NCBI GenBank assembly: GCA_902537215.1
Contig: CACBAM010000001.1
Location: 1-64,000 of the forward strand
Length of the DNA stretch: 64,000 nt
Reading direction: 5' to 3'
Source: an uncultured Alphaproteobacteria bacterium
GTDB taxonomy: Bacteria > Pseudomonadota > Alphaproteobacteria > Rhodobacterales > Rhodobacteraceae
In this document: piece by piece, positions 1 through 64,000 of the stretch
Numbering within the stretch: the first letter of the stretch is position 1
Layout of the letters: each line of letters begins with the position of its first letter
Program-made: the position numbers and the translations under genes
Notes under the pieces: model-generated
The model's database searches: none
The model's input: only the letters and a program-made list of their open reading frames with translations
Told to the model about the DNA's origin: nothing

Positions 1-567
1 ATAGGTATTTTTGGGCAATCAGGCGGTGCGCAAGGAGAACTAGATAATTGTGGGATAAAGAGGGGAGATCTCTTTTTATTTTTTGGTTGGTTTAAGAATT
101 ATCATCGGAGAGGCCCTGATCTGCATCATCTTTTCGGGTGGTTACAAGTTGAGAAGATAATCAAAGGAAACGATGAGATATTCAATTTTTTATTAGCGGA
201 TGGAATTCTACATCCTCACGGCACGAAGGACTCAACGCAATATAAAAATAATACTATTTATATTGCATCAAGAAATTTAACTTTTTCCGATAGTGTTAGA
301 GATCTAAAGGGGCATGGTAGATTTAAAAAAACTGCCAAAGAGTTGATATTAACCGAAAAGGGTAAAACTCGATCGAAATGGAGCTTCCCCAAAGAGTTTT
401 TTTCGGATACAAAAAATTTATTCCGTAACAGATTAAAATGGAAAGATGAAGAAAATTGTTTAGTGGATTGTATTGGTATTGGTCAAGAATTTATTTTGAA
501 CGCTAATGATAATCCTTCAGTGGTGGATTGGGCGTCACACCTTTTAAACATGTATGGAAGAGACTAG
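1..567 (+). CDS. Nmad3-like protein (nucleotide modification associated domain 3), 3' part only
   Basis: The reading frame is open from the first base, so the start lies outside the window; 188 residues remain. The visible part carries the conserved blocks I associate with the Nmad3 family: FGQSGGAQ (residues 4-11), GDLFLFFGWF (about 23-32), PDLHHLFGWLQ (about 40-50), a HPHG stretch, NNTIYIA, and a C-terminal GQEFIL block. Nmad3 proteins were described by comparative genomics near genes for modified or hypermodified bases and are otherwise uncharacterised, so no reaction can be assigned. The stop overlaps the start of a 48-residue ORF. An internal TTG at 343 is open but would remove all conserved blocks. 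The family call is by recalled motif pattern, not by a search. Confidence 0.72.
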   Translation: MGIFGQSGGAQGELDNCGIKRGDLFLFFGWFKNYHRRGPDLHHLFGWLQVEKIIKGNDEIFNFLLADGILHPHGTKDSTQYKNNTIYIASRNLTFSDSVRDLKGHGRFKKTAKELILTEKGKTRSKWSFPKEFFSDTKNLFRNRLKWKDEENCLVDCIGIGQEFILNANDNPSVVDWASHLLNMYGRD

Positions 568-700
568 ATCACTTACTGATTTTTTTGGTATTGGAGAAAT
601 AGGAAAAACTTTTTTCGAGTGTAAGAATATCAATTATTATCTAAATCTTAGACATTACGGTAGTGCAAAGGCTTGGACTTTTCTCAACAAAAATTTTTAA
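554..700 (+). CDS. Small ORF (48 aa) overlapping the end of the Nmad3-like gene
   Basis: An ATG inside the last codons of the upstream gene opens a 48-residue frame ending at a TAA. It begins MEETRSLTDFFGIGEIGK and contains YYLNLRHYGSAKAW near the end. The 14-base overlap is the spacing expected for translational coupling, which is the main reason to take it seriously. It has no signal peptide or membrane segment and I recognise no domain. It could be a small partner of the Nmad3-like protein, the remnant of a longer gene, or a chance frame. Confidence 0.35.
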   Translation: MEETRSLTDFFGIGEIGKTFFECKNINYYLNLRHYGSAKAWTFLNKNF

Positions 701-1241
701 AGTCTGATGTTTCTTACTGGGCGATGATATAAATAATAAATAATATTACTGCCGATACAGACAAGGTTTGTTGGTAATGGCTGGAAATGTCACTAACCAA
801 CAAACCCTTCCGATGACAGTAGGAATGCCTACTGTTATAATAAATAGTTCGATAAATAGTATTTAAAGAGACGTTTTATCGCAGTAGGTATACTCAGTGA
901 TATTAAATTTCAGAGAGAAAAATAGAACATAACAAGTGAATAAGTACTTTTTCAGCCTAATCCTCAAGCATGCCGCACACTTTTATTAAATTAAAGCTGT
1001 TCAAGCTTTCGCTACTCGATGCGTTAAGGGCTGGAATTATAATAACTCTTATTGCAAGAGACATGTGTAAGAATGAAAAAAGGAGGAAGCAAACGAATAA
1101 ATGCGTTTATTTAAGCTAGTATAGTCTAGATGGGCTAAGCGCGTGCATTACTAAAGATTTATTCGCATTATGATCTATAGCTGGACTCCTAACGCATTGT
1201 GTGAGATCGTTCGAGGGATTTTAAAGAGACAAGAAAGTAAT
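701..1241 (+). other. 541-base stretch without a convincing gene
   Basis: No frame longer than a few dozen codons with a credible start is visible on either strand. The stretch contains two adjacent hairpins (765-806 and 816-835), and an AAGGAGG-like purine run at about 1080-1086 that is followed only by very short frames (7 and 13 codons). The layout looks like decayed sequence or a non-coding RNA locus rather than a compact promoter region, and is unusual against the tight spacing of the rest of the window. Confidence 0.6.
765..835. other. Two adjacent hairpins in a gene-free stretch
   Basis: The first hairpin pairs GGTTTGTTGGT (765-775) perfectly with ACCAACAAACC (796-806) across a 20-base loop. 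Ten bases later ACAGTAGG (816-823) pairs perfectly with CCTACTGT (828-835) across the tetraloop AATG, followed by an AT-rich tract. The second could be a terminator for the upstream Nmad3-like unit. The first, with its long loop, is more like part of a structured RNA or a site. Pairings are read directly from the sequence; function is unknown. Confidence 0.5.
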
Positions 1242-1781
1242 ATGGTTTTAATTTTAGTTGCTGCTGAAAAAGAACTCAGTTCAAAAGACCTACCAAACTT
1301 CCACATCCAATATACTGGCGTAGGAAAGATTAACGCCGCGATCAAAACGTTAGAAATAATTAAAGACTATTCTCCAACTCAAATAATCAACTATGGTACC
1401 GCTGGCAGTTTAAATAAAAAATTAGAGGGATTGGTGGAAGTTACTAAATTCTTTCAAAGAGATATGGATGCTTCGCCACTAGGTTTTAAGATTGGTCAGA
1501 CCCCATTTGATGACATTCAAGAGATAGTGTTTGGAACTAGTGGGTATAGCTGTGGTACAGGAGATTCTTTTGTTACTTCTACACCTAAATTGAAAACAGA
1601 TCTCGTCGATATGGAGGCATACGCTATCGCAAAAATTTGTTACTTGAATGATATAAAGTTTCGATGTTTCAAGTATATCTCTGATAATGCTGATGGAGAT
1701 GCAAATACCGACTGGGTAAAAAATATCTCTAGAGGTAAGAAACAATTTATTAAAAAGATGAGAGATTTAGAGACTGATTAA
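1242..1781 (+). CDS. 5'-methylthioadenosine/S-adenosylhomocysteine nucleosidase-like protein
   Basis: Member of the PNP/UDP phosphorylase superfamily, 179 residues from the ATG chosen here. The frame is open from 1170, but the upstream 24 codons show nothing family-like, whereas MVLILVAAEKEL is a normal first strand. Visible motifs: YTGVGKINAA (residues 25-34), the glycine-rich NYGTAGSL, a VDMEAYAIA segment holding the substrate-binding Met-Glu pair, and SDNADG with the probable catalytic aspartate. Such enzymes hydrolyse the N-glycosidic bond of MTA and SAH in methionine salvage and relief of SAH inhibition. The protein is shorter than E. coli MtnN (about 230 residues), as are many alphaproteobacterial relatives, so substrate choice is uncertain. 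Confidence 0.78.
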   Translation: MVLILVAAEKELSSKDLPNFHIQYTGVGKINAAIKTLEIIKDYSPTQIINYGTAGSLNKKLEGLVEVTKFFQRDMDASPLGFKIGQTPFDDIQEIVFGTSGYSCGTGDSFVTSTPKLKTDLVDMEAYAIAKICYLNDIKFRCFKYISDNADGDANTDWVKNISRGKKQFIKKMRDLETD

Positions 1782-1804
1782 AATTGTAAAAAGGATATAA
1801 AAAT

Positions 1805-1981
1805 TTGTACGGTGATTACCCCAGTATTGTTTTTTATATTTTATTACTCTTGATGCTTTCAGGGGGTATTGTTTATATTGCGAGGCAAAGTCCTCAGAGG
1901 TTCATTATGCAATTGCTTATATGGGCGATAATTTTTTTAGGAGTGTTTGGTCTGATCGCTTTTCTGACAAATTCGTCTTAG
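1805..1981 (+). CDS. Small two-segment membrane protein resembling the N-terminus of TIGR02281 aspartic proteases
   Basis: A TTG start gives 58 residues with two hydrophobic segments (about 6-22 and 36-54) separated by a basic linker with ARQSPQR. The pattern 'hydrophobic strand, ARR/Q.P..., AIIFLGVFGLIAF' matches the membrane-anchoring N-terminal region of alphaproteobacterial TIGR02281 retropepsin-like proteases, but a stop follows and no protease domain with a DTGA-type motif occurs in the next gene. Either this is a stand-alone small membrane protein or the remainder of the protease has been lost. It lies 23 bases after the nucleosidase and 12 bases before the thioesterase, so the three may share a transcript. 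Confidence 0.5.
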   Translation: MYGDYPSIVFYILLLLMLSGGIVYIARQSPQRFIMQLLIWAIIFLGVFGLIAFLTNSS

Positions 1982-1993
1982 AAAAACACAAAG

Positions 1994-2545
1994 ATGGTAG
2001 CTAAAGCTTTTCATGATAATCCATTGGTAAGGAGGTCTACCGAATGCAATATTTGTTGCAATAGTTCTAAAAAGGAAATATTGGCTACAGAAGAATATTT
2101 ATTTTGCTGCAATTTTTTTGGAAACTCGTATTTGGAAAAAAATTTAAATAGCTTTTTTGTTAAACTTACTAGTGATCATATAGACAAAAATGGGCATGTA
2201 TCAGAAGCGGGTTATCTAACTGTTGCTAACCTTGCGTATTGGAAGATATGCGAACAAGTCGGTCTCTTAAAACTCTGTAGTAAATACAAAATTAGTGGAA
2301 TTGTCTTTGATACCTATATGGAGTTCAAAAAAGAGGTCTTTGAAGGCGAAGAGGTGATTATAAATCTTAGATTCAATATAACCAATGATACCAGAAAGAT
2401 TGTGAGGCTTTTAGATATTTATGACAGAGAAAATCGTTTGGTAGTTAAGATAACATCAAATGGTGGCTTTTTGGATCTCGAAAAAAGAAAAATCGTAGAG
2501 CCACCAAAAAAGATATTGGATACATGTCTCAAATATTTGAGATAG
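1994..2545 (+). CDS. Hotdog-fold thioesterase family protein
   Basis: The segment SDHIDKNGHVSEAGY at about residues 59-73 matches the 'D.ID.NGHM' block of 4HBT/thioesterase-like proteins, and the following strands (IVFDTYMEFKKEV, VIINLRFNI, VRLLDIYDRENRLV) fit a hotdog fold. These enzymes hydrolyse acyl-CoA or acyl-ACP thioesters. The first 46 codons are cysteine-rich and look unlike the family; a TTG at 2132 preceded by a GGA would give a more typical protein of 137 residues. The start is therefore uncertain and part of the 5' segment may be non-coding. No clue to acyl specificity. Confidence 0.6.
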   Translation: MVAKAFHDNPLVRRSTECNICCNSSKKEILATEEYLFCCNFFGNSYLEKNLNSFFVKLTSDHIDKNGHVSEAGYLTVANLAYWKICEQVGLLKLCSKYKISGIVFDTYMEFKKEVFEGEEVIINLRFNITNDTRKIVRLLDIYDRENRLVVKITSNGGFLDLEKRKIVEPPKKILDTCLKYLR

Positions 2546-2772
2546 TAGGATTTGCTATATTACAATATCGATGCTTAAAAGCTTTTGAAGGATGCGAGGT
2601 AATCAGCACTTTTTAGGTTAAGAAATGTATATTAGTATTATCGCCAGCATTTAAACATACACAAAAAATAAACGTTTAGTCCTCTTGAATAATCTAGAGC
2701 TTTTTTTAAAGCTTTAAGAAATGGTAACATGATTGACTTTGATTTAATTTGTTATAACGCTATATCATCATC

Positions 2773-3192
2773 ATGTACGTAGAGATAGGATTATTATTAA
2801 ACGCTGTTGTTCTGGGAGCAATGACTTCCTTCATGGTAGTTACTTCACCTGCAGTTTTTAAGACACTCGATGAAGACTATTCTAAGAAATTCTTAAGATA
2901 CATATTCCCTCGCCTTTTTAATTTTTGTTTTTTAATTTCTATGTTCATGTTCTTATTCTTTTCGTTAGGTGACTTTGTTTCCGGAATGATATTTGGGATA
3001 GCTATAGCAATAAGCTTTCTGATTAACACCCACTTCTTAACTCCTAGAATAAATAAGATGCGGGATTTAATGATCGAAGGTCGCTCGGGCTCAGAAAAGG
3101 GATTCAAGAACCTGCATATGACCTCTGTACTCTTATATTTACTTAACGTGATATTTATAATTTTCATCTTCATTCTTTATTACACAAGATGA
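2773..3192 (+). CDS. DUF4149 family membrane protein
   Basis: 139 residues with four predicted membrane segments (about 4-26, 45-66, 70-86, 117-136). The N-terminal LNAVVLGAMTSFMVVTSPAVFKTLD pattern (read here in parts) with a fixed Gly and the 'SP.VFK.LD' motif, a central acidic/basic loop with TPRIN, and the final helix match the DUF4149/TMEM205-like family. The function is unknown. Its TGA stop overlaps the ATG of the following pseudoazurin reading frame (ATGA), so the two were probably co-translated. Confidence 0.75.
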   Translation: MYVEIGLLLNAVVLGAMTSFMVVTSPAVFKTLDEDYSKKFLRYIFPRLFNFCFLISMFMFLFFSLGDFVSGMIFGIAIAISFLINTHFLTPRINKMRDLMIEGRSGSEKGFKNLHMTSVLLYLLNVIFIIFIFILYYTR

Positions 3193-3611
3193 GATTATTA
3201 CTGTTTTTATTTTTTCTTATTTTATTATCATGGCAAGTCGTAGTTGCGGATACTGTAAAAATAGAGTTTACCGCAGATGACTCTTACAGCATCGAGGTTG
3301 CGAATATTGGCGTTGGTGACACTATAGAGTAGTTGGCAAAGAACGAGGGTCATAATGTCGAATTTTTTGCTGGACCAAACATGGAAGCATTTACAGAAAA
3401 ATCGGATTTAAACGTCCGTCATGCAATTACTTTTGATTTGCCTGGAGTTTACTTATATCAATGTACACCACACGGTAATATGGGAATGTTGGGATTAATA
3501 GTAGTGGGTAATAATTTCGATAATTTAGGCAACATTGAAGAAGTGGAATTGTCTCGAGTGGCAAAGTCGGTTCTGCAGAGACTTATTAGAGCTGCTAGGT
3601 CAAATAAGTAA
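3189..3611 (+). pseudogene. Pseudoazurin-like periplasmic blue copper protein interrupted by an in-frame TAG
   Basis: The frame starting at ATG 3189 encodes a clear signal peptide (MRLLLFLFFLILLSWQVVVA) and the first cupredoxin strands ending GVGDTIE, then stops at TAG 3330-3332 (codon 48). The same frame continues at once for 92 codons with LAKNEGHNVEFF and CTPHGNMGM, which carry all four type-1 copper ligands (His of GHN, then Cys, His and Met of C-x2-H-x4-M). The stop sits exactly where relatives often have Trp (DTIEW), so TGG to TAG is the simplest event. No frameshift is present. A TTG directly after the stop could restart translation but would leave an export-less fragment. Sequencing error, recent loss or readthrough are all possible. 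Confidence 0.85.
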
Positions 3612-3640
3612 CCTGTGTTGATTAGAAACTCTTGGTGCAT

Positions 3641-4090
3641 TCACGACTTGTTAGCTGAACGAACTACGTTTTCCATATAGCTCAGAAATTTGGATCGGTC
3701 TAATTTGCTAAAGGGAGGCGGACCCGAAGTAAATTCACCGCCTTCACGTATTTTTCCCATTATTTCTCTTGTAGCGACTGCCATACCTATGTTGTCGAGT
3801 GTAAACCTGATTCCATTAGGTCTTATTGCCAACGCACCTTTTTTTAGGCATTGTTCAGCAAGTGGAATATCGTTTGTTACACAGATGTCGTTTTTCTCGA
3901 TATTACCTATAATCCAACTGTCTGCCGCATCGAATTCCTGATTAACTACGATGAGGTTTATAAGTGGATTGCGGGAAGGACGGATTCCTCCGTTACACAC
4001 CATATAAGTTATCAAATCATGGCGTGTTGCGATTCTTTCTATTTCGTTTTTTACCGGACAAGCGTCGGCATCTACATAAATTTTTACCAT
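3641..4090 (-). CDS. DUF188 (YaiI/YqxD) family protein
   Basis: 149 residues, the usual length for the family. Diagnostic blocks: VDADACPVKNE at residues 6-16, FDAADSWI and VTNDIPLAEQCLKKGA in the middle, and GPPPFSKLDRSKF near the C-terminus. The fold is PIN-like with conserved aspartates, but no activity is established. It is convergent with the interrupted pseudoazurin gene. Confidence 0.9.
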   Translation of the reverse strand: MVKIYVDADACPVKNEIERIATRHDLITYMVCNGGIRPSRNPLINLIVVNQEFDAADSWIIGNIEKNDICVTNDIPLAEQCLKKGALAIRPNGIRFTLDNIGMAVATREIMGKIREGGEFTSGPPPFSKLDRSKFLSYMENVVRSANKS

Positions 4091-4111
4091 TTTAAAAATA
4101 CTTCTTGGCGA

Positions 4112-4231
4112 TTGCGATTTATTTTACCTTTTTTAGTGGACTTTGTTTTACCATGGGTAAAAGCTATCATTTTATATATATTTATACATTTACTCGGAGT
4201 GATTATCTCAATTCATTTGGCAAGACGCTAA
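4112..4231 (+). CDS. Possible small membrane protein (39 aa)
   Basis: A TTG-initiated frame of 39 residues lies in the gap between the divergently placed DUF188 gene and the dioxygenase gene. It is almost entirely hydrophobic (ILPFLVDFVLPWV, then IILYIFIHLLGVIISIHL) and ends in ARR, the shape of a one- or two-pass membrane peptide. I see no strong ribosome binding site and AT-rich sequence readily encodes hydrophobic residues by chance, so this is tentative. Confidence 0.25.
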   Translation: MRFILPFLVDFVLPWVKAIILYIFIHLLGVIISIHLARR

Positions 4232-4324
4232 TTAAAAATTTTTCTAGAGTTTTTGTGAAAAATTGTGAGTAATATTAATTATTGTATATTTCATTAGAAT
4301 TTAATTGAGCAGGAAGACGATATT

Positions 4325-5173
4325 ATGAGTGATGCAAATTATAAAAGCATAGAAGTTAGTCCAATATCGGGTGCATTAGGAGCATTAATTACCGGAGTAG
4401 AATTAAAAGAACCTCTTCAAGACCCTGTATTTGAAGAGATATATAATGCTTTTTTAGAATATAAGGTGATATTTTTTAATGATCAGGAGCTCAATCCGGA
4501 AACTCAACTTCGATTTGGTAAGATGTTTGGACAACCTATAATCTATCCATTTGTGAGAGGTCTGAAAGATTTTCCTGAGATAACGCCCATTTTAAAGAAA
4601 GAAACTGACCTTAATAATTTTGGTGGGGTTTGGCATAGTGACACCACATATCAAGAGCAACCACCAAAGGCAACAATGCTGTACGCGGTTGAGGTGCCTG
4701 AGTTTGGTGGTGACACCGAATTTGCGAACCAATGCATGGCGTTAGATCATCTGTCAGAGGGTATGCGGAAATTCTTGAATGAACAAAAGGTAATTAATAT
4801 CTCTGGTAAAGGGAAAGTCGTAGCCTCAAGATCAGATGTTATGAAACACTCTTCGTCTGGAAAAGTGGTCGACGAGTTGAGAGCGACTCACCCGGTAGTC
4901 AGAACACACCCTGAAACTAAAGAACAAGCATTATTTATCAATGAAGCTCATTCCTTACAGTTCGCAAGTCTTAGCTTAGAGGAGAGTACTCCTCTTCTTG
5001 AATTTTTGTTTAAGCACCAAATAAAGTCAGAGTTTACCTGCCGTTTTAAGTGGAAAAAAGGATCAGTTGCGATTTGGGACAATAGGTGCACCCTTCATAA
5101 TCCGATAAACGATTACCATGGGAAAAGAAGGTTAATGCATCGGATAACATTTGCTGGTGATAGGCCTGTTTGA
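4325..5173 (+). CDS. TauD/TfdA family 2-oxoglutarate- and Fe(II)-dependent dioxygenase
   Basis: 282 residues, full length for the family. The iron ligands are visible as H104 and D106 (WHSDTTY) and H258 (LHNPINDYHG); R273 sits 15 residues after the distal histidine, where TauD binds the 2-oxoglutarate carboxylate. The MLYAVEVPEFGGDTEF block is typical. Members hydroxylate sulfonates, aryloxyacids, carnitine precursors and other small acids; the substrate cannot be read here, since no ssuABC/tauABC transporter is adjacent. Good start with AGGAAGA about 8 bases upstream of the ATG. Confidence 0.88.
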   Translation: MSDANYKSIEVSPISGALGALITGVELKEPLQDPVFEEIYNAFLEYKVIFFNDQELNPETQLRFGKMFGQPIIYPFVRGLKDFPEITPILKKETDLNNFGGVWHSDTTYQEQPPKATMLYAVEVPEFGGDTEFANQCMALDHLSEGMRKFLNEQKVINISGKGKVVASRSDVMKHSSSGKVVDELRATHPVVRTHPETKEQALFINEAHSLQFASLSLEESTPLLEFLFKHQIKSEFTCRFKWKKGSVAIWDNRCTLHNPINDYHGKRRLMHRITFAGDRPV

Positions 5174-5195
5174 TTGTTATCCAAGAGGGAAAAAT

Positions 5196-5423
5196 TTGGA
5201 TAAAATAAATAAAGAAAGAATCTGGCGGTTAATTCAAAGCACAGGCGATGAATTGTTTGGAAAGCTTCCTGAGCACCCCAATCATCCAAAAGGGAGAAAT
5301 CCATATGCTCATGTGGCGTTGAAAGTAAAAGATCGTTTTGGGTGCAGTTACAAAGATATTGCTGACGAAAAGTATCAAGAGGTAGTAGATTTCTTATATC
5401 TTATACAAACAGAAGAAGGTTGA
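5196..5423 (+). CDS. Small conserved-looking protein with an ORF6C-like tail
   Basis: A GAGGGA ribosome binding site six bases before TTG 5196 fixes the start and gives 75 residues; an upstream frame from 5151 only adds codons that overlap the dioxygenase gene. The sequence has an N-terminal helix (ERIWRLIQSTGDELF), a HPNHPKGRNPYAHV linker and FGCSYKDIADEKYQEVVDFL at the end. This last arrangement recalls the C-terminal helices of ORF6C/antirepressor-type phage proteins, where a basic 'FGV..Y.DI....F.EA..FL' motif is common. The resemblance is weak and no function is proposed. It follows the dioxygenase by 22 bases. Confidence 0.55.
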   Translation: MDKINKERIWRLIQSTGDELFGKLPEHPNHPKGRNPYAHVALKVKDRFGCSYKDIADEKYQEVVDFLYLIQTEEG

Positions 5424-5493
5424 AACGTTTTTTGCGCTACAATTTTATAATCAATAAATTAATACAGACTGATCTTCTTAATAGGGAAAATAA

Positions 5494-6174
5494 ATGAAAA
5501 AATTATTTAATGATTCTTTTGAAAACTGGATTTTCGATCTTGACAACACGATATACGATATAAAAGCTGGATTATTCGTCAAAATATCCGAGAGGATTAC
5601 TCAGTACATAATGGAATTTCTCTCTTTCACAAAGGAAGAAGCTAACTTAGTTAGAAGTAATATGTATAAAAAATATGGTCTTACGTTAACCGGTCTTATG
5701 AGAGAATATGAAATAGACCCTGATGAATATCTTGATTTTATTCATGATGTTACACACCCTGAATTACAATATGAAAAGCAACTTAAGTTAAGTTTAAACA
5801 ATCTTTCTGGTAAAAAATTCATTTATACAAATGCATCTCAAGATCACGCGAAAAAAATTTTATCAGCAATGGGGATAGAAGCTGAGTTCGAAAAAATATT
5901 AGATATAAAAGCTGCAAACTATTTACCTAAACCCGATCCAAAATCTTATGATATTATGCTTAAAAGTTTTGGCATTCGTTCAAATCAAATAGAAAGTAGT
6001 ATTTTTATTGAGGATACAGCAAAAAATCTAAAACCGGCAAAATTGCTAGGGTTGAAAACCGTTTGGATGGAGAATGAGCGTAATCTTGAAGATTATAAAG
6101 ATAACGCGGAGTACATAGATTACAAATACTCTAACTTAAAGTCGTTTCTCACTGATATATCTAAAAACAATTGA
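5494..6174 (+). CDS. HAD-family pyrimidine 5'-nucleotidase
   Basis: 226 residues. Motif I is FDLDNTIYD with the nucleophile D15 and acid/base D17; TNAS supplies motif II, KPDPKSYD the motif III lysine, and EDTAKNLKPAKLLG the acidic motif IV. The combination with DLDNT(I/L)Y is typical of the SDT1/HAD-IA-pyr5N group, which removes phosphate from pyrimidine nucleoside monophosphates. It sits alone between small ORFs; the next frame begins within four bases of its stop. Confidence 0.85.
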   Translation: MKKLFNDSFENWIFDLDNTIYDIKAGLFVKISERITQYIMEFLSFTKEEANLVRSNMYKKYGLTLTGLMREYEIDPDEYLDFIHDVTHPELQYEKQLKLSLNNLSGKKFIYTNASQDHAKKILSAMGIEAEFEKILDIKAANYLPKPDPKSYDIMLKSFGIRSNQIESSIFIEDTAKNLKPAKLLGLKTVWMENERNLEDYKDNAEYIDYKYSNLKSFLTDISKNN

Positions 6175-6224
6175 ATGGTTGGAAAAAGCATAGGTTTCAA
6201 ATACTATTAAACAGGTACAAATAC

Positions 6225-6404
6225 ATGATTGATAAAAAAGTATTGGATTTAAAGGAAAGGCGATTTTATATAAGGTTGATAGTCACAATCCTCATTTTAT
6301 ACATGGTGGGAACACTTTTTTATAAGTCAATTTCTCCATTCCATAATTGCATTAGAGACAACAGAGCGAATGTTATTGAATGTACCAGAGATAGTACTTG
6401 GTAA
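6225..6404 (+). CDS. Small single-pass membrane protein of unknown function
   Basis: From the ATG at 6225 (AGG about nine bases upstream) the frame gives 59 residues: a basic N-terminal helix (DKKVLDLKERRFYIRL), one membrane segment (about 18-34) and a short tail with two cysteines (HNCIRDNRANVIECTRD). The frame is also open upstream from TTG 6171, which overlaps the preceding gene's stop. It overlaps the start of the histidine phosphatase gene by 35 bases, which suggests coupled translation. No family recognised. Confidence 0.5.
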   Translation: MIDKKVLDLKERRFYIRLIVTILILYMVGTLFYKSISPFHNCIRDNRANVIECTRDSTW

Positions 6405-6966
6405 TATTAAGATCCAAAATATTTTAATTGGTGTTATTTTTATAACGCTTCTTTTGGTTACCGAAACTTTTGCTCGATCTGAATTAGAAATAATAAGAAA
6501 AAATATATCAGCAAACGTCATATTTCTTAGACATGCTTTAGCGCCTGGAGTTGGAGATCCGGAAAACTTTATCAAAGAGGACTGTAGTACGCAACGGAAT
6601 TTAAATGATGAAGGTCGCTTGCAGGCCAGATTGATAGGAAATTACTTGAGATCAACAAATCTGAAGTTCTCTCAAATTTTAACAAGTGAGTGGTGTCGGT
6701 GCATCGATACAGCTAGAGAGCTTAATCTTGGCCAATGGACAACTTTTCCAGGATTAAACTCCTTCTTTCAAGTATATGAAAAAAAAGATCAGGTCATGAA
6801 CAAACTTCAAAAGAAACTTGATTCCCTTGGTTATTCAGACCTTGCTTTATTTGTGACCCATCAGGTTGTTATTTCGGAACAGACTGGAATCGTACCCCGG
6901 AGTGGTGAGATGGTTTTATATAATTCAATAACTAAACAAAAAGCCAGATACATGATTGATTACTAA
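6370..6966 (+). CDS. Exported histidine phosphatase family protein
   Basis: 198 residues with an N-terminal hydrophobic segment (about 15-32) ending TFARSE, a probable signal peptide or anchor. The catalytic RHG-type motif is FLRHA with R54 and H55; NLNDEGRLQARLIG, TSEWCRCIDTA and FVTHQVV (second catalytic histidine) follow in the order seen in the family. Short exported members such as this hydrolyse phosphoesters in the periplasm, but the substrate is unknown. Translation is probably coupled to the upstream small membrane protein through their overlap. Confidence 0.82.
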   Translation: MLLNVPEIVLGNIKIQNILIGVIFITLLLVTETFARSELEIIRKNISANVIFLRHALAPGVGDPENFIKEDCSTQRNLNDEGRLQARLIGNYLRSTNLKFSQILTSEWCRCIDTARELNLGQWTTFPGLNSFFQVYEKKDQVMNKLQKKLDSLGYSDLALFVTHQVVISEQTGIVPRSGEMVLYNSITKQKARYMIDY

Positions 6967-6971
6967 CTATT

Positions 6972-8144
6972 TTAACTAATACCATTTTTAAATAACAAGT
7001 CGGAAATATTTTTTTTAAATGGGAAAAAGCCTTTATTTGCAAATGGAAACGCATATTTATCCCAATCTCTCATATAAAAAATTGCTTCAATGTTCTGATT
7101 TCTAAGTTCATTAATAAAGTCACTTGTCATGAAGTATTTATTTCCCACCGTCTCATAAGGAAAAATTAAGTTTTTTAATTTTTCACTTTTAGCCCATTTC
7201 AATACAGCTTTTTTTGTTTGGCAGAATTCAAAGCTCGGTAAATCTGAGCGTAGATCTTCGATTAAGTCACTGTCAAACTTATTTACAAAATCGCTCCTGC
7301 TAGATTGATATTCGCTATCATGAAAGATACATCCTTTATGGATAATTTGTTCTTTGCTTAGGAATTGATTTAAAGTGAGATCATTTTTATTTAAAACTAT
7401 CCCTGTATCTTCGCAAGCATTTAGATTTGGCTTTACATAGGAAATCTCAGGCGCTCTTTCATAAGTCTTCCAAAGGTCTTCATTGTAAAAGGGATTTTCA
7501 TTCAGTTGGCCATTTGGGAAAAATTTATCGTTTGTAAAAAGCTTTATGTTATCCGCCTTTGCAACATATATCTTTCCTCTTGTTTGAAGGCCAGCAACCC
7601 AACGCCAGCCTAGAGTATTTGAAGCGGGACACCAATCAACGAGATGATCTTTAAAAAAGTTTGCACCAGAAATCCAACTTTTTCCAAGGGTAAAAATCCA
7701 AATGCTTGCGTACCACATCCGTGCATGATTATGCAGGTATCCTGTTTCTATAAGTTCCTCCGTCCAATGATCGAAGCATTTTATTCCAGTTTTATCAGGC
7801 AGATGAGAGCCGTCGTAACCATTTTCATAGTCCTTATAGACATCAGGTCGCAATTCCAGCCATCCTCTCCAGTAGGTTCTCCAAAAAATTTCTTGAATGA
7901 ATTTGTCCAAAGAAGACATAGAATTTTTTTCCAAAGCTATCTGCAACACCTCATTTTCTGAGACCAGTCGTCGGCGAAGATATGGTGATAGCCTTGAAAC
8001 ATTTGCATGAGGATGGCCCATATCAAAGTTTCTACTCTTTGAATAATTACACAAGCGCTTACTGGAAAAGCTTCTAAAATCGTTTAGTACCTGCTCCTTT
8101 TTTGTGGGAAACCGTTCAGGAGAGTTGTGATCAATGTCATCCAT
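6972..8144 (-). CDS. Photolyase/cryptochrome FAD-binding domain protein without the N-terminal alpha/beta domain
   Basis: From ATG 8144 (a GTG at 8156 is also open) the protein has 390 residues. Residues about 30-230 form a DNA photolyase FAD-binding domain: VSRLSPYLRRRLVSE, FIQEIFWRTYWRGWLE, TGYLHNHARMWYAS and SNTLGWRWVAGLQTRGKIYVAKADNI are the classic helices around the flavin. In ordinary photolyases an antenna-binding Rossmann-like domain of about 130 residues comes first; here only 30 residues precede, while about 150 residues follow, ending RDWDKYAFPFANKGFFPF. So the domain order is unusual. It may repair UV lesions or act as a light sensor; activity is not established for this subgroup. 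Convergent with the phosphatase gene, five bases apart. Confidence 0.8.
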   Translation of the reverse strand: MDDIDHNSPERFPTKKEQVLNDFRSFSSKRLCNYSKSRNFDMGHPHANVSRLSPYLRRRLVSENEVLQIALEKNSMSSLDKFIQEIFWRTYWRGWLELRPDVYKDYENGYDGSHLPDKTGIKCFDHWTEELIETGYLHNHARMWYASIWIFTLGKSWISGANFFKDHLVDWCPASNTLGWRWVAGLQTRGKIYVAKADNIKLFTNDKFFPNGQLNENPFYNEDLWKTYERAPEISYVKPNLNACEDTGIVLNKNDLTLNQFLSKEQIIHKGCIFHDSEYQSSRSDFVNKFDSDLIEDLRSDLPSFEFCQTKKAVLKWAKSEKLKNLIFPYETVGNKYFMTSDFINELRNQNIEAIFYMRDWDKYAFPFANKGFFPFKKNISDLLFKNGIS

Positions 8145-8179
8145 GTTAATCACCAAAATCGTCTAACACGAACTATAGA

Positions 8180-8275
8180 TTAAAAGCCTATTAAAAGGAT
8201 AATTAGAAAAATGAATAGCCCTCCCCACAAAAACGGTGAGTTTTCATTTTCAAGAAGCCATTTGAGTAAATTCAT
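8180..8275 (-). CDS. 31-residue membrane miniprotein
   Basis: Reading the minus strand, GGTGGAG lies seven to eight bases before an ATG that opens a 31-codon frame: a short amphipathic start (MNLLKWLLENENSP) and one membrane helix (FLWGGLFIFLIILLIGF). The strong ribosome binding site, clean length and position 24 bases beyond the 5' end region of the photolyase-like gene make it a likely expressed small membrane protein. It is upstream of and co-directional with that gene, so they may be one transcript. Confidence 0.6.
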   Translation of the reverse strand: MNLLKWLLENENSPFLWGGLFIFLIILLIGF

Positions 8276-8436
8276 TATTATCTCCACCTATAGAAATTGA
8301 AATAGAGCAAATATTTTTTAAATCCAGAGCCAATAAAAAATTTTTATTAGCTACCAAAAGTATGTGAACAAACAAAAAATTGCATTAATGTTGAGTTTTA
8401 TAAAAGATAATCGCGCAAATGCATGGAGAAATATTA

Positions 8437-8814
8437 ATGGAACCCTTTTTCGAATTAAGGATATATCAAGTATATCCAAGTAAAATGTCTGAATGGATAG
8501 AGTTTATGGATACGGAAATTATTCCTTTTCAGAGAGAAAAAGGAATGGAAATAAATGGAACTTTTATAATGAGTAGTTCTGATGAGTTCTTTGAACAAAG
8601 AGGGGAAAGAAAAATGCACTCAGAAACGAAAGGGTCAACTTATGTTTGGATAAGGCGCTTTCTAGATCAAGATCATAAGAAGAGATTGTATGAAGATGTT
8701 TATGAGAGTAGTGAATGGATTGATTATTATAGACCAAAAGTTAGTAAGCTGATTAATCTTAATACCATTGTCGTACATAATTTAACGGCGACCGCAATGT
8801 CACTTTTAAAGTAA
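8437..8814 (+). CDS. NIPSNAP-like family protein
   Basis: Start at ATG 8437 because GGAG sits ten bases upstream; an earlier in-frame ATG at 8419 has no such site. 125 residues begin with FELRIYQVYPSKMSEW, the standard opening of NIPSNAP ferredoxin-like domains, followed by TYVWIRRFLDQDHKKRLYEDVYESSEW and a C-terminal strand. Family members are small dimeric alpha/beta-barrel proteins with no established reaction in bacteria. Monocistronic by spacing. Confidence 0.82.
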   Translation: MEPFFELRIYQVYPSKMSEWIEFMDTEIIPFQREKGMEINGTFIMSSSDEFFEQRGERKMHSETKGSTYVWIRRFLDQDHKKRLYEDVYESSEWIDYYRPKVSKLINLNTIVVHNLTATAMSLLK

Positions 8815-8839
8815 TTTAAAGCTTTCCTACTTGTTCAAA

Positions 8840-9568
8840 ATGCATATCAGAAGCTTTGCAAATGAAATAATCGATATTGGTAATGTAGACTTGGAAATAC
8901 GGGTAGAACGTACCAACAGAAAAAGAACTATTGCATTACAGGTTAAAAATAACAAACTGATCATTAAAACACCTAGAAGTTTATCTAAAAAAACCTTAGT
9001 GGATCTTATCAAGAAAAAACAGCACTGGATAAATCGAAGAGCGATTTTGAATTTCGAAGAGCAGAATTTAAAAAATAGAGAATTTATTGATAATGATAAG
9101 TTTTATTTCAGAGGTGGTGAGTATCGCTTATCTCTAATTTCAAGGAGAAAAGAGGCTGTTAAAATTGAAGGAGGTCTTTTGCTGGTCTCGTATGTTGATG
9201 ATAAATCAATAGGTAGAGAAAACATTAAAAGATTGCTGGAAGATTGGTACTTAAAAGAGTCTATTAAAATTTTGAAAGCAAGAACTGAAGAGTTAGCACA
9301 GCAAATGAGGGTTCAACCATATAAAATCACTGTAAAGAACTACAAGTCAAAATGGGGATCTTGCGCTGCAAATAATAAAATATCTTATAATTGGCGAATT
9401 ATAATGGCTCCAGATCATATAATTGACTATCTAATAGTTCATGAATTAAGTCACATCATCGAACCTAATCACTCTAAGAATTTCTGGTACCAGGTGGGAA
9501 AATACTGCAAAGATTTCCAAAAAAAAAGAAAATGGTTGCGAGAAAACGGGCATAAGCTTGTTTTGTAG
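8840..9568 (+). CDS. YgjP-like M48-family zinc metallopeptidase domain protein
   Basis: 242 residues from ATG 8840 (TTG 8831 is also open). The zinc motif HELSH is at about residues 201-205, with the third ligand in EPNHSKNFW about six residues on; upstream blocks RKRTIALQVKNNKLIIKTP and YKSKWGSCAANNKISYNW are diagnostic for the YgjP/DUF45 group. These are SprT/WLM-like putative metalloproteases; the physiological substrate is unknown. It starts 25 bases after the NIPSNAP gene and could share its transcript. Confidence 0.88.
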   Translation: MHIRSFANEIIDIGNVDLEIRVERTNRKRTIALQVKNNKLIIKTPRSLSKKTLVDLIKKKQHWINRRAILNFEEQNLKNREFIDNDKFYFRGGEYRLSLISRRKEAVKIEGGLLLVSYVDDKSIGRENIKRLLEDWYLKESIKILKARTEELAQQMRVQPYKITVKNYKSKWGSCAANNKISYNWRIIMAPDHIIDYLIVHELSHIIEPNHSKNFWYQVGKYCKDFQKKRKWLRENGHKLVL

Positions 9569-9687
9569 CCCATATTTCGTAAGAAGTATTGAATAGACCC
9601 ATCTGAAGGTGCTATTAATAGAAGGCTCCTATAGAAACATAGCTATTTTTTATCAAATTTTCTAAATTGTAATTTTTGAGGCAAGAA

Positions 9688-10128
9688 ATGTATTTTGAAG
9701 ACTTTTATCAAGGATACTCCTTCGAAACAAAAAAAAAGACAATCACCAAAAAAGATATTATTTCATTCGCTGAAAAATGGGATTATCAATCTTTTCACAT
9801 TGACGAAAAATTGGCAAAGCAGTCCCATTATGGTGGCCTTATAGCAAGTGGCTGGCAAACCATAGCGATTGCCCACAGTTTAATTTTAGATACTCAAAAA
9901 ACCTCGAGGTCCTCAATGGGGTCTCCAGGTTTAGACAAAGTTAATTGGTTTAAACCTGTCAGACCAAATGACACTATTCATTGTACAGTAACAGTCAAGT
10001 CATCGCGCAAATCAAATTCAAAACCTTTTGGAATTACAACAATACTAGTCGAAGTTTTCAATCAAAAGAAAGAACTAGTAGCGGATATGACTGCAGTCTG
10101 GTTTTTGAAATTAGCCAATAGTCAATAG
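9688..10128 (+). CDS. MaoC-like (R)-specific enoyl-CoA hydratase family protein
   Basis: The ATG at 9688 follows GAGG by six bases and is preferred to the TTG at 9676. The 146-residue single hotdog domain has YFEDFYQGYSF at the start, and DYQSFHIDEKLAKQSHYGGLIASGW carrying the D/H pair and conserved SGW used by R-hydratases for water addition, followed by LDKVNWFKPVRPNDTI. Such proteins hydrate 2-enoyl-CoA esters or related acyl chains. Converges with the cupin gene, four bases apart. Confidence 0.88.
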   Translation: MYFEDFYQGYSFETKKKTITKKDIISFAEKWDYQSFHIDEKLAKQSHYGGLIASGWQTIAIAHSLILDTQKTSRSSMGSPGLDKVNWFKPVRPNDTIHCTVTVKSSRKSNSKPFGITTILVEVFNQKKELVADMTAVWFLKLANSQ

Positions 10129-10132
10129 TAAA

Positions 10133-10498
10133 CTAAACAGTCTCCGTATCAAAAGAAGCGGGGCTTGTTATTTCAAGAAGCTCTAAATCTTTTGAATGCT
10201 CTATCTCTCTATGCGATATTTTTGGGGGTTGCAAGACGGAGTCTCCTTCACGAAAAGTAAAGGTTCCTTGGCCCTCATACTCGAAAGTAACCCAACCCTT
10301 GAGTATATAAACCATTTGAAAATCTAATTTATGTAAATGCCATTCGCCCTTGGAATGTTTGCCTGGAACAGCTCTAATTACATTTGCTCCATAATTTCCC
10401 TCTGTGGCTGTGTCTATTCCGAGATCCCTATACTGAAAAAACCCTCTGAGACCCGCTTCAAATTTAGATTTTTCTTTATGTGAAACTGTAAATTTCAT
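10133..10498 (-). CDS. Small single-domain cupin protein
   Basis: AAGGA lies eight bases before the ATG at 10498, so the earlier ATG at 10504 is unlikely. The 121-residue protein shows the two cupin motifs: GKHSKGEWHLHKLDFQMVYILKG (metal-ligand histidines in W-H-L-H) and REGDSVLQPPKISHRE. The fold binds a metal and a small ligand; whether this one is an enzyme or a regulator is not visible. Confidence 0.85.
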   Translation of the reverse strand: MKFTVSHKEKSKFEAGLRGFFQYRDLGIDTATEGNYGANVIRAVPGKHSKGEWHLHKLDFQMVYILKGWVTFEYEGQGTFTFREGDSVLQPPKISHREIEHSKDLELLEITSPASFDTETV

Positions 10499-10699
10499 AC
10501 GCATTTTCCTTATTATTTAATTTCTCAAATTCAATGGTAACAAAAATTTTTCGTATTTTTAAAAAAACATTTAGGCGTAGCTATATATAGTTTAATTGAC
10601 TTGAAAAAAGGAATTTGTTTCGTTGGTATTTTGCGATACCATTAACCATCACTTTTAATAATTTTATTTAATATCAAAAGAAAATGGAAAAGAGTGCAA

Positions 10700-11065
10700 A
10701 TGAAAAATAAGGAAAAAGTTCTTAAGGTAGTGGAAGACTATATCAAAAGCGCATACGAATCTGATGGAGCTATGACCAGAAAAATATTCGATGATGACGC
10801 CAAAGTTACAGGTCATATTAACGGTAAGCTGATAAGACAGACGAAGGAGGCATGGGCAACATTCGTTGAAAAAAACATCCCATCACCGAAAGAACAAGGT
10901 AAATCTAAAGCTTACGAAATATTGATGATTAATGCCGGAGAAGAGACCGCTGTTGTAAAAGTAAAAAGTGAGTATATTAATATTATGTTCATAGATACGC
11001 TTTCGTTTCTCAGAGTCGATAACGAGTGGAAAATTTATAATAAGGTGTTTGAAGCAACCGACTAA
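10700..11065 (+). CDS. NTF2-like (lumazine-binding/DUF4440-type) protein
   Basis: 121 residues from ATG 10700, preceded by AAGAG. The sequence starts with a long helix (KNKEKVLKVVEDYIKSAYESDGAMTRK read in parts), then DDDAKVTGHINGKLIRQTKEAW, a strand pair with AVVKVKSEYINIMFIDTLSFLR, and ends WKIYNKVFEATD. This is the cone-shaped NTF2-like layout of the putative lumazine-binding family (PF12893). Function unknown. A hairpin (TGGTAT-6-ATACCA, about 10634-10651) lies in the upstream gap. Confidence 0.8.
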   Translation: MKNKEKVLKVVEDYIKSAYESDGAMTRKIFDDDAKVTGHINGKLIRQTKEAWATFVEKNIPSPKEQGKSKAYEILMINAGEETAVVKVKSEYINIMFIDTLSFLRVDNEWKIYNKVFEATD

Positions 11066-11087
11066 ATTTTAGAACGGAAAATTTTAA

Positions 11088-11495
11088 ATGAAATTTTTTT
11101 TTAATATTCTTTCCATATGCGCTATCTGCAGTTCTTTTGGAGCGTTTAAAGCAGTTGGTAATGAACTAGACGAGGTCATTTGTAATGCGATGAAAGGTAT
11201 GCAGGCGCAAGAAGAAAAAAAAATTCCTTATAATATAGGCGACTTCGAATTAATAGGGATTACCGTTGATTGTGAGGAAAAAGCTCTGATAACAGAAAAA
11301 AAACACATTCAGTATTCATTATCCGACTTTTCAGAGGATTTTAAGATTACTGCAACTAAAAATTGGAAAAACGCTAATTGTAAAAATATGATATTTAACA
11401 CTAACACAGGTTGGTCAACCACCCAAATTATAAAAGATACTAATAAAAAAGTAGTTCTAAAGTTGGAAGCAAATTTTGAAATTTGCTCTCAATAA
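11088..11495 (+). CDS. Exported protein of unknown function
   Basis: 135 residues. A signal peptide is plausible (KFFFNILSICAICSSFGAFKAVG, cleavage near residue 24). The mature part is about 110 residues with four cysteines (VICNAM, VDCEEK, NCKN, EICSQ), consistent with periplasmic disulfides, and a beta-rich C-terminal half. I recognise no family. It follows the NTF2-like gene by 22 bases. Confidence 0.6.
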   Translation: MKFFFNILSICAICSSFGAFKAVGNELDEVICNAMKGMQAQEEKKIPYNIGDFELIGITVDCEEKALITEKKHIQYSLSDFSEDFKITATKNWKNANCKNMIFNTNTGWSTTQIIKDTNKKVVLKLEANFEICSQ

Positions 11496-11545
11496 ATAAA
11501 AAAAAGAATTCGATCAACCAAACTACACAACACAAATTAGATTTA

Positions 11546-12667
11546 ATGAATAGTAAAAAGCTGGAAATACTAAACACTCAAGATGTTCTGTCTATGAAAG
11601 GAGAAGGATACTATTCACAAAAGACTGCAGGAGCTAAAACTGCCATAGATTCAATACAGGAAATTTTGGAAAAATCTGTAACTCCCCTTCCTAACAAGGA
11701 AATATTGAGGTTTGCAGATTATGGTGCAGCAGATGGAGGAACTAGTCAGGAACTCTGGTACAATTTGATAAACCTTATTAGAAGTAGGGGGGATGACAGA
11801 GTAATTGAGATAATTTACACTGATTTGGCTTCTAACGATTTCTCGACCCTCTTTAAGAAGATGCAGGGGATGCATGGAGAGAAAGAGCTAGCTTATCAAA
11901 AAATCTTTGATAATGTTTTTGTGCATGGGTGCGGTACTGGCTTCCATCAACAATTACTAGCAACAGACAGCTTATCCTTGGGCTTTTCCGCGACAGCTAT
12001 GCATTATGTTTCGGAAAAACCTTGTCAAATAAAAAATCACGTACATATGGTTGGAGCCGATATAGCAGAAAAAAGGCAGTTTATGGACCAAGCAGCCACA
12101 GATTGGGAGTCGATTCTCCTATCGAGGGCTAAAGAACTGGCATCAGGTGGACGCTTTGTATGCATGAATTTTGGAATTGATGAAAAAGGTCGTTATCTTG
12201 GCAACACGGGCGGACATTCAATGTTTGGTAAATTTAATCAGCATTGGAAAACGTACTTGGATCAAGGGACAATAACAAAAGAAGAATATATAAACACTAC
12301 TTTTGCCCAGCATTACAGAACGGTGGAAGAGTTTTGTGCGCCGTTTAATGATAAAATGTCTGAGGTTTCAAAAGCTGGGTTAAAGCTTTTATCATGCAGT
12401 ACAAAATTGACAAAATGTCCCTATCGTGAGACTTATGAAAATAATATTGGGAAGATGTCAAAAAAAGAGTTTGCTGACAGTCTTATTTCAACTACCCGGA
12501 GTTGGTCAGAGACGGTATTTAAAACCGCTTTATCTGATAGATGTGAAAATGAGAGCAACGAAATAATCGACTCTTTTTATGAAAATTATAGGGCAGAAGT
12601 TGAAAGAGACCCGGATGGTCATGCGATGGATTATATTCATATAATTATGGAAATTGAAAAGATTTAG
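11546..12667 (+). CDS. SABATH-type carboxyl O-methyltransferase
   Basis: 373 residues from ATG 11546; a TTG at 11483 would overlap the preceding gene. The order of motifs follows the plant salicylate/jasmonate/benzoate methyltransferase family (PF03492): GYYSQKTAGAKTAI at the N-terminus (SAM/carboxylate contact), FADYGAADGGTSQELW as motif I, IIYTDLASNDFSTLFK for the adenosine-binding acidic strand, and LGFSATAMHYVSEKP, matching the plant 'SSYSLHWLS' segment. SABATH enzymes methylate the carboxyl group of small acids or N-atoms of xanthines using SAM. Bacterial members are few and substrates for them are not established. Neighbours (SDR, cupin) could belong to one small-molecule pathway but this is speculative. 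Confidence 0.85.
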   Translation: MNSKKLEILNTQDVLSMKGEGYYSQKTAGAKTAIDSIQEILEKSVTPLPNKEILRFADYGAADGGTSQELWYNLINLIRSRGDDRVIEIIYTDLASNDFSTLFKKMQGMHGEKELAYQKIFDNVFVHGCGTGFHQQLLATDSLSLGFSATAMHYVSEKPCQIKNHVHMVGADIAEKRQFMDQAATDWESILLSRAKELASGGRFVCMNFGIDEKGRYLGNTGGHSMFGKFNQHWKTYLDQGTITKEEYINTTFAQHYRTVEEFCAPFNDKMSEVSKAGLKLLSCSTKLTKCPYRETYENNIGKMSKKEFADSLISTTRSWSETVFKTALSDRCENESNEIIDSFYENYRAEVERDPDGHAMDYIHIIMEIEKI

Positions 12668-12748
12668 TTTTTGTTGTTGTGGTTAAATTTATTTAGGTAG
12701 TAAAAGTGTTCAAAATTTTTATCTTTTTTAAAACAGGCCTTTTTTTTA

Positions 12749-13489
12749 ATGAATAAGGTTGCAATCGTTACAGGAGCTGGGACAGGGGTGGGGAAAGCCA
12801 CAGCTATTAAGCTTTCTGATGCTGGTTTTAGTGTTATTTTGATAGGGCGACGTAAAGATAAGTTAGAAGAAACAAAGGCAGTGTGTAGTGATCAAGCACT
12901 AGTATTTCCTATTGATGTTAGTAATGAGGCGGATGTAAACAAATGCTTTGAAATGATTAAGAAAAATTTTTCTCGTATCGACGTACTTTTCAATAATGCT
13001 GGTACGTTTCTTTCTTCAAAAACTATAGACGAAATAAAATTCAGTGAATGGAAAGAGGTTATTGAAGTCAATATTAATGGAATGTTTCTTTTCAGTAAGC
13101 ATGCGTTTTCGCTTATGAAAAACCAATCTCCCATGGGAGGCCGGATAATCAATAATGGAAGCGTTTCCTCTATAACCCCAAGACCTGGATCAATAGCATA
13201 TACCTCAACTAAACATGCGGTCACGGGAATGACAAAAAGTTTGGCGCTCGACGGAAGACCATTTAATATTGTTTGTAGCCAAATTGATATTGGGAACGCC
13301 GATACACCAATGACAGAGGGAATAAAGAAAGGAATAATTCAGGCAGATGGTTCCATTAAAAAAGAGCCTACATTCGATCCTGAGCATATAGCTGATGCAG
13401 TGTTACATTTAGTGGGTCTCCCCTTAGATACCAATATTCTTAATATGACAATCATGGCTAGTAATATGCCCTTTATAGGGAGAGGTTAA
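12749..13489 (+). CDS. Short-chain dehydrogenase/reductase
   Basis: 246-residue classical SDR. TGAGTGVG (residues 8-15) binds the nucleotide, with RR at 34-35 following the second strand, which favours NADP(H); NNAG is at 82-85 and the catalytic set is S138, Y151 and K155 (YTSTK). It oxidises or reduces an alcohol/ketone of unknown identity. It lies 81 bases after the SABATH gene and 10 bases before a cupin gene, probably in one unit with the latter. Confidence 0.92.
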   Translation: MNKVAIVTGAGTGVGKATAIKLSDAGFSVILIGRRKDKLEETKAVCSDQALVFPIDVSNEADVNKCFEMIKKNFSRIDVLFNNAGTFLSSKTIDEIKFSEWKEVIEVNINGMFLFSKHAFSLMKNQSPMGGRIINNGSVSSITPRPGSIAYTSTKHAVTGMTKSLALDGRPFNIVCSQIDIGNADTPMTEGIKKGIIQADGSIKKEPTFDPEHIADAVLHLVGLPLDTNILNMTIMASNMPFIGRG

Positions 13490-13499
13490 AAAACACAAA

Positions 13500-13799
13500 A
13501 TGCAAAGAAAAAAAGCTAGTGCAAATATTCAAATAGATAATGAAAGAATAAGGGTAACAGAATATTCATTCAATAGAAATGAAGAAACAGGGTTTCATAT
13601 ACACCAATGGGACTACGTGGTTATTCCGCAAACTAACGGCCAATTATTGCTAATTGATCATAATGAGGTTGAAACAACCACTACCCTTATAAAAGGAAAA
13701 CCTTACTACAGAAATGCAGGTGTATCGCATAATGTAGTTAACAACGGTAAAGAAAAATTAGTTTTTATAGAGGTAGAGATAAAAGCTCATTCAATTTAG
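13500..13799 (+). CDS. Small cupin-domain protein
   Basis: 99 residues. The cupin signature is reduced but visible: EETGFHIHQWDYVVIPQTNGQL (histidine pair in F-H-I-H) and LIKGKPYYRNAGVSHNVVN with the C-terminal motif histidine. Likely co-transcribed with the SDR gene immediately upstream. Enzyme or ligand-binding role not determinable. Confidence 0.8.
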   Translation: MQRKKASANIQIDNERIRVTEYSFNRNEETGFHIHQWDYVVIPQTNGQLLLIDHNEVETTTTLIKGKPYYRNAGVSHNVVNNGKEKLVFIEVEIKAHSI

Positions 13800-13816
13800 A
13801 AGTTTATATAGCTATT

Positions 13817-13830
13817 AAATACTAGTATTT
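13817..13830. terminator. Possible terminator between convergent genes
   Basis: A perfect 14-base palindrome AAATACTAGTATTT is followed on the plus strand by TGCTTTTTG and sits midway between the convergent cupin and NIPSNAP-like-sized genes. It is AT-rich and weak, so termination is only suggested. Confidence 0.3.
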
Positions 13831-13860
13831 TGCTTTTTGAATTCTATTTGCGAGACCCTT

Positions 13861-14187
13861 TCAGAAATAAACATCATGTAAAATAACACCTCTGTTTGAA
13901 AATAATTTCTGTGGTATTTCAGTCTTATTGAACCGTTGTTCTGCTTCCCTGAAGAGTAGTTGACAGTCTACAAAAGCTTTTTCATCCGTATATTCCCACA
14001 GATTACCTAATCGTTGAATGCCATCTTTATTGAAAACTTGACTAACTGTTTGTCTTATAGCTCCTGCTTTAGCGAATTTTGATTGCATGTCTAGCACCAC
14101 CTTTTGCCATTCTTCTCCTCCCACTATTAGATCACTCCTCGATTGGAAATCTTGGGTTATATAACTCATAATTTTGGACTTGATCAT
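13861..14187 (-). CDS. Uncharacterised 108-residue protein
   Basis: AAGGAG six bases before the ATG at 14187 gives a secure start. The protein begins IKSKIMSYITQDF, has a helix-rich middle (GGEEWQKVVLDMQSKFAKAG), a strand IRQTVSQVFNKDG followed by LGNLWEYTDEKAFVDCQ, and ends VILHDVYF. The size and strand/helix alternation resemble small ferredoxin-like dimeric barrels, but no family motif is certain. No export signal. Confidence 0.6.
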   Translation of the reverse strand: MIKSKIMSYITQDFQSRSDLIVGGEEWQKVVLDMQSKFAKAGAIRQTVSQVFNKDGIQRLGNLWEYTDEKAFVDCQLLFREAEQRFNKTEIPQKLFSNRGVILHDVYF

Positions 14188-14263
14188 ATTTTGCTCCTTA
14201 GAATTTAATCTAGATTGGTAAAGAATATTGAAATTCAGATTTTATTCTATTACAACCTAAAAC

Positions 14264-15100
14264 ATGCCGAAAATGGGATTTGATATTAAAAGCAAAATTT
14301 GTTGGATAATAAGGAACATTGTATATGTAAGCATAGGACTTTCAGTTTATTCGACAACAACACAATCTGCTGAACTTACATTAGATATTACCTCTTACAG
14401 TTACCGTGAAGTTGATCAAAACGATAACTTCTTCATGGAGGATAAATCTGCTCCCTTTTTATACAGTTTAGGACTTAGGAACTGGGGAGATGCTAAAGAA
14501 ACTTCAAACACAAAAAGTACTAATTTTAGTTTTCTATATACGCTTGAGTATAGTTTTGGGAATGTTGATTATTCCTCTGCAGGGACGGGTACAATGAAAA
14601 AACAATATTATAAGGGTAGATTAGAATATTATCTTAGCACTGGTTCAAAAGTAGGAGCCAATGATCTATTACCCTACATTGGGCTGGGATATCGCAATCT
14701 ACTTGATGATAGTGGATTTAAAACGTCATCAACCAACCATCTTGGTTATGATAGGCACTCCCAGTACTATTACGTTCCAATAGGGGCTATTTGGTATATA
14801 AGCGATAGACTCTCTTTAAAGTCTCAGTACAACTATTTTCTTGAGGGGAAACAAATAAGCTTTCTTAATGAAATTTTGCCTAATACTTATTCCGTTAATC
14901 CTCAAAATACACAACGTCTTGGTTGGGGATTTGACTTTACATTACGTTCGAAATTAAATAGCGAATGGTCTACTTATGGTTTTTTTAGGTCTTGGAATAT
15001 TGACGATTCCGATGCAGTTTCATGCTCTGCTCTTATTTATTGCATGGAACCAAAAAACCAAACTCATGAAATTGGTGCTGGTATTTCATATCATTTTTAG
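14264..15100 (+). CDS. Outer-membrane beta-barrel protein
   Basis: 278 residues with a signal peptide (hydrophobic stretch about 14-30, cleavage near TQSA) and alternating aromatic/polar strands throughout (LTLDITSYSYREV, FSFLYTLEYSFG, QYYKGRLEYYLS, LPYIGLGYRNLL, YYYVPIGAIWYI, LSLKSQYNYF, WGFDFTLRSKL, HEIGAGISYHF). The chain ends in phenylalanine, the usual BAM-recognition residue. An eight- to twelve-strand barrel is likely; no specific porin or adhesin family is recognised. There are two alternative ATG starts four residues apart. Confidence 0.75.
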   Translation: MPKMGFDIKSKICWIIRNIVYVSIGLSVYSTTTQSAELTLDITSYSYREVDQNDNFFMEDKSAPFLYSLGLRNWGDAKETSNTKSTNFSFLYTLEYSFGNVDYSSAGTGTMKKQYYKGRLEYYLSTGSKVGANDLLPYIGLGYRNLLDDSGFKTSSTNHLGYDRHSQYYYVPIGAIWYISDRLSLKSQYNYFLEGKQISFLNEILPNTYSVNPQNTQRLGWGFDFTLRSKLNSEWSTYGFFRSWNIDDSDAVSCSALIYCMEPKNQTHEIGAGISYHF

Positions 15101-15172
15101 TGACTATTAAAGGTATCTATGGATAAATGTTTGCTTACAGAAAATTATTTTAATGAACCTGGCTAAAGAATA

Positions 15173-15577
15173 ATGAAATTGGAATTGCACCACATAAATT
15201 TGTCAACTCAAGATGTTAAGAAACTTGAAACTTTTTATAAGGATATACTATTTCTAAATACCCAAAGTGATGACTTGCCTACTTTAGAAAAGAAAAAAGG
15301 GTACTCAGGTGATGTATCATTTGTGGGTGATGGTAAGGTTCAAATGCATTTGGCACAAAAAGACTTGTCCGTAAATTTCAAAACAGGCCATTCTATAAAT
15401 CCAGTTGAAAAGGGTCATATTGCGTATCGTACAGATGATATTGAGGCTTTTAAAAACCATCTCAAAGAAAACAGTATTGAATTTACAGACTGGGGAAATA
15501 TCGGGGTTTCAGGATGGCATCAAATTTTTTTCTATGATCCTGATGGAAACATTATAGAGGTTCACCAGAAAATATAG
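15173..15577 (+). CDS. Glyoxalase/VOC superfamily protein
   Basis: 134 residues with the two beta-alpha-beta-beta-beta modules of the vicinal-oxygen-chelate fold: LELHHINLSTQDVKKLETFYKDIL at the start and GHIAYRTDDIEAFKNHLKENSI in the middle, ending FFYDPDGNIIEVHQ. The metal ligands would be the N-terminal His, the His of GHIAYR and the Glu of IIEVH. It may be a dioxygenase, glyoxalase or resistance protein; the partner is not indicated by context. Confidence 0.88.
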   Translation: MKLELHHINLSTQDVKKLETFYKDILFLNTQSDDLPTLEKKKGYSGDVSFVGDGKVQMHLAQKDLSVNFKTGHSINPVEKGHIAYRTDDIEAFKNHLKENSIEFTDWGNIGVSGWHQIFFYDPDGNIIEVHQKI

Positions 15578-15585
15578 CTTGTTCT

Positions 15586-15602
15586 ATAATTTTTGAAATT
15601 AT
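15586..15602. terminator. Possible bidirectional terminator
   Basis: ATAATTT pairs perfectly with AAATTAT across a TTG loop, placed between the converging VOC and aldehyde dehydrogenase genes. The stem is AT-only, so stability is low. Confidence 0.3.
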
Positions 15603-15620
15603 TAGCTCTAGAAAAATTAT

Positions 15621-17096
15621 TCATTTAATAATAAAGGGATTTGCTGTTGAGGTTTCATGACTAATCCACACTGATTTTGTTTCCAAAAACTCCTTGATGC
15701 ATTCTTGACCACTTTCGCGACCCTGGCCCGATCTTTTGTAGCCACCAAAGGGAGACATGTAACTTACTGCTCTATAAGTATTCACCCAAACGGTGCCAGC
15801 TTTAAGCTTATCAGCCATTCTAAGCGCTCTCCCGATATCACTGGTCCAAACGCCTGCGGCAAGACCAAAAAGTATATCATTGCCTATCTTGATCGCTTCT
15901 TTCTCATCTTTAAAGCGAATAATTGCTAGTACTGGACCAAATACTTCTTCTTGAGCTATTCTCATACTATTATTTACATTTGTAAAAATTGTTGGTTCAA
16001 CAAATCGGTTTCCTTTAGAGCCTGGCCCATTATATTTCTTGCCCCCTAATACACATGTAGCTCCCTCTTTCTTTGCTATATCTATGTAGTCAATAATCTT
16101 TTTAAACTGAGGTTCAGTGGTCACTGGTCCGACATTAGTGGTTTCCATCATAGGATCACCAATAGATGCTTCTTTGGCAACTGAAACTAACTTTGTAACG
16201 AACTCATCATGTATATCTTCATGAAGTAGTAGTCTAGAGCCAGCTATACATGTTTGGCCGGTAGCAGCGAAGATCCCTGAAATCACACCCATAACGGCAG
16301 CATCCATATCAGCGTCATTAAAAACAATGTTTGGAGATTTCCCTCCCAATTCTAGTGTTACTGGCATTATTTTTTTTGCAGCACTCTCATATATTTTTTG
16401 TCCTGAAATGTCTGAACCAGTAAAAGCAATCTTGCTCACATCTTTATGATCCACTAGGGGTTGGCCTACCTCTAGCCCAAAGCCAGTAACACAATTAATT
16501 ACTCCACTAGGAAACCCAGCCTCCTCGACAAGACTCATAAACTCAAGAGTTGAAGCCGATGTGAATTCGCTTGGTTTAATAACTGCTGTGTTCCCAGCTG
16601 CAAGTGCTGGAGCTAACTTCCAGGCCAGCAAAAGTAGAGGTGAGTTCCATGGAGTAATAAGTCCTACGACTCCAAAAGGTTCGTATTTCGTGTAGTTTAG
16701 CATACCCGGTTTATCAATAGGAATAACGGCTCCTTCAACTTTATCAGCTAGTCCTCCAAAATATCTATACCATTCAGCTAGATACTTTGTTTGTGCACCC
16801 ATTTCTGCAAAAAGCTTACCATTATCTTTAACTTCTATTTCCCCCAGTCTAACCGCGTCTCTTTCAATAAGTTCAGCTAACCGAACCAATATTTTACCTT
16901 TTTCAGTAGGTTTCATGGGTTCCCAGTGTTCTTCAAAAGCATTCTTCGCTGCTATAACTGCAAGATTTACGTCTTCTTCGTTACCTTTAGCAATCTCTGC
17001 CCACACCTCTCCGCTATATGGGTTGTCAGATTCAAAATAATTACCTGAGGAAGGTTTTTGCCAATTGCCATTTATGTATAGGTCATATCTTATCAT
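15621..17096 (-). CDS. NAD(P)-dependent aldehyde dehydrogenase
   Basis: 491 residues, complete. Catalytic cysteine C283 (ATGQTCIAG) and general base E249 (VTLELGGKSP) are present; FTGSDISGQ near 225 is the Rossmann G-x4-G turn and PWNSPLLLLAWKLAPALAAGN the substrate/cofactor segment. The C-terminal AVSYMSPFGGYKRSGQGRE block is typical of betaine-aldehyde/aromatic-aldehyde type members. It oxidises an aldehyde to the acid; substrate unknown. It stands alone, with a gap of over 250 bases upstream. Confidence 0.93.
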   Translation of the reverse strand: MIRYDLYINGNWQKPSSGNYFESDNPYSGEVWAEIAKGNEEDVNLAVIAAKNAFEEHWEPMKPTEKGKILVRLAELIERDAVRLGEIEVKDNGKLFAEMGAQTKYLAEWYRYFGGLADKVEGAVIPIDKPGMLNYTKYEPFGVVGLITPWNSPLLLLAWKLAPALAAGNTAVIKPSEFTSASTLEFMSLVEEAGFPSGVINCVTGFGLEVGQPLVDHKDVSKIAFTGSDISGQKIYESAAKKIMPVTLELGGKSPNIVFNDADMDAAVMGVISGIFAATGQTCIAGSRLLLHEDIHDEFVTKLVSVAKEASIGDPMMETTNVGPVTTEPQFKKIIDYIDIAKKEGATCVLGGKKYNGPGSKGNRFVEPTIFTNVNNSMRIAQEEVFGPVLAIIRFKDEKEAIKIGNDILFGLAAGVWTSDIGRALRMADKLKAGTVWVNTYRAVSYMSPFGGYKRSGQGRESGQECIKEFLETKSVWISHETSTANPFIIK

Positions 17097-17351
17097 TTTT
17101 TCCCACTAATATTAGGGTGAATGCTTTTGAGCTTCTTTTGGTACCAGTTTATTTCTGTATGATACTTTAATCAAACTAATTATGTTAAATGAAGGTTTGA
17201 AAGATTTTTGGCAAAAAATGCCGAGGTAGACATAATATTTTTAAAAAAGTCATCTAAATTTTAGATTTTTTTGTTTTTAACTAAGTAGAAATTTTGTATG
17301 AATTAGGAGTAATGATAGGTTTAAAAAAATCTATTAGAAATGGAGTCCTTT

Positions 17352-17450
17352 ATGAAGCAGCCTCACAAAAATCCAAACATTAAGCCGCTTATTATCACAA
17401 ATTTAATTTTTTTAGTTTTCTTTATGATTGTCGTAATTTCAGGACTTTAA
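17352..17450 (+). CDS. 32-residue membrane miniprotein
   Basis: GGAG six bases before ATG 17352 marks the start; the frame then gives a polar basic head (KQPHKNPNIKP) and one hydrophobic helix (LIITNLIFLVFFMIVVISGL). This basic-head/single-helix form and the good ribosome binding site suggest a real small inner-membrane protein. It stands in the gap between the aldehyde dehydrogenase and the lipoprotein gene. Confidence 0.6.
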   Translation: MKQPHKNPNIKPLIITNLIFLVFFMIVVISGL

Positions 17451-17569
17451 ATGATATACTTTGTCATATAGTTAGGTTGTGATCTTTACACAAATTAGAC
17501 TTTTTGATCTCGAAACTTATTAAAAGAGAAGTTGCGAAATATGAAAAAAATTTTTATGGAACGCTAAGA

Positions 17570-18103
17570 ATGAAATTCCTGCAGAGAACCCTGGTAATAT
17601 TTTTTCTAATTTTTCCCTTTATAACGGGATGCTCCAATTCAAGTATGGAAAATGTTGTTTCAAAAAATTTGTCTTTTGATCTGCTTGAATACTTTGCGGG
17701 AGAGACAACAGCCTGGGGTTTAATTGTTGATAGATTTGGAAATTTGCAGAGGACATTCAAAGTAAGGCTAAATGGAAATATAGACAACAGACAACTTCTA
17801 CTCAAAGAATACTTTACTTACAATGATGGAGAAACAGAGTACAGAGAGTGGATTATAACAAAAACAGAGACCGGTACCTATGAGGGTAAATCAAAAGATA
17901 CTATTGGAGTTGCAAAGGGCAAACAAAATGGTAACACCATGCGAATGGTTTATGATACTACGATCAGTATCGGTGAAACAGATATCAGGGTATCTTTCGA
18001 TGATAGGTTTGTTAAAGCTGATAAGAAAGTAGTAATAAATAGAGCTGAGATTTTAAAATGGGGAATAAAAATAGCTGATGTTACAATATTTTTTTCGAAG
18101 TAA
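17570..18103 (+). CDS. DUF3833 family lipoprotein
   Basis: Counting from the ATG at 17570 the protein is 177 residues with a lipoprotein signal peptide and lipobox FITGC (lipidated Cys about residue 22). The mature domain LSFDLLEYFAGETTAWGLIVDRFGNLQRTF is the characteristic DUF3833 opening, and REWIITKTETGTYEGKSKDTIGVAKG follows. An upstream extension to 17504 would spoil the signal peptide. Role unknown; gene neighbours give no hint. Confidence 0.85.
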   Translation: MKFLQRTLVIFFLIFPFITGCSNSSMENVVSKNLSFDLLEYFAGETTAWGLIVDRFGNLQRTFKVRLNGNIDNRQLLLKEYFTYNDGETEYREWIITKTETGTYEGKSKDTIGVAKGKQNGNTMRMVYDTTISIGETDIRVSFDDRFVKADKKVVINRAEILKWGIKIADVTIFFSK

Positions 18104-18146
18104 GATTGACGCTATTTCACACACTAGATTTGCAAATTAAATCGAC

Positions 18147-19058
18147 GTGAGCTGGGTTCTGATTACAGCAATTGCGAGTTTATCCCAGACACTTCGTAGC
18201 ATGTTTCAAAAGAATTTAATTGAAGATGTGGGAGTGCTCGCATCAGCTTATTCTCGGTTCATCTTTGCTCTACCCTTTGTTGCTCTGCTAACTGTATTTT
18301 TTTTAGATACTCAAGAATTAGTGATACTTAAAAATTTTTCGTCAACCGTATGGCTTTTTTTAATTGCTGCAAGCATTTGCCAAATTTTATTTACAATTGT
18401 CCTTATAAAATTATTTACTCTTAGATCGTTTGCTATAGGTGTTGCATTTTCTAAAACTGAAGTTATACAAACCACAGTTTTAGAAATTATAATCGTAGGT
18501 TTTATCCTCACCTCACAAGTTTTGTTGGCGATAATTATTGGCTTTATTGGGATGTTGTTTATGTCCAAACAAAAACTTATCGGGAACGTAGGGTATAATA
18601 AGTTATTTTTTAAACAGGTCACTTTGGGAGTGTCGTGTGGTATTTTTTTGGGCCTTAGTTCTGTTTTATACAAAGTAGCGCTTGATAGTGTAACTTCAGA
18701 CTTAATCTATAAAAAAGTATTGATTTTGTCGTTTTTGGCTTTGGCTTTTCAATCAGCTTTTTTTGGGATATATATTCTTATCATTGAAGGAATGCAAAAC
18801 GCCCTAAAGCTAATGTTAATATGGAGAAGGGGTTTGCCAGTTGGTTTTTTTGCGTGTGCGGCAACTTTTTGTTGGTTTTATGCTTTTTCTCTTGTTGATG
18901 CAACTCTTGTCCGAGCTGTTGGACAACTAGAAATAGTCTTTTCTGTTTTTATATCGTTTATTTTTTATAAAGAAAGAATAACGGGGTTTGAATTAATCGG
19001 AATGAGCTTAATTACAATATCAATATTGGCTTTGCTAGGCCTTCCAAGTATCTATTAA
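18147..19058 (+). CDS. EamA/DMT-family transporter
   Basis: 303 residues beginning at GTG 18147, with about ten hydrophobic segments in two halves, as in the drug/metabolite transporter superfamily. Marker segments include ASAYSRFIFALPFVALL early in the first half and DATLVRAVGQLEIVFSVFISFIFYKERITG near the end of the second, the usual EamA 'E-x-V-F...FxFxxE' pattern. Direction and substrate cannot be told. A 57-residue membrane ORF begins 13 bases downstream. Confidence 0.88.
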   Translation: MSWVLITAIASLSQTLRSMFQKNLIEDVGVLASAYSRFIFALPFVALLTVFFLDTQELVILKNFSSTVWLFLIAASICQILFTIVLIKLFTLRSFAIGVAFSKTEVIQTTVLEIIIVGFILTSQVLLAIIIGFIGMLFMSKQKLIGNVGYNKLFFKQVTLGVSCGIFLGLSSVLYKVALDSVTSDLIYKKVLILSFLALAFQSAFFGIYILIIEGMQNALKLMLIWRRGLPVGFFACAATFCWFYAFSLVDATLVRAVGQLEIVFSVFISFIFYKERITGFELIGMSLITISILALLGLPSIY

Positions 19059-19071
19059 GGAGAGTGTTTAC

Positions 19072-19245
19072 ATGTTCCTAAGGCTAATATTTTTTGAATT
19101 AATTTTATTCGTATTTTTATATTTATTCTTTAAGTTTTTCATAGACAAACGGTATTTTGGTTTTTCTATGAAAGTTTTGATAGCTGTTGCAATACTATTA
19201 ATAGGTTCCCAAACAGCTGTTTTAATTTTTCTAAGCAGTACTTAA
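19072..19245 (+). CDS. 57-residue two-segment membrane protein
   Basis: The AAGGAG site at about 19056-19062 partly overlaps the stop of the transporter gene and is followed by ATG 19072. The product has two hydrophobic helices (LIFFELILFVFLYLFFKF and MKVLIAVAILLIGS...LIFL) joined by DKRYFGFS. Spacing shows it is co-transcribed with the DMT transporter. It converges without any gap on the M20 peptidase gene. No family recognised; it may be a small accessory membrane subunit. Confidence 0.65.
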   Translation: MFLRLIFFELILFVFLYLFFKFFIDKRYFGFSMKVLIAVAILLIGSQTAVLIFLSST

Positions 19246-20385
19246 CTATTTAAGCTGCTTGATTATATTTGCGATAACGTTAGCTCTTTTGGCAATACTG
19301 TCGATATATAAATGTTCATTAAGGGTATGATAACCGTCACCGAGTGTTCCTAATCCATCTATTGTAGATACACCTAAAGCACCACTGAAGTTTCCATCGG
19401 ACCCACCTCCCATACTACCATGTGAAAATGGAAGACCGAGACCTTTGCAAATGCTTTTTGTAACTGCTAAAAGATTTAATGTTCCATCATTTGGCTCCCA
19501 CACTGGTCTTACCACGCCCTGTTCAACGGTGAACTTTATGCCTTCTAAATTGCGAGTGAGGCCAAGTATGGTAGAAGAACCTTCATCAAGGTTTTTTTGT
19601 TCTTTTGCCATAGAAATTACTTCTGCGATGCATTCTGAGCTAACACAATTTACCCATTGTCCTCCCTTTATAACGCCTGCCGAAAACGTTCTATCATCAT
19701 TTGACAAATCTTCTATCTCTATGATCTTTTTCGCCATCTCCTTTACAGCGGACTTGCCTGCCTTTGGATTTATTCCTGCATGAAATGGTACGCCCTCTGT
19801 CTTTAAATTAAATCGAGCAATTGCGTATCTACCCGAAACATATCCCCCATCAGGAAGACCAGGTTCAGGGACCAAAACATACTTTGATCTTAAAGACTCC
19901 GACTCAATAAGATTTCTTGTGCTAGGTGACCCTATTTCTTCATCTGATGTAATTAAGATTATAATTTTCAAGTCAGGCAAATCTCCTTCTTTCATGAGCA
20001 TTTTCACTGCTTCGATCGCTATGAGGTTTCCACTTTTCATATCAAAGATTCCTGGGCCAAAGCATTTGTCACCATCAATTCTAAACGGTAATTTTCTTAA
20101 CGTTCCAATTGGATGAACCGTATCCATATGGCCCATAATGAGAATGCCAGGAGAATTTGAATTTTCTGGTGTCTCATTAAAAGTTGCTCTTAAGCAATCA
20201 CCAAGATTTTTTTTGCCAGGTATTCTCTCAAGTCTCCCACCCATCTCGACGAGAAAATTGGAGCACAAATCCATCATTCTATTTACTGCATCTTTATCAA
20301 AGGTAGGGCTCTCAACCTCAACCCATCCACGTAGAGTACTTAAAATTTTTTTTGTATTAAAATTATATTCTCTTACATCAGTCAT
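19246..20385 (-). CDS. M20 family metallopeptidase (carboxypeptidase G2/ArgE-DapE type)
   Basis: 379 residues. The zinc ligands expected for M20 are in place: H86 with D88 (MGHMDTVHP), bridging D115 (GIFDMKSGN), E149-E150 (TSDEEIGSP), D/E of the PEPGLPDG region, and the final H of GYHTLNEH. The dimerisation lid domain lies at about 180-290 (GRYAIARFNLKTEGVPFHAG). The layout resembles glutamate carboxypeptidases more than DapE. It hydrolyses an N-acyl amino acid or peptide bond; substrate unresolved. Confidence 0.9.
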   Translation of the reverse strand: MTDVREYNFNTKKILSTLRGWVEVESPTFDKDAVNRMMDLCSNFLVEMGGRLERIPGKKNLGDCLRATFNETPENSNSPGILIMGHMDTVHPIGTLRKLPFRIDGDKCFGPGIFDMKSGNLIAIEAVKMLMKEGDLPDLKIIILITSDEEIGSPSTRNLIESESLRSKYVLVPEPGLPDGGYVSGRYAIARFNLKTEGVPFHAGINPKAGKSAVKEMAKKIIEIEDLSNDDRTFSAGVIKGGQWVNCVSSECIAEVISMAKEQKNLDEGSSTILGLTRNLEGIKFTVEQGVVRPVWEPNDGTLNLLAVTKSICKGLGLPFSHGSMGGGSDGNFSGALGVSTIDGLGTLGDGYHTLNEHLYIDSIAKRANVIANIIKQLK

Positions 20386-20393
20386 TATGTTGA

Positions 20394-20681
20394 TCAGTTA
20401 CAAGAAATAGTTCCAGAGAGAGAGTTATGCCCCCCCGCAGTACTGACAGTTGACCCCAAATTTACCACTGTGTACGCCGAGCCACATGCACTTAATGCTT
20501 TCTTATCCCAAGAGTTTTTAAGTTGCTTTGCGGTACCATCTTTTATAGCTACTGTAATTGTCCTTTCGGGGTTGCCAGAAAACATTCTCATAAGGCTATT
20601 TGATCCATCGCTGCTAGAGCAAGATGAAAAAAGAAAACCTATGGCGACAATTGTCCCTAACTTTAACATTTTTGTAATCAT
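20394..20681 (-). CDS. Small lipoprotein of unknown function
   Basis: AGGAGG five bases before the ATG gives a very clear start. The 95 residues begin with a lipoprotein signal peptide, lipobox FSSC with Cys at residue 21, then a serine-rich linker, RTITVAIKDGTAKQLKNSWDKKALSAC and a glycine-rich tail ending ISC. Two further cysteines could pair. No family recognised. It lies eight bases upstream of the M20 peptidase on the same strand and may be co-expressed. Confidence 0.7.
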   Translation of the reverse strand: MITKMLKLGTIVAIGFLFSSCSSSDGSNSLMRMFSGNPERTITVAIKDGTAKQLKNSWDKKALSACGSAYTVVNLGSTVSTAGGHNSLSGTISCN

Positions 20682-20745
20682 TATAACCTCCTAAAAAATA
20701 TCATCGTAAGTGATAGCAAGATTACATTTATCACCTATGTAAAGT

Positions 20746-20940
20746 TTATGATTCTTTTTCTATTTCCACAATGTTAATTCTCAAATCTTTAAATTGAACA
20801 CCAGTAGTGAGCGTTTTATCAACTAAAGCGAGAAAATTACCTAATCTTTGATGCCAATCGTTTGCTTTTAACAGAGCATCTTCATCATATTCTTCATCAA
20901 TCTCCAATGTAATTTGGGATTCTATAACTATCGTTTTCAT
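20746..20940 (-). CDS. Uncharacterised 64-residue acidic protein
   Basis: The ATG begins one base after the stop of the thioesterase gene, so the two form an operon. The sequence starts with a strand IVIESQITLEIDEEYDEDALLKAND, continues with a helix WHQRLGNFLALVDKTL and ends in a charged tail. It has no export signal or membrane segment. I recognise no family. Confidence 0.6.
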   Translation of the reverse strand: MKTIVIESQITLEIDEEYDEDALLKANDWHQRLGNFLALVDKTLTTGVQFKDLRINIVEIEKES

Positions 20941-20941
20941 A

Positions 20942-21340
20942 TTACTTATCTACAAACTTGATGTTTTGGAGTTTATCTCTGATTTCATTAGAAATAGCTT
21001 CGGATTTATTTTCTTGAAAGTTGTAATTTACATAAATTGCCTCGCCCTTTGCACAAAGCCTGTTGGTTTGAAATATTTCCTCTCTTATGGTGAATGAAGA
21101 ATTTCCGATTTTTTGAATTCCCGTTCTTACTTCTACATTCTCCGCTAAGTACAGCTGATCTACATACTCAACCGTCACTTTAACCAATGCAAGCTTCCAG
21201 TTTACAAAGTCGAGGCTCGGTGAAAAGATACGAAAGATTTCTCTCCTACCTGCCTCAAACCAAATGGGGACGAATACGTTGTTAATATGGCCTACACCAT
21301 CTGTCTCGGAAACACGGGGGACGATATTCGTAAAAATCAA
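20942..21340 (-). CDS. Acyl-CoA thioesterase, 4HBT/YbgC-like hotdog protein
   Basis: 132 residues of a single hotdog domain. The active-site region is VSETDGVGHINNVFVPIWFEAGRREIF, in which the acidic residue and the GHINN block match the 4-hydroxybenzoyl-CoA/FadM-type thioesterases; LALVKVTVEYVDQLYLAENVEV and FTIREEIFQTNRLCAKGEAIYVNYNF complete the sheet. It hydrolyses acyl-CoA esters of unknown chain. Divergent from dnaE, with an operon partner downstream. Confidence 0.86.
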   Translation of the reverse strand: MIFTNIVPRVSETDGVGHINNVFVPIWFEAGRREIFRIFSPSLDFVNWKLALVKVTVEYVDQLYLAENVEVRTGIQKIGNSSFTIREEIFQTNRLCAKGEAIYVNYNFQENKSEAISNEIRDKLQNIKFVDK

Positions 21341-21367
21341 TTTTTATAAATCCTTCGAAAGTTAATG

Positions 21368-21397
21368 TTGATAAGTGTACTGACAAAATCGTATAGT
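21368..21397 (+). promoter_or_regulatory. Predicted sigma-70 promoter for dnaE
   Basis: TTGATA (21368-21373) and TATAGT (21392-21397) are separated by 18 bases and sit 30 bases before the dnaE start codon, in the divergent gap. No operator-like repeat is visible around it. Confidence 0.55.
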
Positions 21398-21427
21398 TGA
21401 AAGTCCTCTATTAAAAAAAAGCAAAGA

Positions 21428-24400
21428 ATGTTTGTTCATCTTAAAACTAAAACAATTTACTCTCTACTGGAGGGAGCTATTTTCGCAAAGGCTTTGGCAG
21501 AGCAATGCCTTAAATTTAAAATGCCGGCCGTTGGAATTGCTGATAGAGCAAATTTATTTGGCGCTCTAGAGTTTTCGGAGGTGCTATCAGATAATGGGAT
21601 ACAACCTATAATAGGATGCCAATTACCTATGAGCTTAAAGGAAGCTGGCTTTAAAAAATTAACAGCAACAGACCGGATTGGTATGCTTTATTTAGCAACG
21701 AATGAGTTAGGATATAGAAATTTGATGGAGCTCTCGAGCAAGTTCTTTTTAAATGATACCTATCGGTATGATGGTATGAGTATCCGAGAAATTGATAAAT
21801 TTTCTGATGGATTGATTTGCCTTTCGGGTGGTGATGAAAGCCCTATAAACAATCTTTTGAAAGATAATAAAATTAGCGAGGCAGAAAATCTTTTGCTTCA
21901 CTTTAAAAGAACATTCGGTGACCGATTTTATTTAGAGATGAACCGTCATCCTTTAGGAGAAAATTATAGTAAGAAAGTAGGTATAGAGAACAATATTTTG
22001 GACTTGGCGGACAAGCAAAACCTTCCTCTTGTAGCAACAAACGATGTGTATTTTTTAGAAAAAGAACTTCATCAACCTCACGATGCGTTGCTATGTATTG
22101 CAGAAGGAAGCTTTGTTGACCAGCAACAAGAACGGCGCTCTTTGAGCATGGATCATTTTTTTAAATCAGAAAATGAGATGAGAGACCTTTTTAACGATAT
22201 TCCTGAGGCTATTGAAAACACAGTTGAAATTGCAATGCGGTGTTCTTTTAGGCCTCGATCAACAGACGCAATGCTGCCAAGGTTCTCGCCTAATGCAGAC
22301 GCGGATTTAGCGCAAGAAGCAAAAAAAGGATTGCAAATAAGGTTTAAAGAACTCTCCGAAGTAGACAATCAGAAAGTCTATCTTGATAGATTATCTTACG
22401 AGCTAGACGTTATAAAAGGTATGGGTTTCAGTGGTTATTTTTTGATTGTAGCAGACATCGTTAAATGGGCAAAAGCTAAAGGAATTCCTGTAGGGCCAGG
22501 TCGAGGCTCAGGAGCGGGCAGCTTGGTAGCATTTGCCCTAACAATAACTAATTTAGACCCAATTAAATATTCCTTACTTTTTGAAAGATTTCTTAATCCA
22601 TCACGAATATCAATGCCTGATTTTGACATTGATTTTTGTATGGATAGAAGGAATGAAATTATCGATTATGTTAAACAAAAGTATGGGAAAGAAAATGTTG
22701 CGCAGATTATCACGTTTGGTGCGCTCTGGTCCAAGGCAGCTATTAGAGACATCGGGCGAGTTCTTCAACTTCCTTACTCAAGGGTGGACAGGATAGCAAA
22801 GCTTATACCAGTTCAGGGTACAAAACCTATTTCTCTGAACGAGGCAATGGAAACAGAAGAGGCTTTAATTGAGGAAGCCAAGAATGACGAACAAGTTTCT
22901 AGAATGCTGAACATATCAAGAGAATTAGAAGGAGTATTAAGAAATGCTTCTACCCATGCCGCTGGTATTGTTATTGGTGATAGGAGATTAGTAGAGTTGG
23001 TTCCTTTATACCAGGACCCTAGATCAGATATGCCGGCAACTCAATTCACAAAGGATTGGGTCGAGAAAGCAGGGTTAGTGAAGTTTGATTTTCTTGGGTT
23101 AAAAACATTAACGATAATAAGTGAAGCCGTTTCACTAGTAAATTCCACAAGCTCCTCTCATCTTGATATAAATAAGATACCCTTAAACGATGTGCAAACT
23201 TTTAAGCTTTATTCAGAAGCGAAGACAATGTCGGTTTTTCAGGTCGAGAGTAAGGGTATGAGAGATGCCTTGATTAATCTTAAACCAAATTCATTGGAGG
23301 ATATTATTGCTTTGGTCGCATTATATAGACCTGGCCCAATGGAAAATATACCAGCGTTCTGTGAAGCCAAAAATGACCCAAAAAAAAGACAGTATCTTCA
23401 TCCATCGATTGATAAAATACTTGATGAAACTCATGGAATTATTGTTTACCAAGAACAGGTTATGGAGATTGCGCAAAAAATGGCAGATTATAGCCTTGGT
23501 GATGCCGACTTGTTGAGAAAAGCAATGGGAAAAAAAATAAAAGAGGTGATGGATGCAGAAAAACCTAAATTCTTGGAAGGTGCAAATAAGAATGGAATAG
23601 AAAAAAAAACAGCCGAGGGCATATGGGATTTATTAGCAAAATTTGCCAATTATGGATTTAACAAATCTCATGCGGCTGCCTACGCAGTCCTTAGTTACCA
23701 GACAGCTTTTTTGAAAACTCATCATACTGCTGAATTCATTACTGCCGCAATGAACAACGATATTAATAATATGGAGAAATTTTCTAACTATTTTGATGAT
23801 ATTAATGCTTGCGGTTTTACGATGTATCCCCCGTGTGTAAATACATCAGAGGTAAAGTTCTCGGTAAGTGAAGACAAGATAATATTTGGCCTAGGAGCAA
23901 TAAAAAATGTTGGCTTTGAGTCTATGTCCAAAATTGTTGAAAATAGAAAAAGGAATGGAAAGTTCGTTGATATTTTTGATTTTGCACGAAGAGTTCATTT
24001 GAAAAAAGTTGGCAAAAGGCCCTTGGAAATGTTAATAAGCTCTGGAGCTTTTGCAGTGTTTAATCTAGAGAATACTGCTATGATGGAAAAGCTAGAGGAA
24101 CTTATTTTGTATTCGGCTGCATGCCATGATGAGGAGGGTTCTAGCCAAGTTAATCTTTTCTCAAATTCTATAGAAACAATTAAGAAACCTGAGTTCAAAT
24201 CCACTAATTCACCTTCTCTTTCGATGAGATCGAAAGAAATTTTTGATGTTACGGGTATTTATTTTGTGTCTCCATACAATCATGAGCCTTATTTTTACGA
24301 GTCACTAGGAATTAAGGAATTCAGTACACTTTCAAATTCAACAAGCGAATTTCAAAGCATTATGACTGCAGGGTTTATAACTGACCTAGCATTAAAGACA

Positions 24401-24859
24401 ACAAATAAGGGACAGCAATATTTCCTAGTCAATTTAATTGATCATAGAGTTAAAACCTTTGACGTTTTTATTTTCCCTGACAGATTAACAGCTTTGACTG
24501 CGGAATTAGTGGTGGGTACGTTCGTACTTCTAGTTCTTGAAAAAATTAAAGATCAAAATGGTCATGGTCGAATAAATGTTAAGTCAGTTAGAGATTTAGA
24601 AAAGTTCATAGCAAATAGAAGACATAAGAAATATCATTTTGTTATAAGCACAAAGTGTCAGGTGAGTAAAATATCTAGTCTTTTAGAAAATGCAGTCATG
24701 GAAGAAACTACCAATGAGGGTAATGTCCTAATTACGGTTAAAGATGAGAAAAGTCAGGAGAAAACAAATATATCATTACCATATTTTTATGATATCAGTT
24801 CAGAAGTTATAGAGAATATTAAAGCCGTTGAAGGCGTATTTGAGATACAGGCAGTGTAG
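21428..24859 (+). CDS. dnaE: DNA polymerase III alpha subunit
   Basis: 1143 residues, the replicative polymerase. The N-terminal PHP domain (VHLKTKTIYSLLEGA...VGIADRANLFGALEFS) has lost the first histidine that alphaproteobacterial relatives usually carry in VHSAYSL, so metal-dependent PHP exonuclease activity is doubtful. The palm aspartates are D400 and D402 (PDFDIDFCMDRR), and GPGRGSGAGSLVAFAL, LYRPGPMENIPAFCEAKN and NYGFNKSHAAAYAVLSYQTAFLK are family signatures; the tandem HhH and OB domains fill the C-terminal third. First gene of a probable dnaE-hisS-hisZ-hisG unit (19-base gap to hisS). Confidence 0.97.
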   Translation: MFVHLKTKTIYSLLEGAIFAKALAEQCLKFKMPAVGIADRANLFGALEFSEVLSDNGIQPIIGCQLPMSLKEAGFKKLTATDRIGMLYLATNELGYRNLMELSSKFFLNDTYRYDGMSIREIDKFSDGLICLSGGDESPINNLLKDNKISEAENLLLHFKRTFGDRFYLEMNRHPLGENYSKKVGIENNILDLADKQNLPLVATNDVYFLEKELHQPHDALLCIAEGSFVDQQQERRSLSMDHFFKSENEMRDLFNDIPEAIENTVEIAMRCSFRPRSTDAMLPRFSPNADADLAQEAKKGLQIRFKELSEVDNQKVYLDRLSYELDVIKGMGFSGYFLIVADIVKWAKAKGIPVGPGRGSGAGSLVAFALTITNLDPIKYSLLFERFLNPSRISMPDFDIDFCMDRRNEIIDYVKQKYGKENVAQIITFGALWSKAAIRDIGRVLQLPYSRVDRIAKLIPVQGTKPISLNEAMETEEALIEEAKNDEQVSRMLNISRELEGVLRNASTHAAGIVIGDRRLVELVPLYQDPRSDMPATQFTKDWVEKAGLVKFDFLGLKTLTIISEAVSLVNSTSSSHLDINKIPLNDVQTFKLYSEAKTMSVFQVESKGMRDALINLKPNSLEDIIALVALYRPGPMENIPAFCEAKNDPKKRQYLHPSIDKILDETHGIIVYQEQVMEIAQKMADYSLGDADLLRKAMGKKIKEVMDAEKPKFLEGANKNGIEKKTAEGIWDLLAKFANYGFNKSHAAAYAVLSYQTAFLKTHHTAEFITAAMNNDINNMEKFSNYFDDINACGFTMYPPCVNTSEVKFSVSEDKIIFGLGAIKNVGFESMSKIVENRKRNGKFVDIFDFARRVHLKKVGKRPLEMLISSGAFAVFNLENTAMMEKLEELILYSAACHDEEGSSQVNLFSNSIETIKKPEFKSTNSPSLSMRSKEIFDVTGIYFVSPYNHEPYFYESLGIKEFSTLSNSTSEFQSIMTAGFITDLALKTTNKGQQYFLVNLIDHRVKTFDVFIFPDRLTALTAELVVGTFVLLVLEKIKDQNGHGRINVKSVRDLEKFIANRRHKKYHFVISTKCQVSKISSLLENAVMEETTNEGNVLITVKDEKSQEKTNISLPYFYDISSEVIENIKAVEGVFEIQAV

Positions 24860-24878
24860 AAATTAAGTTGTAAATTAA

Positions 24879-26339
24879 ATGGATATTTCGAAGAAAAAAT
24901 CACGTCCCAAGGCAATTACTCCTAAAGGTTTTCGGGATAACTTTCATTCGTATCTCAAGAAAAGAGAGAAAGTTCTACAGAAAGTGAATAGGGTTTATGA
25001 ACTTTATGGATTTGAAAGACTTGAAACTCCTGCAGTTGAGACAGTCGATGCTTTAGGAAAGTTCTTACCAGACATAAACAGACCAAACGAGGGTGTTTTT
25101 GCCTGGCAAGATGAGAATGAATCTTGGCTTGCTTTGAGATATGATTTGACCGCACCTCTAGCAAGAGCCTTTTCTCAACATCGAAACACTTTGCACGTAC
25201 CATTCAAAAGATACAGCTTTGGACCTGTATGGAGAAATGAAAAACCAGGACCAGATAGATTTAGAGAGTTTTATCAATTTGATGCTGATATCGTAGGCAC
25301 TTCAAGTTTCATGGCAGATGCTGAAATGTGTTTTATTGTATTTGATGTCTTAAAAGAACTAGGGTTTTCTACTAGTGATTATTCTACAAGGATTAGTAAC
25401 AGAAAAATTCTTTCAGGATTATTTCAAGCTGTAAAATTAGAGGATGCCACAATTCTGAGTGATATTGAATTGGTAGTTTTTAGGGCCATTGATAAGTTAG
25501 ATAGACTTGGACTAGAAGGCGTCAAAAACCTTTTGGCCAAAGGAAGAACGGACAGCAGTGGAGATTTTACTGAGGGTGCCAACCTCAGTGCTTTTCAAAT
25601 CGATACCATAATTAGTTTTTTAAAAATAACAAATGATGACCCTTACAAGACCTTAGAAGAAATGAGGTATCTCATAGGGGGCTCTGAAATTGGACAACAA
25701 GGAATAAGTGAGTTAAGCAACATAACCGACACTTTGCTCTCAAAAGACATAGATAGTGTTTCATTCAAAATAGATCCCAGTGTTGTTAGAGGATTGGCTT
25801 ACTACACAGGAACAGTTTTTGAAACTGAGTTATCTACGGCTACTAGATCGCTAGGATCGATATCTGGAGGAGGAAGATATGATGATTTAGTAAGTAGATT
25901 TACTGGCCAAAAAGTACCCTCCACTGGGGTTTCAATTGGTATTGATCGTCTAGTATCTTATCTTTATGAAAGTGATGGTGATAATGAGAAAGGAGTTGTA
26001 GACGTTCTAGTAACTGTAATGGATAAAAACTTGATGAAACATTATATAAAAATTGCTACTGAAATGAGAGAAAATGGGATTAATACGGATTTATATGTCG
26101 GAAACCCTAAGGATTTTGGTAAGCAAATGAAGTATGCAGATTTGCGTGGTGCAGCGTTTGCCATAGTGGCTGGGACCAATGAAATTGAAGCGGATATAGT
26201 TCAAATTAAGGACCTTAAGCTGGGTAGCAAACTTGCAGATAACATTTCTACAAATGAAGAATGGAAAGAGCAACCAGCACAATTTCCTGTAAAAAGGGAA
26301 GCCTTGACAAAAAAAATCTTAGAATTACTCAAAAGATAA
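24879..26339 (+). CDS. hisS: Histidyl-tRNA synthetase
   Basis: 486 residues. Class II signatures: motif 1 region KGFRDNF/VYELYGFERLETPAVE, motif 2 FGPVWRNEKPGPDRFREFYQFDADIVG, the histidine-specific VRGLAYYTGTVFE, and motif 3 GVSIGIDRLVSYLYE, followed by the anticodon-binding domain from about residue 370. It charges tRNA-His. The gene ends one base before hisZ, so they are translated together, an arrangement typical of Alphaproteobacteria. Confidence 0.96.
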   Translation: MDISKKKSRPKAITPKGFRDNFHSYLKKREKVLQKVNRVYELYGFERLETPAVETVDALGKFLPDINRPNEGVFAWQDENESWLALRYDLTAPLARAFSQHRNTLHVPFKRYSFGPVWRNEKPGPDRFREFYQFDADIVGTSSFMADAEMCFIVFDVLKELGFSTSDYSTRISNRKILSGLFQAVKLEDATILSDIELVVFRAIDKLDRLGLEGVKNLLAKGRTDSSGDFTEGANLSAFQIDTIISFLKITNDDPYKTLEEMRYLIGGSEIGQQGISELSNITDTLLSKDIDSVSFKIDPSVVRGLAYYTGTVFETELSTATRSLGSISGGGRYDDLVSRFTGQKVPSTGVSIGIDRLVSYLYESDGDNEKGVVDVLVTVMDKNLMKHYIKIATEMRENGINTDLYVGNPKDFGKQMKYADLRGAAFAIVAGTNEIEADIVQIKDLKLGSKLADNISTNEEWKEQPAQFPVKREALTKKILELLKR

Positions 26340-26340
26340 G

Positions 26341-27465
26341 ATGTTGAAATCAAAAAAAGGGATTTTAAAACCTAAGTTAGACTCCGGTAATTTAGAATTG
26401 GAAATAGGGCGCATAGCCACAATCTTTAAAAAAGCTGGATTAAAGGAGATAAGTGTGCCTTCTCTTTTAAATTCATCAGACTTAGTTGATCTTTATGGTG
26501 AAGATTTAAAACTTCGGGCTTATACGACTTCTGATCCTGTAAGAGGCGAGCAGATTTTAAGGCCAGATTTTACTGTTCCAATTTTGTTGAAACATTTAAG
26601 AGGTAATTCTCATCGAGCTAAGTATTTTTACAGCGGTAACGTTTGGAGAAGACAAAATTTTAAGTCGATTATTCCAAATGAACAATACCAAATGGGTTTT
26701 GAATTATTTGATAGTAAAAAAACCAAATCAATCTCATCCGACGTTGAAGCATACTTACTTATTAATAAAATTTTGAGTAAATATAAAGTGAACTCAGTAA
26801 CAGGCGATGTGCAAGTATTAACAAGTGCTATCAATGATCTTGATATAAGTGATTATAAAAAGACTTCATTAAAAAGACACCTATGGCGACCAAAAAGATT
26901 TATGAGACTCTTGGATCTATACTCAAAGCAAAAAATTAGTGGTAGGAATAATCATTTATTCAAAAGTGCTAATTTATTACTATGGAAAGAAAAATTACTT
27001 GGAATTGAAAGTTTTTACGGTGTTAGAACCAAGACGGACATAAAGGAAAGAATTGAAATTTTAGAGGAAGAGTTATCACAGAATTTAATTGCCAGTTCTG
27101 AAAAAAATTTTTTATTAAAATTAATGAGATTCCATTCGAGTCTAAGGCAAGCGCCAAAGAGCATGTTATCCCTCACAATGGTTGGAGACACTTTCAGGAA
27201 AGCTATAGAGAATTTTGAGCATAGAGTTGAGCTCTTAAGTGAGCATATTGATACGAAAACAGTAAAATTTCAAGTTATTTACGGTTTGACAACTCTTGAA
27301 TATTATGACGGTTTTGTTTTCGGATTTCAGTTTGATCATGGAAAGTATCCACCAATCGCTCAAGGTGGGAGGTACGATAGCTTATGCAGTACCTTATCAA
27401 AAAAGGGAAAATCAATTTGTGCTATAGGAAGTATGTTGAGAATGGATTTTTTAAGAAAAACTTAA
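26341..27465 (+). CDS. hisZ: ATP phosphoribosyltransferase regulatory subunit
   Basis: 374 residues resembling the HisRS catalytic core without an anticodon-binding domain: LRPDFTVPILLKHL, FYSGNVWRRQNF, EQYQMGFELFD, YYDGFVFGFQFD and AQGGRYDSL are the HisZ versions of the class II motifs. It activates the short-form HisG, and the next gene is exactly that. Together they catalyse and control the first step of histidine synthesis. Not a second HisRS, since the histidine-specific and anticodon-binding parts are absent. Confidence 0.92.
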   Translation: MLKSKKGILKPKLDSGNLELEIGRIATIFKKAGLKEISVPSLLNSSDLVDLYGEDLKLRAYTTSDPVRGEQILRPDFTVPILLKHLRGNSHRAKYFYSGNVWRRQNFKSIIPNEQYQMGFELFDSKKTKSISSDVEAYLLINKILSKYKVNSVTGDVQVLTSAINDLDISDYKKTSLKRHLWRPKRFMRLLDLYSKQKISGRNNHLFKSANLLLWKEKLLGIESFYGVRTKTDIKERIEILEEELSQNLIASSEKNFLLKLMRFHSSLRQAPKSMLSLTMVGDTFRKAIENFEHRVELLSEHIDTKTVKFQVIYGLTTLEYYDGFVFGFQFDHGKYPPIAQGGRYDSLCSTLSKKGKSICAIGSMLRMDFLRKT

Positions 27466-27494
27466 AATTATGACAGAGATTAAGGATAAAAAAA

Positions 27495-28190
27495 TTGATT
27501 AGATTCGGACTGCCATCTAAAGGCAGGTTAAAAAAACAAGTTGAAAATTTTTTTTCTGAAAGAGGCCTAGAATTGGTAAATGCAGGTATGATACGAGAGT
27601 ATTTGGCAGAATTTAAAGGAGAAAAAAAAGTTCAAATAATACTTCTGGCTGCATCAGATATTCCACTAGAAATAAAAAAAGGTAATTTAGATATTGGTAT
27701 CACAGGTAGAGATTTAATTTTTGAGAAGATACTTGATTGGCGAAAGTGTATTTTAGAATTGAAGCAACTGGATTTTGGAGAAGCGGACTTGGTTATAGGT
27801 GTTCCCCAATTTTGGATTGATGTTAACCATCTTGATGACCTGGATGAAGTTGCTTTCTTTTTTAGAAAAAAATATTCGCGTTGCTTGAGAATAGCGACAA
27901 AATACCAAAACATTACTCGCGAGTTTCTAATAGATAATCAAGTTACAAATTTTGAGATTATAGAAAGCCAGGGCGCTACAGAGGGCGCTATAGTGAATGG
28001 TATTGCCGACGTGATAGTAGATATTTCGTCCACAGGCGAGACCTTGAAGCAAAATAAACTGAAGACTATTGAAGATGGTACTCTTTTAAAGAGTTTTGCT
28101 TCAATTTTTGTAAGTAAAAATTATTATAAAAAAAATAAGGGTGATGTTGAATTAAAAAGACTTTTAGACCAACTTGTTTTAGATATCTAG
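27495..28190 (+). CDS. hisG: ATP phosphoribosyltransferase catalytic subunit, short form
   Basis: 231 residues from a TTG start preceded by AAGGA about eight bases upstream. IRFGLPSKGRLKKQVENFF opens the chain; DIGITGRDL and GATEGAIVNGIADVIVDISSTGETLKQN are the ligand-binding HisG blocks. The C-terminal ACT-like regulatory domain of the long form is missing, so it needs HisZ encoded just upstream. Converges with the DUF1489 gene with one base between stops. Confidence 0.95.
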   Translation: MIRFGLPSKGRLKKQVENFFSERGLELVNAGMIREYLAEFKGEKKVQIILLAASDIPLEIKKGNLDIGITGRDLIFEKILDWRKCILELKQLDFGEADLVIGVPQFWIDVNHLDDLDEVAFFFRKKYSRCLRIATKYQNITREFLIDNQVTNFEIIESQGATEGAIVNGIADVIVDISSTGETLKQNKLKTIEDGTLLKSFASIFVSKNYYKKNKGDVELKRLLDQLVLDI

Positions 28191-28191
28191 T

Positions 28192-28641
28192 TTATAATAA
28201 ACCCACTTCTAATAATTGCTGTTGAACCTCTAAGGGAATATCATCTTCAAACGTTCCCGTTACGGGGTCAGCGATGTCAGATGGAGTTCTGTTTTTCTTT
28301 AGGTATCTCCAACCTTGAAAAGGTTTTTTACGCATTGGAGTTGTTTTTATAATTGTGTCATCCAAGAATATTTTACATCTTTTTATTCCAATTGGATCTT
28401 CATTTTTTGTTATAGCAACGATTTTTTGCCTTGCACAAATCACACCTTTTATAACCCAGTACAAAGAACCAGATTTAACAATAGATTCATGCTTTTTTGG
28501 CATCAGCTTTGTTGAATGATAGAATCCTTTATTTGCATGTGGACCACCTTGGCTCAAAAATTGCCGTTGGATCAGGGCTAACTCTTGCACTGACTTTACG
28601 CCGACTGCCAGTTTCACAATATTTACAGATGGTTCGGACAT
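28192..28641 (-). CDS. DUF1489 family protein
   Basis: 149 residues. IVKLAVGVKSVQELALIQRQF, the invariant GSLYWVIKGVICARQKI and KKPFQGWRYLK blocks identify DUF1489, a family found almost only in Alphaproteobacteria and without known function. It is divergent from rpsD with 103 bases between them. Confidence 0.9.
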   Translation of the reverse strand: MSEPSVNIVKLAVGVKSVQELALIQRQFLSQGGPHANKGFYHSTKLMPKKHESIVKSGSLYWVIKGVICARQKIVAITKNEDPIGIKRCKIFLDDTIIKTTPMRKKPFQGWRYLKKNRTPSDIADPVTGTFEDDIPLEVQQQLLEVGLL

Positions 28642-28684
28642 CTTATAGTCTCTAACTTTATTACGCCAATAAGTAAATGTTTTC

Positions 28685-28712
28685 TTGACACCGGAAGATG
28701 TTTTAATATAAA
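28685..28712 (+). promoter_or_regulatory. Predicted sigma-70 promoter for rpsD operon
   Basis: A consensus -35 TTGACA (28685-28690) and -10 TATAAA (28707-28712) with 16-base spacing lie 32 bases before the rpsD start. It is the strongest promoter match I see in the window, as expected for a ribosomal protein gene. Confidence 0.75.
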
Positions 28713-28744
28713 CAAACTAACTCACGAAGTTTAAGGGCATAGTT

Positions 28745-29365
28745 TTGACAAAGAGAACCGCAGCAAAGCACAAAATTGACAGAAGAATGGGAGAAAACAT
28801 TTGGGGTCGGCCCAAATCACCTGTTAATAAAAGAGAGTATGGGCCTGGGCAACATGGGCAACGAAGAAAAGGAAAGCTTTCAGATTTTGGCTTGCAGTTG
28901 AGAGCAAAGCAAAAGCTCAAGGGTTATTACGGGGATTTGACAGAGAAACAGTTTAGAAAAACCTTTAATATCGCAGAAAAAGAAAGAGGTGACACTGGTG
29001 AAAAGCTGATAGGACTTTTGGAAAGAAGGTTAGACGCAGTGGTATACAGAGCAAAGTTTGTCCCTACAATCTTTGCAGCAAGACAGTTTGTTAATCATGG
29101 TCATGTTATGGTTAATGGAAAAAAAGTAAATATACCATCCTACAGTGTTAAAGAAGGCGATGTTATCGAGGTAAGAGATAAATCGAAGGAAATGGCTCTT
29201 ATAGTAGAGGCTCTTGCCTTGAAAGAAAGAGACGTACCTGAATACATTGAAGTTGATTTTAAGAAAATGATTGCCAAGTTCAAAAGGGTCCCAGAGCTTT
29301 CTGATGTTCCTTATCCAGCGATAATGGAACCAAATCTTGTTGTCGAATATTACGCAAAAAACTAG
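28745..29365 (+). CDS. rpsD: 30S ribosomal protein S4
   Basis: 206 residues, starting at TTG ([20 protein letters not shown]). [19 protein letters not shown] and [20 protein letters not shown] are the alphaproteobacterial S4 signatures, and [20 protein letters not shown] starts the S4 RNA-binding domain (about 95-160). A primary 16S rRNA-binding protein of the small subunit. A promoter is visible upstream; msrA follows after 8 bases. Confidence 0.98.
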
Positions 29366-29373
29366 CAAATATT

Positions 29374-29955
29374 ATGATCCACCACATTTTCAATAAGGCT
29401 ATTAGTTTTCCAGAAGATGGCGAGCTTGAACAGGCTGTTTTTGGTATGGGCTGTTTCTGGGGCGCAGAAAAGAAATTTTGGGAGTTGAAAGGAGTAAAAC
29501 TTACTGCAGTTGGGTACGCTGGCGGTATTATAAAAAATCCTAATTATAGGGATGTATGTACTGGATTAACCGGCCACAATGAGGTTGTGAAAGTCCTATT
29601 TGATCCTGCAGAAATAAGTTATGTTGAGATATTGGGAACGTTTTGGGAAAATCATGACCCAACACAGTTGAATAGACAAGGTAATGATATAGGCACACAA
29701 TACAGAAGTGGAGCCTATTATTTTTCAGACACCCAAAAACTGACGTTGATAGAGACTAAAGCATTATACCAAGAATTACTACAAAAAGCAGGCTTTGGCT
29801 CTATTGTAACCGAGATAAAAAAGACACCTGAGTTCTTTTTAGCTGAAGACTATCATCAGCAATATCTCGCAAAGAATCCTCAGGGATATTGCGGCTTAGG
29901 TGGAACTGGTATTGACCTAAAAAGGAATTTGGAGAATTCCATAGAGGCTCTTTAG
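29374..29955 (+). CDS. msrA: Peptide-methionine (S)-S-oxide reductase
   Basis: 193 residues. FGMGCFWGAEKKFW holds the catalytic Cys27, with VGYAGG, GHNEVVKVLFDP, FWENHDPTQLNRQGNDIGTQYRS and YHQQYLAKNPQGYCGLGGTG in family order; the Cys in GYCGLGG is the likely resolving cysteine. Reduces methionine-S-sulfoxide in proteins. Lies eight bases after rpsD and probably belongs to its transcript. Confidence 0.96.
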   Translation: MIHHIFNKAISFPEDGELEQAVFGMGCFWGAEKKFWELKGVKLTAVGYAGGIIKNPNYRDVCTGLTGHNEVVKVLFDPAEISYVEILGTFWENHDPTQLNRQGNDIGTQYRSGAYYFSDTQKLTLIETKALYQELLQKAGFGSIVTEIKKTPEFFLAEDYHQQYLAKNPQGYCGLGGTGIDLKRNLENSIEAL

Positions 29956-30023
29956 CGATATTTTGTCATACATTAAAAAATCTGAACTCAGAGAAATTAA
30001 GTAAACTTGAAAAGTTTTTTGAG

Positions 30024-30845
30024 ATGAATATTCCATTAATGGAGTATCAAGAAGTAATAGCTTGTACAAATAAACCGTTGTTTAGCCAAAAAATTTTTTT
30101 AAAAAGGGCTTTAGACCCAATCATCATATGTTTAATTGAGGAGTGTTTTAAAGTAAAAATTCTGATTACTAAAGTTCAAAAAAAAAACTGGCTAAGAGCT
30201 TCTAATGTTCAGTTTAGTCCTGTTAAAATAAGTAAATTTATTGTTACGAGCTCTTTTTTTGCTAACTCTGTGAAGCAAGATAAATATTCATTAACAATTG
30301 ACGCCTCTTTAGCATTTGGAACGGGTCATCATTACTCAACTAAATTTTGTTTAGAGTTAATTCAAGAACTAAAAAAAATGCAGATTAATCCATTAACAAT
30401 AATTGACGTCGGATGTGGTACTGGGATCCTTGCTATAGCACTTGCCAAGTTATTTGCTTCAAGGGTGATCGCGGTTGATAACGATATCCATTCAGTTGAA
30501 TTGACCAAGCGAAACATAATCGTTAACAAGGTTGTGCGGCATGTAAAAGTTTATAGATCTTCAGGATTAACAGGTAACCATCTTAAATCTAGGGCAAAAT
30601 ATGATTTAATAGTGGCGAACATTTTATTTAATCCAATAAAGTCCCTAATGAGATCATTTATTCAAAATCTATCAAATGGTGGATTTCTGATTTTGTCGGG
30701 TTTAACCATTAAACAGGCAAGGCAATTGAAAGAGATTTCAAAGCAATTCGGCTTAAAAGTTTTAGTCGAAAGAAAAGAAGCTAATTGGGCATCATTACTA
30801 TTGAAAAGGACTGTTCCTAAAAGAGCGATCAAATTCAATTATTGA
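30024..30845 (+). CDS. prmA: Ribosomal protein L11 methyltransferase-like protein
   Basis: 273 residues. The C-terminal SAM-binding domain has AFGTGHHYSTKFCLELI and IIDVGCGTGILAIALAKLFASRVIAVDND (motif I with the acidic end of strand 2) and VANILFNPIKSLM, in which the NILFNP segment replaces the usual NILANPL of PrmA. The N-terminal L11-recognition domain looks shortened, and the frame is open upstream without a credible ATG/GTG/TTG, so the true start is uncertain. It trimethylates L11 in relatives. Confidence 0.82.
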   Translation: MNIPLMEYQEVIACTNKPLFSQKIFLKRALDPIIICLIEECFKVKILITKVQKKNWLRASNVQFSPVKISKFIVTSSFFANSVKQDKYSLTIDASLAFGTGHHYSTKFCLELIQELKKMQINPLTIIDVGCGTGILAIALAKLFASRVIAVDNDIHSVELTKRNIIVNKVVRHVKVYRSSGLTGNHLKSRAKYDLIVANILFNPIKSLMRSFIQNLSNGGFLILSGLTIKQARQLKEISKQFGLKVLVERKEANWASLLLKRTVPKRAIKFNY

Positions 30846-30894
30846 AGCTTTATTATTATGTATGCTAAACTTACCGAAAAAAGATAAGAAAAAT

Positions 30895-31401
30895 ATGCAG
30901 GTAATAGGAATAGATCCAGGACTGATCAACACTGGATGGGCCGTGATTGAGGAGGATGGCTCGAAAATAAAGTTTATGGGTAGCGGTATTTGTAGAGCTG
31001 GCAATAAAAAAGATATGGCAGCCAGATTGGTATCTATCTTGGAACAATTAAGATCCGTGATACAAAGATTTGAAGTTGTAAGTGGCGCCATAGAAAAAGC
31101 TTTTGTAAAGAACGACCCTCTCGCTGCTTTAAAACTTGGACAAGCGAGAGCGTCAGCAATGATAGCTCTTGGAGAAAGTGAAATTGAAGTAAGTGAATAT
31201 GCTCCAAATTATGTAAAGAAAATATTTACAGGAAAAGGCCACGCGACCAAAGAGGAGGTTGAAAGAATGGCCTCGTTACAGTTCCCGAAAGTAAGTTTTA
31301 GCCAGTCGGATGAGACAGATGCTCTTGCGATAGCTATATGCCATATGCATACTTTGAAATTAAATAATAATCTTAATAGAGCAATAAAGAAAGCAATGTG
31401 A
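30895..31401 (+). CDS. ruvC: Holliday junction endodeoxyribonuclease RuvC
   Basis: 168 residues from the ATG at 30895, matching the normal start (MQVIGIDPGLINTGWAVIE); an ATG at 30862 would add an atypical basic leader. Catalytic acids: D7 in GIDPG, E of AIEKAFVKNDPLAALKLGQAR, and the D pair in SDETDALAIAICH. Resolves recombination junctions with RuvAB, whose genes follow at 6-base spacing. Confidence 0.95.
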   Translation: MQVIGIDPGLINTGWAVIEEDGSKIKFMGSGICRAGNKKDMAARLVSILEQLRSVIQRFEVVSGAIEKAFVKNDPLAALKLGQARASAMIALGESEIEVSEYAPNYVKKIFTGKGHATKEEVERMASLQFPKVSFSQSDETDALAIAICHMHTLKLNNNLNRAIKKAM

Positions 31402-31407
31402 TCTCAA

Positions 31408-32046
31408 ATGATAGGTAGAATAAAGGGTCAACTCATTGAGAAAAAAAGAGATAGCGTTGTCATTGATGTTCATGGCATTGGTTACGTTGTTTATGTTACC
31501 GAAAAAACTGCAAGATCCCTTAATCTGGATAATCAATCGAGAAACATATCGTTATACTCTGAGTTGATAGTGAAAGAGGACTTATTACAATTAGTAGGCT
31601 TTATAACTCAGATAGAAAAAGATTGGTTTAATATCTTACGATCAGTTCAGGGTATCGGAGCGAAAGTTGCCCTCACTATTTTAAATACACTGGATACGAA
31701 AGAGCTTTTGCATGCCTTACGAATGAAAAATGAACTGGCCTTTTCTTCTGTTTCCGGAATCGGGTCTCGAATGGCTCAGAGATTGGTCGTTGAGTTAAGT
31801 GGTAGAAAAGATTTAATAGTTTTAGAGGATGAGGAAATCAAAGAGATAAGAGACGATAGTAATGAGCAGACGATCAACATAATAAAGAGAAAGGAGATTC
31901 AGCAAGACGCATTATCTGCTTTGCAGAACTTAGGTTTTAAAACAGCGGAGGCTCAGAGCACCATAGACAGAATTTTAATCAAAGATGAACTTGTAGATGC
32001 TTCGCAGTTGGTAAAGAAAGCTCTCAGATCTCTTGCAAAAGGATAG
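31408..32046 (+). CDS. ruvA: Holliday junction DNA helicase RuvA
   Basis: 212 residues. [27 protein letters not shown] forms the N-terminal OB domain; the tandem helix-hairpin-helix motifs are [13 protein letters not shown] and [16 protein letters not shown]; the C-terminal RuvB-contacting domain is [17 protein letters not shown] to the end. Five bases separate it from ruvB. Confidence 0.96.
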
Positions 32047-32051
32047 TCTCT

Positions 32052-33053
32052 ATGAATGATGAACAAAATATTTTGTCACCAGATGAGTTAAAAGAAGACT
32101 ATGAAAATACTCTTCGACCCAAAAGTATAGACGAATTTATTGGGCAGACGGATTTAAAAAAAAACCTGAAGATTTTTTTGGAAGCGTCCAAAATACGAAA
32201 AAGAGCATTAGATCACGTTCTTTTTCATGGTCCTCCCGGTTTGGGAAAAACAACTTTGGGACAAATTATTGCTAGGGAATTAGGGGTAAATTTTAAAATG
32301 ACTTCTGGTCCCGTTTTAACAAAATCTGGTGATTTAGCGGCAATTCTCACTAGTCTCGAGGCTAATGATGTTCTCTTTATTGATGAGATACACAGATTGT
32401 CACCAGCCGTTGAAGAAATTCTATATCCAGCTATGGAAGACTTTAGTTGTGATTTAATTGTAGGAGAGGGTTCTGCCGCGCGCTCTTTAAGAATAGAATT
32501 AAAGCCTTTTACTCTGGTAGGATCAACGACCCGGCTAGGTCTTCTGACCACGCCTATGAGAGATAGATTTGGAATTCCGGTTCGTTTAAATTTTTATGAG
32601 GTTAAAGACTTAATTTTGGTTGTTAGCCGAGCGGCTGATCTTTTGAACTTTAAAATCGATCAATTAAGCGCCGCTGAAATTGCAAAAAGGTCAAGAGGAA
32701 CTCCAAGGATTGCAGGAAGGCTTTTAAGAAGGGTAATTGATTATGCTACTGTTGAAAATAGTGGTGTTATTAATGATGTATTAGTAGACAGCGCGCTTAA
32801 TAGGCTTGGTGTGGATCATATGGGACTTGATGAAGGTGATCGAAAATATTTAAATTTGGTAGCACGTGAATACGGAGGTGGACCAGTAGGTTTAGATACT
32901 CTGGCTGCTGCGCTTTCGGAGTCAAAAGACTCAATAGAAGAGGTCCTAGAACCATATCTACTTCAGGAGGGAATGATACAGAGGACACCGAGAGGTCGTG
33001 CCTTAGGTAAAAAAACATGGGAATACCTGGGACTAGAAAAACCAGGTGATTAG
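32052..33053 (+). CDS. ruvB: Holliday junction DNA helicase RuvB
   Basis: 333-residue AAA+ motor. Walker A is GPPGLGKT (60-67), Walker [12 protein letters not shown], sensor 1 [20 protein letters not shown] with the arginine finger, and the winged-helix domain ends [26 protein letters not shown] is the N-terminal signature. Its stop abuts the next ATG directly. Confidence 0.98.
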
Positions 33054-33497
33054 ATGAAAAGTAAATTGGAAGAAAAAATGTTTCAATATAAATGCGAAGT
33101 TTTCTATGAGGATACAGATATGGGTGGAAGAGTATATTATGCTAACTACTTGAAATTTATTGAACGTGCGAGAAGTAAGTTCATTGAATCCTTGCATATT
33201 GATCAAAGAGCATTGCTTATAGCAGAAAATAAATTTTTCGTTGTAAAAAATATTATAGCCGAGTACTTATTGCCTGCGTTTTTTGGAGATAAGCTAGTAA
33301 TTCGTACGACTTTGATAGAAATTAAAAGAGCCAGCATGATGTTAAAACAGGAGATTTTGAAAGATAACAAAAGAATTTTTGACTGCGATGTAAGGCTAGC
33401 ACTAATAAATTCTACTGGCAAACCTGAAAGATTTTCGGTCGATTTTGTTGATAGGATAGAGAAGTTTTTTAAATTTTCTCAAAAGAAAATAGGATAA
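33054..33497 (+). CDS. ybgC: Tol-Pal system-associated acyl-CoA thioesterase
   Basis: 147 residues if started at 33054; an ATG at 33078 with GGAAG before it gives a more usual 139. The hotdog signature FYEDTDMGGRVYYANYLKFIERAR contains the catalytic Asp. It sits where ybgC is normally found, directly before tolQ (8-base gap), and YbgC-type enzymes hydrolyse acyl-CoA or acyl-ACP thioesters in connection with envelope lipids. Confidence 0.94.
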   Translation: MKSKLEEKMFQYKCEVFYEDTDMGGRVYYANYLKFIERARSKFIESLHIDQRALLIAENKFFVVKNIIAEYLLPAFFGDKLVIRTTLIEIKRASMMLKQEILKDNKRIFDCDVRLALINSTGKPERFSVDFVDRIEKFFKFSQKKIG

Positions 33498-33505
33498 TAG
33501 AAAAT

Positions 33506-34216
33506 ATGGAAGAATCTTTGTTGCAGAGTCAGTCGCTAGACTTTTCCTTTATAGCTCTTTTCTTTAAGGCCACATTTACTGTAAAAGTGGTAATGTTGGT
33601 CTTGATTTTTTCCTCTTTTTGGTCTTGGGCAATTATTATTCAGAAAATTACAGATTACAGAAAATCAAAAAGAGAAAAGAAAGTTTTTTTAGATGAGTTC
33701 TGGTCTGGAGGTTCTTTAGAAGAATTGTATAACGAAAAAAGAGACGACCCCAAAGGTGCTTGTGAACAAATATTTTGTGCTGCAATGGATGAATGGCAAA
33801 GATCCTCAGATGGTGATGGAAAACTAATAGACGGAGTGCAGTCCAGGTTAGAGAGAGCAATGTATGTGGTTTTAGATCGTTGGAACGAGAAACTAAGCTC
33901 TGGATTATATTTTCTTGCTACAGTTGGATCAGTTGCACCCTTTGTGGGCTTATTTGGTACTGTTTGGGGTATCAAAAATGCCTTTCAAGAAATTGCAATT
34001 CAAGAAAGTAGTAATTTAGCGGTGGTAGCTCCTGGTATTGCTGAAGCCCTCTTGGCTACTGCTTTAGGGCTACTAGCGGCAATCCCCGCAGTTGTTTTCT
34101 ATAATAAGCTCTCAGGTGACTCTCAAAAAATTATAAATGGGGTAGAAGAATTTTCCGAAGAATTCTCTGTTATAATTTCAAGGCACATCGACATGAATAG
34201 AAATCACAAAGAGTAA
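33506..34216 (+). CDS. tolQ: Tol-Pal system protein TolQ
   Basis: 236-residue inner-membrane protein of the MotA/TolQ/ExbB family, with membrane segments about 20-45, 134-156 and 168-192. The first periplasmic/cytoplasmic region has VVMLVLIFSSFWSWAIIIQK, and LATVGSVAPFVGLFGTVWGIKNAFQEI with IAEALLATALGLLAAIPAVVFYN forms the pore helices. With TolR it turns the proton gradient into motion of TolA during outer-membrane constriction at division. Two bases before tolR. Confidence 0.97.
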   Translation: MEESLLQSQSLDFSFIALFFKATFTVKVVMLVLIFSSFWSWAIIIQKITDYRKSKREKKVFLDEFWSGGSLEELYNEKRDDPKGACEQIFCAAMDEWQRSSDGDGKLIDGVQSRLERAMYVVLDRWNEKLSSGLYFLATVGSVAPFVGLFGTVWGIKNAFQEIAIQESSNLAVVAPGIAEALLATALGLLAAIPAVVFYNKLSGDSQKIINGVEEFSEEFSVIISRHIDMNRNHKE

Positions 34217-34218
34217 GT

Positions 34219-34665
34219 ATGCAAATCGGATCAAAGTCAGCAAGCCGTTCAAAAAAAAGGCAAAAATCTTCTAGCAGAGATTTTGTCCCAATGTCAGAAA
34301 TTAATGTGACACCTTTTGTTGATATAATGTTGGTACTTTTGATTATATTCATGGTAGCAGCGCCTTTGTTGAGCGTAGGCATAGAGGTCGATTTACCTAA
34401 TACTCAAGCAAAACCGCTAGAAACTGAGCAAGAAAGACCTCTTACTCTAACGCTGGATGGTGAAAGCAATTTTTTTATAAATGAAGTAAAAATAGAAAGA
34501 AGTGAGCTCCGTTCTAAGCTTTTGGCGATTAAAAAAGAGAGGGAGTCGGATGAGATTTATTTGAGAGCTAGTAAAGATATCGCGTATCAGAATGTTGCAG
34601 CCATTCTGGCTCTCGTTAGCAATATTGGGTATTCCCAGATATCATTAGTTACAGATGTAGAATAA
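34219..34665 (+). CDS. tolR: Tol-Pal system protein TolR
   Basis: 148 residues, ExbD/TolR family: a basic cytoplasmic head (SKSASRSKKRQKSSSRD), MSEINVTPFVDIMLVLLIIF with the proton-path aspartate in the single membrane helix, and a periplasmic domain that ends SNIGYSQISLVTDVE. Partner of TolQ encoded immediately upstream. Confidence 0.97.
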   Translation: MQIGSKSASRSKKRQKSSSRDFVPMSEINVTPFVDIMLVLLIIFMVAAPLLSVGIEVDLPNTQAKPLETEQERPLTLTLDGESNFFINEVKIERSELRSKLLAIKKERESDEIYLRASKDIAYQNVAAILALVSNIGYSQISLVTDVE

Positions 34666-34681
34666 CGCAAACGGAAAAAAT

Positions 34682-35680
34682 ATGAGACAAGGTCTTTATA
34701 CTTCTGGATTTTTTCATATATTTGGTGGTCTTTTATTGATTGCAAATTTCCAATTATTACAAGAAAGCCCAAATGAAGTGTTAAATAAAGTAAGTGTGAA
34801 ATTATTATCTGAGCAAGAGCTTGATGAGCTATCTGCGTTGGAAACAACAAGTGCTCTCGAAGTCCAAAACTTTCAGCCAAGAACTCTTACTGACTCAAAA
34901 AATAATCCAAAAAAAATATCTATCCCTCCCAAGGAAAATGTTGGCAATGAAATAGAAGGTGTAACAGAGCCGAATATTATTGAAATTAAAAAGCGTAAGA
35001 CAAGTGATGAAATCATCACTAATCGTGCTCAAAGAGGTGAGAATGATGTTGAAGAGCTGGTTAAAGAAAGAGTAAGCAGGTCTATTCAAAAAAAAGACTC
35101 TTCGGAAAAAAAAATTAAAGATCAAGCAAAACAAAAGAATACTAGTTCACATATTTCGTCAGAAGGTAAAAATGTTGAGATTATTTCCGGTGCCTTAAAT
35201 ATTGCAAAATTACCACCATCAAGACCGACATTTGTTAAGACAGGTGATCAGGATAATACTAATGAACCTAAATTACAAAAAAATAATGATGAGTTGTATA
35301 ATAACTTAATAGAAAAAGTGGTAAATAATAGGAAAAACGAAAAAGTTTTAGAAACTTCAATTCAGAGATTGACTAAGGCCAGGATTCTTCAGAAGTTAAA
35401 CGAGAATTGGAATGTTGTTTCAATAAATAGACTACCAAATTATGAAAAGTATGTAATTATTTTGGAGTTAAAGATTGATAAGAATGGAAATATAAGCGGT
35501 CCAATAAAGTTGGTTTATCCACAAAAAGCCTCTGGAAACTTTCTAATAGCAAAAAGATCTGCTATCAAAGCAGTTTTAGAGTCGTCTCCTTTTCCAGTTC
35601 CGAGGGAAAGCTTTCCTAGAGGTTTGGTCTTAAGAGTAGTATTTGATCCTGAAACAAATGTGGGTGTAAATAATGGTTAG
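34682..35680 (+). CDS. tolA: TolA-like energy-transducing periplasmic protein
   Basis: 332 residues: N-terminal membrane anchor ([20 protein letters not shown]), a long charged low-complexity middle (about 45-215, many Lys/Glu/Asn), and a C-terminal TonB/TolA-like domain ([11 protein letters not shown]...[24 protein letters not shown]...[11 protein letters not shown]). The position between tolR and tolB supports the call, as the sequence itself is poorly conserved. It spans the periplasm and contacts Pal/TolB. Overlaps tolB by eight bases. Confidence 0.9.
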
Positions 35681-37022
35681 ACATAGTGTTTTAAAACTCC
35701 TAATAATTTTTTCTTTTACAAGCATTTTATTTATAAACTTTAGCTTTGTAGCCGCTCAGAAAAATGACGCTCCTCAGCTTGACATGACAGTAAATAGGGG
35801 CGTAATAAAACCTATATCGCTGGCCGTTCCAAGCTTTATTAAAGAAAGCGGTGCGAACTCCATTATAAGCAGAGAACTAGCAAAAGTAATCTCAAATAAT
35901 CTTGACAGCACCGGATTATTTAAATCTATCCCACAGTCTGCTTACGTCAGTATGCCATTAAGTTTCAATACACCAGTGCAGTTTAGTGACTGGTCGATAA
36001 TTAATGCTGATGTTTTGGTTATGGGATCTGTTGGTTTGAAGCCTGATGGTCGCTTGGAGGTTAAGTTTAGATTGTGGGATGTATCTCAGCAAAAAGAAAT
36101 TGGAAAAGGAAAGCAGTATTTTACAAATTCGGAAAGTTGGAGAAGAATTTCACATAAAATCTCTGATACAATATATACCAGAGTTACAGGTGAAGGGGCA
36201 TACTTTGATAGCAGAGTTGTTTTTGTTTCTGAGACGGGGCCTAAGGATAATAGAACAAAGAGGCTTGCCATCATGGATCAAGATGGAGCAAATTTCCGGT
36301 TATTAAAGCACCCACCTTCTCTAGTAATTGCACCACGCTTTTCACCGACTAGCAATAAAATTATTTTTACTGGATACGAAACAGGTAAGCCAAGGGTTTA
36401 TTTGATGGATCTTAGCTCGGAAGAGATAACCTCTCTCCCTGAATTAAAGGGAATGAGTTTTGCTCCCAGGTTCTCTGCGAATGGTAAACAAATAGTATTA
36501 TCAATGACTGAAAATGGTAATACCGATATTTTTATAAATACTTTGTCTACGGGAGTGAAAAGAAGACTAACAACAAACAACGCGATTGATACCGCGCCAA
36601 GCTTTTCACCAGACGGGAAGAGTATTGTGTTTGAAAGTGATCGAGGAGGAGGACAACAACTTTATATTATTTCTACACAAGGAGGAGATGCAAAAAGGAT
36701 AAGTTTTGGCAAAGGTAGATATGCTACTCCCGTTTGGTCACCAAGAGGTGACCTGATTGCATTTACAAAGATTAAAGAAGGCAAATTCCATATTGGAGTG
36801 ATGCGGGTTGATGGAACAAAGGAAAGGTTGCTGACTACGTCATTTCTCGATGAAGGCCCTGCTTGGGCTCCAAATGGCAGAGTTTTAATGTTTTTTAGGG
36901 AAACACCAGGTCGTGCCGGAGCACCGTCTATTTACTCGATTGACATATCTGGACGTAATCTTAGAAAAATAAAAACTTCTTCTTTCGCTTCGGACCCTAA
37001 TTGGTCTCCAATTTTAAATTAA
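35673..37022 (+). CDS. tolB: Tol-Pal system beta-propeller protein TolB
   Basis: 449 residues with a signal peptide (about 1-28, ending SFVAAQ). An N-terminal alpha/beta domain (about 45-170) precedes the WD40-like PD40 repeats, visible as [67 protein letters not shown] and [16 protein letters not shown] periplasmic partner of Pal. Confidence 0.97.
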
Positions 37023-37086
37023 TGTTATCCTTTAAGATTTGTGGTATAAAATACATAAAATTCGAACAGTAGACGAGGCAAAAATT

Positions 37087-37557
37087 ATGAAAAATATTGG
37101 ACTTGCTTTTTTCTTTATCCTACTGCTTGTGGGATGCGAAAATGATAAGAGTTTTAAAAACTCACTTGATAAAGCACAAATCTCTGAGAGTGATATAGAA
37201 TATTTCCAAAACTTAGTGGGAGACACCGTTCTATTTACAGTTGACCAAAGTGGATTACGGCCAGACGCCATTAGTATTTTAAATGCACAAGTGAAGTGGC
37301 TTAAGGAAAAGACGTTTTTACCCATCACTATAGAAGGACACGCTGATGAACAGGGAACAAGAGAATATAATTTAGCTCTCGGTGCACGAAGAGCTACTGC
37401 AGTTAGAGAATTCCTCTTAGCCAAAGGAATTGAGCAAGATCGGATAAGTATAGTTACCTATGGAAAAGAGAGACCTTTGCGTGTTTGTTCCAACGAGGAG
37501 TGTTGGTCCAAAAATCGTAGAGCAGTAACAGTAGTCGGTAAAAAAATTGTAGAGTAG
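37087..37557 (+). CDS. pal: Peptidoglycan-associated lipoprotein Pal
   Basis: 156 residues from the ATG at 37087, which follows GAGG and gives a proper lipoprotein signal (LLVGC lipobox, Cys about residue 17-18); an earlier frame opening at 37039 is not needed. The OmpA-like domain carries ITIEGHADEQGTREYNLALGARRA and ISIVTYGKERPL, the peptidoglycan-binding region. Outer-membrane anchor of the Tol-Pal machine. Confidence 0.97.
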   Translation: MKNIGLAFFFILLLVGCENDKSFKNSLDKAQISESDIEYFQNLVGDTVLFTVDQSGLRPDAISILNAQVKWLKEKTFLPITIEGHADEQGTREYNLALGARRATAVREFLLAKGIEQDRISIVTYGKERPLRVCSNEECWSKNRRAVTVVGKKIVE

Positions 37558-37585
37558 TGATTTAAACAGAGATTACAAAGTTATT

Positions 37586-38383
37586 ATGCTTTTAAGATCA
37601 TTAATTATTATTTTAACACCGTTTTTATTATACGTAAGCAAATCATTAGCAACTGAAGCTCCTGAATTGGAAGCCCTTCAAAAAAGATTACTATTACTTG
37701 AAAAGGAAATACTCGACTTAAAGATGAAAAACGTTGTTGAAGATAAGTTTGAATGGCAATTTTTAAAGATGACTGAAATAGAGAACGACATCAAAAAGCT
37801 ACACAACAGATTTGAAATCCTAGAAAATAACTATTACAAGGAGCTAAAAAATTTGAAAGCATCAATACTAAACTCGGATACAAGCAATCTTGAAAAAAGT
37901 GAAGGGTCAAACGAAGATATTCAAACAGAGAAAGTAATCCAACCGTTAATAGACAGCTCTGCGTCTTTAGAGAACCTCGAAGTTTTTAGCAGAGAGGAAG
38001 AACTGTATATTAGCGCATTAGAACTCTTTGAAAGCGGTCAAACGAATATGGCTGAGCAACGTTTTTCAGAATTTATAGATAGTTTCCCAACTAGTGGAAA
38101 ACTTTCGGCTGCTTTATTCTGGAGAGCAGAAACTAGAGTAAAAGATGAAAACTGGATTGGTGCTGCCAATGATTATTTAGAGAGTTTTACAATCAATCCG
38201 GATGGAGAGACTGCTGCTAAAACATTATTTGGCTTGGGGGTCAGTCTGGGAGCCATTGGAGAGAAGGAACAAGCATGTTTAACCCTTGATGAAGTTGGAT
38301 CAAGATTTGAAAATATTGAAAGAACTCTTTTGGTTGAAATTGTAAAAGCAAAAAATCTCTTAAACTGTGATCAATCAAGATAG
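37586..38383 (+). CDS. cpoB: Cell division coordinator CpoB (YbgF) homologue
   Basis: 265 residues: signal peptide (hydrophobic about 5-18, cleavage near SLA-TEA), a coiled-coil segment (LEALQKRLLLLEKEILDLK and ENDIKKLHNRFEILENNYYKELKNLKA, both read in part), a linker, and C-terminal TPR repeats beginning EEELYISALELFESGQTNMAEQRF. Periplasmic protein that couples peptidoglycan synthesis with Tol function in E. coli; position right after pal supports the call. Overlaps tilS. Confidence 0.9.
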   Translation: MLLRSLIIILTPFLLYVSKSLATEAPELEALQKRLLLLEKEILDLKMKNVVEDKFEWQFLKMTEIENDIKKLHNRFEILENNYYKELKNLKASILNSDTSNLEKSEGSNEDIQTEKVIQPLIDSSASLENLEVFSREEELYISALELFESGQTNMAEQRFSEFIDSFPTSGKLSAALFWRAETRVKDENWIGAANDYLESFTINPDGETAAKTLFGLGVSLGAIGEKEQACLTLDEVGSRFENIERTLLVEIVKAKNLLNCDQSR

Positions 38384-39641
38384 CAGAAAAATGATTGAGC
38401 AGGTTGTTAGGAACTTAGCTAGTCTGAAACTAAGCTCTTGTGGAATAGCAGTTTCAGGAGGTAGTGACTCATTAGCTCTTTTTCATATTATAACAGATTG
38501 GGAAGCTGAAAATAAGCCTGAGATATTGGTAGCATCGGTTGATCACGGGTTGAGATCAGAGAGTAAAGCAGAGGTGGAGTTTGTAAAGAAAATATGTGAA
38601 ATAAAAAGAGTTAAACATTTTTCTTTAAAACCAACTATGAACATATCAGAGGCAAGAGGAAATTTGCAAGACAATGCTCGATCAGCTAGATATCAATTAT
38701 TAAGAAATTGGGCTATTTCAAATGATTTAGAATGTATTCTCGTTGGTCATACATTGGACGATCAAGAAGAGAACCTTCTTATCAGATTCTTACGAGGATC
38801 TGGTGTAGATGGATTAGCTAGTATGGAAAGTATAGTCGTCAGAAATGAGATTTTATGGATAAGGCCATTATTAAAATATAGAAAAGAAGAGTTACGAAAT
38901 TACTTGAGAAATAACAATTATAATTGGATAGACGATCCCTCAAACGATGATGATAAATATCAGCGAGTAAAAATGAGAAAGCTTCTAAGGCAACTAAAAT
39001 CTGATAGTCTCATAGCACCAAATTTTGCAAAAACAGCTGATCACATGTTAAGGGCCTCAAAGCTATCTAAAGAAATAGCAAAACAAAATTCTAAAACACT
39101 TTTATCATTTAATGATATCGGTCAAATTACTTTCGAAGTTGAAAAATATTCTCATCTCTTTGGGGATACACAATTTAGAATACTTTCGGGTATAATCTCC
39201 TGGTTTTCTGGAAAATTCTACAAACCCCGTTTCTCACAGCTTGAGAATATACATAGCAAAATACTTAACGGTAAACTGACCGGCGCCACTTTAGGTGGAA
39301 CAGTTTTTAAGAAAGAAAATGGTACAATAATTATCACACGAGAGTTAGCGTCCGTTGAAGAAAATCATTTAGTAAAAGACAAAAAATTTATTTGGGATAA
39401 CAGATGGCTGATCACGTTAAAACAAAAAACACAAGGAAAATTATATGTTAAGCCTTATGGGTTATTATATCTTGATGACCATGGATTTTCTATCACTAGT
39501 GAATTTGACAAAAGTGCATTGGCAACAATCCCGACAATAACAACAAACAAAGGTGTTAAATTTGTGCCTCTTTCTAATTTGGAGTATGATGTTGATATAA
39601 AATTACTAAACCAGGATGATGAGTTTTACAAATTCTTTTAA
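38367..39641 (+). CDS. tilS: tRNA(Ile)-lysidine synthase
   Basis: 424 residues if begun at GTG 38367 inside the end of cpoB; ATG 38391 is an alternative. The PP-loop is IAVSGGSDSLALFH; HGLRSES, DNARSARYQLLRNWA and VGHTLDDQEENLLIRFLRGSGVDGLA follow as in TilS, and WIDDPSNDD is conserved. It makes lysidine at C34 of tRNA-Ile (CAU). Its C-terminal substrate-binding domain is weakly conserved. Same run as the tol genes. Confidence 0.94.
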   Translation: MINQDSRKMIEQVVRNLASLKLSSCGIAVSGGSDSLALFHIITDWEAENKPEILVASVDHGLRSESKAEVEFVKKICEIKRVKHFSLKPTMNISEARGNLQDNARSARYQLLRNWAISNDLECILVGHTLDDQEENLLIRFLRGSGVDGLASMESIVVRNEILWIRPLLKYRKEELRNYLRNNNYNWIDDPSNDDDKYQRVKMRKLLRQLKSDSLIAPNFAKTADHMLRASKLSKEIAKQNSKTLLSFNDIGQITFEVEKYSHLFGDTQFRILSGIISWFSGKFYKPRFSQLENIHSKILNGKLTGATLGGTVFKKENGTIIITRELASVEENHLVKDKKFIWDNRWLITLKQKTQGKLYVKPYGLLYLDDHGFSITSEFDKSALATIPTITTNKGVKFVPLSNLEYDVDIKLLNQDDEFYKFF

Positions 39642-39711
39642 AAACAGTTGAATTTGCTTTTTTTTAGCATACTTATACAGCACATACGAATGAAAGGTTG
39701 GTATTAAACAC

Positions 39712-41631
39712 ATGAATAACTTTCGAAACATAGCCTTCTGGCTGATTTTATTTTTTCTTCTAGTCGCTTTATTCAACGTTTTTAGCGGCAACACAATCAA
39801 CAATAAAAGAGAATTATCCTTTTCTCAGTTTTTGGATCATGTTGGATCAGGAAAAGTGTCCGAAGTTGTTCTTGATGGAGAAACCATACATGTCAGAGAA
39901 GCAGATGGAACAAGATATGAAGTTGTGCAACCACTTGGTACAAACCTAATAGAAGTTTTAAGTAGATCGGATGTTGAAGTTCGTGCAGTGAAGCAGGAAA
40001 AGTCAGGATTTATGAGCGCGATAAGTGTTTGGTTGCCCTTTATTCTACTTATAGGGGTGTGGCTCTACTTAATGAATCGAATGCAGGGAGGTGGTCGTGG
40101 AGGTGCGATGAGCTTTGGGAAGTCCAAGGCTAAACTTCTTACTGAAAAACACGGCAAGGTAACATTCAACGATGTTGCGGGTATCGACGAAGCAAAAGAT
40201 GAGCTGGAAGAGATAGTAGAGTTTTTAAAAGACCCACAAAAATTTGGAAGGCTCGGTGGGAAAATACCGAAAGGAGCGCTGTTAGTAGGCCCTCCTGGAA
40301 CAGGTAAAACACTATTAGCTAGAGCCATAGCGGGAGAGGCTGGTGTGCCCTTTTTCACTATATCTGGTTCAGATTTTGTTGAGATGTTTGTCGGAGTAGG
40401 GGCAAGCAGAGTTAGGGATATGTTTGACCAAGCAAAGAAAAATGCACCCTGCATAGTATTTATAGACGAAATCGATGCTGTAGGCCGTCATAGAGGTGCT
40501 GGATATGGTGGTGGAAACGATGAGAGAGAGCAGACACTTAATCAGCTCCTTGTTGAAATGGATGGCTTTGAGTCGAACGAAGGAGTTATATTGATTGCTG
40601 CTACTAATAGGCCTGATGTTTTAGATCCAGCGCTTTTGAGGCCTGGGCGATTTGACAGGCAGGTTCAGGTACCAAATCCTGATATACAAGGCCGAACAAA
40701 AATACTGAATGTGCACGCAAAAAAGACCGTTTTAGGACCAGATATAGATTTACGAATTATAGCTAGAGGGACACCTGGTTTTTCTGGTGCTGATCTTGCC
40801 AATCTCGTCAATGAAGCAGCGTTAATGGCAGCAAGAGCAGGTAAACGATTTGTAGCGATGACAGATTTTGAAAATGCAAAGGATAAAGTCATGATGGGCG
40901 CTGAGAGAAGATCCATGGTCATGACGGACGAAGAAAAGAAGTTGACCGCTTATCATGAGGCGGGACATGCGATCGTTGGATTAAACGTTCCTCAGCATGA
41001 TCCAATACACAAAGCTACTATTATACCTCGAGGAAGAGCTTTGGGTTTAGTGTTGAGCTTACCCGAACGGGATCAGTTATCAGTTACTAGAACGAAATAT
41101 AAATCTAAAATAGCCATGGCTATGGGAGGTAAGGTTGCAGAAGAAATGGTTTTTGGACCTGAGAACGTAACATCTGGGGCGAGTTCTGATATCCAACAAA
41201 TAACTAAGATAGCTAGAGCAATGGTGATGCAATTTGGGATGTCTGATAACTTAGGAAATATCGACTATGCCAATGAACAGCAGACTTATTTAGGACCAAC
41301 AAGCCCTGGCAGTCATCTAGGTCCGGAAACACAGGAAAAGATCGATATTGAAGTGAGAAGGCTTGTCGATGAAGGTTACACAACAGCGAAAAATATTTTA
41401 AAGAAAGAAAAAAAGAAGTTAGATTTGTTAGCTAATGGACTGCTAGAGTATGAAACTCTCACAGGAAGTGAAATAACTCAGGTGCTGTCCGGGAAACCCC
41501 TCAACAGAGATTTGGATGATTTTGATGAACCTGACAATAAACATGATAAGAGTAGTGTTACTTCAATACCAAAAACTGGCACAACTGGTAGAAAGAAAGG
41601 TGGAGGCTTGAAGTCACAGCCACAGTCTTAG
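39712..41631 (+). CDS. ftsH: ATP-dependent zinc metalloprotease FtsH
   Basis: 639 residues: two membrane helices (about 5-22 and 104-121) flank a periplasmic domain; AAA+ module with GPPGTGKT (about 197-204), [11 protein letters not shown] and the second region of homology [21 protein letters not shown]; zinc site HEAGH (about 424-428) and the downstream Asp ligand in TSGASSDIQ. Degrades membrane and regulatory proteins. Directly after tilS, as in many Alphaproteobacteria; its end overlaps rimO by four bases. Confidence 0.98.
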
Positions 41632-42953
41632 GATAAAAGAAGCTCTCCTTCTAAGTCATATTCGGACGAGTCGTTTATCTTCACGGTTACATGTTCGCCT
41701 ATGCGATGATGCATGTGTTTTCTTGGGACGAATACTACGCCGTCAATCTCTGGAGCGTCAAAAATTGATCTACATATAAGATGGTCTTTTTCCACTGTGT
41801 CTATAACACAGGTAAGTGTTTTGCCTATTTTTTCTTTAAGCTTCAACTCGGATAGTTGTTGTGCTTTAGACATAAAACGGTTGTATCGATCTTGTATTAT
41901 GTCCTCGTGAAGGTGGTCCTCCATTGCGTTTGATCTTGCACCAGATACGTCTTCATATTTAAAGCAGCCCACTCGATCAATTTTTGCTTCCTCTAACCAA
42001 TCAAGGAGAAAATTAAACTCACTTTCAGTTTCTCCAGGGAAGCCTACAATAAAAGTTGATCTGATACTAAGATCTGGATTAATTGAACGCCACTCAGAAA
42101 TTTGTTCAAGGTCATGCACGTTATTTGACGGCCGAGCCATTCTTTTCAATACATCAGGGTGTGCGTGTTGAAAAGGGACATCTAAATACGGTAACACCCT
42201 AGTCTGATCCATCAGAGGTATTAATTGCCTTACATGAGGATAAGGATAAATATAGTGAAGTCTAACCCATACTCCAAGATACGCTAACTCATTCACCAGA
42301 TTATAAATATTACTCTTAAGTTTTTTGCCATTCACTAGTGTCTCTTCAAACTTTAGATCTAGTCCGTAAGCGGAAGTATCTTGCGATATTATAAGTAATT
42401 CTTTAGTACCCCTTTCAACTAAACTTTTTGCTTCAGATAGTATCGAAGCCATTGACCTGGATTTTAAAGGCCCTCTCAAAGAGGGAATTATACAAAATGA
42501 GCATTTATGATTACATCCTTCAGAGATTTTCAAATAGCTATAATGTCTTGGTGTAAGTTTGACGTAGGACGATGATGGCTTTGCCTCAAATGGATTGCTT
42601 TTTATTGGAATGTTCTCCGTAATTGAGTCCAAGACTTCATTAAACTTTTGAGGACCAATGATGGTCATCACATTTGGATGAGAATCTCGTATAAATTCTG
42701 GGGTGGAGCCGAGACACCCAGTTACTATTACTTTTCCGTTTTCATTCAAGGCTTCACCAATAGCATTCAAACTTTCGGCTTTTGCTGAGTCAAGAAAGCC
42801 GCACGTATTTACCACCACTGCATCGGCGTTATCATAAGTTTGAGATATTCCATAACCCAATTTTTGGAGCTTGTTTATTAAAACTTCCGAATCGACTAGT
42901 GCTTTGGGACAACCTAGGCTAACTAAACCGATCTTGGGCGAAATTTTATCCAT
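41628..42953 (-). CDS. rimO: Ribosomal protein S12 methylthiotransferase RimO
   Basis: 441 residues. N-terminal UPF0004 domain with [17 protein letters not shown] and [13 protein letters not shown] supplies cysteines for the auxiliary cluster; the radical-SAM motif is [18 protein letters not shown] (C-x3-C-x2-C); the TRAM domain ends the chain. Adds a methylthio group to an aspartate of S12. [11 protein letters not shown] distinguishes it from MiaB. Eight bases downstream of the DmdA-like gene on the same strand. Confidence 0.96.
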
Positions 42954-42960
42954 AATGTAT

Positions 42961-44088
42961 TTAAATAAACGGTTTCAGCTTGGGATTAAAGGGTCTTTCT
43001 TTAACAAAAGCATCTCTTAACTTATTATCTATGAGGACTTGCAACTTGGTACCCTCAATAGCATACTCAATGTCAACAATGCCAATAGCGACATTTGTAT
43101 TGAACTCTTTCGAAAAAATTCCAGAAGTAACCTCCCCTACCTTTTTATTATTAAATATAGGCCAGTGATCGTGACAAAAAGGTACCTTATCGCCTTTAAC
43201 ATCAAAGTATCTCAATACTCTCGAGGGGCCATTGCTTGCTATATTTTCAAGAGCTTCGGAACCGATACACGTTGAATTTGTATCAATCTCACAAAATCTG
43301 CCGAGACCGCATTCGAAGGGAGAGTTTTGGATTGTCATATCAGATCCATAAGATAAAAGTCCAGATTCAATTCTTTCGATCTGGTTAGGACATCCTGGTC
43401 TAACATTCAAATCCTTCCCATTTGTAAATAATTCCTCCCATAGTTCATTGGCATATTCCGTGCCTTCAACATAAATTTCAAAACCACCTTGCTTAGACCA
43501 ACCCGTTCTAGCAACATTGATTGTATGTTTTCCAAATTTTAGTTTTCTTAGGTCAAAATAACTGAAGTAGTCCATTTCATTTCCAAATATTCTTTTCATA
43601 AGTAGCCTAGATTTAGGCCCCTGAATTGCCAGAGGCGCAACTGAAGGTTCTGACACCGCAACATTTAATTTCAATGCAGCGGCAATCCCTGAAACCCATA
43701 AAAGAACATCACTATCAGCTATAGAAATCCAGTAACGGTCTTCATCTATTCTTAACAGTACAGGATCATTTATCATACCCCCATTTTGATTGACCATTGG
43801 AGCGTAAAGACATTTGTTTGGGTTCATATCCTTTACATTTCTTGGAGTTAAGAGTTCTAATAGCGTTGCAGCGTCTTTTCCTGAAATTTCAACTTGTCTT
43901 TGGACGGAAACATCCCACACCTGAACTTCACTCTTCAAATGTCGGCAGTCTTCCTCTGCATCTTTAAAGATGGTCGGTAAAATCATATGGTTATAAACTG
44001 TTACACCCTTAACCTGATCTTCGATTTTAGAAGAGAAGGGCGTGCGTCTTATTCTTTTTGTTGGAGTTAAAATTTTACCTTGCAACAC
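42961..44088 (-). CDS. dmdA: DmdA-like dimethylsulfoniopropionate demethylase / GcvT-family aminomethyltransferase
   Basis: 375 residues of the tetrahydrofolate-binding GcvT fold. Blocks shared with Pelagibacter DmdA as I recall it: TVYNHMILP, VQVWDVSVQRQVEISGKDA, DPVLLRIDEDRYWISIADSD, ARTGWSKQGGFEIYVEG and GCPNQIERIESGLLSYG. DmdA moves a methyl group from DMSP to THF, starting the demethylation route to methylmercaptopropionate. Other GcvT paralogues lack the SDVLL/YNHM features, but DmdA-like proteins with unproven activity exist, and no dmdB, dmdC or dmdD is next to it. Divergent from aroQ. Confidence 0.72.
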   Translation of the reverse strand: MLQGKILTPTKRIRRTPFSSKIEDQVKGVTVYNHMILPTIFKDAEEDCRHLKSEVQVWDVSVQRQVEISGKDAATLLELLTPRNVKDMNPNKCLYAPMVNQNGGMINDPVLLRIDEDRYWISIADSDVLLWVSGIAAALKLNVAVSEPSVAPLAIQGPKSRLLMKRIFGNEMDYFSYFDLRKLKFGKHTINVARTGWSKQGGFEIYVEGTEYANELWEELFTNGKDLNVRPGCPNQIERIESGLLSYGSDMTIQNSPFECGLGRFCEIDTNSTCIGSEALENIASNGPSRVLRYFDVKGDKVPFCHDHWPIFNNKKVGEVTSGIFSKEFNTNVAIGIVDIEYAIEGTKLQVLIDNKLRDAFVKERPFNPKLKPFI

Positions 44089-44181
44089 TTTTCTCCTATC
44101 GTAAACAAACTCGAACTCTGATATAAATCATTAAAAGAACTATGCAATGGTTTTTATTATTTTGGACGAAATTTTGTTAAC

Positions 44182-44622
44182 ATGACCAAACAAAAAAATA
44201 TTTTAATTTTAAATGGGCCCAACCTGAACCTACTTGGCACAAGACAACCTGAAATATATGGATCTCGAACTCTAAAAGATTTAGAGGAAATGTGTTTAAG
44301 TAAAGGCAAAGCTTGTTCAATGAATATAAAATTTGAACAAAGTAATTCTGAATCGGAATTAGTGACGTTTATTCAGGAGGCAATAAAGACTTCGGATGGG
44401 ATAATTATAAATGCTGCTGCATACTCACATACGTCAGTCGCAATCCTTGATGCCTTAAACTCTTTTACTGGGTATGTAATCGAAGTCCATATAACTGATA
44501 TTTCTAAGCGAGAAGAGTTCAGGAAATTTTCGTATGTATCTTTGAGGGCGGACTATGTAATTATGGGCAAGAGTCTAGAAGGATATATTGAAGCAATAGA
44601 AAAAATGCAACGAGAACATTAG
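44182..44622 (+). CDS. aroQ: 3-dehydroquinate dehydratase, type II
   Basis: 146 residues. LILNGPNLNLLGTRQPEIYG contains the catalytic Tyr26 and lid Arg21; INAAAYSHTSVAILDAL and the histidine of VIEVHITDISKREEFRK complete the active site. Third step of the shikimate pathway. In many Alphaproteobacteria accB and accC follow; here a nitrile hydratase set follows only nine bases later, an unusual partner. Confidence 0.96.
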   Translation: MTKQKNILILNGPNLNLLGTRQPEIYGSRTLKDLEEMCLSKGKACSMNIKFEQSNSESELVTFIQEAIKTSDGIIINAAAYSHTSVAILDALNSFTGYVIEVHITDISKREEFRKFSYVSLRADYVIMGKSLEGYIEAIEKMQREH

Positions 44623-44631
44623 TCTCAAAAT

Positions 44632-45252
44632 ATGAAAAAAGATAATTTTAAACAATTTTACAAAGAGTTTCCAAGTAATCCAGACGCCAGGGTTAAAGCT
44701 TTGAAGTCGATCTTAGAAAAAGAAGGACTGATTGATCAAAAAGCATTGGATGAAATTCTCGATACCTATCAGAATAAGGTAGGGCCCTTAAATGGTGCAA
44801 AAATAGTTGCCAAAGCATGGACAAACAAAAAGTTTAAAGAGGATCTAATAAATAATACAGATCAGGTGTTAAAGGATATGGATCTTAATGGTCGTCAAGG
44901 TGAACATGTTGTGGTGGTAGAGAATACTGAGACAGTCCATAATCTTATAGTCTGTACCCTTTGTAGTTGTTATCCGTGGCCGTTGTTGGGGTTGCCACCT
45001 AGCTGGTATAAATCTGATGCCTACCGAAGTCGAGCAGTGAGAGAACCCAGGGCAGTTTTAAGCGACTTTAATGTCAAACTTCCAATATCAAAAAAAGTTA
45101 AAGTTTGGGACTCGACTTCAGAGATACGGTATCTTGTTCTACCACAACAGCCACCTGATTCTAAGGAATTTAGTGAAAATGAATTAGTGAGTTGGGTTAC
45201 ACGTGATAGTATGATAGGGACAGGCTTTCCAAAGCCTCCAACAGGTGAATAA
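44632..45252 (+). CDS. nthA: Nitrile hydratase alpha subunit, cobalt type
   Basis: 206 residues. The metal-binding claw is V-C-T-L-C-S-C at 107-113; threonine in the third position marks the cobalt type (iron enzymes have serine). The three cysteines ligate the metal, two of them normally oxidised. LLGLPPSWYKSDAYRSRAVREPR follows as in the family. Converts nitriles to amides with the beta subunit. Overlaps nthB by one base (TAATG). Confidence 0.95.
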   Translation: MKKDNFKQFYKEFPSNPDARVKALKSILEKEGLIDQKALDEILDTYQNKVGPLNGAKIVAKAWTNKKFKEDLINNTDQVLKDMDLNGRQGEHVVVVENTETVHNLIVCTLCSCYPWPLLGLPPSWYKSDAYRSRAVREPRAVLSDFNVKLPISKKVKVWDSTSEIRYLVLPQQPPDSKEFSENELVSWVTRDSMIGTGFPKPPTGE

Positions 45253-45920
45253 TGTCTAAGGCACATGATATGGGTGGTCGGATTGACTCCCGAAGAATTG
45301 ATATCACGTCAAATGACGTAAAATTTAAGGCAGATTGGGAAAAGGAAGTTTTCGCTATAACTTTAGCGCTGGGTTTTTCAAGTTTATGGAATTTGGATAG
45401 GTCTCGGTATGCACGTGAGTCTTTGGAGCCAAAAGACTATCTACAATTTGGTTATTTTGAAAAATGGCTTGCTGGTCTAATCAATCTATTGGGTGAAAAC
45501 GGTATTATAAAAGGTGGGACAGAAAGTGAAGACAATTCTAAAAAAAGGTCTTTTCGCGTTTTAGAAGCAAAAAATGTAAAAAAATTGTTAAATATGGGGG
45601 GACCAACAAAAAGAGAAAGTACCACAGGGAAAAAATTCAACTTAGGAGAGACAGTTTCCGTAAGAGGTAATAATAGTAATACAAAAGTTGATAAAGGTCA
45701 TACAAGACTACCAGATTATGTAAAGGGAAGAACCGGGAAGGTCATTGCCTATCACGGTAGCCATGTATTTCCAGATACAAACGCTCATTTTTTGGGAGAA
45801 AATCCGGAGGCACTCTACTCAGTAGAATTTAAGGTTCAAGATTTATGGGATAAATATGAGTATTTTGAGGACACAGTAGTAGTTGATTTATGGGAAAGCT
45901 ATCTTGAAAAATTCAAGTGA
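45252..45920 (+). CDS. nthB: Nitrile hydratase beta subunit
   Basis: 222 residues. The N-terminal helical part opens AHDMGGRIDSRRID and contains WEKEVFAITLALGFSSLWNLDRSRYARE with YLQFGYFEKWLAGL; the C-terminal SH3-like barrel has VSVRGN, GHTRLPDYVKGRTGKVIAYHG and AHFLGENPEALYSVEF. It forms the heterodimer with NthA and stabilises the cobalt site. Overlaps the accessory gene. Confidence 0.95.
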   Translation: MSKAHDMGGRIDSRRIDITSNDVKFKADWEKEVFAITLALGFSSLWNLDRSRYARESLEPKDYLQFGYFEKWLAGLINLLGENGIIKGGTESEDNSKKRSFRVLEAKNVKKLLNMGGPTKRESTTGKKFNLGETVSVRGNNSNTKVDKGHTRLPDYVKGRTGKVIAYHGSHVFPDTNAHFLGENPEALYSVEFKVQDLWDKYEYFEDTVVVDLWESYLEKFK

Positions 45921-46221
45921 TAAACCAATACCATTACCTAATGGCAGCGAAGTTTTTTCCGTACCATGGCATTGTGAATTATTTGCACTCACCATTTCTT
46001 TGTATGAAAAAAAGGTTTTCGATTGGGCGCTTTGGACTGCTGAACTGGGTAATAAGCTTAAGGACAAGCCAGTGAGCATGGAAGACGATTTAGATTATTA
46101 TTATGGTTGTTGGCTTGAGGCACTGGAAGAATTGATTTTAAGTAAAGAGATGACTTATAGGGATGATTTCAAAAGAGAAGTTTTGTCTCAAATAAAGCAT
46201 CTCAGAGATGATCACCATTAA
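45904..46221 (+). CDS. Nitrile hydratase accessory/activator protein
   Basis: 105 residues from TTG 45904, preceded by GGGAAAG within the end of nthB; an earlier TTG at 45883 is also possible. VFSVPWHCELFALTISLYEKKVFDWALWTAELG (read in part) and YYYGCWLEALEELILSKEM match the small beta-like activator (P14K/NhlE type) that brings cobalt and helps modify the alpha subunit cysteines. Completes a three-gene cobalt nitrile hydratase set. Confidence 0.9.
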   Translation: MKNSSDKPIPLPNGSEVFSVPWHCELFALTISLYEKKVFDWALWTAELGNKLKDKPVSMEDDLDYYYGCWLEALEELILSKEMTYRDDFKREVLSQIKHLRDDHH

Positions 46222-46228
46222 GATGCAT

Positions 46229-47155
46229 TTATTTTAATTCTTTAATAATACGTTTAACAGTTTCATGAATATCTTTTTCATTGAAAGTTTCTTGATTTAG
46301 TTTCTCATGTATTTTTTGATCAAAGAGGCTCTTTTCTATTTTTTCATAAAGTATTTGACGTACGAACCACAAATAACTTTCTTTGCTTTTCTCTAATTTT
46401 AATCTTTTCTCTAAATAATTTTCAATGTGGGTAATTATTTTAGTATTTTCTTCTCGGTCTTTTTGATTAGTAATCATTATTTTAATATTTTTACCATCGG
46501 GAGCCTGAGCCATGTCAATTATAGATTTTAATTGGTGGAATGTTTGTGCTGATTCTGGTTTGTCGGATTTATTAACTAAGATTAAATCTACTATTTCCAA
46601 AACTCCACCTTTCATCGCCTGGATACTATCTCCGAGTCCTGGGGCCAAAGTAAGAATTGAGAGATCTGCTAGTTTAGTAATATCTGATTCAGATTGCCCA
46701 ACCCCAACAGTCTCAACAAAAATAAAATCGAAGTCAAAAGTGGCCATCACCAGTGATAAAAGAAAACTTTTGTGAGATATTCCACCTAATGCACCATCCG
46801 ACGATAATGACCTTATAAAGACATTATCATCTGAAGAATGCTGTTCCATTCTAGTCCTATCACCAAGAAGCGAGCCGCCAGAAATTAAGCTGCTCGGGTC
46901 GACAGCAATCACGCCAATTTTCTTTTCTTTCGATCTAAGAATACTTATGAAGCTATTTATCAAACTCGATTTGCCTGCCCCAGGGAATCCAGTTACGCCA
47001 ATTATTGGCGTTGTGCGCTCTGCTTTATTATAAAGCTTCAAGACCAATTTTATAGGATTGTCACTGGTCTCTACATGGGTTAAGAATTTTGATAAAGCTA
47101 GCCTGTCGCCTGCTTTGAGGTCTTCTATTGTTTGTTCTAACTCCATTGATTTCAT
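46229..47155 (-). CDS. meaB: MeaB/ArgK-type G3E P-loop GTPase
   Basis: 308 residues. Walker A GFPGAGKSS (about 56-64), DPSSLISGGSLLGDRTRM, FIFVETVGVGQSESDI (Walker B/switch) and NKSDKPESA for guanine specificity are diagnostic for the LAO/AO-transport or MeaB group. These GTPases protect and reload adenosylcobalamin in methylmalonyl-CoA mutase or related mutases. No mutase gene is in the window, so the client is unidentified. The last gene of a minus-strand set with a nitroreductase, CaiB-like protein and acyl-CoA dehydrogenase. Confidence 0.88.
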   Translation of the reverse strand: MKSMELEQTIEDLKAGDRLALSKFLTHVETSDNPIKLVLKLYNKAERTTPIIGVTGFPGAGKSSLINSFISILRSKEKKIGVIAVDPSSLISGGSLLGDRTRMEQHSSDDNVFIRSLSSDGALGGISHKSFLLSLVMATFDFDFIFVETVGVGQSESDITKLADLSILTLAPGLGDSIQAMKGGVLEIVDLILVNKSDKPESAQTFHQLKSIIDMAQAPDGKNIKIMITNQKDREENTKIITHIENYLEKRLKLEKSKESYLWFVRQILYEKIEKSLFDQKIHEKLNQETFNEKDIHETVKRIIKELK

Positions 47156-47178
47156 AATTAGGTTATTATTTTATTACA

Positions 47179-47856
47179 TCACTTTTCAAAGCCATAAAAT
47201 GTAGTAAAATTGTCGACTGCTTCACGGTCGGTTCTCCATGAGTTAATAGGATGATTTTCATTAGCATACCCGATACCCATTCCGCAAAAGAGCATAAATC
47301 TGTTATCTACAACAAGGTGTTTGTTTACAGTGGAATGCCACATCGCCCATGCCTCTTGAGCACAACTATGTAAGCCTTTCTCTCTTGCTATTAACATAAT
47401 AGTTTGCAGAAACATTCCAACATCTGACCATTGGGGAGGTCCCATCTTTCTGTCGATGTAAACAAATAGCCCGACAGGGGCACCAAAAAAGCGTAAATTT
47501 TTAGCCAATTGGTTTAACCGTGCGCCCTTATCTTCCCTTGGTATATTTATGCTTTTGTATAAATCTTCGCCACACTTAAAGCGTCGACTTCTATAAGGTT
47601 CCCAAAGGTTTGGTGGATATACGTCATATTCCGTTTTTTCCCCCATTGGCATATCTGTGATTTTAGATTGAATATCTGAAACTATCTGATCGAGTTTCTT
47701 TCCTGATATCGCATGAATATGCCATGGCTGAAGGTTGCCCCCCGATGGAGCTTGTTTAGCGACGTCTAAAATTTCCTTGATTAATCCCTTGGAAACAGGC
47801 TTCTCAGTAAATGCTCTGCAAGAAAATCGTGATTTTACAGCTTCTGAAACATACAT
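47179..47856 (-). CDS. Nitroreductase family protein
   Basis: 225 residues from the ATG at 47856; a GTG four codons upstream overlaps the CaiB-like gene's stop. SRFSCRAFTEKPVSKGLIKEIL and AKQAPSGGNLQPWHIHAISG form the FMN-binding start, GMFLQTIMLIAREKGLHSCAQEAWAMW the middle, and the end has CGMGIGYANENHPINSWRTDRE. An FMN-dependent NAD(P)H oxidoreductase; natural substrate not predictable. Translation is coupled to the upstream gene. Confidence 0.9.
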   Translation of the reverse strand: MYVSEAVKSRFSCRAFTEKPVSKGLIKEILDVAKQAPSGGNLQPWHIHAISGKKLDQIVSDIQSKITDMPMGEKTEYDVYPPNLWEPYRSRRFKCGEDLYKSINIPREDKGARLNQLAKNLRFFGAPVGLFVYIDRKMGPPQWSDVGMFLQTIMLIAREKGLHSCAQEAWAMWHSTVNKHLVVDNRFMLFCGMGIGYANENHPINSWRTDREAVDNFTTFYGFEK

Positions 47857-47857
47857 T

Positions 47858-48967
47858 TTAATTAACACTCCACTGCCTAAACAACTCGGCTGCAGTCAAT
47901 TTAATTTTATGCTTATCTGTAATCTTTGGTGCTGGAGTTACTGATAGATCAGGCGCTGGTTTTGGCTGAATAATATTAAAAGCCTTAGGAAAAATTTCCC
48001 GGTATTTATTATGAGGATCAACAAAAGCTTCCTCAAAGTTTAAAACAGGAGCAACGCATGCGTCTGTCCCATAGTAAATCTCCTCCCACTCTCTCATAGT
48101 TTTTGTCTTGATAATTTCTTGAAATATATCTTTCAGCTTTGGCCAATTAGACTTATCTGTTCTGTTTGGAAGTTCATCAAGCTTTAAATCAAGTTTTGTA
48201 ATAAACTCTAGGTAAAACTTATCTTCAATAGCACCAACTGAAATATGCCGACTATCAGAAGTTTTATAAGTTGTGTAAAAAGGCGCACCTCCATCAAGAA
48301 GATTACTATCTCGTCTATCTTCCCATTGTTTAAAATTAAACATAGAGTACATCATTGCCATCAAATTGGCAGTTCCGTCCACGATGGACCCATCGACTAC
48401 TTGACCCTGACCAGTCTGCTTTGCATGTAAAACGGCACATAGGATTCCAAAAACTAAATACATTGAACCCGCAGCAAAATCCCCCAAAAGGTTCAGTGGA
48501 GCTATTGGAGTGTCTTTGGTTCCGACGGCGTGAAGTGCGCCAGATATAGAAATATAATTAATATCGTGACCTGCCGTATTACTGAGAGGTCCTTTTTGAC
48601 CCCATCCTGTCATTCTTCCATAAACAAGCTTTTTGTTTGTTGAAAGCACTTCTGAAGGCCCTAGGCCCAATCTTTCCATAACGCCTGGTCGGAACCCTTC
48701 TATTAATATGTCAGAATGGGTTACAATTTTCTTCGCAATAGCGATGTCTTTTACATCCTTAAGATCAAGCTCTATATAAGATCTATTCCTAATAACAACA
48801 TCAGTAAATTGATTGGCAGCCTGGGTACCAGTTTTTCTAGCAATTCTAATTACATTAGCACCCATATCTGCTAACTGCATAGCAGAAAATGGAGTTGGTC
48901 CAAGCCCATCGAATTCAACAACTTTTAACCCGGATAAAGGTCCGCCAGTGTTGTTCTGATCCGCCAT
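47858..48967 (-). CDS. CaiB/BaiF family CoA protein, alpha-methylacyl-CoA racemase type
   Basis: 369 residues. GLKVVEFDGLGPTPFSAMQLADMGANVIRI opens the family fold (read in part). The residues used by alpha-methylacyl-CoA racemase for proton transfer are in register: H134 in TAGHDINYI and D163 in LLGDFAAGS, 29 apart. LLDGGAPFYTTYKTSDSRHISVGAIE is typical of racemases. It would epimerise 2-methyl branched acyl-CoA esters prior to beta-oxidation, which fits the acyl-CoA dehydrogenase gene six bases upstream. Confidence 0.88.
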   Translation of the reverse strand: MADQNNTGGPLSGLKVVEFDGLGPTPFSAMQLADMGANVIRIARKTGTQAANQFTDVVIRNRSYIELDLKDVKDIAIAKKIVTHSDILIEGFRPGVMERLGLGPSEVLSTNKKLVYGRMTGWGQKGPLSNTAGHDINYISISGALHAVGTKDTPIAPLNLLGDFAAGSMYLVFGILCAVLHAKQTGQGQVVDGSIVDGTANLMAMMYSMFNFKQWEDRRDSNLLDGGAPFYTTYKTSDSRHISVGAIEDKFYLEFITKLDLKLDELPNRTDKSNWPKLKDIFQEIIKTKTMREWEEIYYGTDACVAPVLNFEEAFVDPHNKYREIFPKAFNIIQPKPAPDLSVTPAPKITDKHKIKLTAAELFRQWSVN

Positions 48968-48972
48968 TTTAA

Positions 48973-50136
48973 TTAGTCATCCAACGATCTGGCAATTAAT
49001 TCCTTCATAATCTCATTGGTCCCTCCATAAATAGACTGCACACGGGCATCGGCGTACATTCTAGCGATAGGGTACTCCATTATAAAACCGTATCCGCCAT
49101 GAAGCTGTAAACATCCATCCATAATCTCATTTTGTGTTTGGCTTCCCCAGTATTTTGCCATTGAAGCGGTAGCAGCATCAAGAGAACCTTGTTTAACCCT
49201 ATCGACACAATCATTAATAAAGGACCTAAGAACCTCAGCTTTGGTTTTCATTTCAGCAAGTTGAAAACGAGTGTTTTGAAAATCCATAATTCGTTTATCA
49301 AATGCTTTCCTATCTTTTACATATTTAATTGTCTCTTCGAGCGCAAAGTCTATGTTTCCCAGAGCACCTATCCCAATTGCTAATCTTTCCCACGGCAACT
49401 GTTTCATCAATTGATAAAAACCTTGGCCTTCTTCAGTACCGAGTAAATTTGTTAATGGAACCTTGACATCTTCAAAAAATAATTCACATGTGTCATTACC
49501 TTTTTGACCTAGTTTCTTTAAAGGTTTTCCTCTTGAGAAGCCTTCGAGGTCTTTTGTTTCAACGACTACCAATGATACACCTTTCGATTTTTCATTTTTA
49601 TTTGTCTTTGCCGCTAAAACAATGAGATCCGCTGAGCCCCCATTTGTTATAAATATTTTTGATCCATTAATTCGATATTGATTTCCATCTTTTTCGGCAG
49701 TTGTTTTAATCGCCTGAACATCTGATCCAGTACTGGGTTCTGTCATGGCAAGAGAAGCAACGTATTCACCAGTTGAAAGTTTAGGAAGCCATCTTTTTTT
49801 CTGTTCATCGGTACCATACGCGTTGATGTAATGAACAACTATTGATTGAATAGCATATCCCCAGCTACCGGAGTCACCTGCTGTTCTTCCAAGCTCATAT
49901 AAAGTGATAGCATCAAAGCCTAAGTCACCGCCGAAGCCACCAAACTCTTCGGGTATTGAGCTTCCTAAAATTCCAGCATCTCCTGCTTTATTCCATAAGC
50001 TCCTGTCGACTTGTTGTTTTTTACCCCACTCATCCAGATTGGGCCTTACTTCGTCTATAAAAAATTTCTTTACACTGTCTGTAAATAATTGGTGTTCTTC
50101 CATTTGCCATTTAGAAGTCGGGGTAAATAATGTCAT
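48973..50136 (-). CDS. Acyl-CoA dehydrogenase
   Basis: 387 residues with the three family blocks: helical N-domain, beta domain with YVASLAMTEPSTGSDVQAIKT and ITNGG, and C-terminal four-helix bundle with QLHGGYGFIMEYPIARMYADARVQSIYGG. The usual catalytic Glu of YEGTNEI is replaced by Gly (YGGTNEI); instead E250 in LPWERLAIG occupies the helix-G position used by isovaleryl-CoA and long-chain dehydrogenases. That points to branched or bulky acyl-CoA substrates, in agreement with the racemase-type neighbour. Confidence 0.92.
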   Translation of the reverse strand: MTLFTPTSKWQMEEHQLFTDSVKKFFIDEVRPNLDEWGKKQQVDRSLWNKAGDAGILGSSIPEEFGGFGGDLGFDAITLYELGRTAGDSGSWGYAIQSIVVHYINAYGTDEQKKRWLPKLSTGEYVASLAMTEPSTGSDVQAIKTTAEKDGNQYRINGSKIFITNGGSADLIVLAAKTNKNEKSKGVSLVVVETKDLEGFSRGKPLKKLGQKGNDTCELFFEDVKVPLTNLLGTEEGQGFYQLMKQLPWERLAIGIGALGNIDFALEETIKYVKDRKAFDKRIMDFQNTRFQLAEMKTKAEVLRSFINDCVDRVKQGSLDAATASMAKYWGSQTQNEIMDGCLQLHGGYGFIMEYPIARMYADARVQSIYGGTNEIMKELIARSLDD

Positions 50137-50254
50137 AAAAGTTCCTCAAAATAATTAATATACAAAAATGCTACTACAAAAAATCTTTGTAAACATCTAA
50201 ATTTTGAACTTTTTTGTAGATATTTGAGGTTTTCTCCTCCAACATATTCTCATA

Positions 50255-51256
50255 ATGGCACCAATAGTGAGATATGCTTCTTTTTTTGTGATTTCAATAT
50301 TTATTTTATGCCTGGCCGTGGGCGAATTTATACTGTGGCAAGCGTTACCGGTTTCATGCTCAAACCATGAAAAAATAGAAACGAATAATCCTGTAAAGTT
50401 TGTCACGAATGCAAAAGGCCAAGGACCATTCAGAGGTGAGAGATGGTCACAACTAGTGGATATGGACCTTTCTCAATGGTACCTAAAAAATAAAAAGTAC
50501 GAAAGCGTAACAATAAAAAATACAGAAGATAGTATAGATATTAGTTCATGGTGGATACCCGCTGGTGAAGAAAGTGAAAAGCGAACGGTTATTGTTGTGC
50601 ATGGGATAAACGGTTCAAAGAAAGAATTTAACCAGTTAATACCAGCAAATATAATTGCCAATTCTGGACTAAATGTTTTGATGATAGACGTTAGAAACCA
50701 TGGAGAAAGTTCATGTCCAGACGGATGGCACTTTGCAGGAATAAAAGAGTGGAAAGATGTTGATGCGGCGATTGAATATCTTATCGAAAAAAAAGGAATT
50801 CCTGAGAAAAACATCGGAATTCATGCGGTCTCAGGAGGAGGTCTGGGTACTTTCTTTTTGATAAAAAATAGAAAAGATCTTGGAGCATTTTCACTTGATA
50901 GTGGAGTGTTTGATTGGGACTCTATTGTCCAACATGAGTTGGAATACCATGGTGTGCCTGGGTTTACGTGGCAGCTGGCAATTTTTGTAGCTAAATTTCA
51001 CGGTATTTTCTTTGACAAGAATTTGCCAAAAGAAGCGCTTAATGACTTGCAGGAAAGGCCATTGCTAGTTTTTCATGGTACAGAAGACAGTAGAGTGCCC
51101 TTCTTCCACTCCGAGAAATTAGTTGAATATGTGCAGAGTATTAATGGTAAAATAACATTTTTTCCATTAAAAGGAGCAGACCATACAGAAGGTGTATTAT
51201 CACACTCCAAAATTTATGAGGATAACCTTCCTAAATTTTTTAAAACAAATCTTTGA
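50255..51256 (+). CDS. Membrane-anchored alpha/beta hydrolase with an atypical nucleophile elbow
   Basis: 333 residues. An N-terminal hydrophobic helix (about 7-30) anchors or exports it. The hydrolase domain runs from about 85: VIVVHGINGSKKEF (oxyanion region), MIDVRNHGESS, then the elbow HAVSGGGLG with probable nucleophile S193, acid in FHGTEDSRVPF and histidine in KGADHTEG. The elbow reads A-V-S-G-G rather than G-x-S-x-G. Serine hydrolase of unknown substrate, resembling COG1073-type esterases. Confidence 0.8.
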   Translation: MAPIVRYASFFVISIFILCLAVGEFILWQALPVSCSNHEKIETNNPVKFVTNAKGQGPFRGERWSQLVDMDLSQWYLKNKKYESVTIKNTEDSIDISSWWIPAGEESEKRTVIVVHGINGSKKEFNQLIPANIIANSGLNVLMIDVRNHGESSCPDGWHFAGIKEWKDVDAAIEYLIEKKGIPEKNIGIHAVSGGGLGTFFLIKNRKDLGAFSLDSGVFDWDSIVQHELEYHGVPGFTWQLAIFVAKFHGIFFDKNLPKEALNDLQERPLLVFHGTEDSRVPFFHSEKLVEYVQSINGKITFFPLKGADHTEGVLSHSKIYEDNLPKFFKTNL

Positions 51257-51272
51257 TAGGTAGAAATCTAAT

Positions 51273-52280
51273 ATGAACAAAAAAATAATTCTCAAATCAC
51301 GACCAGAAAAAGAACCTTTAAAAGAAAATTTTCAAATTGTTGAAGGGGATTTAAAACCGGTTCAACCTGGTCAAGTCCAATTAAAGTCAATTTATTTATC
51401 TTTAGATCCCTACATGCGAGGAAGAATGAACGCCGGGCGGAGCTATGCTAAGCCAGTAGAACTAGGAACTGTAATGGAGGGAGAAGCCGTTTCACAGGTA
51501 ATAGAAAGTAATAGTGATAAGTTTATAAAAGGTGACATTGTTATTGGTAGAACTGGATGGCAAACGATGCCATTAGTTTCGGATAAAACTATAGAAAGAG
51601 TATATAACCCCGATCTTCCTTTAAGTCTAGCACTAGGAACATTGGGAATGCCAGGTAGAACTGCTTACATTGGAATGATGAATATTGGGAATCCAAAAGA
51701 GGGAGAAACATTAGTAGTATCTGCGGCTTCAGGAGCTGTTGGATCTGTCGTAGGACAAATTGGAAAAATTTATGGCTGCAATGTAATAGGCGTGGTAGGT
51801 AATGAAGAAAAATCGGATTACGTTAAAGATGAATTAGGCTTTGATGATTGTCTAAATTACAAAGATGATAATTTCGAAAAAAAACTAGGCGAAATTTGCA
51901 AAGATGGGGTTGATATATATTGGGAAAATGTTGGAGGGAAAACGTTCAACGCTGTTTACCCGCATCTCCGGGATTTTGCAAGAATTCCAGTTTGTGGTGT
52001 AATCTCAATGTATAATAATCAAAGCCAGCAATTAGAGAAAGATCGTCTGCCAATGCTTTTTAGAAATGTTCTAACTTGGCGCTTGAGAATACAAGGGTTT
52101 ATTGTAAGAGAATTTCCTGAGCAACAAGAAGAAGCAATGCAGCATTTAGAAAAGTGGTATTTGGAAGGGAAGCTAAAATACAGAGAGGATATAGTAGAAG
52201 GCTTGGATAATATGGTTGAAGCGTTTCAAGGTCTTTTAAGGGGTGATAATTTCGGAAAGTTATTAGTAAAAGTAAACTAG
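51273..52280 (+). CDS. NADP-dependent MDR-family oxidoreductase (PTGR/CurA-like)
   Basis: 335 residues of the zinc-free medium-chain dehydrogenase/reductase family: LKSIYLSLDPYMRGRMNAG is the diagnostic substrate-domain block, VVSAASGAVGSVVGQIGKIYGC the NADPH-binding Rossmann turn, and YWENVGGKTFNAVYPHL the following strand. Relatives reduce 2-alkenal or prostaglandin-type double bonds. It follows the hydrolase gene by 16 bases and precedes a methyltransferase by 30; a three-gene unit is likely. Confidence 0.92.
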   Translation: MNKKIILKSRPEKEPLKENFQIVEGDLKPVQPGQVQLKSIYLSLDPYMRGRMNAGRSYAKPVELGTVMEGEAVSQVIESNSDKFIKGDIVIGRTGWQTMPLVSDKTIERVYNPDLPLSLALGTLGMPGRTAYIGMMNIGNPKEGETLVVSAASGAVGSVVGQIGKIYGCNVIGVVGNEEKSDYVKDELGFDDCLNYKDDNFEKKLGEICKDGVDIYWENVGGKTFNAVYPHLRDFARIPVCGVISMYNNQSQQLEKDRLPMLFRNVLTWRLRIQGFIVREFPEQQEEAMQHLEKWYLEGKLKYREDIVEGLDNMVEAFQGLLRGDNFGKLLVKVN

Positions 52281-52310
52281 AAAACGGGCGCAATTAAAGA
52301 GGAGACTGAT

Positions 52311-53375
52311 ATGTCAGATACAAATTTGGATATTGAAAAACTAAAAAACCTCCAGTTCAAAATAATGAAAGATGTTGCAGCATCAGCGTTAATCCCGCTT
52401 ATGCGAATAGGAGATCAGTTAGGACTCTTCCAAAAACTTTCAGAATTAGGGCCTATAAATTCAAAAAAATTTGCCGAAGAAGCTAGAGTTGATGAGCGGT
52501 ATTTGAGAGAATGGCTATATGCGCTATCGGCTACTGACTTTGTCTCTTATGATGGAGCAAAAGAAGAATTTTCATTGTCACCTGAACAAAGAGCAGTTTT
52601 TGCTGATGAAGAAGGGCCAGCAAACATGATGGGAGCATATGAAGTTTTGGCCGGACAAGTTTATGCTGAGGAGAAAGTGATAGACGCTTTTAAAACAGGA
52701 GCAGGTGTAGCTTATGAAAATGCATGCCCTCTTTGTTTTACTGGAACTGCTAGATTTTTCAAACCATCTTATCAGGTAAATCTTATAAAAAAATGGCTTC
52801 CAATGATTGATGGTTTTGAGGAAAAAATGAATTTGGGAGGAAGTTTTGCTGATGTGGGCTGTGGCCATGGGTTGTCTACTTTGATGGTGGCACAAGCGTT
52901 TCCAGAGGCAAGTGTCTTTGGCTTTGATTTTCATGAACCATCAATAATTGAGGCAAAAAAACTAGCTGACAATGCTGGAAGTTCAGAGAAAATTAGTTAT
53001 GAGATAGCTGACGCTAAAAGCTACTCAGGCAATTACGATTATATCGCTTTTTTTGATTGCCTTCATGATATGGGTGATCCTGTGGGGGCAGCAAAATATG
53101 CCTACGATCGCTTAAACGATGACGGAGCTGTAATTCTCATTGAGCCAACAGCAAATGACAAGCCAGAGGAGAATTTCAATATATATGGACAGATGTATTA
53201 TTCATTTTCAACTATGGGATGTATCCCGGTTTCCAAATCTCAGGAGGTAGGCTTAGCCTTAGGTGCTCAAGCTGGACCCGCCAAACTAATAAAGGTATTA
53301 GAAAAGGCAGGCTTTAGGGACTGCAAGATAGTCAAAAAAAATGCAACGAATATGGTATTAGAAGCGAGAAAATAA
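52311..53375 (+). CDS. Class I SAM-dependent methyltransferase with N-terminal winged-helix dimerisation domain
   Basis: 354 residues. The first 90 form a winged-helix-like domain (ALIPLMRIGDQLGLFQKLSE...EARVDERYLREWLYALSATDF) as in O-methyltransferases and Rv1405-type proteins. The SAM motif I is SFADVGCGHGLSTLMVAQAFPEA, with GFDF at the acidic strand and FFDCLHDMGDP as motif IV. Substrate unknown. Ribosome binding site GGAGA before the ATG. The 3' end overlaps the convergent MFS gene by 18 bases. Confidence 0.88.
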   Translation: MSDTNLDIEKLKNLQFKIMKDVAASALIPLMRIGDQLGLFQKLSELGPINSKKFAEEARVDERYLREWLYALSATDFVSYDGAKEEFSLSPEQRAVFADEEGPANMMGAYEVLAGQVYAEEKVIDAFKTGAGVAYENACPLCFTGTARFFKPSYQVNLIKKWLPMIDGFEEKMNLGGSFADVGCGHGLSTLMVAQAFPEASVFGFDFHEPSIIEAKKLADNAGSSEKISYEIADAKSYSGNYDYIAFFDCLHDMGDPVGAAKYAYDRLNDDGAVILIEPTANDKPEENFNIYGQMYYSFSTMGCIPVSKSQEVGLALGAQAGPAKLIKVLEKAGFRDCKIVKKNATNMVLEARK

Positions 53376-54527
53376 AAGTTTGTAATTGATCATACATATT
53401 CCTGCCATGAAAAGCGAGCAGCCAGATAAAAGCATGGCGTTTTGGTAGTCTCCAAAAAAGTCGATCATTAAACCTGAAATGTACGGCCCAACAATCTGCC
53501 CGATGCTAAAGGTAGTAGTTAAAAAAGCCACGGCAAATTTTATTGAGCCGGAATGCCGGATTTTTCCTTCCATTAACACTAAACCTACGATGCCGACTAC
53601 CCCAATTCCATAAGCTAAGCAGGCAAATAATGAAGCTCCAACTCCATCAAAAAAGTACAAGGTAAGTATCCCCGTAGAGCAGGTGAAGCACGATAAGGCT
53701 AAAGAGATATGATTGCCAGTAAGTTTACTGATAGCTTGCCAGATGAAAATGGCTGGCATAGCAGATATCCCAACTAAGATCCAACTTGCATGCTGAATGT
53801 TCTCTAATGCAGGGGTGTTGACCGCCAAAGCTGCGATAAAAGTACCAAAAATAATATAGCCAAACCCAAAAAAAAAGTAACCTACTGAGATTCCGACGAA
53901 TCCTAAAGAGAGTTTATTCGACTGAGAGGTCTGATCAATGCTTGATTCTGAACCTACTTCTAGCGGACTTGAAATGATTGGTATCGTTAAAACCAAGCAA
54001 ATTAACGCTATCACAAACCATTGGTAGTGCCAATGCAAGTCGAACATAGAGCAGATCCATACAGCTATAGCACTTAAAAACATTCCAACACCAAAACCCG
54101 ATATATGAGCTAAACGAAGATCTATGCGACCGGTAACTGTAATCTGAGAAAAAATTAGATTTGTCGCTATAACTAACCCAATTGCACCTGAAATTCCCTG
54201 GAGGAATCTTAATAGAACAAATAAGTAAAAATCGCTAGTTGAACCCATAAGGCCAAGTGTCACAATGGACACTACAACCGATAGATAAAGTGTGAGCCTT
54301 TGTTTGTTTGCAAAAGAATAAATAAGGGGAATAATCGAACCAATCAGATATCCCAAATAGTTAGAAGAAGCTATCAATCCGATATCTGCAGAGGAAATGT
54401 TAAGAGTATTCTGCATGTAGGGGATTATAGGAGTATAAGCAAACCTGCCTAAGCCACCAGTAATTGCCACAACACAAATTCCTACTAGTACCAATCTAAA
54501 CTGTGAATTTGTTGTTAAAAATGACAT
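53358..54527 (-). CDS. YbfB/YjiJ family MFS transporter
   Basis: 389 residues with about twelve hydrophobic segments. GGLGRFAYTPIIPYMQNTLNIS is the characteristic YbfB/YjiJ start, followed by LIASSNYLGYLIGS and LLRFLQGISGAIG; the second half has FFFGFGYIIFGTFIAAL. Substrate not known. Divergent from the selD fusion gene with 75 bases between them. Confidence 0.88.
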   Translation of the reverse strand: MSFLTTNSQFRLVLVGICVVAITGGLGRFAYTPIIPYMQNTLNISSADIGLIASSNYLGYLIGSIIPLIYSFANKQRLTLYLSVVVSIVTLGLMGSTSDFYLFVLLRFLQGISGAIGLVIATNLIFSQITVTGRIDLRLAHISGFGVGMFLSAIAVWICSMFDLHWHYQWFVIALICLVLTIPIISSPLEVGSESSIDQTSQSNKLSLGFVGISVGYFFFGFGYIIFGTFIAALAVNTPALENIQHASWILVGISAMPAIFIWQAISKLTGNHISLALSCFTCSTGILTLYFFDGVGASLFACLAYGIGVVGIVGLVLMEGKIRHSGSIKFAVAFLTTTFSIGQIVGPYISGLMIDFFGDYQNAMLLSGCSLFMAGICMINYKLLFSRF

Positions 54528-54602
54528 TTCTTTTTATAGTTCCTATGATTGAAAATAGCTTTCTTGTGCCTAAAGAATATGCAAACAAAAGGATAGCCAT
54601 AA

Positions 54603-56765
54603 ATGAATAGTGAGGAAAGTTTTTTTGAAAGAGACTTAGTTCTCATCGGAGCTGGGCATACAAATTGTCTGTTTTTGAAAATGTGGGCAATGAAGAGTAA
54701 TCCTTCTCTTCGAGTGACTCTAATAAATCCAGATCCTATTTCCTCTTATACCGGTATGCTACCTGCTTTAGTAGCTGGTTTATGTGCTAAATCAGATGCT
54801 CAAATAAATTTATTCAGTTTGTGTAGAGCTACAGGAACAAGATTAATAATCGATACTGTTAAAAAAATCGATAAGAAAAAAAGTCAAATTATGTGTAAGA
54901 CAGGGAGGATTGTAAACTTTGATTTACTATCCATAAATATTGGATCTAACTCTGTCCCTCTGATAAATGGGTTTAAAAAATTTGGATGCAGTGTTCGGCC
55001 TCTAGCTTCATTTCAAGAGCGTTGGGAAAACTTTTTGGAGTCCATTAATGAAAAATCGTCTCTGGTTATTTGTGTTATAGGGGGAGGCCTAGCATCAATT
55101 GAGTTGAGTTTCGCGATGGATATTCGATTGAAAGAGACTGAATTAGAAGATTTTAAGATTAAAATTTTTGAAAGTGGTAAAGCTTTTGAAAAATTGAGCC
55201 CAAATCAGCAAAGATATTTAAAAACTAAAGCCAAGCTACGAAAAATTGAAATAATTGAAAACACAACAATAAAAGAAGTTTCAAATAATGGATTAGTACA
55301 AAAAAACGGCAACTTGGTTCATGCAGATTTTATTATTTCCTGTATTGGACCTCAACCAAATGATTTGTTTAAAAAGTCAAAAATTGAAAATAAAGATGGT
55401 TATGTATGCGTAGACGAAACGTTGAGGGTCATAGGCTTTCAAAATGCGTTTGCAGTTGGCGATTGTGCACATTTCCCCTCTGAAGCGGTAGATAAGTCAG
55501 GAGTTTATGCTGTCAGGCAAGCACCAATTCTTCACAAAAACATTCTTAAGTTTCTTAAGAACGAGCAGCTAATCCGATTTAAACCTCAAAGTGATTATTT
55601 AAAGCTCATTGTCTATGAGGATGCATCTGCGATCTTCCTTAGGAATGGCGTTGCCTTTTCTGCTAAGTGGGTTTGGTCATTAAAAAGTTTCATCGATAAA
55701 AAGTTTATAACAAATTTCAAAAAACTTAGTGATATGGTCACTAAAGATCTGGAAAACGCCCAAAGCAATAGCCAAAAAATGCTCTGTGGTGGCTGTGGAT
55801 CAAAAGTCGGAAATGTTATTTTGGAGTCTTCATTAAGAAAATTATCAGATCCTGGCTCAAAACATATTGTTAGTGAAATAGGAGATGATGCAGCAATTAT
55901 CAAATTTAACTCCTCGTTTCAAGCTTTGACGACAGATCATCTGAGGTCATTCACAAAGGATGTATGGCTTCAAAGTAAAATTACAGCGCTTCATGCGTTG
56001 GGAGATATTTGGGCAATGGGATCCAATCCCGAAATCGCTCTCACGAATATTATTATTCCAGAGTCCTCAAACGAGATACAAAAGCGAACAATCGAAGAAA
56101 TTATTGATGGCGCAAATAGTGTTTTTGGTGCTGAGGGAGTAAAGATAGTAGGAGGCCATACCTCTTTAGGAAAAGAGATAGTGATTGGTTTCACGTTGGG
56201 AGGTTTCTCAAAAAAGCAACCTAAGACTGTTGATAAGGCATGTGTAGGAGATCAAATAATCTTAACCAAACCATTAGGCTCTGGAGTTCTTTTGGCCGGA
56301 GAAATGCGTTTTGAAGGTGAAGGGCAGCATCTTAAAAATCTTTTTGATGCTATGTGTCAGTCACAAAGTTCTATAGCTAAGGTGCTAAGCAAAGTAGCAA
56401 ACTCAATGACTGATATAACTGGTTTCGGCTTGGCCGGTCACCTTCTGAACATAGTTTCAAAGTCTAACGTAGGAGCAAAACTATTTTTGGATCAGGTACC
56501 TGTATACCCTGGCGCCAAAAATCTAATAGCCAAGGATATCAGATCTTCCATTTTCGAGAATAATTATATGTATACTGAGAAAATGATTATTAAAACGACA
56601 GCGAATACAGATATCCTTTTTGATCCCCAAACATCTGGTCCACTACTAGCTACTGTCCCCAAAGACAAAGTAAAGGGCGTCATTGCTGCTGGAGAAGATT
56701 TTGGTTTTCATTGCAAAGTTATAGGAGAACTTACAAATGGCAAACCCTATATAGAAGTATTATAG
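54603..56765 (+). CDS. selD: Selenide, water dikinase fused to an NADH-dehydrogenase-like flavoprotein domain
   Basis: 720 residues, two parts. Residues about 10-370 form a pyridine-nucleotide-disulfide/Ndh-like oxidoreductase: LVLIGAGHTNCLFLKMWAM binds FAD, VICVIGGGLASIEL binds NAD(P)H, and NAFAVGDCAHFPSEA is the second FAD motif. From about 392 the SelD domain follows: CGGCGSKVG with C398 and K401 at the positions of E. coli SelD C17 and K20, then SEIGDDAAII, LTTDHLRSF, GHTSLGKE and DITGFGLAGHLL. It makes selenophosphate from selenide and ATP; the oxidoreductase part may generate or deliver reduced selenium. It faces selU, which uses the product. Confidence 0.94.
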   Translation: MNSEESFFERDLVLIGAGHTNCLFLKMWAMKSNPSLRVTLINPDPISSYTGMLPALVAGLCAKSDAQINLFSLCRATGTRLIIDTVKKIDKKKSQIMCKTGRIVNFDLLSINIGSNSVPLINGFKKFGCSVRPLASFQERWENFLESINEKSSLVICVIGGGLASIELSFAMDIRLKETELEDFKIKIFESGKAFEKLSPNQQRYLKTKAKLRKIEIIENTTIKEVSNNGLVQKNGNLVHADFIISCIGPQPNDLFKKSKIENKDGYVCVDETLRVIGFQNAFAVGDCAHFPSEAVDKSGVYAVRQAPILHKNILKFLKNEQLIRFKPQSDYLKLIVYEDASAIFLRNGVAFSAKWVWSLKSFIDKKFITNFKKLSDMVTKDLENAQSNSQKMLCGGCGSKVGNVILESSLRKLSDPGSKHIVSEIGDDAAIIKFNSSFQALTTDHLRSFTKDVWLQSKITALHALGDIWAMGSNPEIALTNIIIPESSNEIQKRTIEEIIDGANSVFGAEGVKIVGGHTSLGKEIVIGFTLGGFSKKQPKTVDKACVGDQIILTKPLGSGVLLAGEMRFEGEGQHLKNLFDAMCQSQSSIAKVLSKVANSMTDITGFGLAGHLLNIVSKSNVGAKLFLDQVPVYPGAKNLIAKDIRSSIFENNYMYTEKMIIKTTANTDILFDPQTSGPLLATVPKDKVKGVIAAGEDFGFHCKVIGELTNGKPYIEVL

Positions 56766-56770
56766 AGTAT

Positions 56771-57826
56771 TCATTCTATTTTTTTCGCCGTTTGCAATAT
56801 TCTATCAACCATTGAACTTAACCCTTTTGGGGACATATCCTCTATTTTTAACTTGGCAAATACTTCTTTCTTCTTTCTTAACAGGCTTCGTTTGTACCTA
56901 GGGTCATAATGTTTTTCCATAAGTTGTTTTACAAGTTCATAAAACTCTTTATTTTTTGCCATTAGCAACCAGCTTTCTACAACTTTTTGCCCAGCTATGG
57001 TCGAAAGGCTCGTAATTTGTTTTTCTAATAAATCTAGATCAGTTGTTATTTCGGAATATTCTTCAACTAAAAATTTTGCCCTCTTTTCAACAGTGGCTGA
57101 TAGTTCAATTTGTGGAGCGCTTTTCATCAACTTCCAAAATTCCTTAGGTATATGCAAGTTTCCAATTTTATTGGATTCTGCCTCCACAAATATTGGCTCA
57201 TTAGTTTTGAGATTTACCAGTTTATCGTAGATTAGCGTTTCAAATAACTTTTGAGACGGTTGTTTCTGACCTTGTGATCCAAATACAGATCCTTTGTGAT
57301 TTGCCAGGCTTTCCAAATCGATAGTTTGCCCATTTTTTTTTTCTATTAAATTGAGTACTTTTGTTTTCGCTGTGCCTGTATTTCCTGTGAGGAGTATTAG
57401 ATAGTACCTGTCTATATTTCTATTTAGGAATTCACTGATATGTTTTCGAAATGCCTTATAGCCTCCATCTACCACTTCTACTTTCCAACCTATTTGGTCC
57501 AGTATAGTGGCCAGGGCATAAGATCGCTGTCCACCTCGCCAACAGTATATCAAAGGAAGCCAATCTCTATTTTTGTTGTAGAGATAATCTTTTAAATGAT
57601 CTGAAATATTTTTTGAAACTATAGATGCGCCTAACTTTTTTGCTTCAAATTTACTTTTCTGTTTATACATCGTGCCGATCATTTCCCGTTCGGCATTAGA
57701 AAGAACTGGGAGATTAATAGACCCTGGTATCCGGTCGTCTTCAAACTCTAAAGGCGAACGAACGTCAATGACAGCATCGAAATCATGTATTTGAATATCC
57801 GAAAACTTTACACGCTTTATACTCAT
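56771..57826 (-). CDS. selU: tRNA 2-selenouridine synthase
   Basis: 351 residues from the ATG at 57826 (a TTG four codons upstream is also open). An N-terminal rhodanese domain has FDAVIDVRSPLEFEDDRIPGS and catalytic Cys in LIYCWRGGQRS; the second half has a P-loop GNTGTAKTKVLN. This pair is specific to SelU/MnmH, which replaces sulfur by selenium in the wobble 2-thiouridine via geranylation. Converges with the selD fusion with five bases between them, so both enzymes of the tRNA selenation route are here. Confidence 0.95.
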   Translation of the reverse strand: MSIKRVKFSDIQIHDFDAVIDVRSPLEFEDDRIPGSINLPVLSNAEREMIGTMYKQKSKFEAKKLGASIVSKNISDHLKDYLYNKNRDWLPLIYCWRGGQRSYALATILDQIGWKVEVVDGGYKAFRKHISEFLNRNIDRYYLILLTGNTGTAKTKVLNLIEKKNGQTIDLESLANHKGSVFGSQGQKQPSQKLFETLIYDKLVNLKTNEPIFVEAESNKIGNLHIPKEFWKLMKSAPQIELSATVEKRAKFLVEEYSEITTDLDLLEKQITSLSTIAGQKVVESWLLMAKNKEFYELVKQLMEKHYDPRYKRSLLRKKKEVFAKLKIEDMSPKGLSSMVDRILQTAKKIE

Positions 57827-57907
57827 ATTTTTATTCAACTTATCAAAAGAAAGGAGTTATTAACATAATTAGTATTAATTTAGGTAAAAAGATAGGAGGA
57901 TACTACA

Positions 57908-57961
57908 ATGTTTTTTAACTTAAGAAATTTGTGTGCATGTCATGAGAAAAAAGATTATTGA
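57908..57961 (+). promoter_or_regulatory. 17-codon leader ORF overlapping the start of the cyclase-family gene
   Basis: AGGAGG at about 57895-57900 is one of the best ribosome binding sites in the window, but it serves an ATG at 57908 whose frame is only 17 codons (MFFNLRNLCACHEKKDY). That frame runs across the downstream gene's ATG at 57942 and stops at 57959-57961. The cyclase ATG itself has no recognisable site, so its translation probably depends on ribosomes finishing the leader. The CAC-H segment might sense a metal or amino acid, but this is speculation. Confidence 0.5.
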
Positions 57962-58718
57962 TCTATCGGTATCCTTGGAAATAGGTATAAATTCTGATCC
58001 CCCTACTGCTCTGCCAAAGATTGATTACATATCTCACCAAGATTCTGCTCAACACGTTTGTTCTTTCTTTCCAGGGCTTCAGAAAGATGACTTGCCCGGA
58101 GGAGAAGGCTGGGCGGTTGAGCAATTAAATATAAGTACTCATAATGGCACTCACCTTGATGCTCCCTATCATTTTCATTCGACAATGGATCGGGGTAAAA
58201 AAGCGATCACTATTGATCAGGTTCCACTTGAATGGTGTTTTAACCCTGGTGTTAAATTTGACTTTCGACATATGGAAGATGGTTATGTTGTCACACCTAA
58301 TGATATAAAAGCCGAGCTTAAAAGAATTAACTATGAAATTAAGCCATTTGACATTGTTCTGGTTAATACATCAGCTGGCAACCACTATGGTGCTGACGAC
58401 TATCTCCTTAAGGGCTGTGGTATAGGAAAAGACGCCACAATATTTTTATTGGAGAAAGGGGTAAAAATTACTGGGACTGATGCTTGGAGCTGGGATGCAC
58501 CCTTTGCTCATACTGCAGAAAAATACAGGCAAACAAAGGATTCTTCAATCATATGGGAAGGTCATAGAGCAGGTATGGAAAAGGCTTATTGCCATATGGA
58601 AAAACTGAGCTCTCTGGAGAAATTACCAGACTATGGATACACGATTTCTTGCTTTCCTTTTAAAATAAAGAAAGCTTCCGCTGGGTTCATTCGTGCGGTT
58701 GCCATTTTGGATCTGTAG
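57942..58718 (+). CDS. Cyclase family (kynurenine formamidase-like) metal-dependent hydrolase
   Basis: 258 residues from ATG 57942. The metal-binding signature is STHNGTHLDAPYHFH with H67, H71, D73 and H77/H79, diagnostic for the cyclase/KynB fold (PF04199). GTDAWSWDAPF supplies a second conserved site. Known members hydrolyse N-formylkynurenine or isatin, or act on polyketides; at 258 residues and with insertions (FFPGLQKDDLPGGEGW) it is larger than bacterial KynB, so the reaction is left open. Confidence 0.88.
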   Translation: MRKKIIDLSVSLEIGINSDPPTALPKIDYISHQDSAQHVCSFFPGLQKDDLPGGEGWAVEQLNISTHNGTHLDAPYHFHSTMDRGKKAITIDQVPLEWCFNPGVKFDFRHMEDGYVVTPNDIKAELKRINYEIKPFDIVLVNTSAGNHYGADDYLLKGCGIGKDATIFLLEKGVKITGTDAWSWDAPFAHTAEKYRQTKDSSIIWEGHRAGMEKAYCHMEKLSSLEKLPDYGYTISCFPFKIKKASAGFIRAVAILDL

Positions 58719-58725
58719 CCTGATA

Positions 58726-58749
58726 TAGAGGAAAAATTTGTTTTCTCTA
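58726..58749. terminator. Probable terminator between convergent genes
   Basis: TAGAGGAAAA (58726-58735) pairs with TTTTCTCTA (58741-58749), with one bulged G, between the cyclase-family gene and the convergent AidB-like gene. A short run of A/T flanks it on both sides, so it may work in both directions. Confidence 0.4.
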
Positions 58750-58789
58750 AAATTTAATGAAACATTAGGTCAAAAGTTAATCCTATTTA

Positions 58790-60445
58790 TTAGCCGCCCA
58801 TTATATATTCAAAACTTGTATCAGTAGGTAATGTCCCAAAAGCTCCACTCCATCGAGGTCCAAGTCTACTATTACAAAAAGCCGAAACTTTTTCCTCTTC
58901 GCCACTTTTTATAAATATTGATGCCTGAATAAGACAGGCCATTTTTTCCGTCAGTAGCCTAGCCTCAACCTCTAAATCTATTGGATCTTGCAAAGTTTCT
59001 TTCAAGTGACTAAAGCTCTCATCAAAATTTTTATTTGATCCTTTTGCTGAGGCGAGTTCTCTAAATAATGCAGGTAGTGCATTTTTATCTCTTTGTAGAG
59101 CTCTCAAAACATCTAAACACATTACGTTACCGCTTCCTTCCCAGATGCTGTTTAGAGGAGCCTCCCTGTAAAGCCTGGGCATAATAGATTCTTCTATATA
59201 ACCAGGACCACCATGACATTCTAGAGCTTCGAATACTAAATAAGGTGTTCTCTTAGTTATCCAGTATTTGCTTATAGCGGTACTTATACGAGCGAATGAC
59301 CGTTCATCTTCATTGGAATTTTGATTGTCAACGGCTCTTGCTACTCTGAGTGACAAATTCAAAGCAGCCTCACTTTCTAAAACCATATCGGCGATAACGT
59401 TTCTCATTAAAGGTTGATCGATCAGTCTTCTTTGAAATGCTGATCTGTGAGAAACATGATGTTGGACCTGAACAATCGCCTGACGCATTAAAGACGCTGA
59501 GCTGACAGCACAGTATATTCTATTTCCTATAACCATATCTAGAATTGTCTTAATTCCCTTCCCTTCTTCTCCAATCATTGTGCCAAAAGTATCATCGAGC
59601 TCAATTTCAGAGGATGCATTTGACTTGTTGCCAAGCTTGTCTTTAAGTCTCTGGATGAAAAAACTATTTCGTTCCCCATTTGGCATCCATCTTGGCACAA
59701 GAAAACATGATAACCCGACATCGGTGTTGGCCAGCACAAGAAAGGCATCGCACATAGGGGCCGAGCAAAAATACTTATGACCAGTAAGAAGATAATCCGA
59801 CCCATTGCCAACATTAGAGGACACAGGCTTAGCTCTCGTTGAGTTGGCTCTTACATCCGATCCGCCTTGCTTCTCTGTCATAAACATACCTATTGTTGCA
59901 CCCACTTTTTGATTGATGGGTATATCTCGATCATCATATTGATTTGATAGCACCTTTGGTAACCATTGATCCTCTAATTGTTGATTATGCTTAAGTGCTG
60001 GTATAACAGAATACGTCATCGCCATCGGACACATAACACCACCTTCTACTTGATTAAACATGTAAGTGAGTGCCATGTGCGCAACTTGCGACCCCTCTTT
60101 GTTATGTTTCCATGCAAAGCTTGGAATTTCATTATTTATAGCTTCTCTCAGAAGGTGATGATAGGACGGATGGTAATCAATGTAATTTATTCTATTTCCA
60201 TACTGATCAAATGCCTTTAATTCAGGCGGATTTTTATTTGCCTTTTCTGCATGATCAAACATTTCGGTTCTACCCATCAACTGCCCAAAATCACTTAATT
60301 TTTTTTCTGCCCACCCCGCACCTTCTCTATTAACAGCATCTCTAAGATTTTTATCACCTTTCCATAGATCTTGATTGCCTATATATGGAGGCATGTTTTC
60401 AACCTCATGTGTTGGTAATTGTTTTATTGGTCTGAGATGGTTCAT
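58790..60445 (-). CDS. AidB-like acyl-CoA dehydrogenase
   Basis: 551 residues, the long form typical of AidB and related isovaleryl-type dehydrogenases. MFMTEKQGGSDVRANST is the flavin-contacting block, HKYFCSAPMCDAFLVLANT follows, and the C-terminal domain has ALECHGGPGYIEESIMPRLYREAPLNSIWEGSGNV (read in part). E. coli AidB protects DNA from alkylation and has only weak dehydrogenase activity; here the neighbours (carboxyltransferase and others) may instead indicate branched acyl-CoA catabolism. Start of a minus-strand chain of five genes in reverse order. Confidence 0.9.
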   Translation of the reverse strand: MNHLRPIKQLPTHEVENMPPYIGNQDLWKGDKNLRDAVNREGAGWAEKKLSDFGQLMGRTEMFDHAEKANKNPPELKAFDQYGNRINYIDYHPSYHHLLREAINNEIPSFAWKHNKEGSQVAHMALTYMFNQVEGGVMCPMAMTYSVIPALKHNQQLEDQWLPKVLSNQYDDRDIPINQKVGATIGMFMTEKQGGSDVRANSTRAKPVSSNVGNGSDYLLTGHKYFCSAPMCDAFLVLANTDVGLSCFLVPRWMPNGERNSFFIQRLKDKLGNKSNASSEIELDDTFGTMIGEEGKGIKTILDMVIGNRIYCAVSSASLMRQAIVQVQHHVSHRSAFQRRLIDQPLMRNVIADMVLESEAALNLSLRVARAVDNQNSNEDERSFARISTAISKYWITKRTPYLVFEALECHGGPGYIEESIMPRLYREAPLNSIWEGSGNVMCLDVLRALQRDKNALPALFRELASAKGSNKNFDESFSHLKETLQDPIDLEVEARLLTEKMACLIQASIFIKSGEEEKVSAFCNSRLGPRWSGAFGTLPTDTSFEYIMGG

Positions 60446-60459
60446 ATTATTTATTCCAT

Positions 60460-61233
60460 TTAAAAAAGTGAAAGCACACTGTTGATGCCTACAGTCCCAG
60501 GAGTCCTTACACTGCAGTAAACTCCAAAATCCTGATGTCCAAATCGTTCATTCAGTATACCTATGGTATCACAATTATATTGGCCTGTCTTAGTATTAGT
60601 TTTTGTAGCATTACATCGCTCTATTCTATCAACAACCTTTAACTCTACTTCATCAATTTTAATCAATTTACCAACCCAATCAAATTCAACCCATGGCTCC
60701 CCTGTACGTATCCATATATTTCCTCTGAACCTCTCAGGTTCTAAGCTTTTGCCCGCTTTCTTGGAGAGATCTTCTAGAGAGTCTAGCGAGTTGATAGAAA
60801 TTGACTGGAAGGGAGTGTCTGTGAGAGCCGTATCGGCTACGCTCACTAATTTTGTAGGTTTTGGAACTTTATCAGTACAAAGAGGGAGCAACCACTTCAC
60901 AAAAGTTTCTCGGTCAGTATTATCACTAAGGTCTAATGTTATAGGTTTTAAATAGGGGTGTTTAAAAGTATATTTTTGATTATCAGTCCTTATTGACTCG
61001 ACGGCTGATAGCGTCGGCATAATTGAGCCTCTAAGAAACTTAGTACACGGTTGCCACTCATTTGATAATTCGTCAAAAGAACTTTTTTCATGCACCAATG
61101 CCCAACTTCTGTCCAAAGGAAGAGCTTTTCTTCTCTCTAACTTAATCTGTGTAATTTCTTCGCGACTTATCGATTTTATTGGATGCCGAAAAATCTTTTC
61201 CACTCTTACAGTCAATGTGCTTCGTGAATTCAT
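60460..61233 (-). CDS. MOSC domain protein
   Basis: 257 residues. The N-terminal beta-barrel extension (VRVEKIFRHPIKSISREEITQIKL) with ALPLDRSWALVHEK precedes a MOSC domain whose conserved Cys is in VDRIERCNATKTNTKTG, ending GHQDFGVYCSVRTPGTV. MOSC proteins bind or carry sulfur for the molybdenum cofactor and reduce N-hydroxylated substrates (mARC/YiiM types). Its start overlaps the stop of the carboxyltransferase gene. Confidence 0.9.
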   Translation of the reverse strand: MNSRSTLTVRVEKIFRHPIKSISREEITQIKLERRKALPLDRSWALVHEKSSFDELSNEWQPCTKFLRGSIMPTLSAVESIRTDNQKYTFKHPYLKPITLDLSDNTDRETFVKWLLPLCTDKVPKPTKLVSVADTALTDTPFQSISINSLDSLEDLSKKAGKSLEPERFRGNIWIRTGEPWVEFDWVGKLIKIDEVELKVVDRIERCNATKTNTKTGQYNCDTIGILNERFGHQDFGVYCSVRTPGTVGINSVLSLF

Positions 61234-62804
61234 TATGGCCTCATTGTTACAAGGTAAGGTTTTGGACTTTTCAATCGGTAAGCTTTAAGCGCGAGTTCTA
61301 ACCAAGATATTAGTCGTGGACGCGTTTCCCTAGGATCTATCAAATCATGGGCAGAAAAGCCTTCTGCTCTTGGAATTGGTGATTGTCGTTGAGCTAATTG
61401 ATCCTCAAGCTCCTTCTGTTTTTTTTCAGGATTTTTAGCCATAGCAATTTCCTTCGAAAATGCAACGGCAACGCCACCTTCTACAGGTAAAGCACCACTT
61501 AAGGCACTGGGCCAAAGTAATGTGAAGCTATCAGGCCCATAGTGTGCAGTAGCAGCTACACCAAAAGATTTATGCATATGAACAGACGCCCACGGCACTC
61601 TTGATTGCATTATCGCGGATATGGCAGCTGTGCCAAATCTAATTGTACCACTTTTTTCTGATTCTGGACCAATCATGAATCCTGGCTCGTCTACCAAACT
61701 GATAATTGGAATATGGAAACTGTTACAAAAATCAGAAAATCTTTCTAATTTCTTTGAGGCACTGGTTGTCATCGCCCCTGCGTAGAACATGCAGTCATTG
61801 GCGATAACGCCGACTGATTGACCATTAAGTCTACCTAAGCCTGTTACAAGGCTTGGACCATATTTTTTACCGATCTCAAAAAAGGTGCTTTGATCATCAT
61901 TTATATCTAGTAGGGATGTGATGATCTTTCTGACGTTATATGGTCTACGTCTATCTTTTGGTATTATATCGATTAATAAATCATCACAACGATCCATCTT
62001 GTCATTAGTAGCAATAGAGTCCGGGAACGACCAAGCGTTATCCGGCACAAAGGAAAGAAATGCTTTTATTTGTTCAAAAGCGTCATCTTCTGTTTTTGCA
62101 AAGTTGTTTATTACTCCACTTTTTAAGTGAACCTCGGGTCCACCAAGGGCCTCTTTTGTAACATCTATATTTAACGCTCTTTTTACGACTTTTGGCCCTG
62201 CTATAAGTACCAGCGAGGTCTCTGTCATTACTGAAAAGTGTGAGGCTACTAGACGAGATGCGGGTAGTCCAGCTACTGGTCCCAAAGCGGCCGTTGCCAC
62301 AGGCACTTCCCCCAAAGTGTTAGCAAGCGAAATAAATCGTGAAGGCGTGTATACGGCATCACTTGTAGGCCGATTACTTTTTTCTTGATTGGTGCCACCA
62401 ACGGACCCCCCAGCTCCTTCATGCAATCGAATTAAAGGGACCTTGTATTTAAGTGCCAGTTCTTCTGTGTAAATACTTTTCCTTAAACCGGCAGCATTTG
62501 GTGATCCACCTTTTAAAGAAAAATCTTCTCCTCCTATGATCACTGGTCTTTTATTGATTTTCCCAAATCCTAGAATAAAGTTTCCGGGAGTAAATTTCTT
62601 GATTGATCCATTATCATTATACTCTGAGAAACCAGCACTTTTACCAATTTCATTGAAAGATTTATTATCTAGTATCCTGTTGATCCTTTCCCTTATAGGT
62701 AGTCGACCTTTTTTATACTGTAATTCTACAGCCTCTTTGCCACCCATCTGGTCAGCAAAATTTCTCTTCTCATTGATTTCTTTTGCTTCTTTTTCCCACG
62801 TCAA
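61233..62804 (-). CDS. Acyl-CoA carboxylase carboxyltransferase (beta) subunit
   Basis: 523 residues of the crotonase-like carboxyltransferase fold in two halves: LIRLHEGAGGSVGGTNQEKSNRP and ALGPVAGLPASRLVASHFSVM in the first, VGVIANDCMFYAGAMTTSASKKLERFSDFCNSF with PIISLVDEPGFMIGPESEKSG and VPWASVHMHKSFGVAATAHYG in the second (all read in part). It transfers carboxyl from biotin to propionyl-, methylcrotonyl- or geranyl-CoA-like acceptors. No biotin carboxylase/BCCP gene lies within the window, so the partner must be elsewhere. Confidence 0.92.
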   Translation of the reverse strand: MTWEKEAKEINEKRNFADQMGGKEAVELQYKKGRLPIRERINRILDNKSFNEIGKSAGFSEYNDNGSIKKFTPGNFILGFGKINKRPVIIGGEDFSLKGGSPNAAGLRKSIYTEELALKYKVPLIRLHEGAGGSVGGTNQEKSNRPTSDAVYTPSRFISLANTLGEVPVATAALGPVAGLPASRLVASHFSVMTETSLVLIAGPKVVKRALNIDVTKEALGGPEVHLKSGVINNFAKTEDDAFEQIKAFLSFVPDNAWSFPDSIATNDKMDRCDDLLIDIIPKDRRRPYNVRKIITSLLDINDDQSTFFEIGKKYGPSLVTGLGRLNGQSVGVIANDCMFYAGAMTTSASKKLERFSDFCNSFHIPIISLVDEPGFMIGPESEKSGTIRFGTAAISAIMQSRVPWASVHMHKSFGVAATAHYGPDSFTLLWPSALSGALPVEGGVAVAFSKEIAMAKNPEKKQKELEDQLAQRQSPIPRAEGFSAHDLIDPRETRPRLISWLELALKAYRLKSPKPYLVTMRP

Positions 62805-62821
62805 TATCTATCTCCAATTTT

Positions 62822-63730
62822 TTATGTCTGGATACTGTTAAGTTTCTTGACAAACTCTTTTTCGTTATAAAAATTCCTTTTACCGATCACAACAAACACA
62901 GGATCCGTTGAATTTTCTGTTTTTTTAATGTCCAAAGTTAATCCATCATATTGGATTGTACATACTTCTCCTTCATTATCTTTAAAAAATCCTTTTGCTC
63001 TTTCGATATTATAAATTGGATCCCGCAAAAGCGTGCTTAGCGCATCGGCGTTTATTGTTCCAGTAGGTTTTATCGTTGATGAAATAAATTCATGCGCTTG
63101 CTTTTTCTCTAATTTTATTTTGTCACCTCTACCTTTTTCATTGGGGGCAAAGTTTAGAAGCATATCTTTTTCTTCAATATGTGCGTTTACCGTTTTGAGA
63201 AACTTTCGTATTTCAAAACGTTTTGACAGAGTGTCGATACACTTTGACAGCTCATCTTCTTTTAGCAAATCAGTCTTATTCAATACCAAAAGATCATGTT
63301 GCTCGATTTGTAAACTAATTGTATCACTGATATACGAGTCGTTTAATTGTGACATAAGTCGGGATGCATCTGTTAACAACACTGTTCCATGGAATGATAG
63401 GAAGTCCATGAGCGATATTGTTTGTATGATTTTAGAGGGTAAAGCAATCCCGCTTGCCTCAAGCACAATATGATCTGGTAAAATCTCATTTGAATTCATA
63501 CTCTCCAAAGTTTCTATCAACTCATTTCCATAGCTACAACACACACATCCTCCTGCAATGCTCAGAACGGATTCTGTTCTAGCTTCAACTAAGGACTCGT
63601 CAATGTTTACGTCACCAAAGTCATTCACCAGTAGAGCTATTTTTTTCTTAGTTGTCCTAAGAAAATTATTTATTAACGTCGTTTTACCTGTTCCAAGGTA
63701 ACCTGAGATCAATGTCAGAGGAATGCCCAC
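62822..63730 (-). CDS. CobW/COG0523-family GTPase (putative metallochaperone)
   Basis: 302 residues. P-loop GYLGTGKTT (10-18), LLVNDFGDVNID (switch I), the metal site GGCVCC with cysteines at 62, 64 and 65, NKTDL for GTP specificity, and a C-terminal CobW domain near 215-300. The family inserts or traffics zinc, cobalt or other metals. A cobalt role for the nitrile hydratase is conceivable but the two loci are 17 kb apart. Confidence 0.9.
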   Translation of the reverse strand: MGIPLTLISGYLGTGKTTLINNFLRTTKKKIALLVNDFGDVNIDESLVEARTESVLSIAGGCVCCSYGNELIETLESMNSNEILPDHIVLEASGIALPSKIIQTISLMDFLSFHGTVLLTDASRLMSQLNDSYISDTISLQIEQHDLLVLNKTDLLKEDELSKCIDTLSKRFEIRKFLKTVNAHIEEKDMLLNFAPNEKGRGDKIKLEKKQAHEFISSTIKPTGTINADALSTLLRDPIYNIERAKGFFKDNEGEVCTIQYDGLTLDIKKTENSTDPVFVVIGKRNFYNEKEFVKKLNSIQT

Positions 63731-63732
63731 AA

Positions 63733-64000
63733 TTACCCACTATTTTCAATGAGATGTGGCTTGCCACCTTTGATTGTTCCTACAATTTTTTGATCTTTGA
63801 ATTTAATTTCTTCAATATCAAAAGGGTCCTCCTCTAAGGCGCAACAATCTGCTTTTTTCCCTGTTTCTAAAGATCCTACTTCATGATCTATCTTAAGAGT
63901 ATACGCCGCACCTAAAGTGATCGCATATAATGCTTCCATCTTATTAATTTTTTCATAATCCCCCAAAGTTCTTCCTGAATATGTAAGCCTATTCATAGCA
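63733..64000 (-). CDS. Amidohydrolase family protein, C-terminal part only
   Basis: The frame runs off the right edge of the window; about 88 residues of the 3' end remain. EALYAITLGAAYTLKIDHEVGSLETGKKADCCAL and a final VGTIKGGKPH are the C-terminal signature of metal-dependent amidohydrolases of the YtcJ/amidohydrolase-3 type, where the composite beta-sandwich closes. The metal ligands and substrate lie outside the window. Ends two bases before the CobW gene, so co-transcribed. Confidence 0.82.
   Translation of the reverse strand, partial: AMNRLTYSGRTLGDYEKINKMEALYAITLGAAYTLKIDHEVGSLETGKKADCCALEEDPFDIEEIKFKDQKIVGTIKGGKPHLIENSG

Follow-up and report, generated by a model that had tools for sequence, protein, structure and literature searches.

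Enzymes of the SABATH family are best known from plants, where they make methyl salicylate and caffeine. To our knowledge, their study has been almost confined to plants; bacterial members were known before (FAMT). What, then, is a protein of this kind doing in an alphaproteobacterium of the Rhodobacteraceae, where did it come from and what might it methylate? These questions are raised by a 373-residue methyltransferase encoded in the window, that is, the whole stretch of 64,000 nucleotides analysed here. All motifs quoted in the preliminary description were found again within its open reading frame (Table 1). An alternative in-frame TTG at 11483 would yield 394 residues, but we preferred the ATG at 11546 as the start because relatives align from it.

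Using a Pfam profile search, we found that the protein matches PF03492 (SABATH, Methyltransf_7) with an E value of 8e-28; the score of 98 bits exceeds the Pfam cut-off of 29.8. The match covers residues 50-370 of 373 and profile positions 12-333 of 335, nearly the whole length. This search had been set beforehand as the refutation test of the proposed family membership, and it placed the protein inside PF03492. In a phmmer search of PDB sequences, the top match was the fatty acid O-methyltransferase (FAMT) of Mycobacterium marinum (3.7e-22), the best plant SABATH enzyme following at 9.5e-7; no NCBIfam model matched the protein. An AlphaFold model built from a 49-sequence alignment (pLDDT 89, pTM 0.88) has the SABATH fold, a Rossmann core with a helical cap. 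When the model was searched with Foldseek, the 29 best PDB matches were all SABATH enzymes (E 1.2e-25 to 6.1e-16), with the first non-SABATH methyltransferase a gap behind them at 2.8e-9. Together, the profile, phmmer and Foldseek results therefore establish, at the level of both sequence and fold, that this is a true member of the SABATH family. It is the sole PF03492 match in its own 2.1-Mb genome, and 14 control genomes contained none. From sequence and model, the protein is predicted to act as a SAM-dependent small-molecule methyltransferase, belonging to a bacterial branch found mainly in marine alphaproteobacteria.

Table 1 Features of the methyltransferase gene and its neighbours, in window coordinates; residue numbers refer to the methyltransferase.
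Feature	Position	Strand	Basis or remark
NTF2/lumazine-binding-like protein, upstream	10694..11065	+	PF12893, E 1.5e-25
Small protein with possible signal peptide (sequence reading), upstream	11088..11495	+	position conserved in genus
SABATH-fold SAM-dependent methyltransferase (activity predicted), 373 aa	11546..12667	+	PF03492, 98 bits; pLDDT 89; Foldseek
N-terminal substrate/SAM motif YYSQKTAGAK, within residues 22-32	11612..11641	+	alignment with SAMT 1m6e
Motif I core DYGA, residues 58-61, predicted SAM binding	11717..11728	+	D58 = SAMT D57
Motif DLASNDF, residues 93-99, predicted SAM binding	11822..11842	+	D93 = SAMT D98
SATAMHYVS, residues 148-156	11987..12013	+	H153 at SAMT position 150; Y154 replaces Trp151
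Subfamily signature FGIDEKGRYLGNTGGHSMF, residues 209-227	12170..12226	+	conserved across subfamily
Short-chain dehydrogenase/reductase (SDR)	12749..13489	+	PF00106, E 8e-48
Small cupin-like protein	13500..13799	+	PF07883, 20.1 bits; conserved in genus

We then considered the origin of the gene. In a maximum-likelihood tree, we compared relatives from alphaproteobacteria with FAMT and with three enzymes from plants, without algal or cyanobacterial sequences. The window protein falls inside an all-bacterial clade of 32 rows (support 100/99), while the three sampled plant sequences form a separate clade (100/99). FAMT pairs with a Novosphingobium plasmid protein (L150) outside the clade of the window protein. 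A second alphaproteobacterial PF03492 type (L002, L003, L004 and L016), which keeps the classic Gln at the position of Gln25 in the plant enzyme SAMT and has Gly at position 150, forms a clade of its own. The branching order of the deep clades is not fixed by this tree, in which branches are long and sampling is sparse. The label 'plant-like' given to the enzyme in the preliminary description thus had to be dropped: its nearest solved structure, by sequence and by fold, is the mycobacterial FAMT, and its clade is distinct from that of the plant enzymes. That the gene was recently acquired from a plant or alga, an idea invited by a family best known from plants, is very improbable given the strongly supported bacterial clade (in a tree without algal sequence), the ordinary GC content of the gene (0.38 against a window mean of 0.36) and the many diverged bacterial relatives; acquisition from plants is rejected by the tree. 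The branch is old, bacterial and apparently uncharacterised. Our literature search uncovered no report of a PF03492 enzyme from alphaproteobacteria, which is weak evidence, as most subscription papers lay outside the search.

Within the genus, 14 of 22 genomes, most of them incomplete, carry the methyltransferase, the other members being 69-94% identical. In samples that each include the window's own genome, PF03492 turned up in 14 of 298 genomes for the family, in 13 of 385 for the class and in 4 of 398 for the phylum; these last four genomes belong to the same class. A motif-based scan of 84,980 species genomes identified relatives at 304 loci. By title, nearly all of the best 80 are marine alphaproteobacteria, including records labelled SAR116, Pelagibacterales and Rhodobacteraceae, which bears out the marine origin proposed earlier. 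Some titles, such as Euryarchaeota (L083) and Porticoccaceae (L100), are probably mis-binned, since their loci share the alphaproteobacterial gene order. Genus orthologues are under purifying selection (pairwise dN/dS 0.08-0.15 by NG86 and 0.04-0.19 by YN00). No relative was found among 50,697 phage records, and only three plasmid records carry one. The best of these, on the conjugative plasmid pCB3171_3 of Rhizobium sp. CB3171 (L148), is 40% identical and sits between transposase genes, adjoining an FAD-dependent oxidoreductase.

To locate the active site, residues were mapped onto SAMT (1m6e) numbering by a MAFFT alignment of 123 sequences. The mapping is surer away from the C-terminus, where SAMT F347 corresponds to Y363 in the MAFFT alignment and to D362 in a HMMER alignment read by eye. 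The SAM-binding residues are kept (SAMT Y18, D57, D98 and F130 correspond to Y23, D58, D93 and F133), D58 being conserved in 122 of 123 sequences and D93 in all of them. The signature FGIDEKGRYLGNTGGHSMF aligns with the lid and pocket stretch L210-W226 of SAMT. Two of the residues that anchor the carboxylate are absent: Gln25 of SAMT is replaced by Ala30 (Ala in 114/123, Gln in 8/123) and Trp151 by Tyr154 (Tyr in 111/123, Trp in 7/123), while T27 takes the position of Ser22. The third anchor is kept as His153, at SAMT position 150 (His in 116/123), as in loganic acid methyltransferase (LAMT), where it is H162; SAMT itself has Met. These altered anchors look new, and the replacement of Gln and Trp implies that the branch handles its substrate unlike the plant carboxyl methyltransferases.

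What the changes mean for the chemistry can be read in two ways. In SABATH enzymes, carboxylic substrates are bound by a Gln, which is Gln25 in SAMT and Q38 in LAMT, and in LAMT simulations Gln, His and Trp all touch the substrate carboxylate (PMC10420828). The LAMT mutants H162A and W163F are nearly inactive, the activity of W163F being negligible (PMC10420828); with Ala30 and a Tyr at the position of Trp151, the latter at the site altered in W163F, the window protein offers counter-evidence to carboxylate esterification. Judging from the aligned residues, His and Tyr could still hold a carboxylate. Alternatively, the anchor replacement may reflect a SABATH-fold enzyme that methylates N, S or C in place of the carboxylate oxygen. 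Both substitutions are consistent across the branch. Caffeine synthases, which are SABATH enzymes, methylate N, and N-methylating members of the family match the model (6lyh, 2eg5 and 8uzd). Set against this are the retention of His153 and the transporter partner described below, which suggests a carboxylate ligand, though methylation elsewhere on the molecule is possible. We consider a shift of acceptor atom a real but lesser possibility.

Genomic neighbours offered further clues. In the window, the SDR gene starts 82 bp downstream of the methyltransferase on the same strand, a position kept in the genus loci, and the next gene begins 10 bp after it. The preliminary description had pointed to SDR and cupin genes downstream; the SDR stands, whereas the second protein is only cupin-like because its score lies below the Pfam cut-off of 27.2, and the arrangement is genus-specific. 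The order NTF2-like protein, small possibly secreted protein (no Pfam match), methyltransferase, SDR and cupin-like protein is conserved within the genus and not outside it. An NTF2/lumazine-binding-like gene also adjoins the methyltransferase in another genus (L117). The SDR-cupin pair was set aside as the key partner, being conserved only inside the genus. When 10600-13900 was scanned for promoters and terminators, there were no more hits than in shuffled sequences, and the window contained no Rfam matches. Elsewhere in the window, a 720-residue protein (54603-56765, forward strand) with a PF07992 pyridine-nucleotide-disulphide oxidoreductase domain and AIRS domains (PF00586/PF02769) resembles a fusion of the SelD type (selenophosphate synthetase), and two adjacent forward-strand genes with histidyl-tRNA synthetase domains (24879-26339 and 26341-27465) are probably hisS and hisZ.

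Outside the genus, the recurrent partner of the methyltransferase (MT) is a TakP-type TRAP transporter, a linkage that looks new. Its genes adjoin the methyltransferase, or lie one gene away, in five arrangements from divergent lineages: convergent MT/DctM-Q-P with DctM nearest in Pelagibacterales-labelled SAGs; DctP-Q-M-MT in SAR116, often with gamma-glutamyltransferase and 3-hydroxyisobutyrate dehydrogenase; DctM-DctP-MT in Amorphus/Acuticoccus; MT-DctP-Q-M in G324/L127; and DctM-SDR-MT in L115 (gene calls in high-GC loci followed simple ORF rules). The TRAP proteins of these groups are only 44-57% identical to one another and therefore do not represent one recent cassette; the linkage may have been inherited from a single ancestral cluster. 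Five or more such neighbours would arise with a probability of about 1e-8 to 4e-5 if there were some 20 independent contexts with a chance of 0.4-2% each, both the neighbour rate and the number of contexts being our own estimates, set after the pattern had been seen. No TRAP gene lies beside the methyltransferase in the Rhodobacteraceae-type loci L116-L125 or in the window's genus. As many lineages thus have no adjacent TRAP gene, the link may cover only part of the family. Genes for gamma-glutamyltransferase and 3-hydroxyisobutyrate dehydrogenase recur beside the methyltransferase in L101, L132, L134 and other SAR116 loci, and in L054, L082, L091 and L093 related gamma-glutamyltransferase genes occur on its upstream side, together with acyl ligase and NMO genes.

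The best named PDB relatives of the linked solute-binding proteins are TakP and ketoacid-binding proteins. TakP holds Na+-pyruvate through Y100, Q156, R177, E214, W215 and E240 (PMC1839085). In four receptors from the arrangements (that of L115 was left out) and the one from the window's own genome, all six residues are kept, with conservative changes in Amorphaceae (D/F at two positions). The only TakP-type receptor of the window's genome has all the pocket residues and is encoded in a complete operon on another contig (C10). Other genomes have one to a few such receptors at an identity of at least 40%, and larger genomes carry many distant DctP proteins.

The TRAP linkage and the conserved 2-oxo-acid/Na+ pocket suggest that the enzyme acts on a small 2-oxo acid taken up by the cell, or on a derivative of one, rather than on salicylate or jasmonate. 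The methylation of small carboxylates, proposed earlier, is a plausible possibility. We propose, giving the idea about an even chance, that a 2-oxo acid imported by a TakP-type TRAP transporter is methyl-esterified on its carboxylate by the methyltransferase. In such a pathway, the transporter (on C10 in the window's genome) would import a small 2-oxo acid or a compound derived from one, and the methyltransferase would cap the carboxylate of this compound; the product would most likely be a methyl ester. His153 and Tyr154 would hold the carboxylate beside SAM in a reshaped pocket and, by analogy with other SABATH enzymes, neither a catalytic base nor a metal would be needed. In the genus, the SDR and the cupin-like protein would probably act on the same compound.

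Alternatively, the enzyme could methylate the carboxyl group of a fatty acid or lipid, as FAMT does, a reading we regard as rather unlikely. FAMT is the nearest solved relative, three lineages (L054, L084/L087 and L130) have genes of the PF04116 fatty-acid-hydroxylase family immediately next to the methyltransferase, and in other lineages an AMP-dependent acyl ligase lies beside it. However, FAMT is only about 22% identical to the window protein and retains the equivalents of Gln25 and Trp151, its pocket has W, M and N where the window protein has T150, F209 and F227, and in the tree it groups with the Novosphingobium plasmid protein.

Purifying selection, an altered substrate site and the recurrent association with a predicted importer of 2-oxo acids together make this branch, conserved in abundant ocean bacteria, an entry point to an apparently uncharacterised bacterial pathway of small-molecule methylation. 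It is also a source of distant sequences with which to test what residues of the active site determine the choice of substrate in SABATH enzymes. More speculatively, and with a low likelihood in our judgement, the branch could be a new functional class of SABATH enzymes working with a TakP-type importer, which would methylate the imported 2-oxo acid or derivative, possibly off the carboxylate, or make volatile methyl esters of the kind reported from Roseobacter cultures. If so, it would add an undescribed methylation step to marine carbon or sulfur cycling. When fed an analogue of DMSP, such Roseobacter cultures release methyl 3-(methylsulfanyl)propanoate, which was attributed to O-methylation by SAM in a paper that names no enzyme (PMC7934745).

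Among known systems, FAMT (PDB 5f2k/5f2n/5f2o; fold TM 0.81-0.86) is likewise a bacterial SABATH enzyme with a conserved SAM site, but has Gln154 where the window protein has His153. SAMT (PDB 1m6e) and the plant SABATH enzymes belong to the same Pfam family, share the order of motifs, the SAM-binding Y18/D57/D98 equivalents and the fold (TM 0.77-0.80), yet they are only about 17-18% identical to the window protein and form a separate clade. Besides the anchor changes, Tyr147 and Trp226 of SAMT are replaced by Thr150 and Phe227. LAMT (PDB 6c8r) shares the active-site His, whereas the window protein has Ala and Tyr in place of LAMT Q38 and W163, which contribute to carboxylate binding. Finally, the linked transporters are of the same type as TakPQM of Rhodobacter sphaeroides (receptor PDB 2hzk/2hzl) and keep its 2-oxo-acid/Na+ pocket where checked; their receptors are about 36-39% identical to TakP, and the partnership is seen in other genomes, outside the window.
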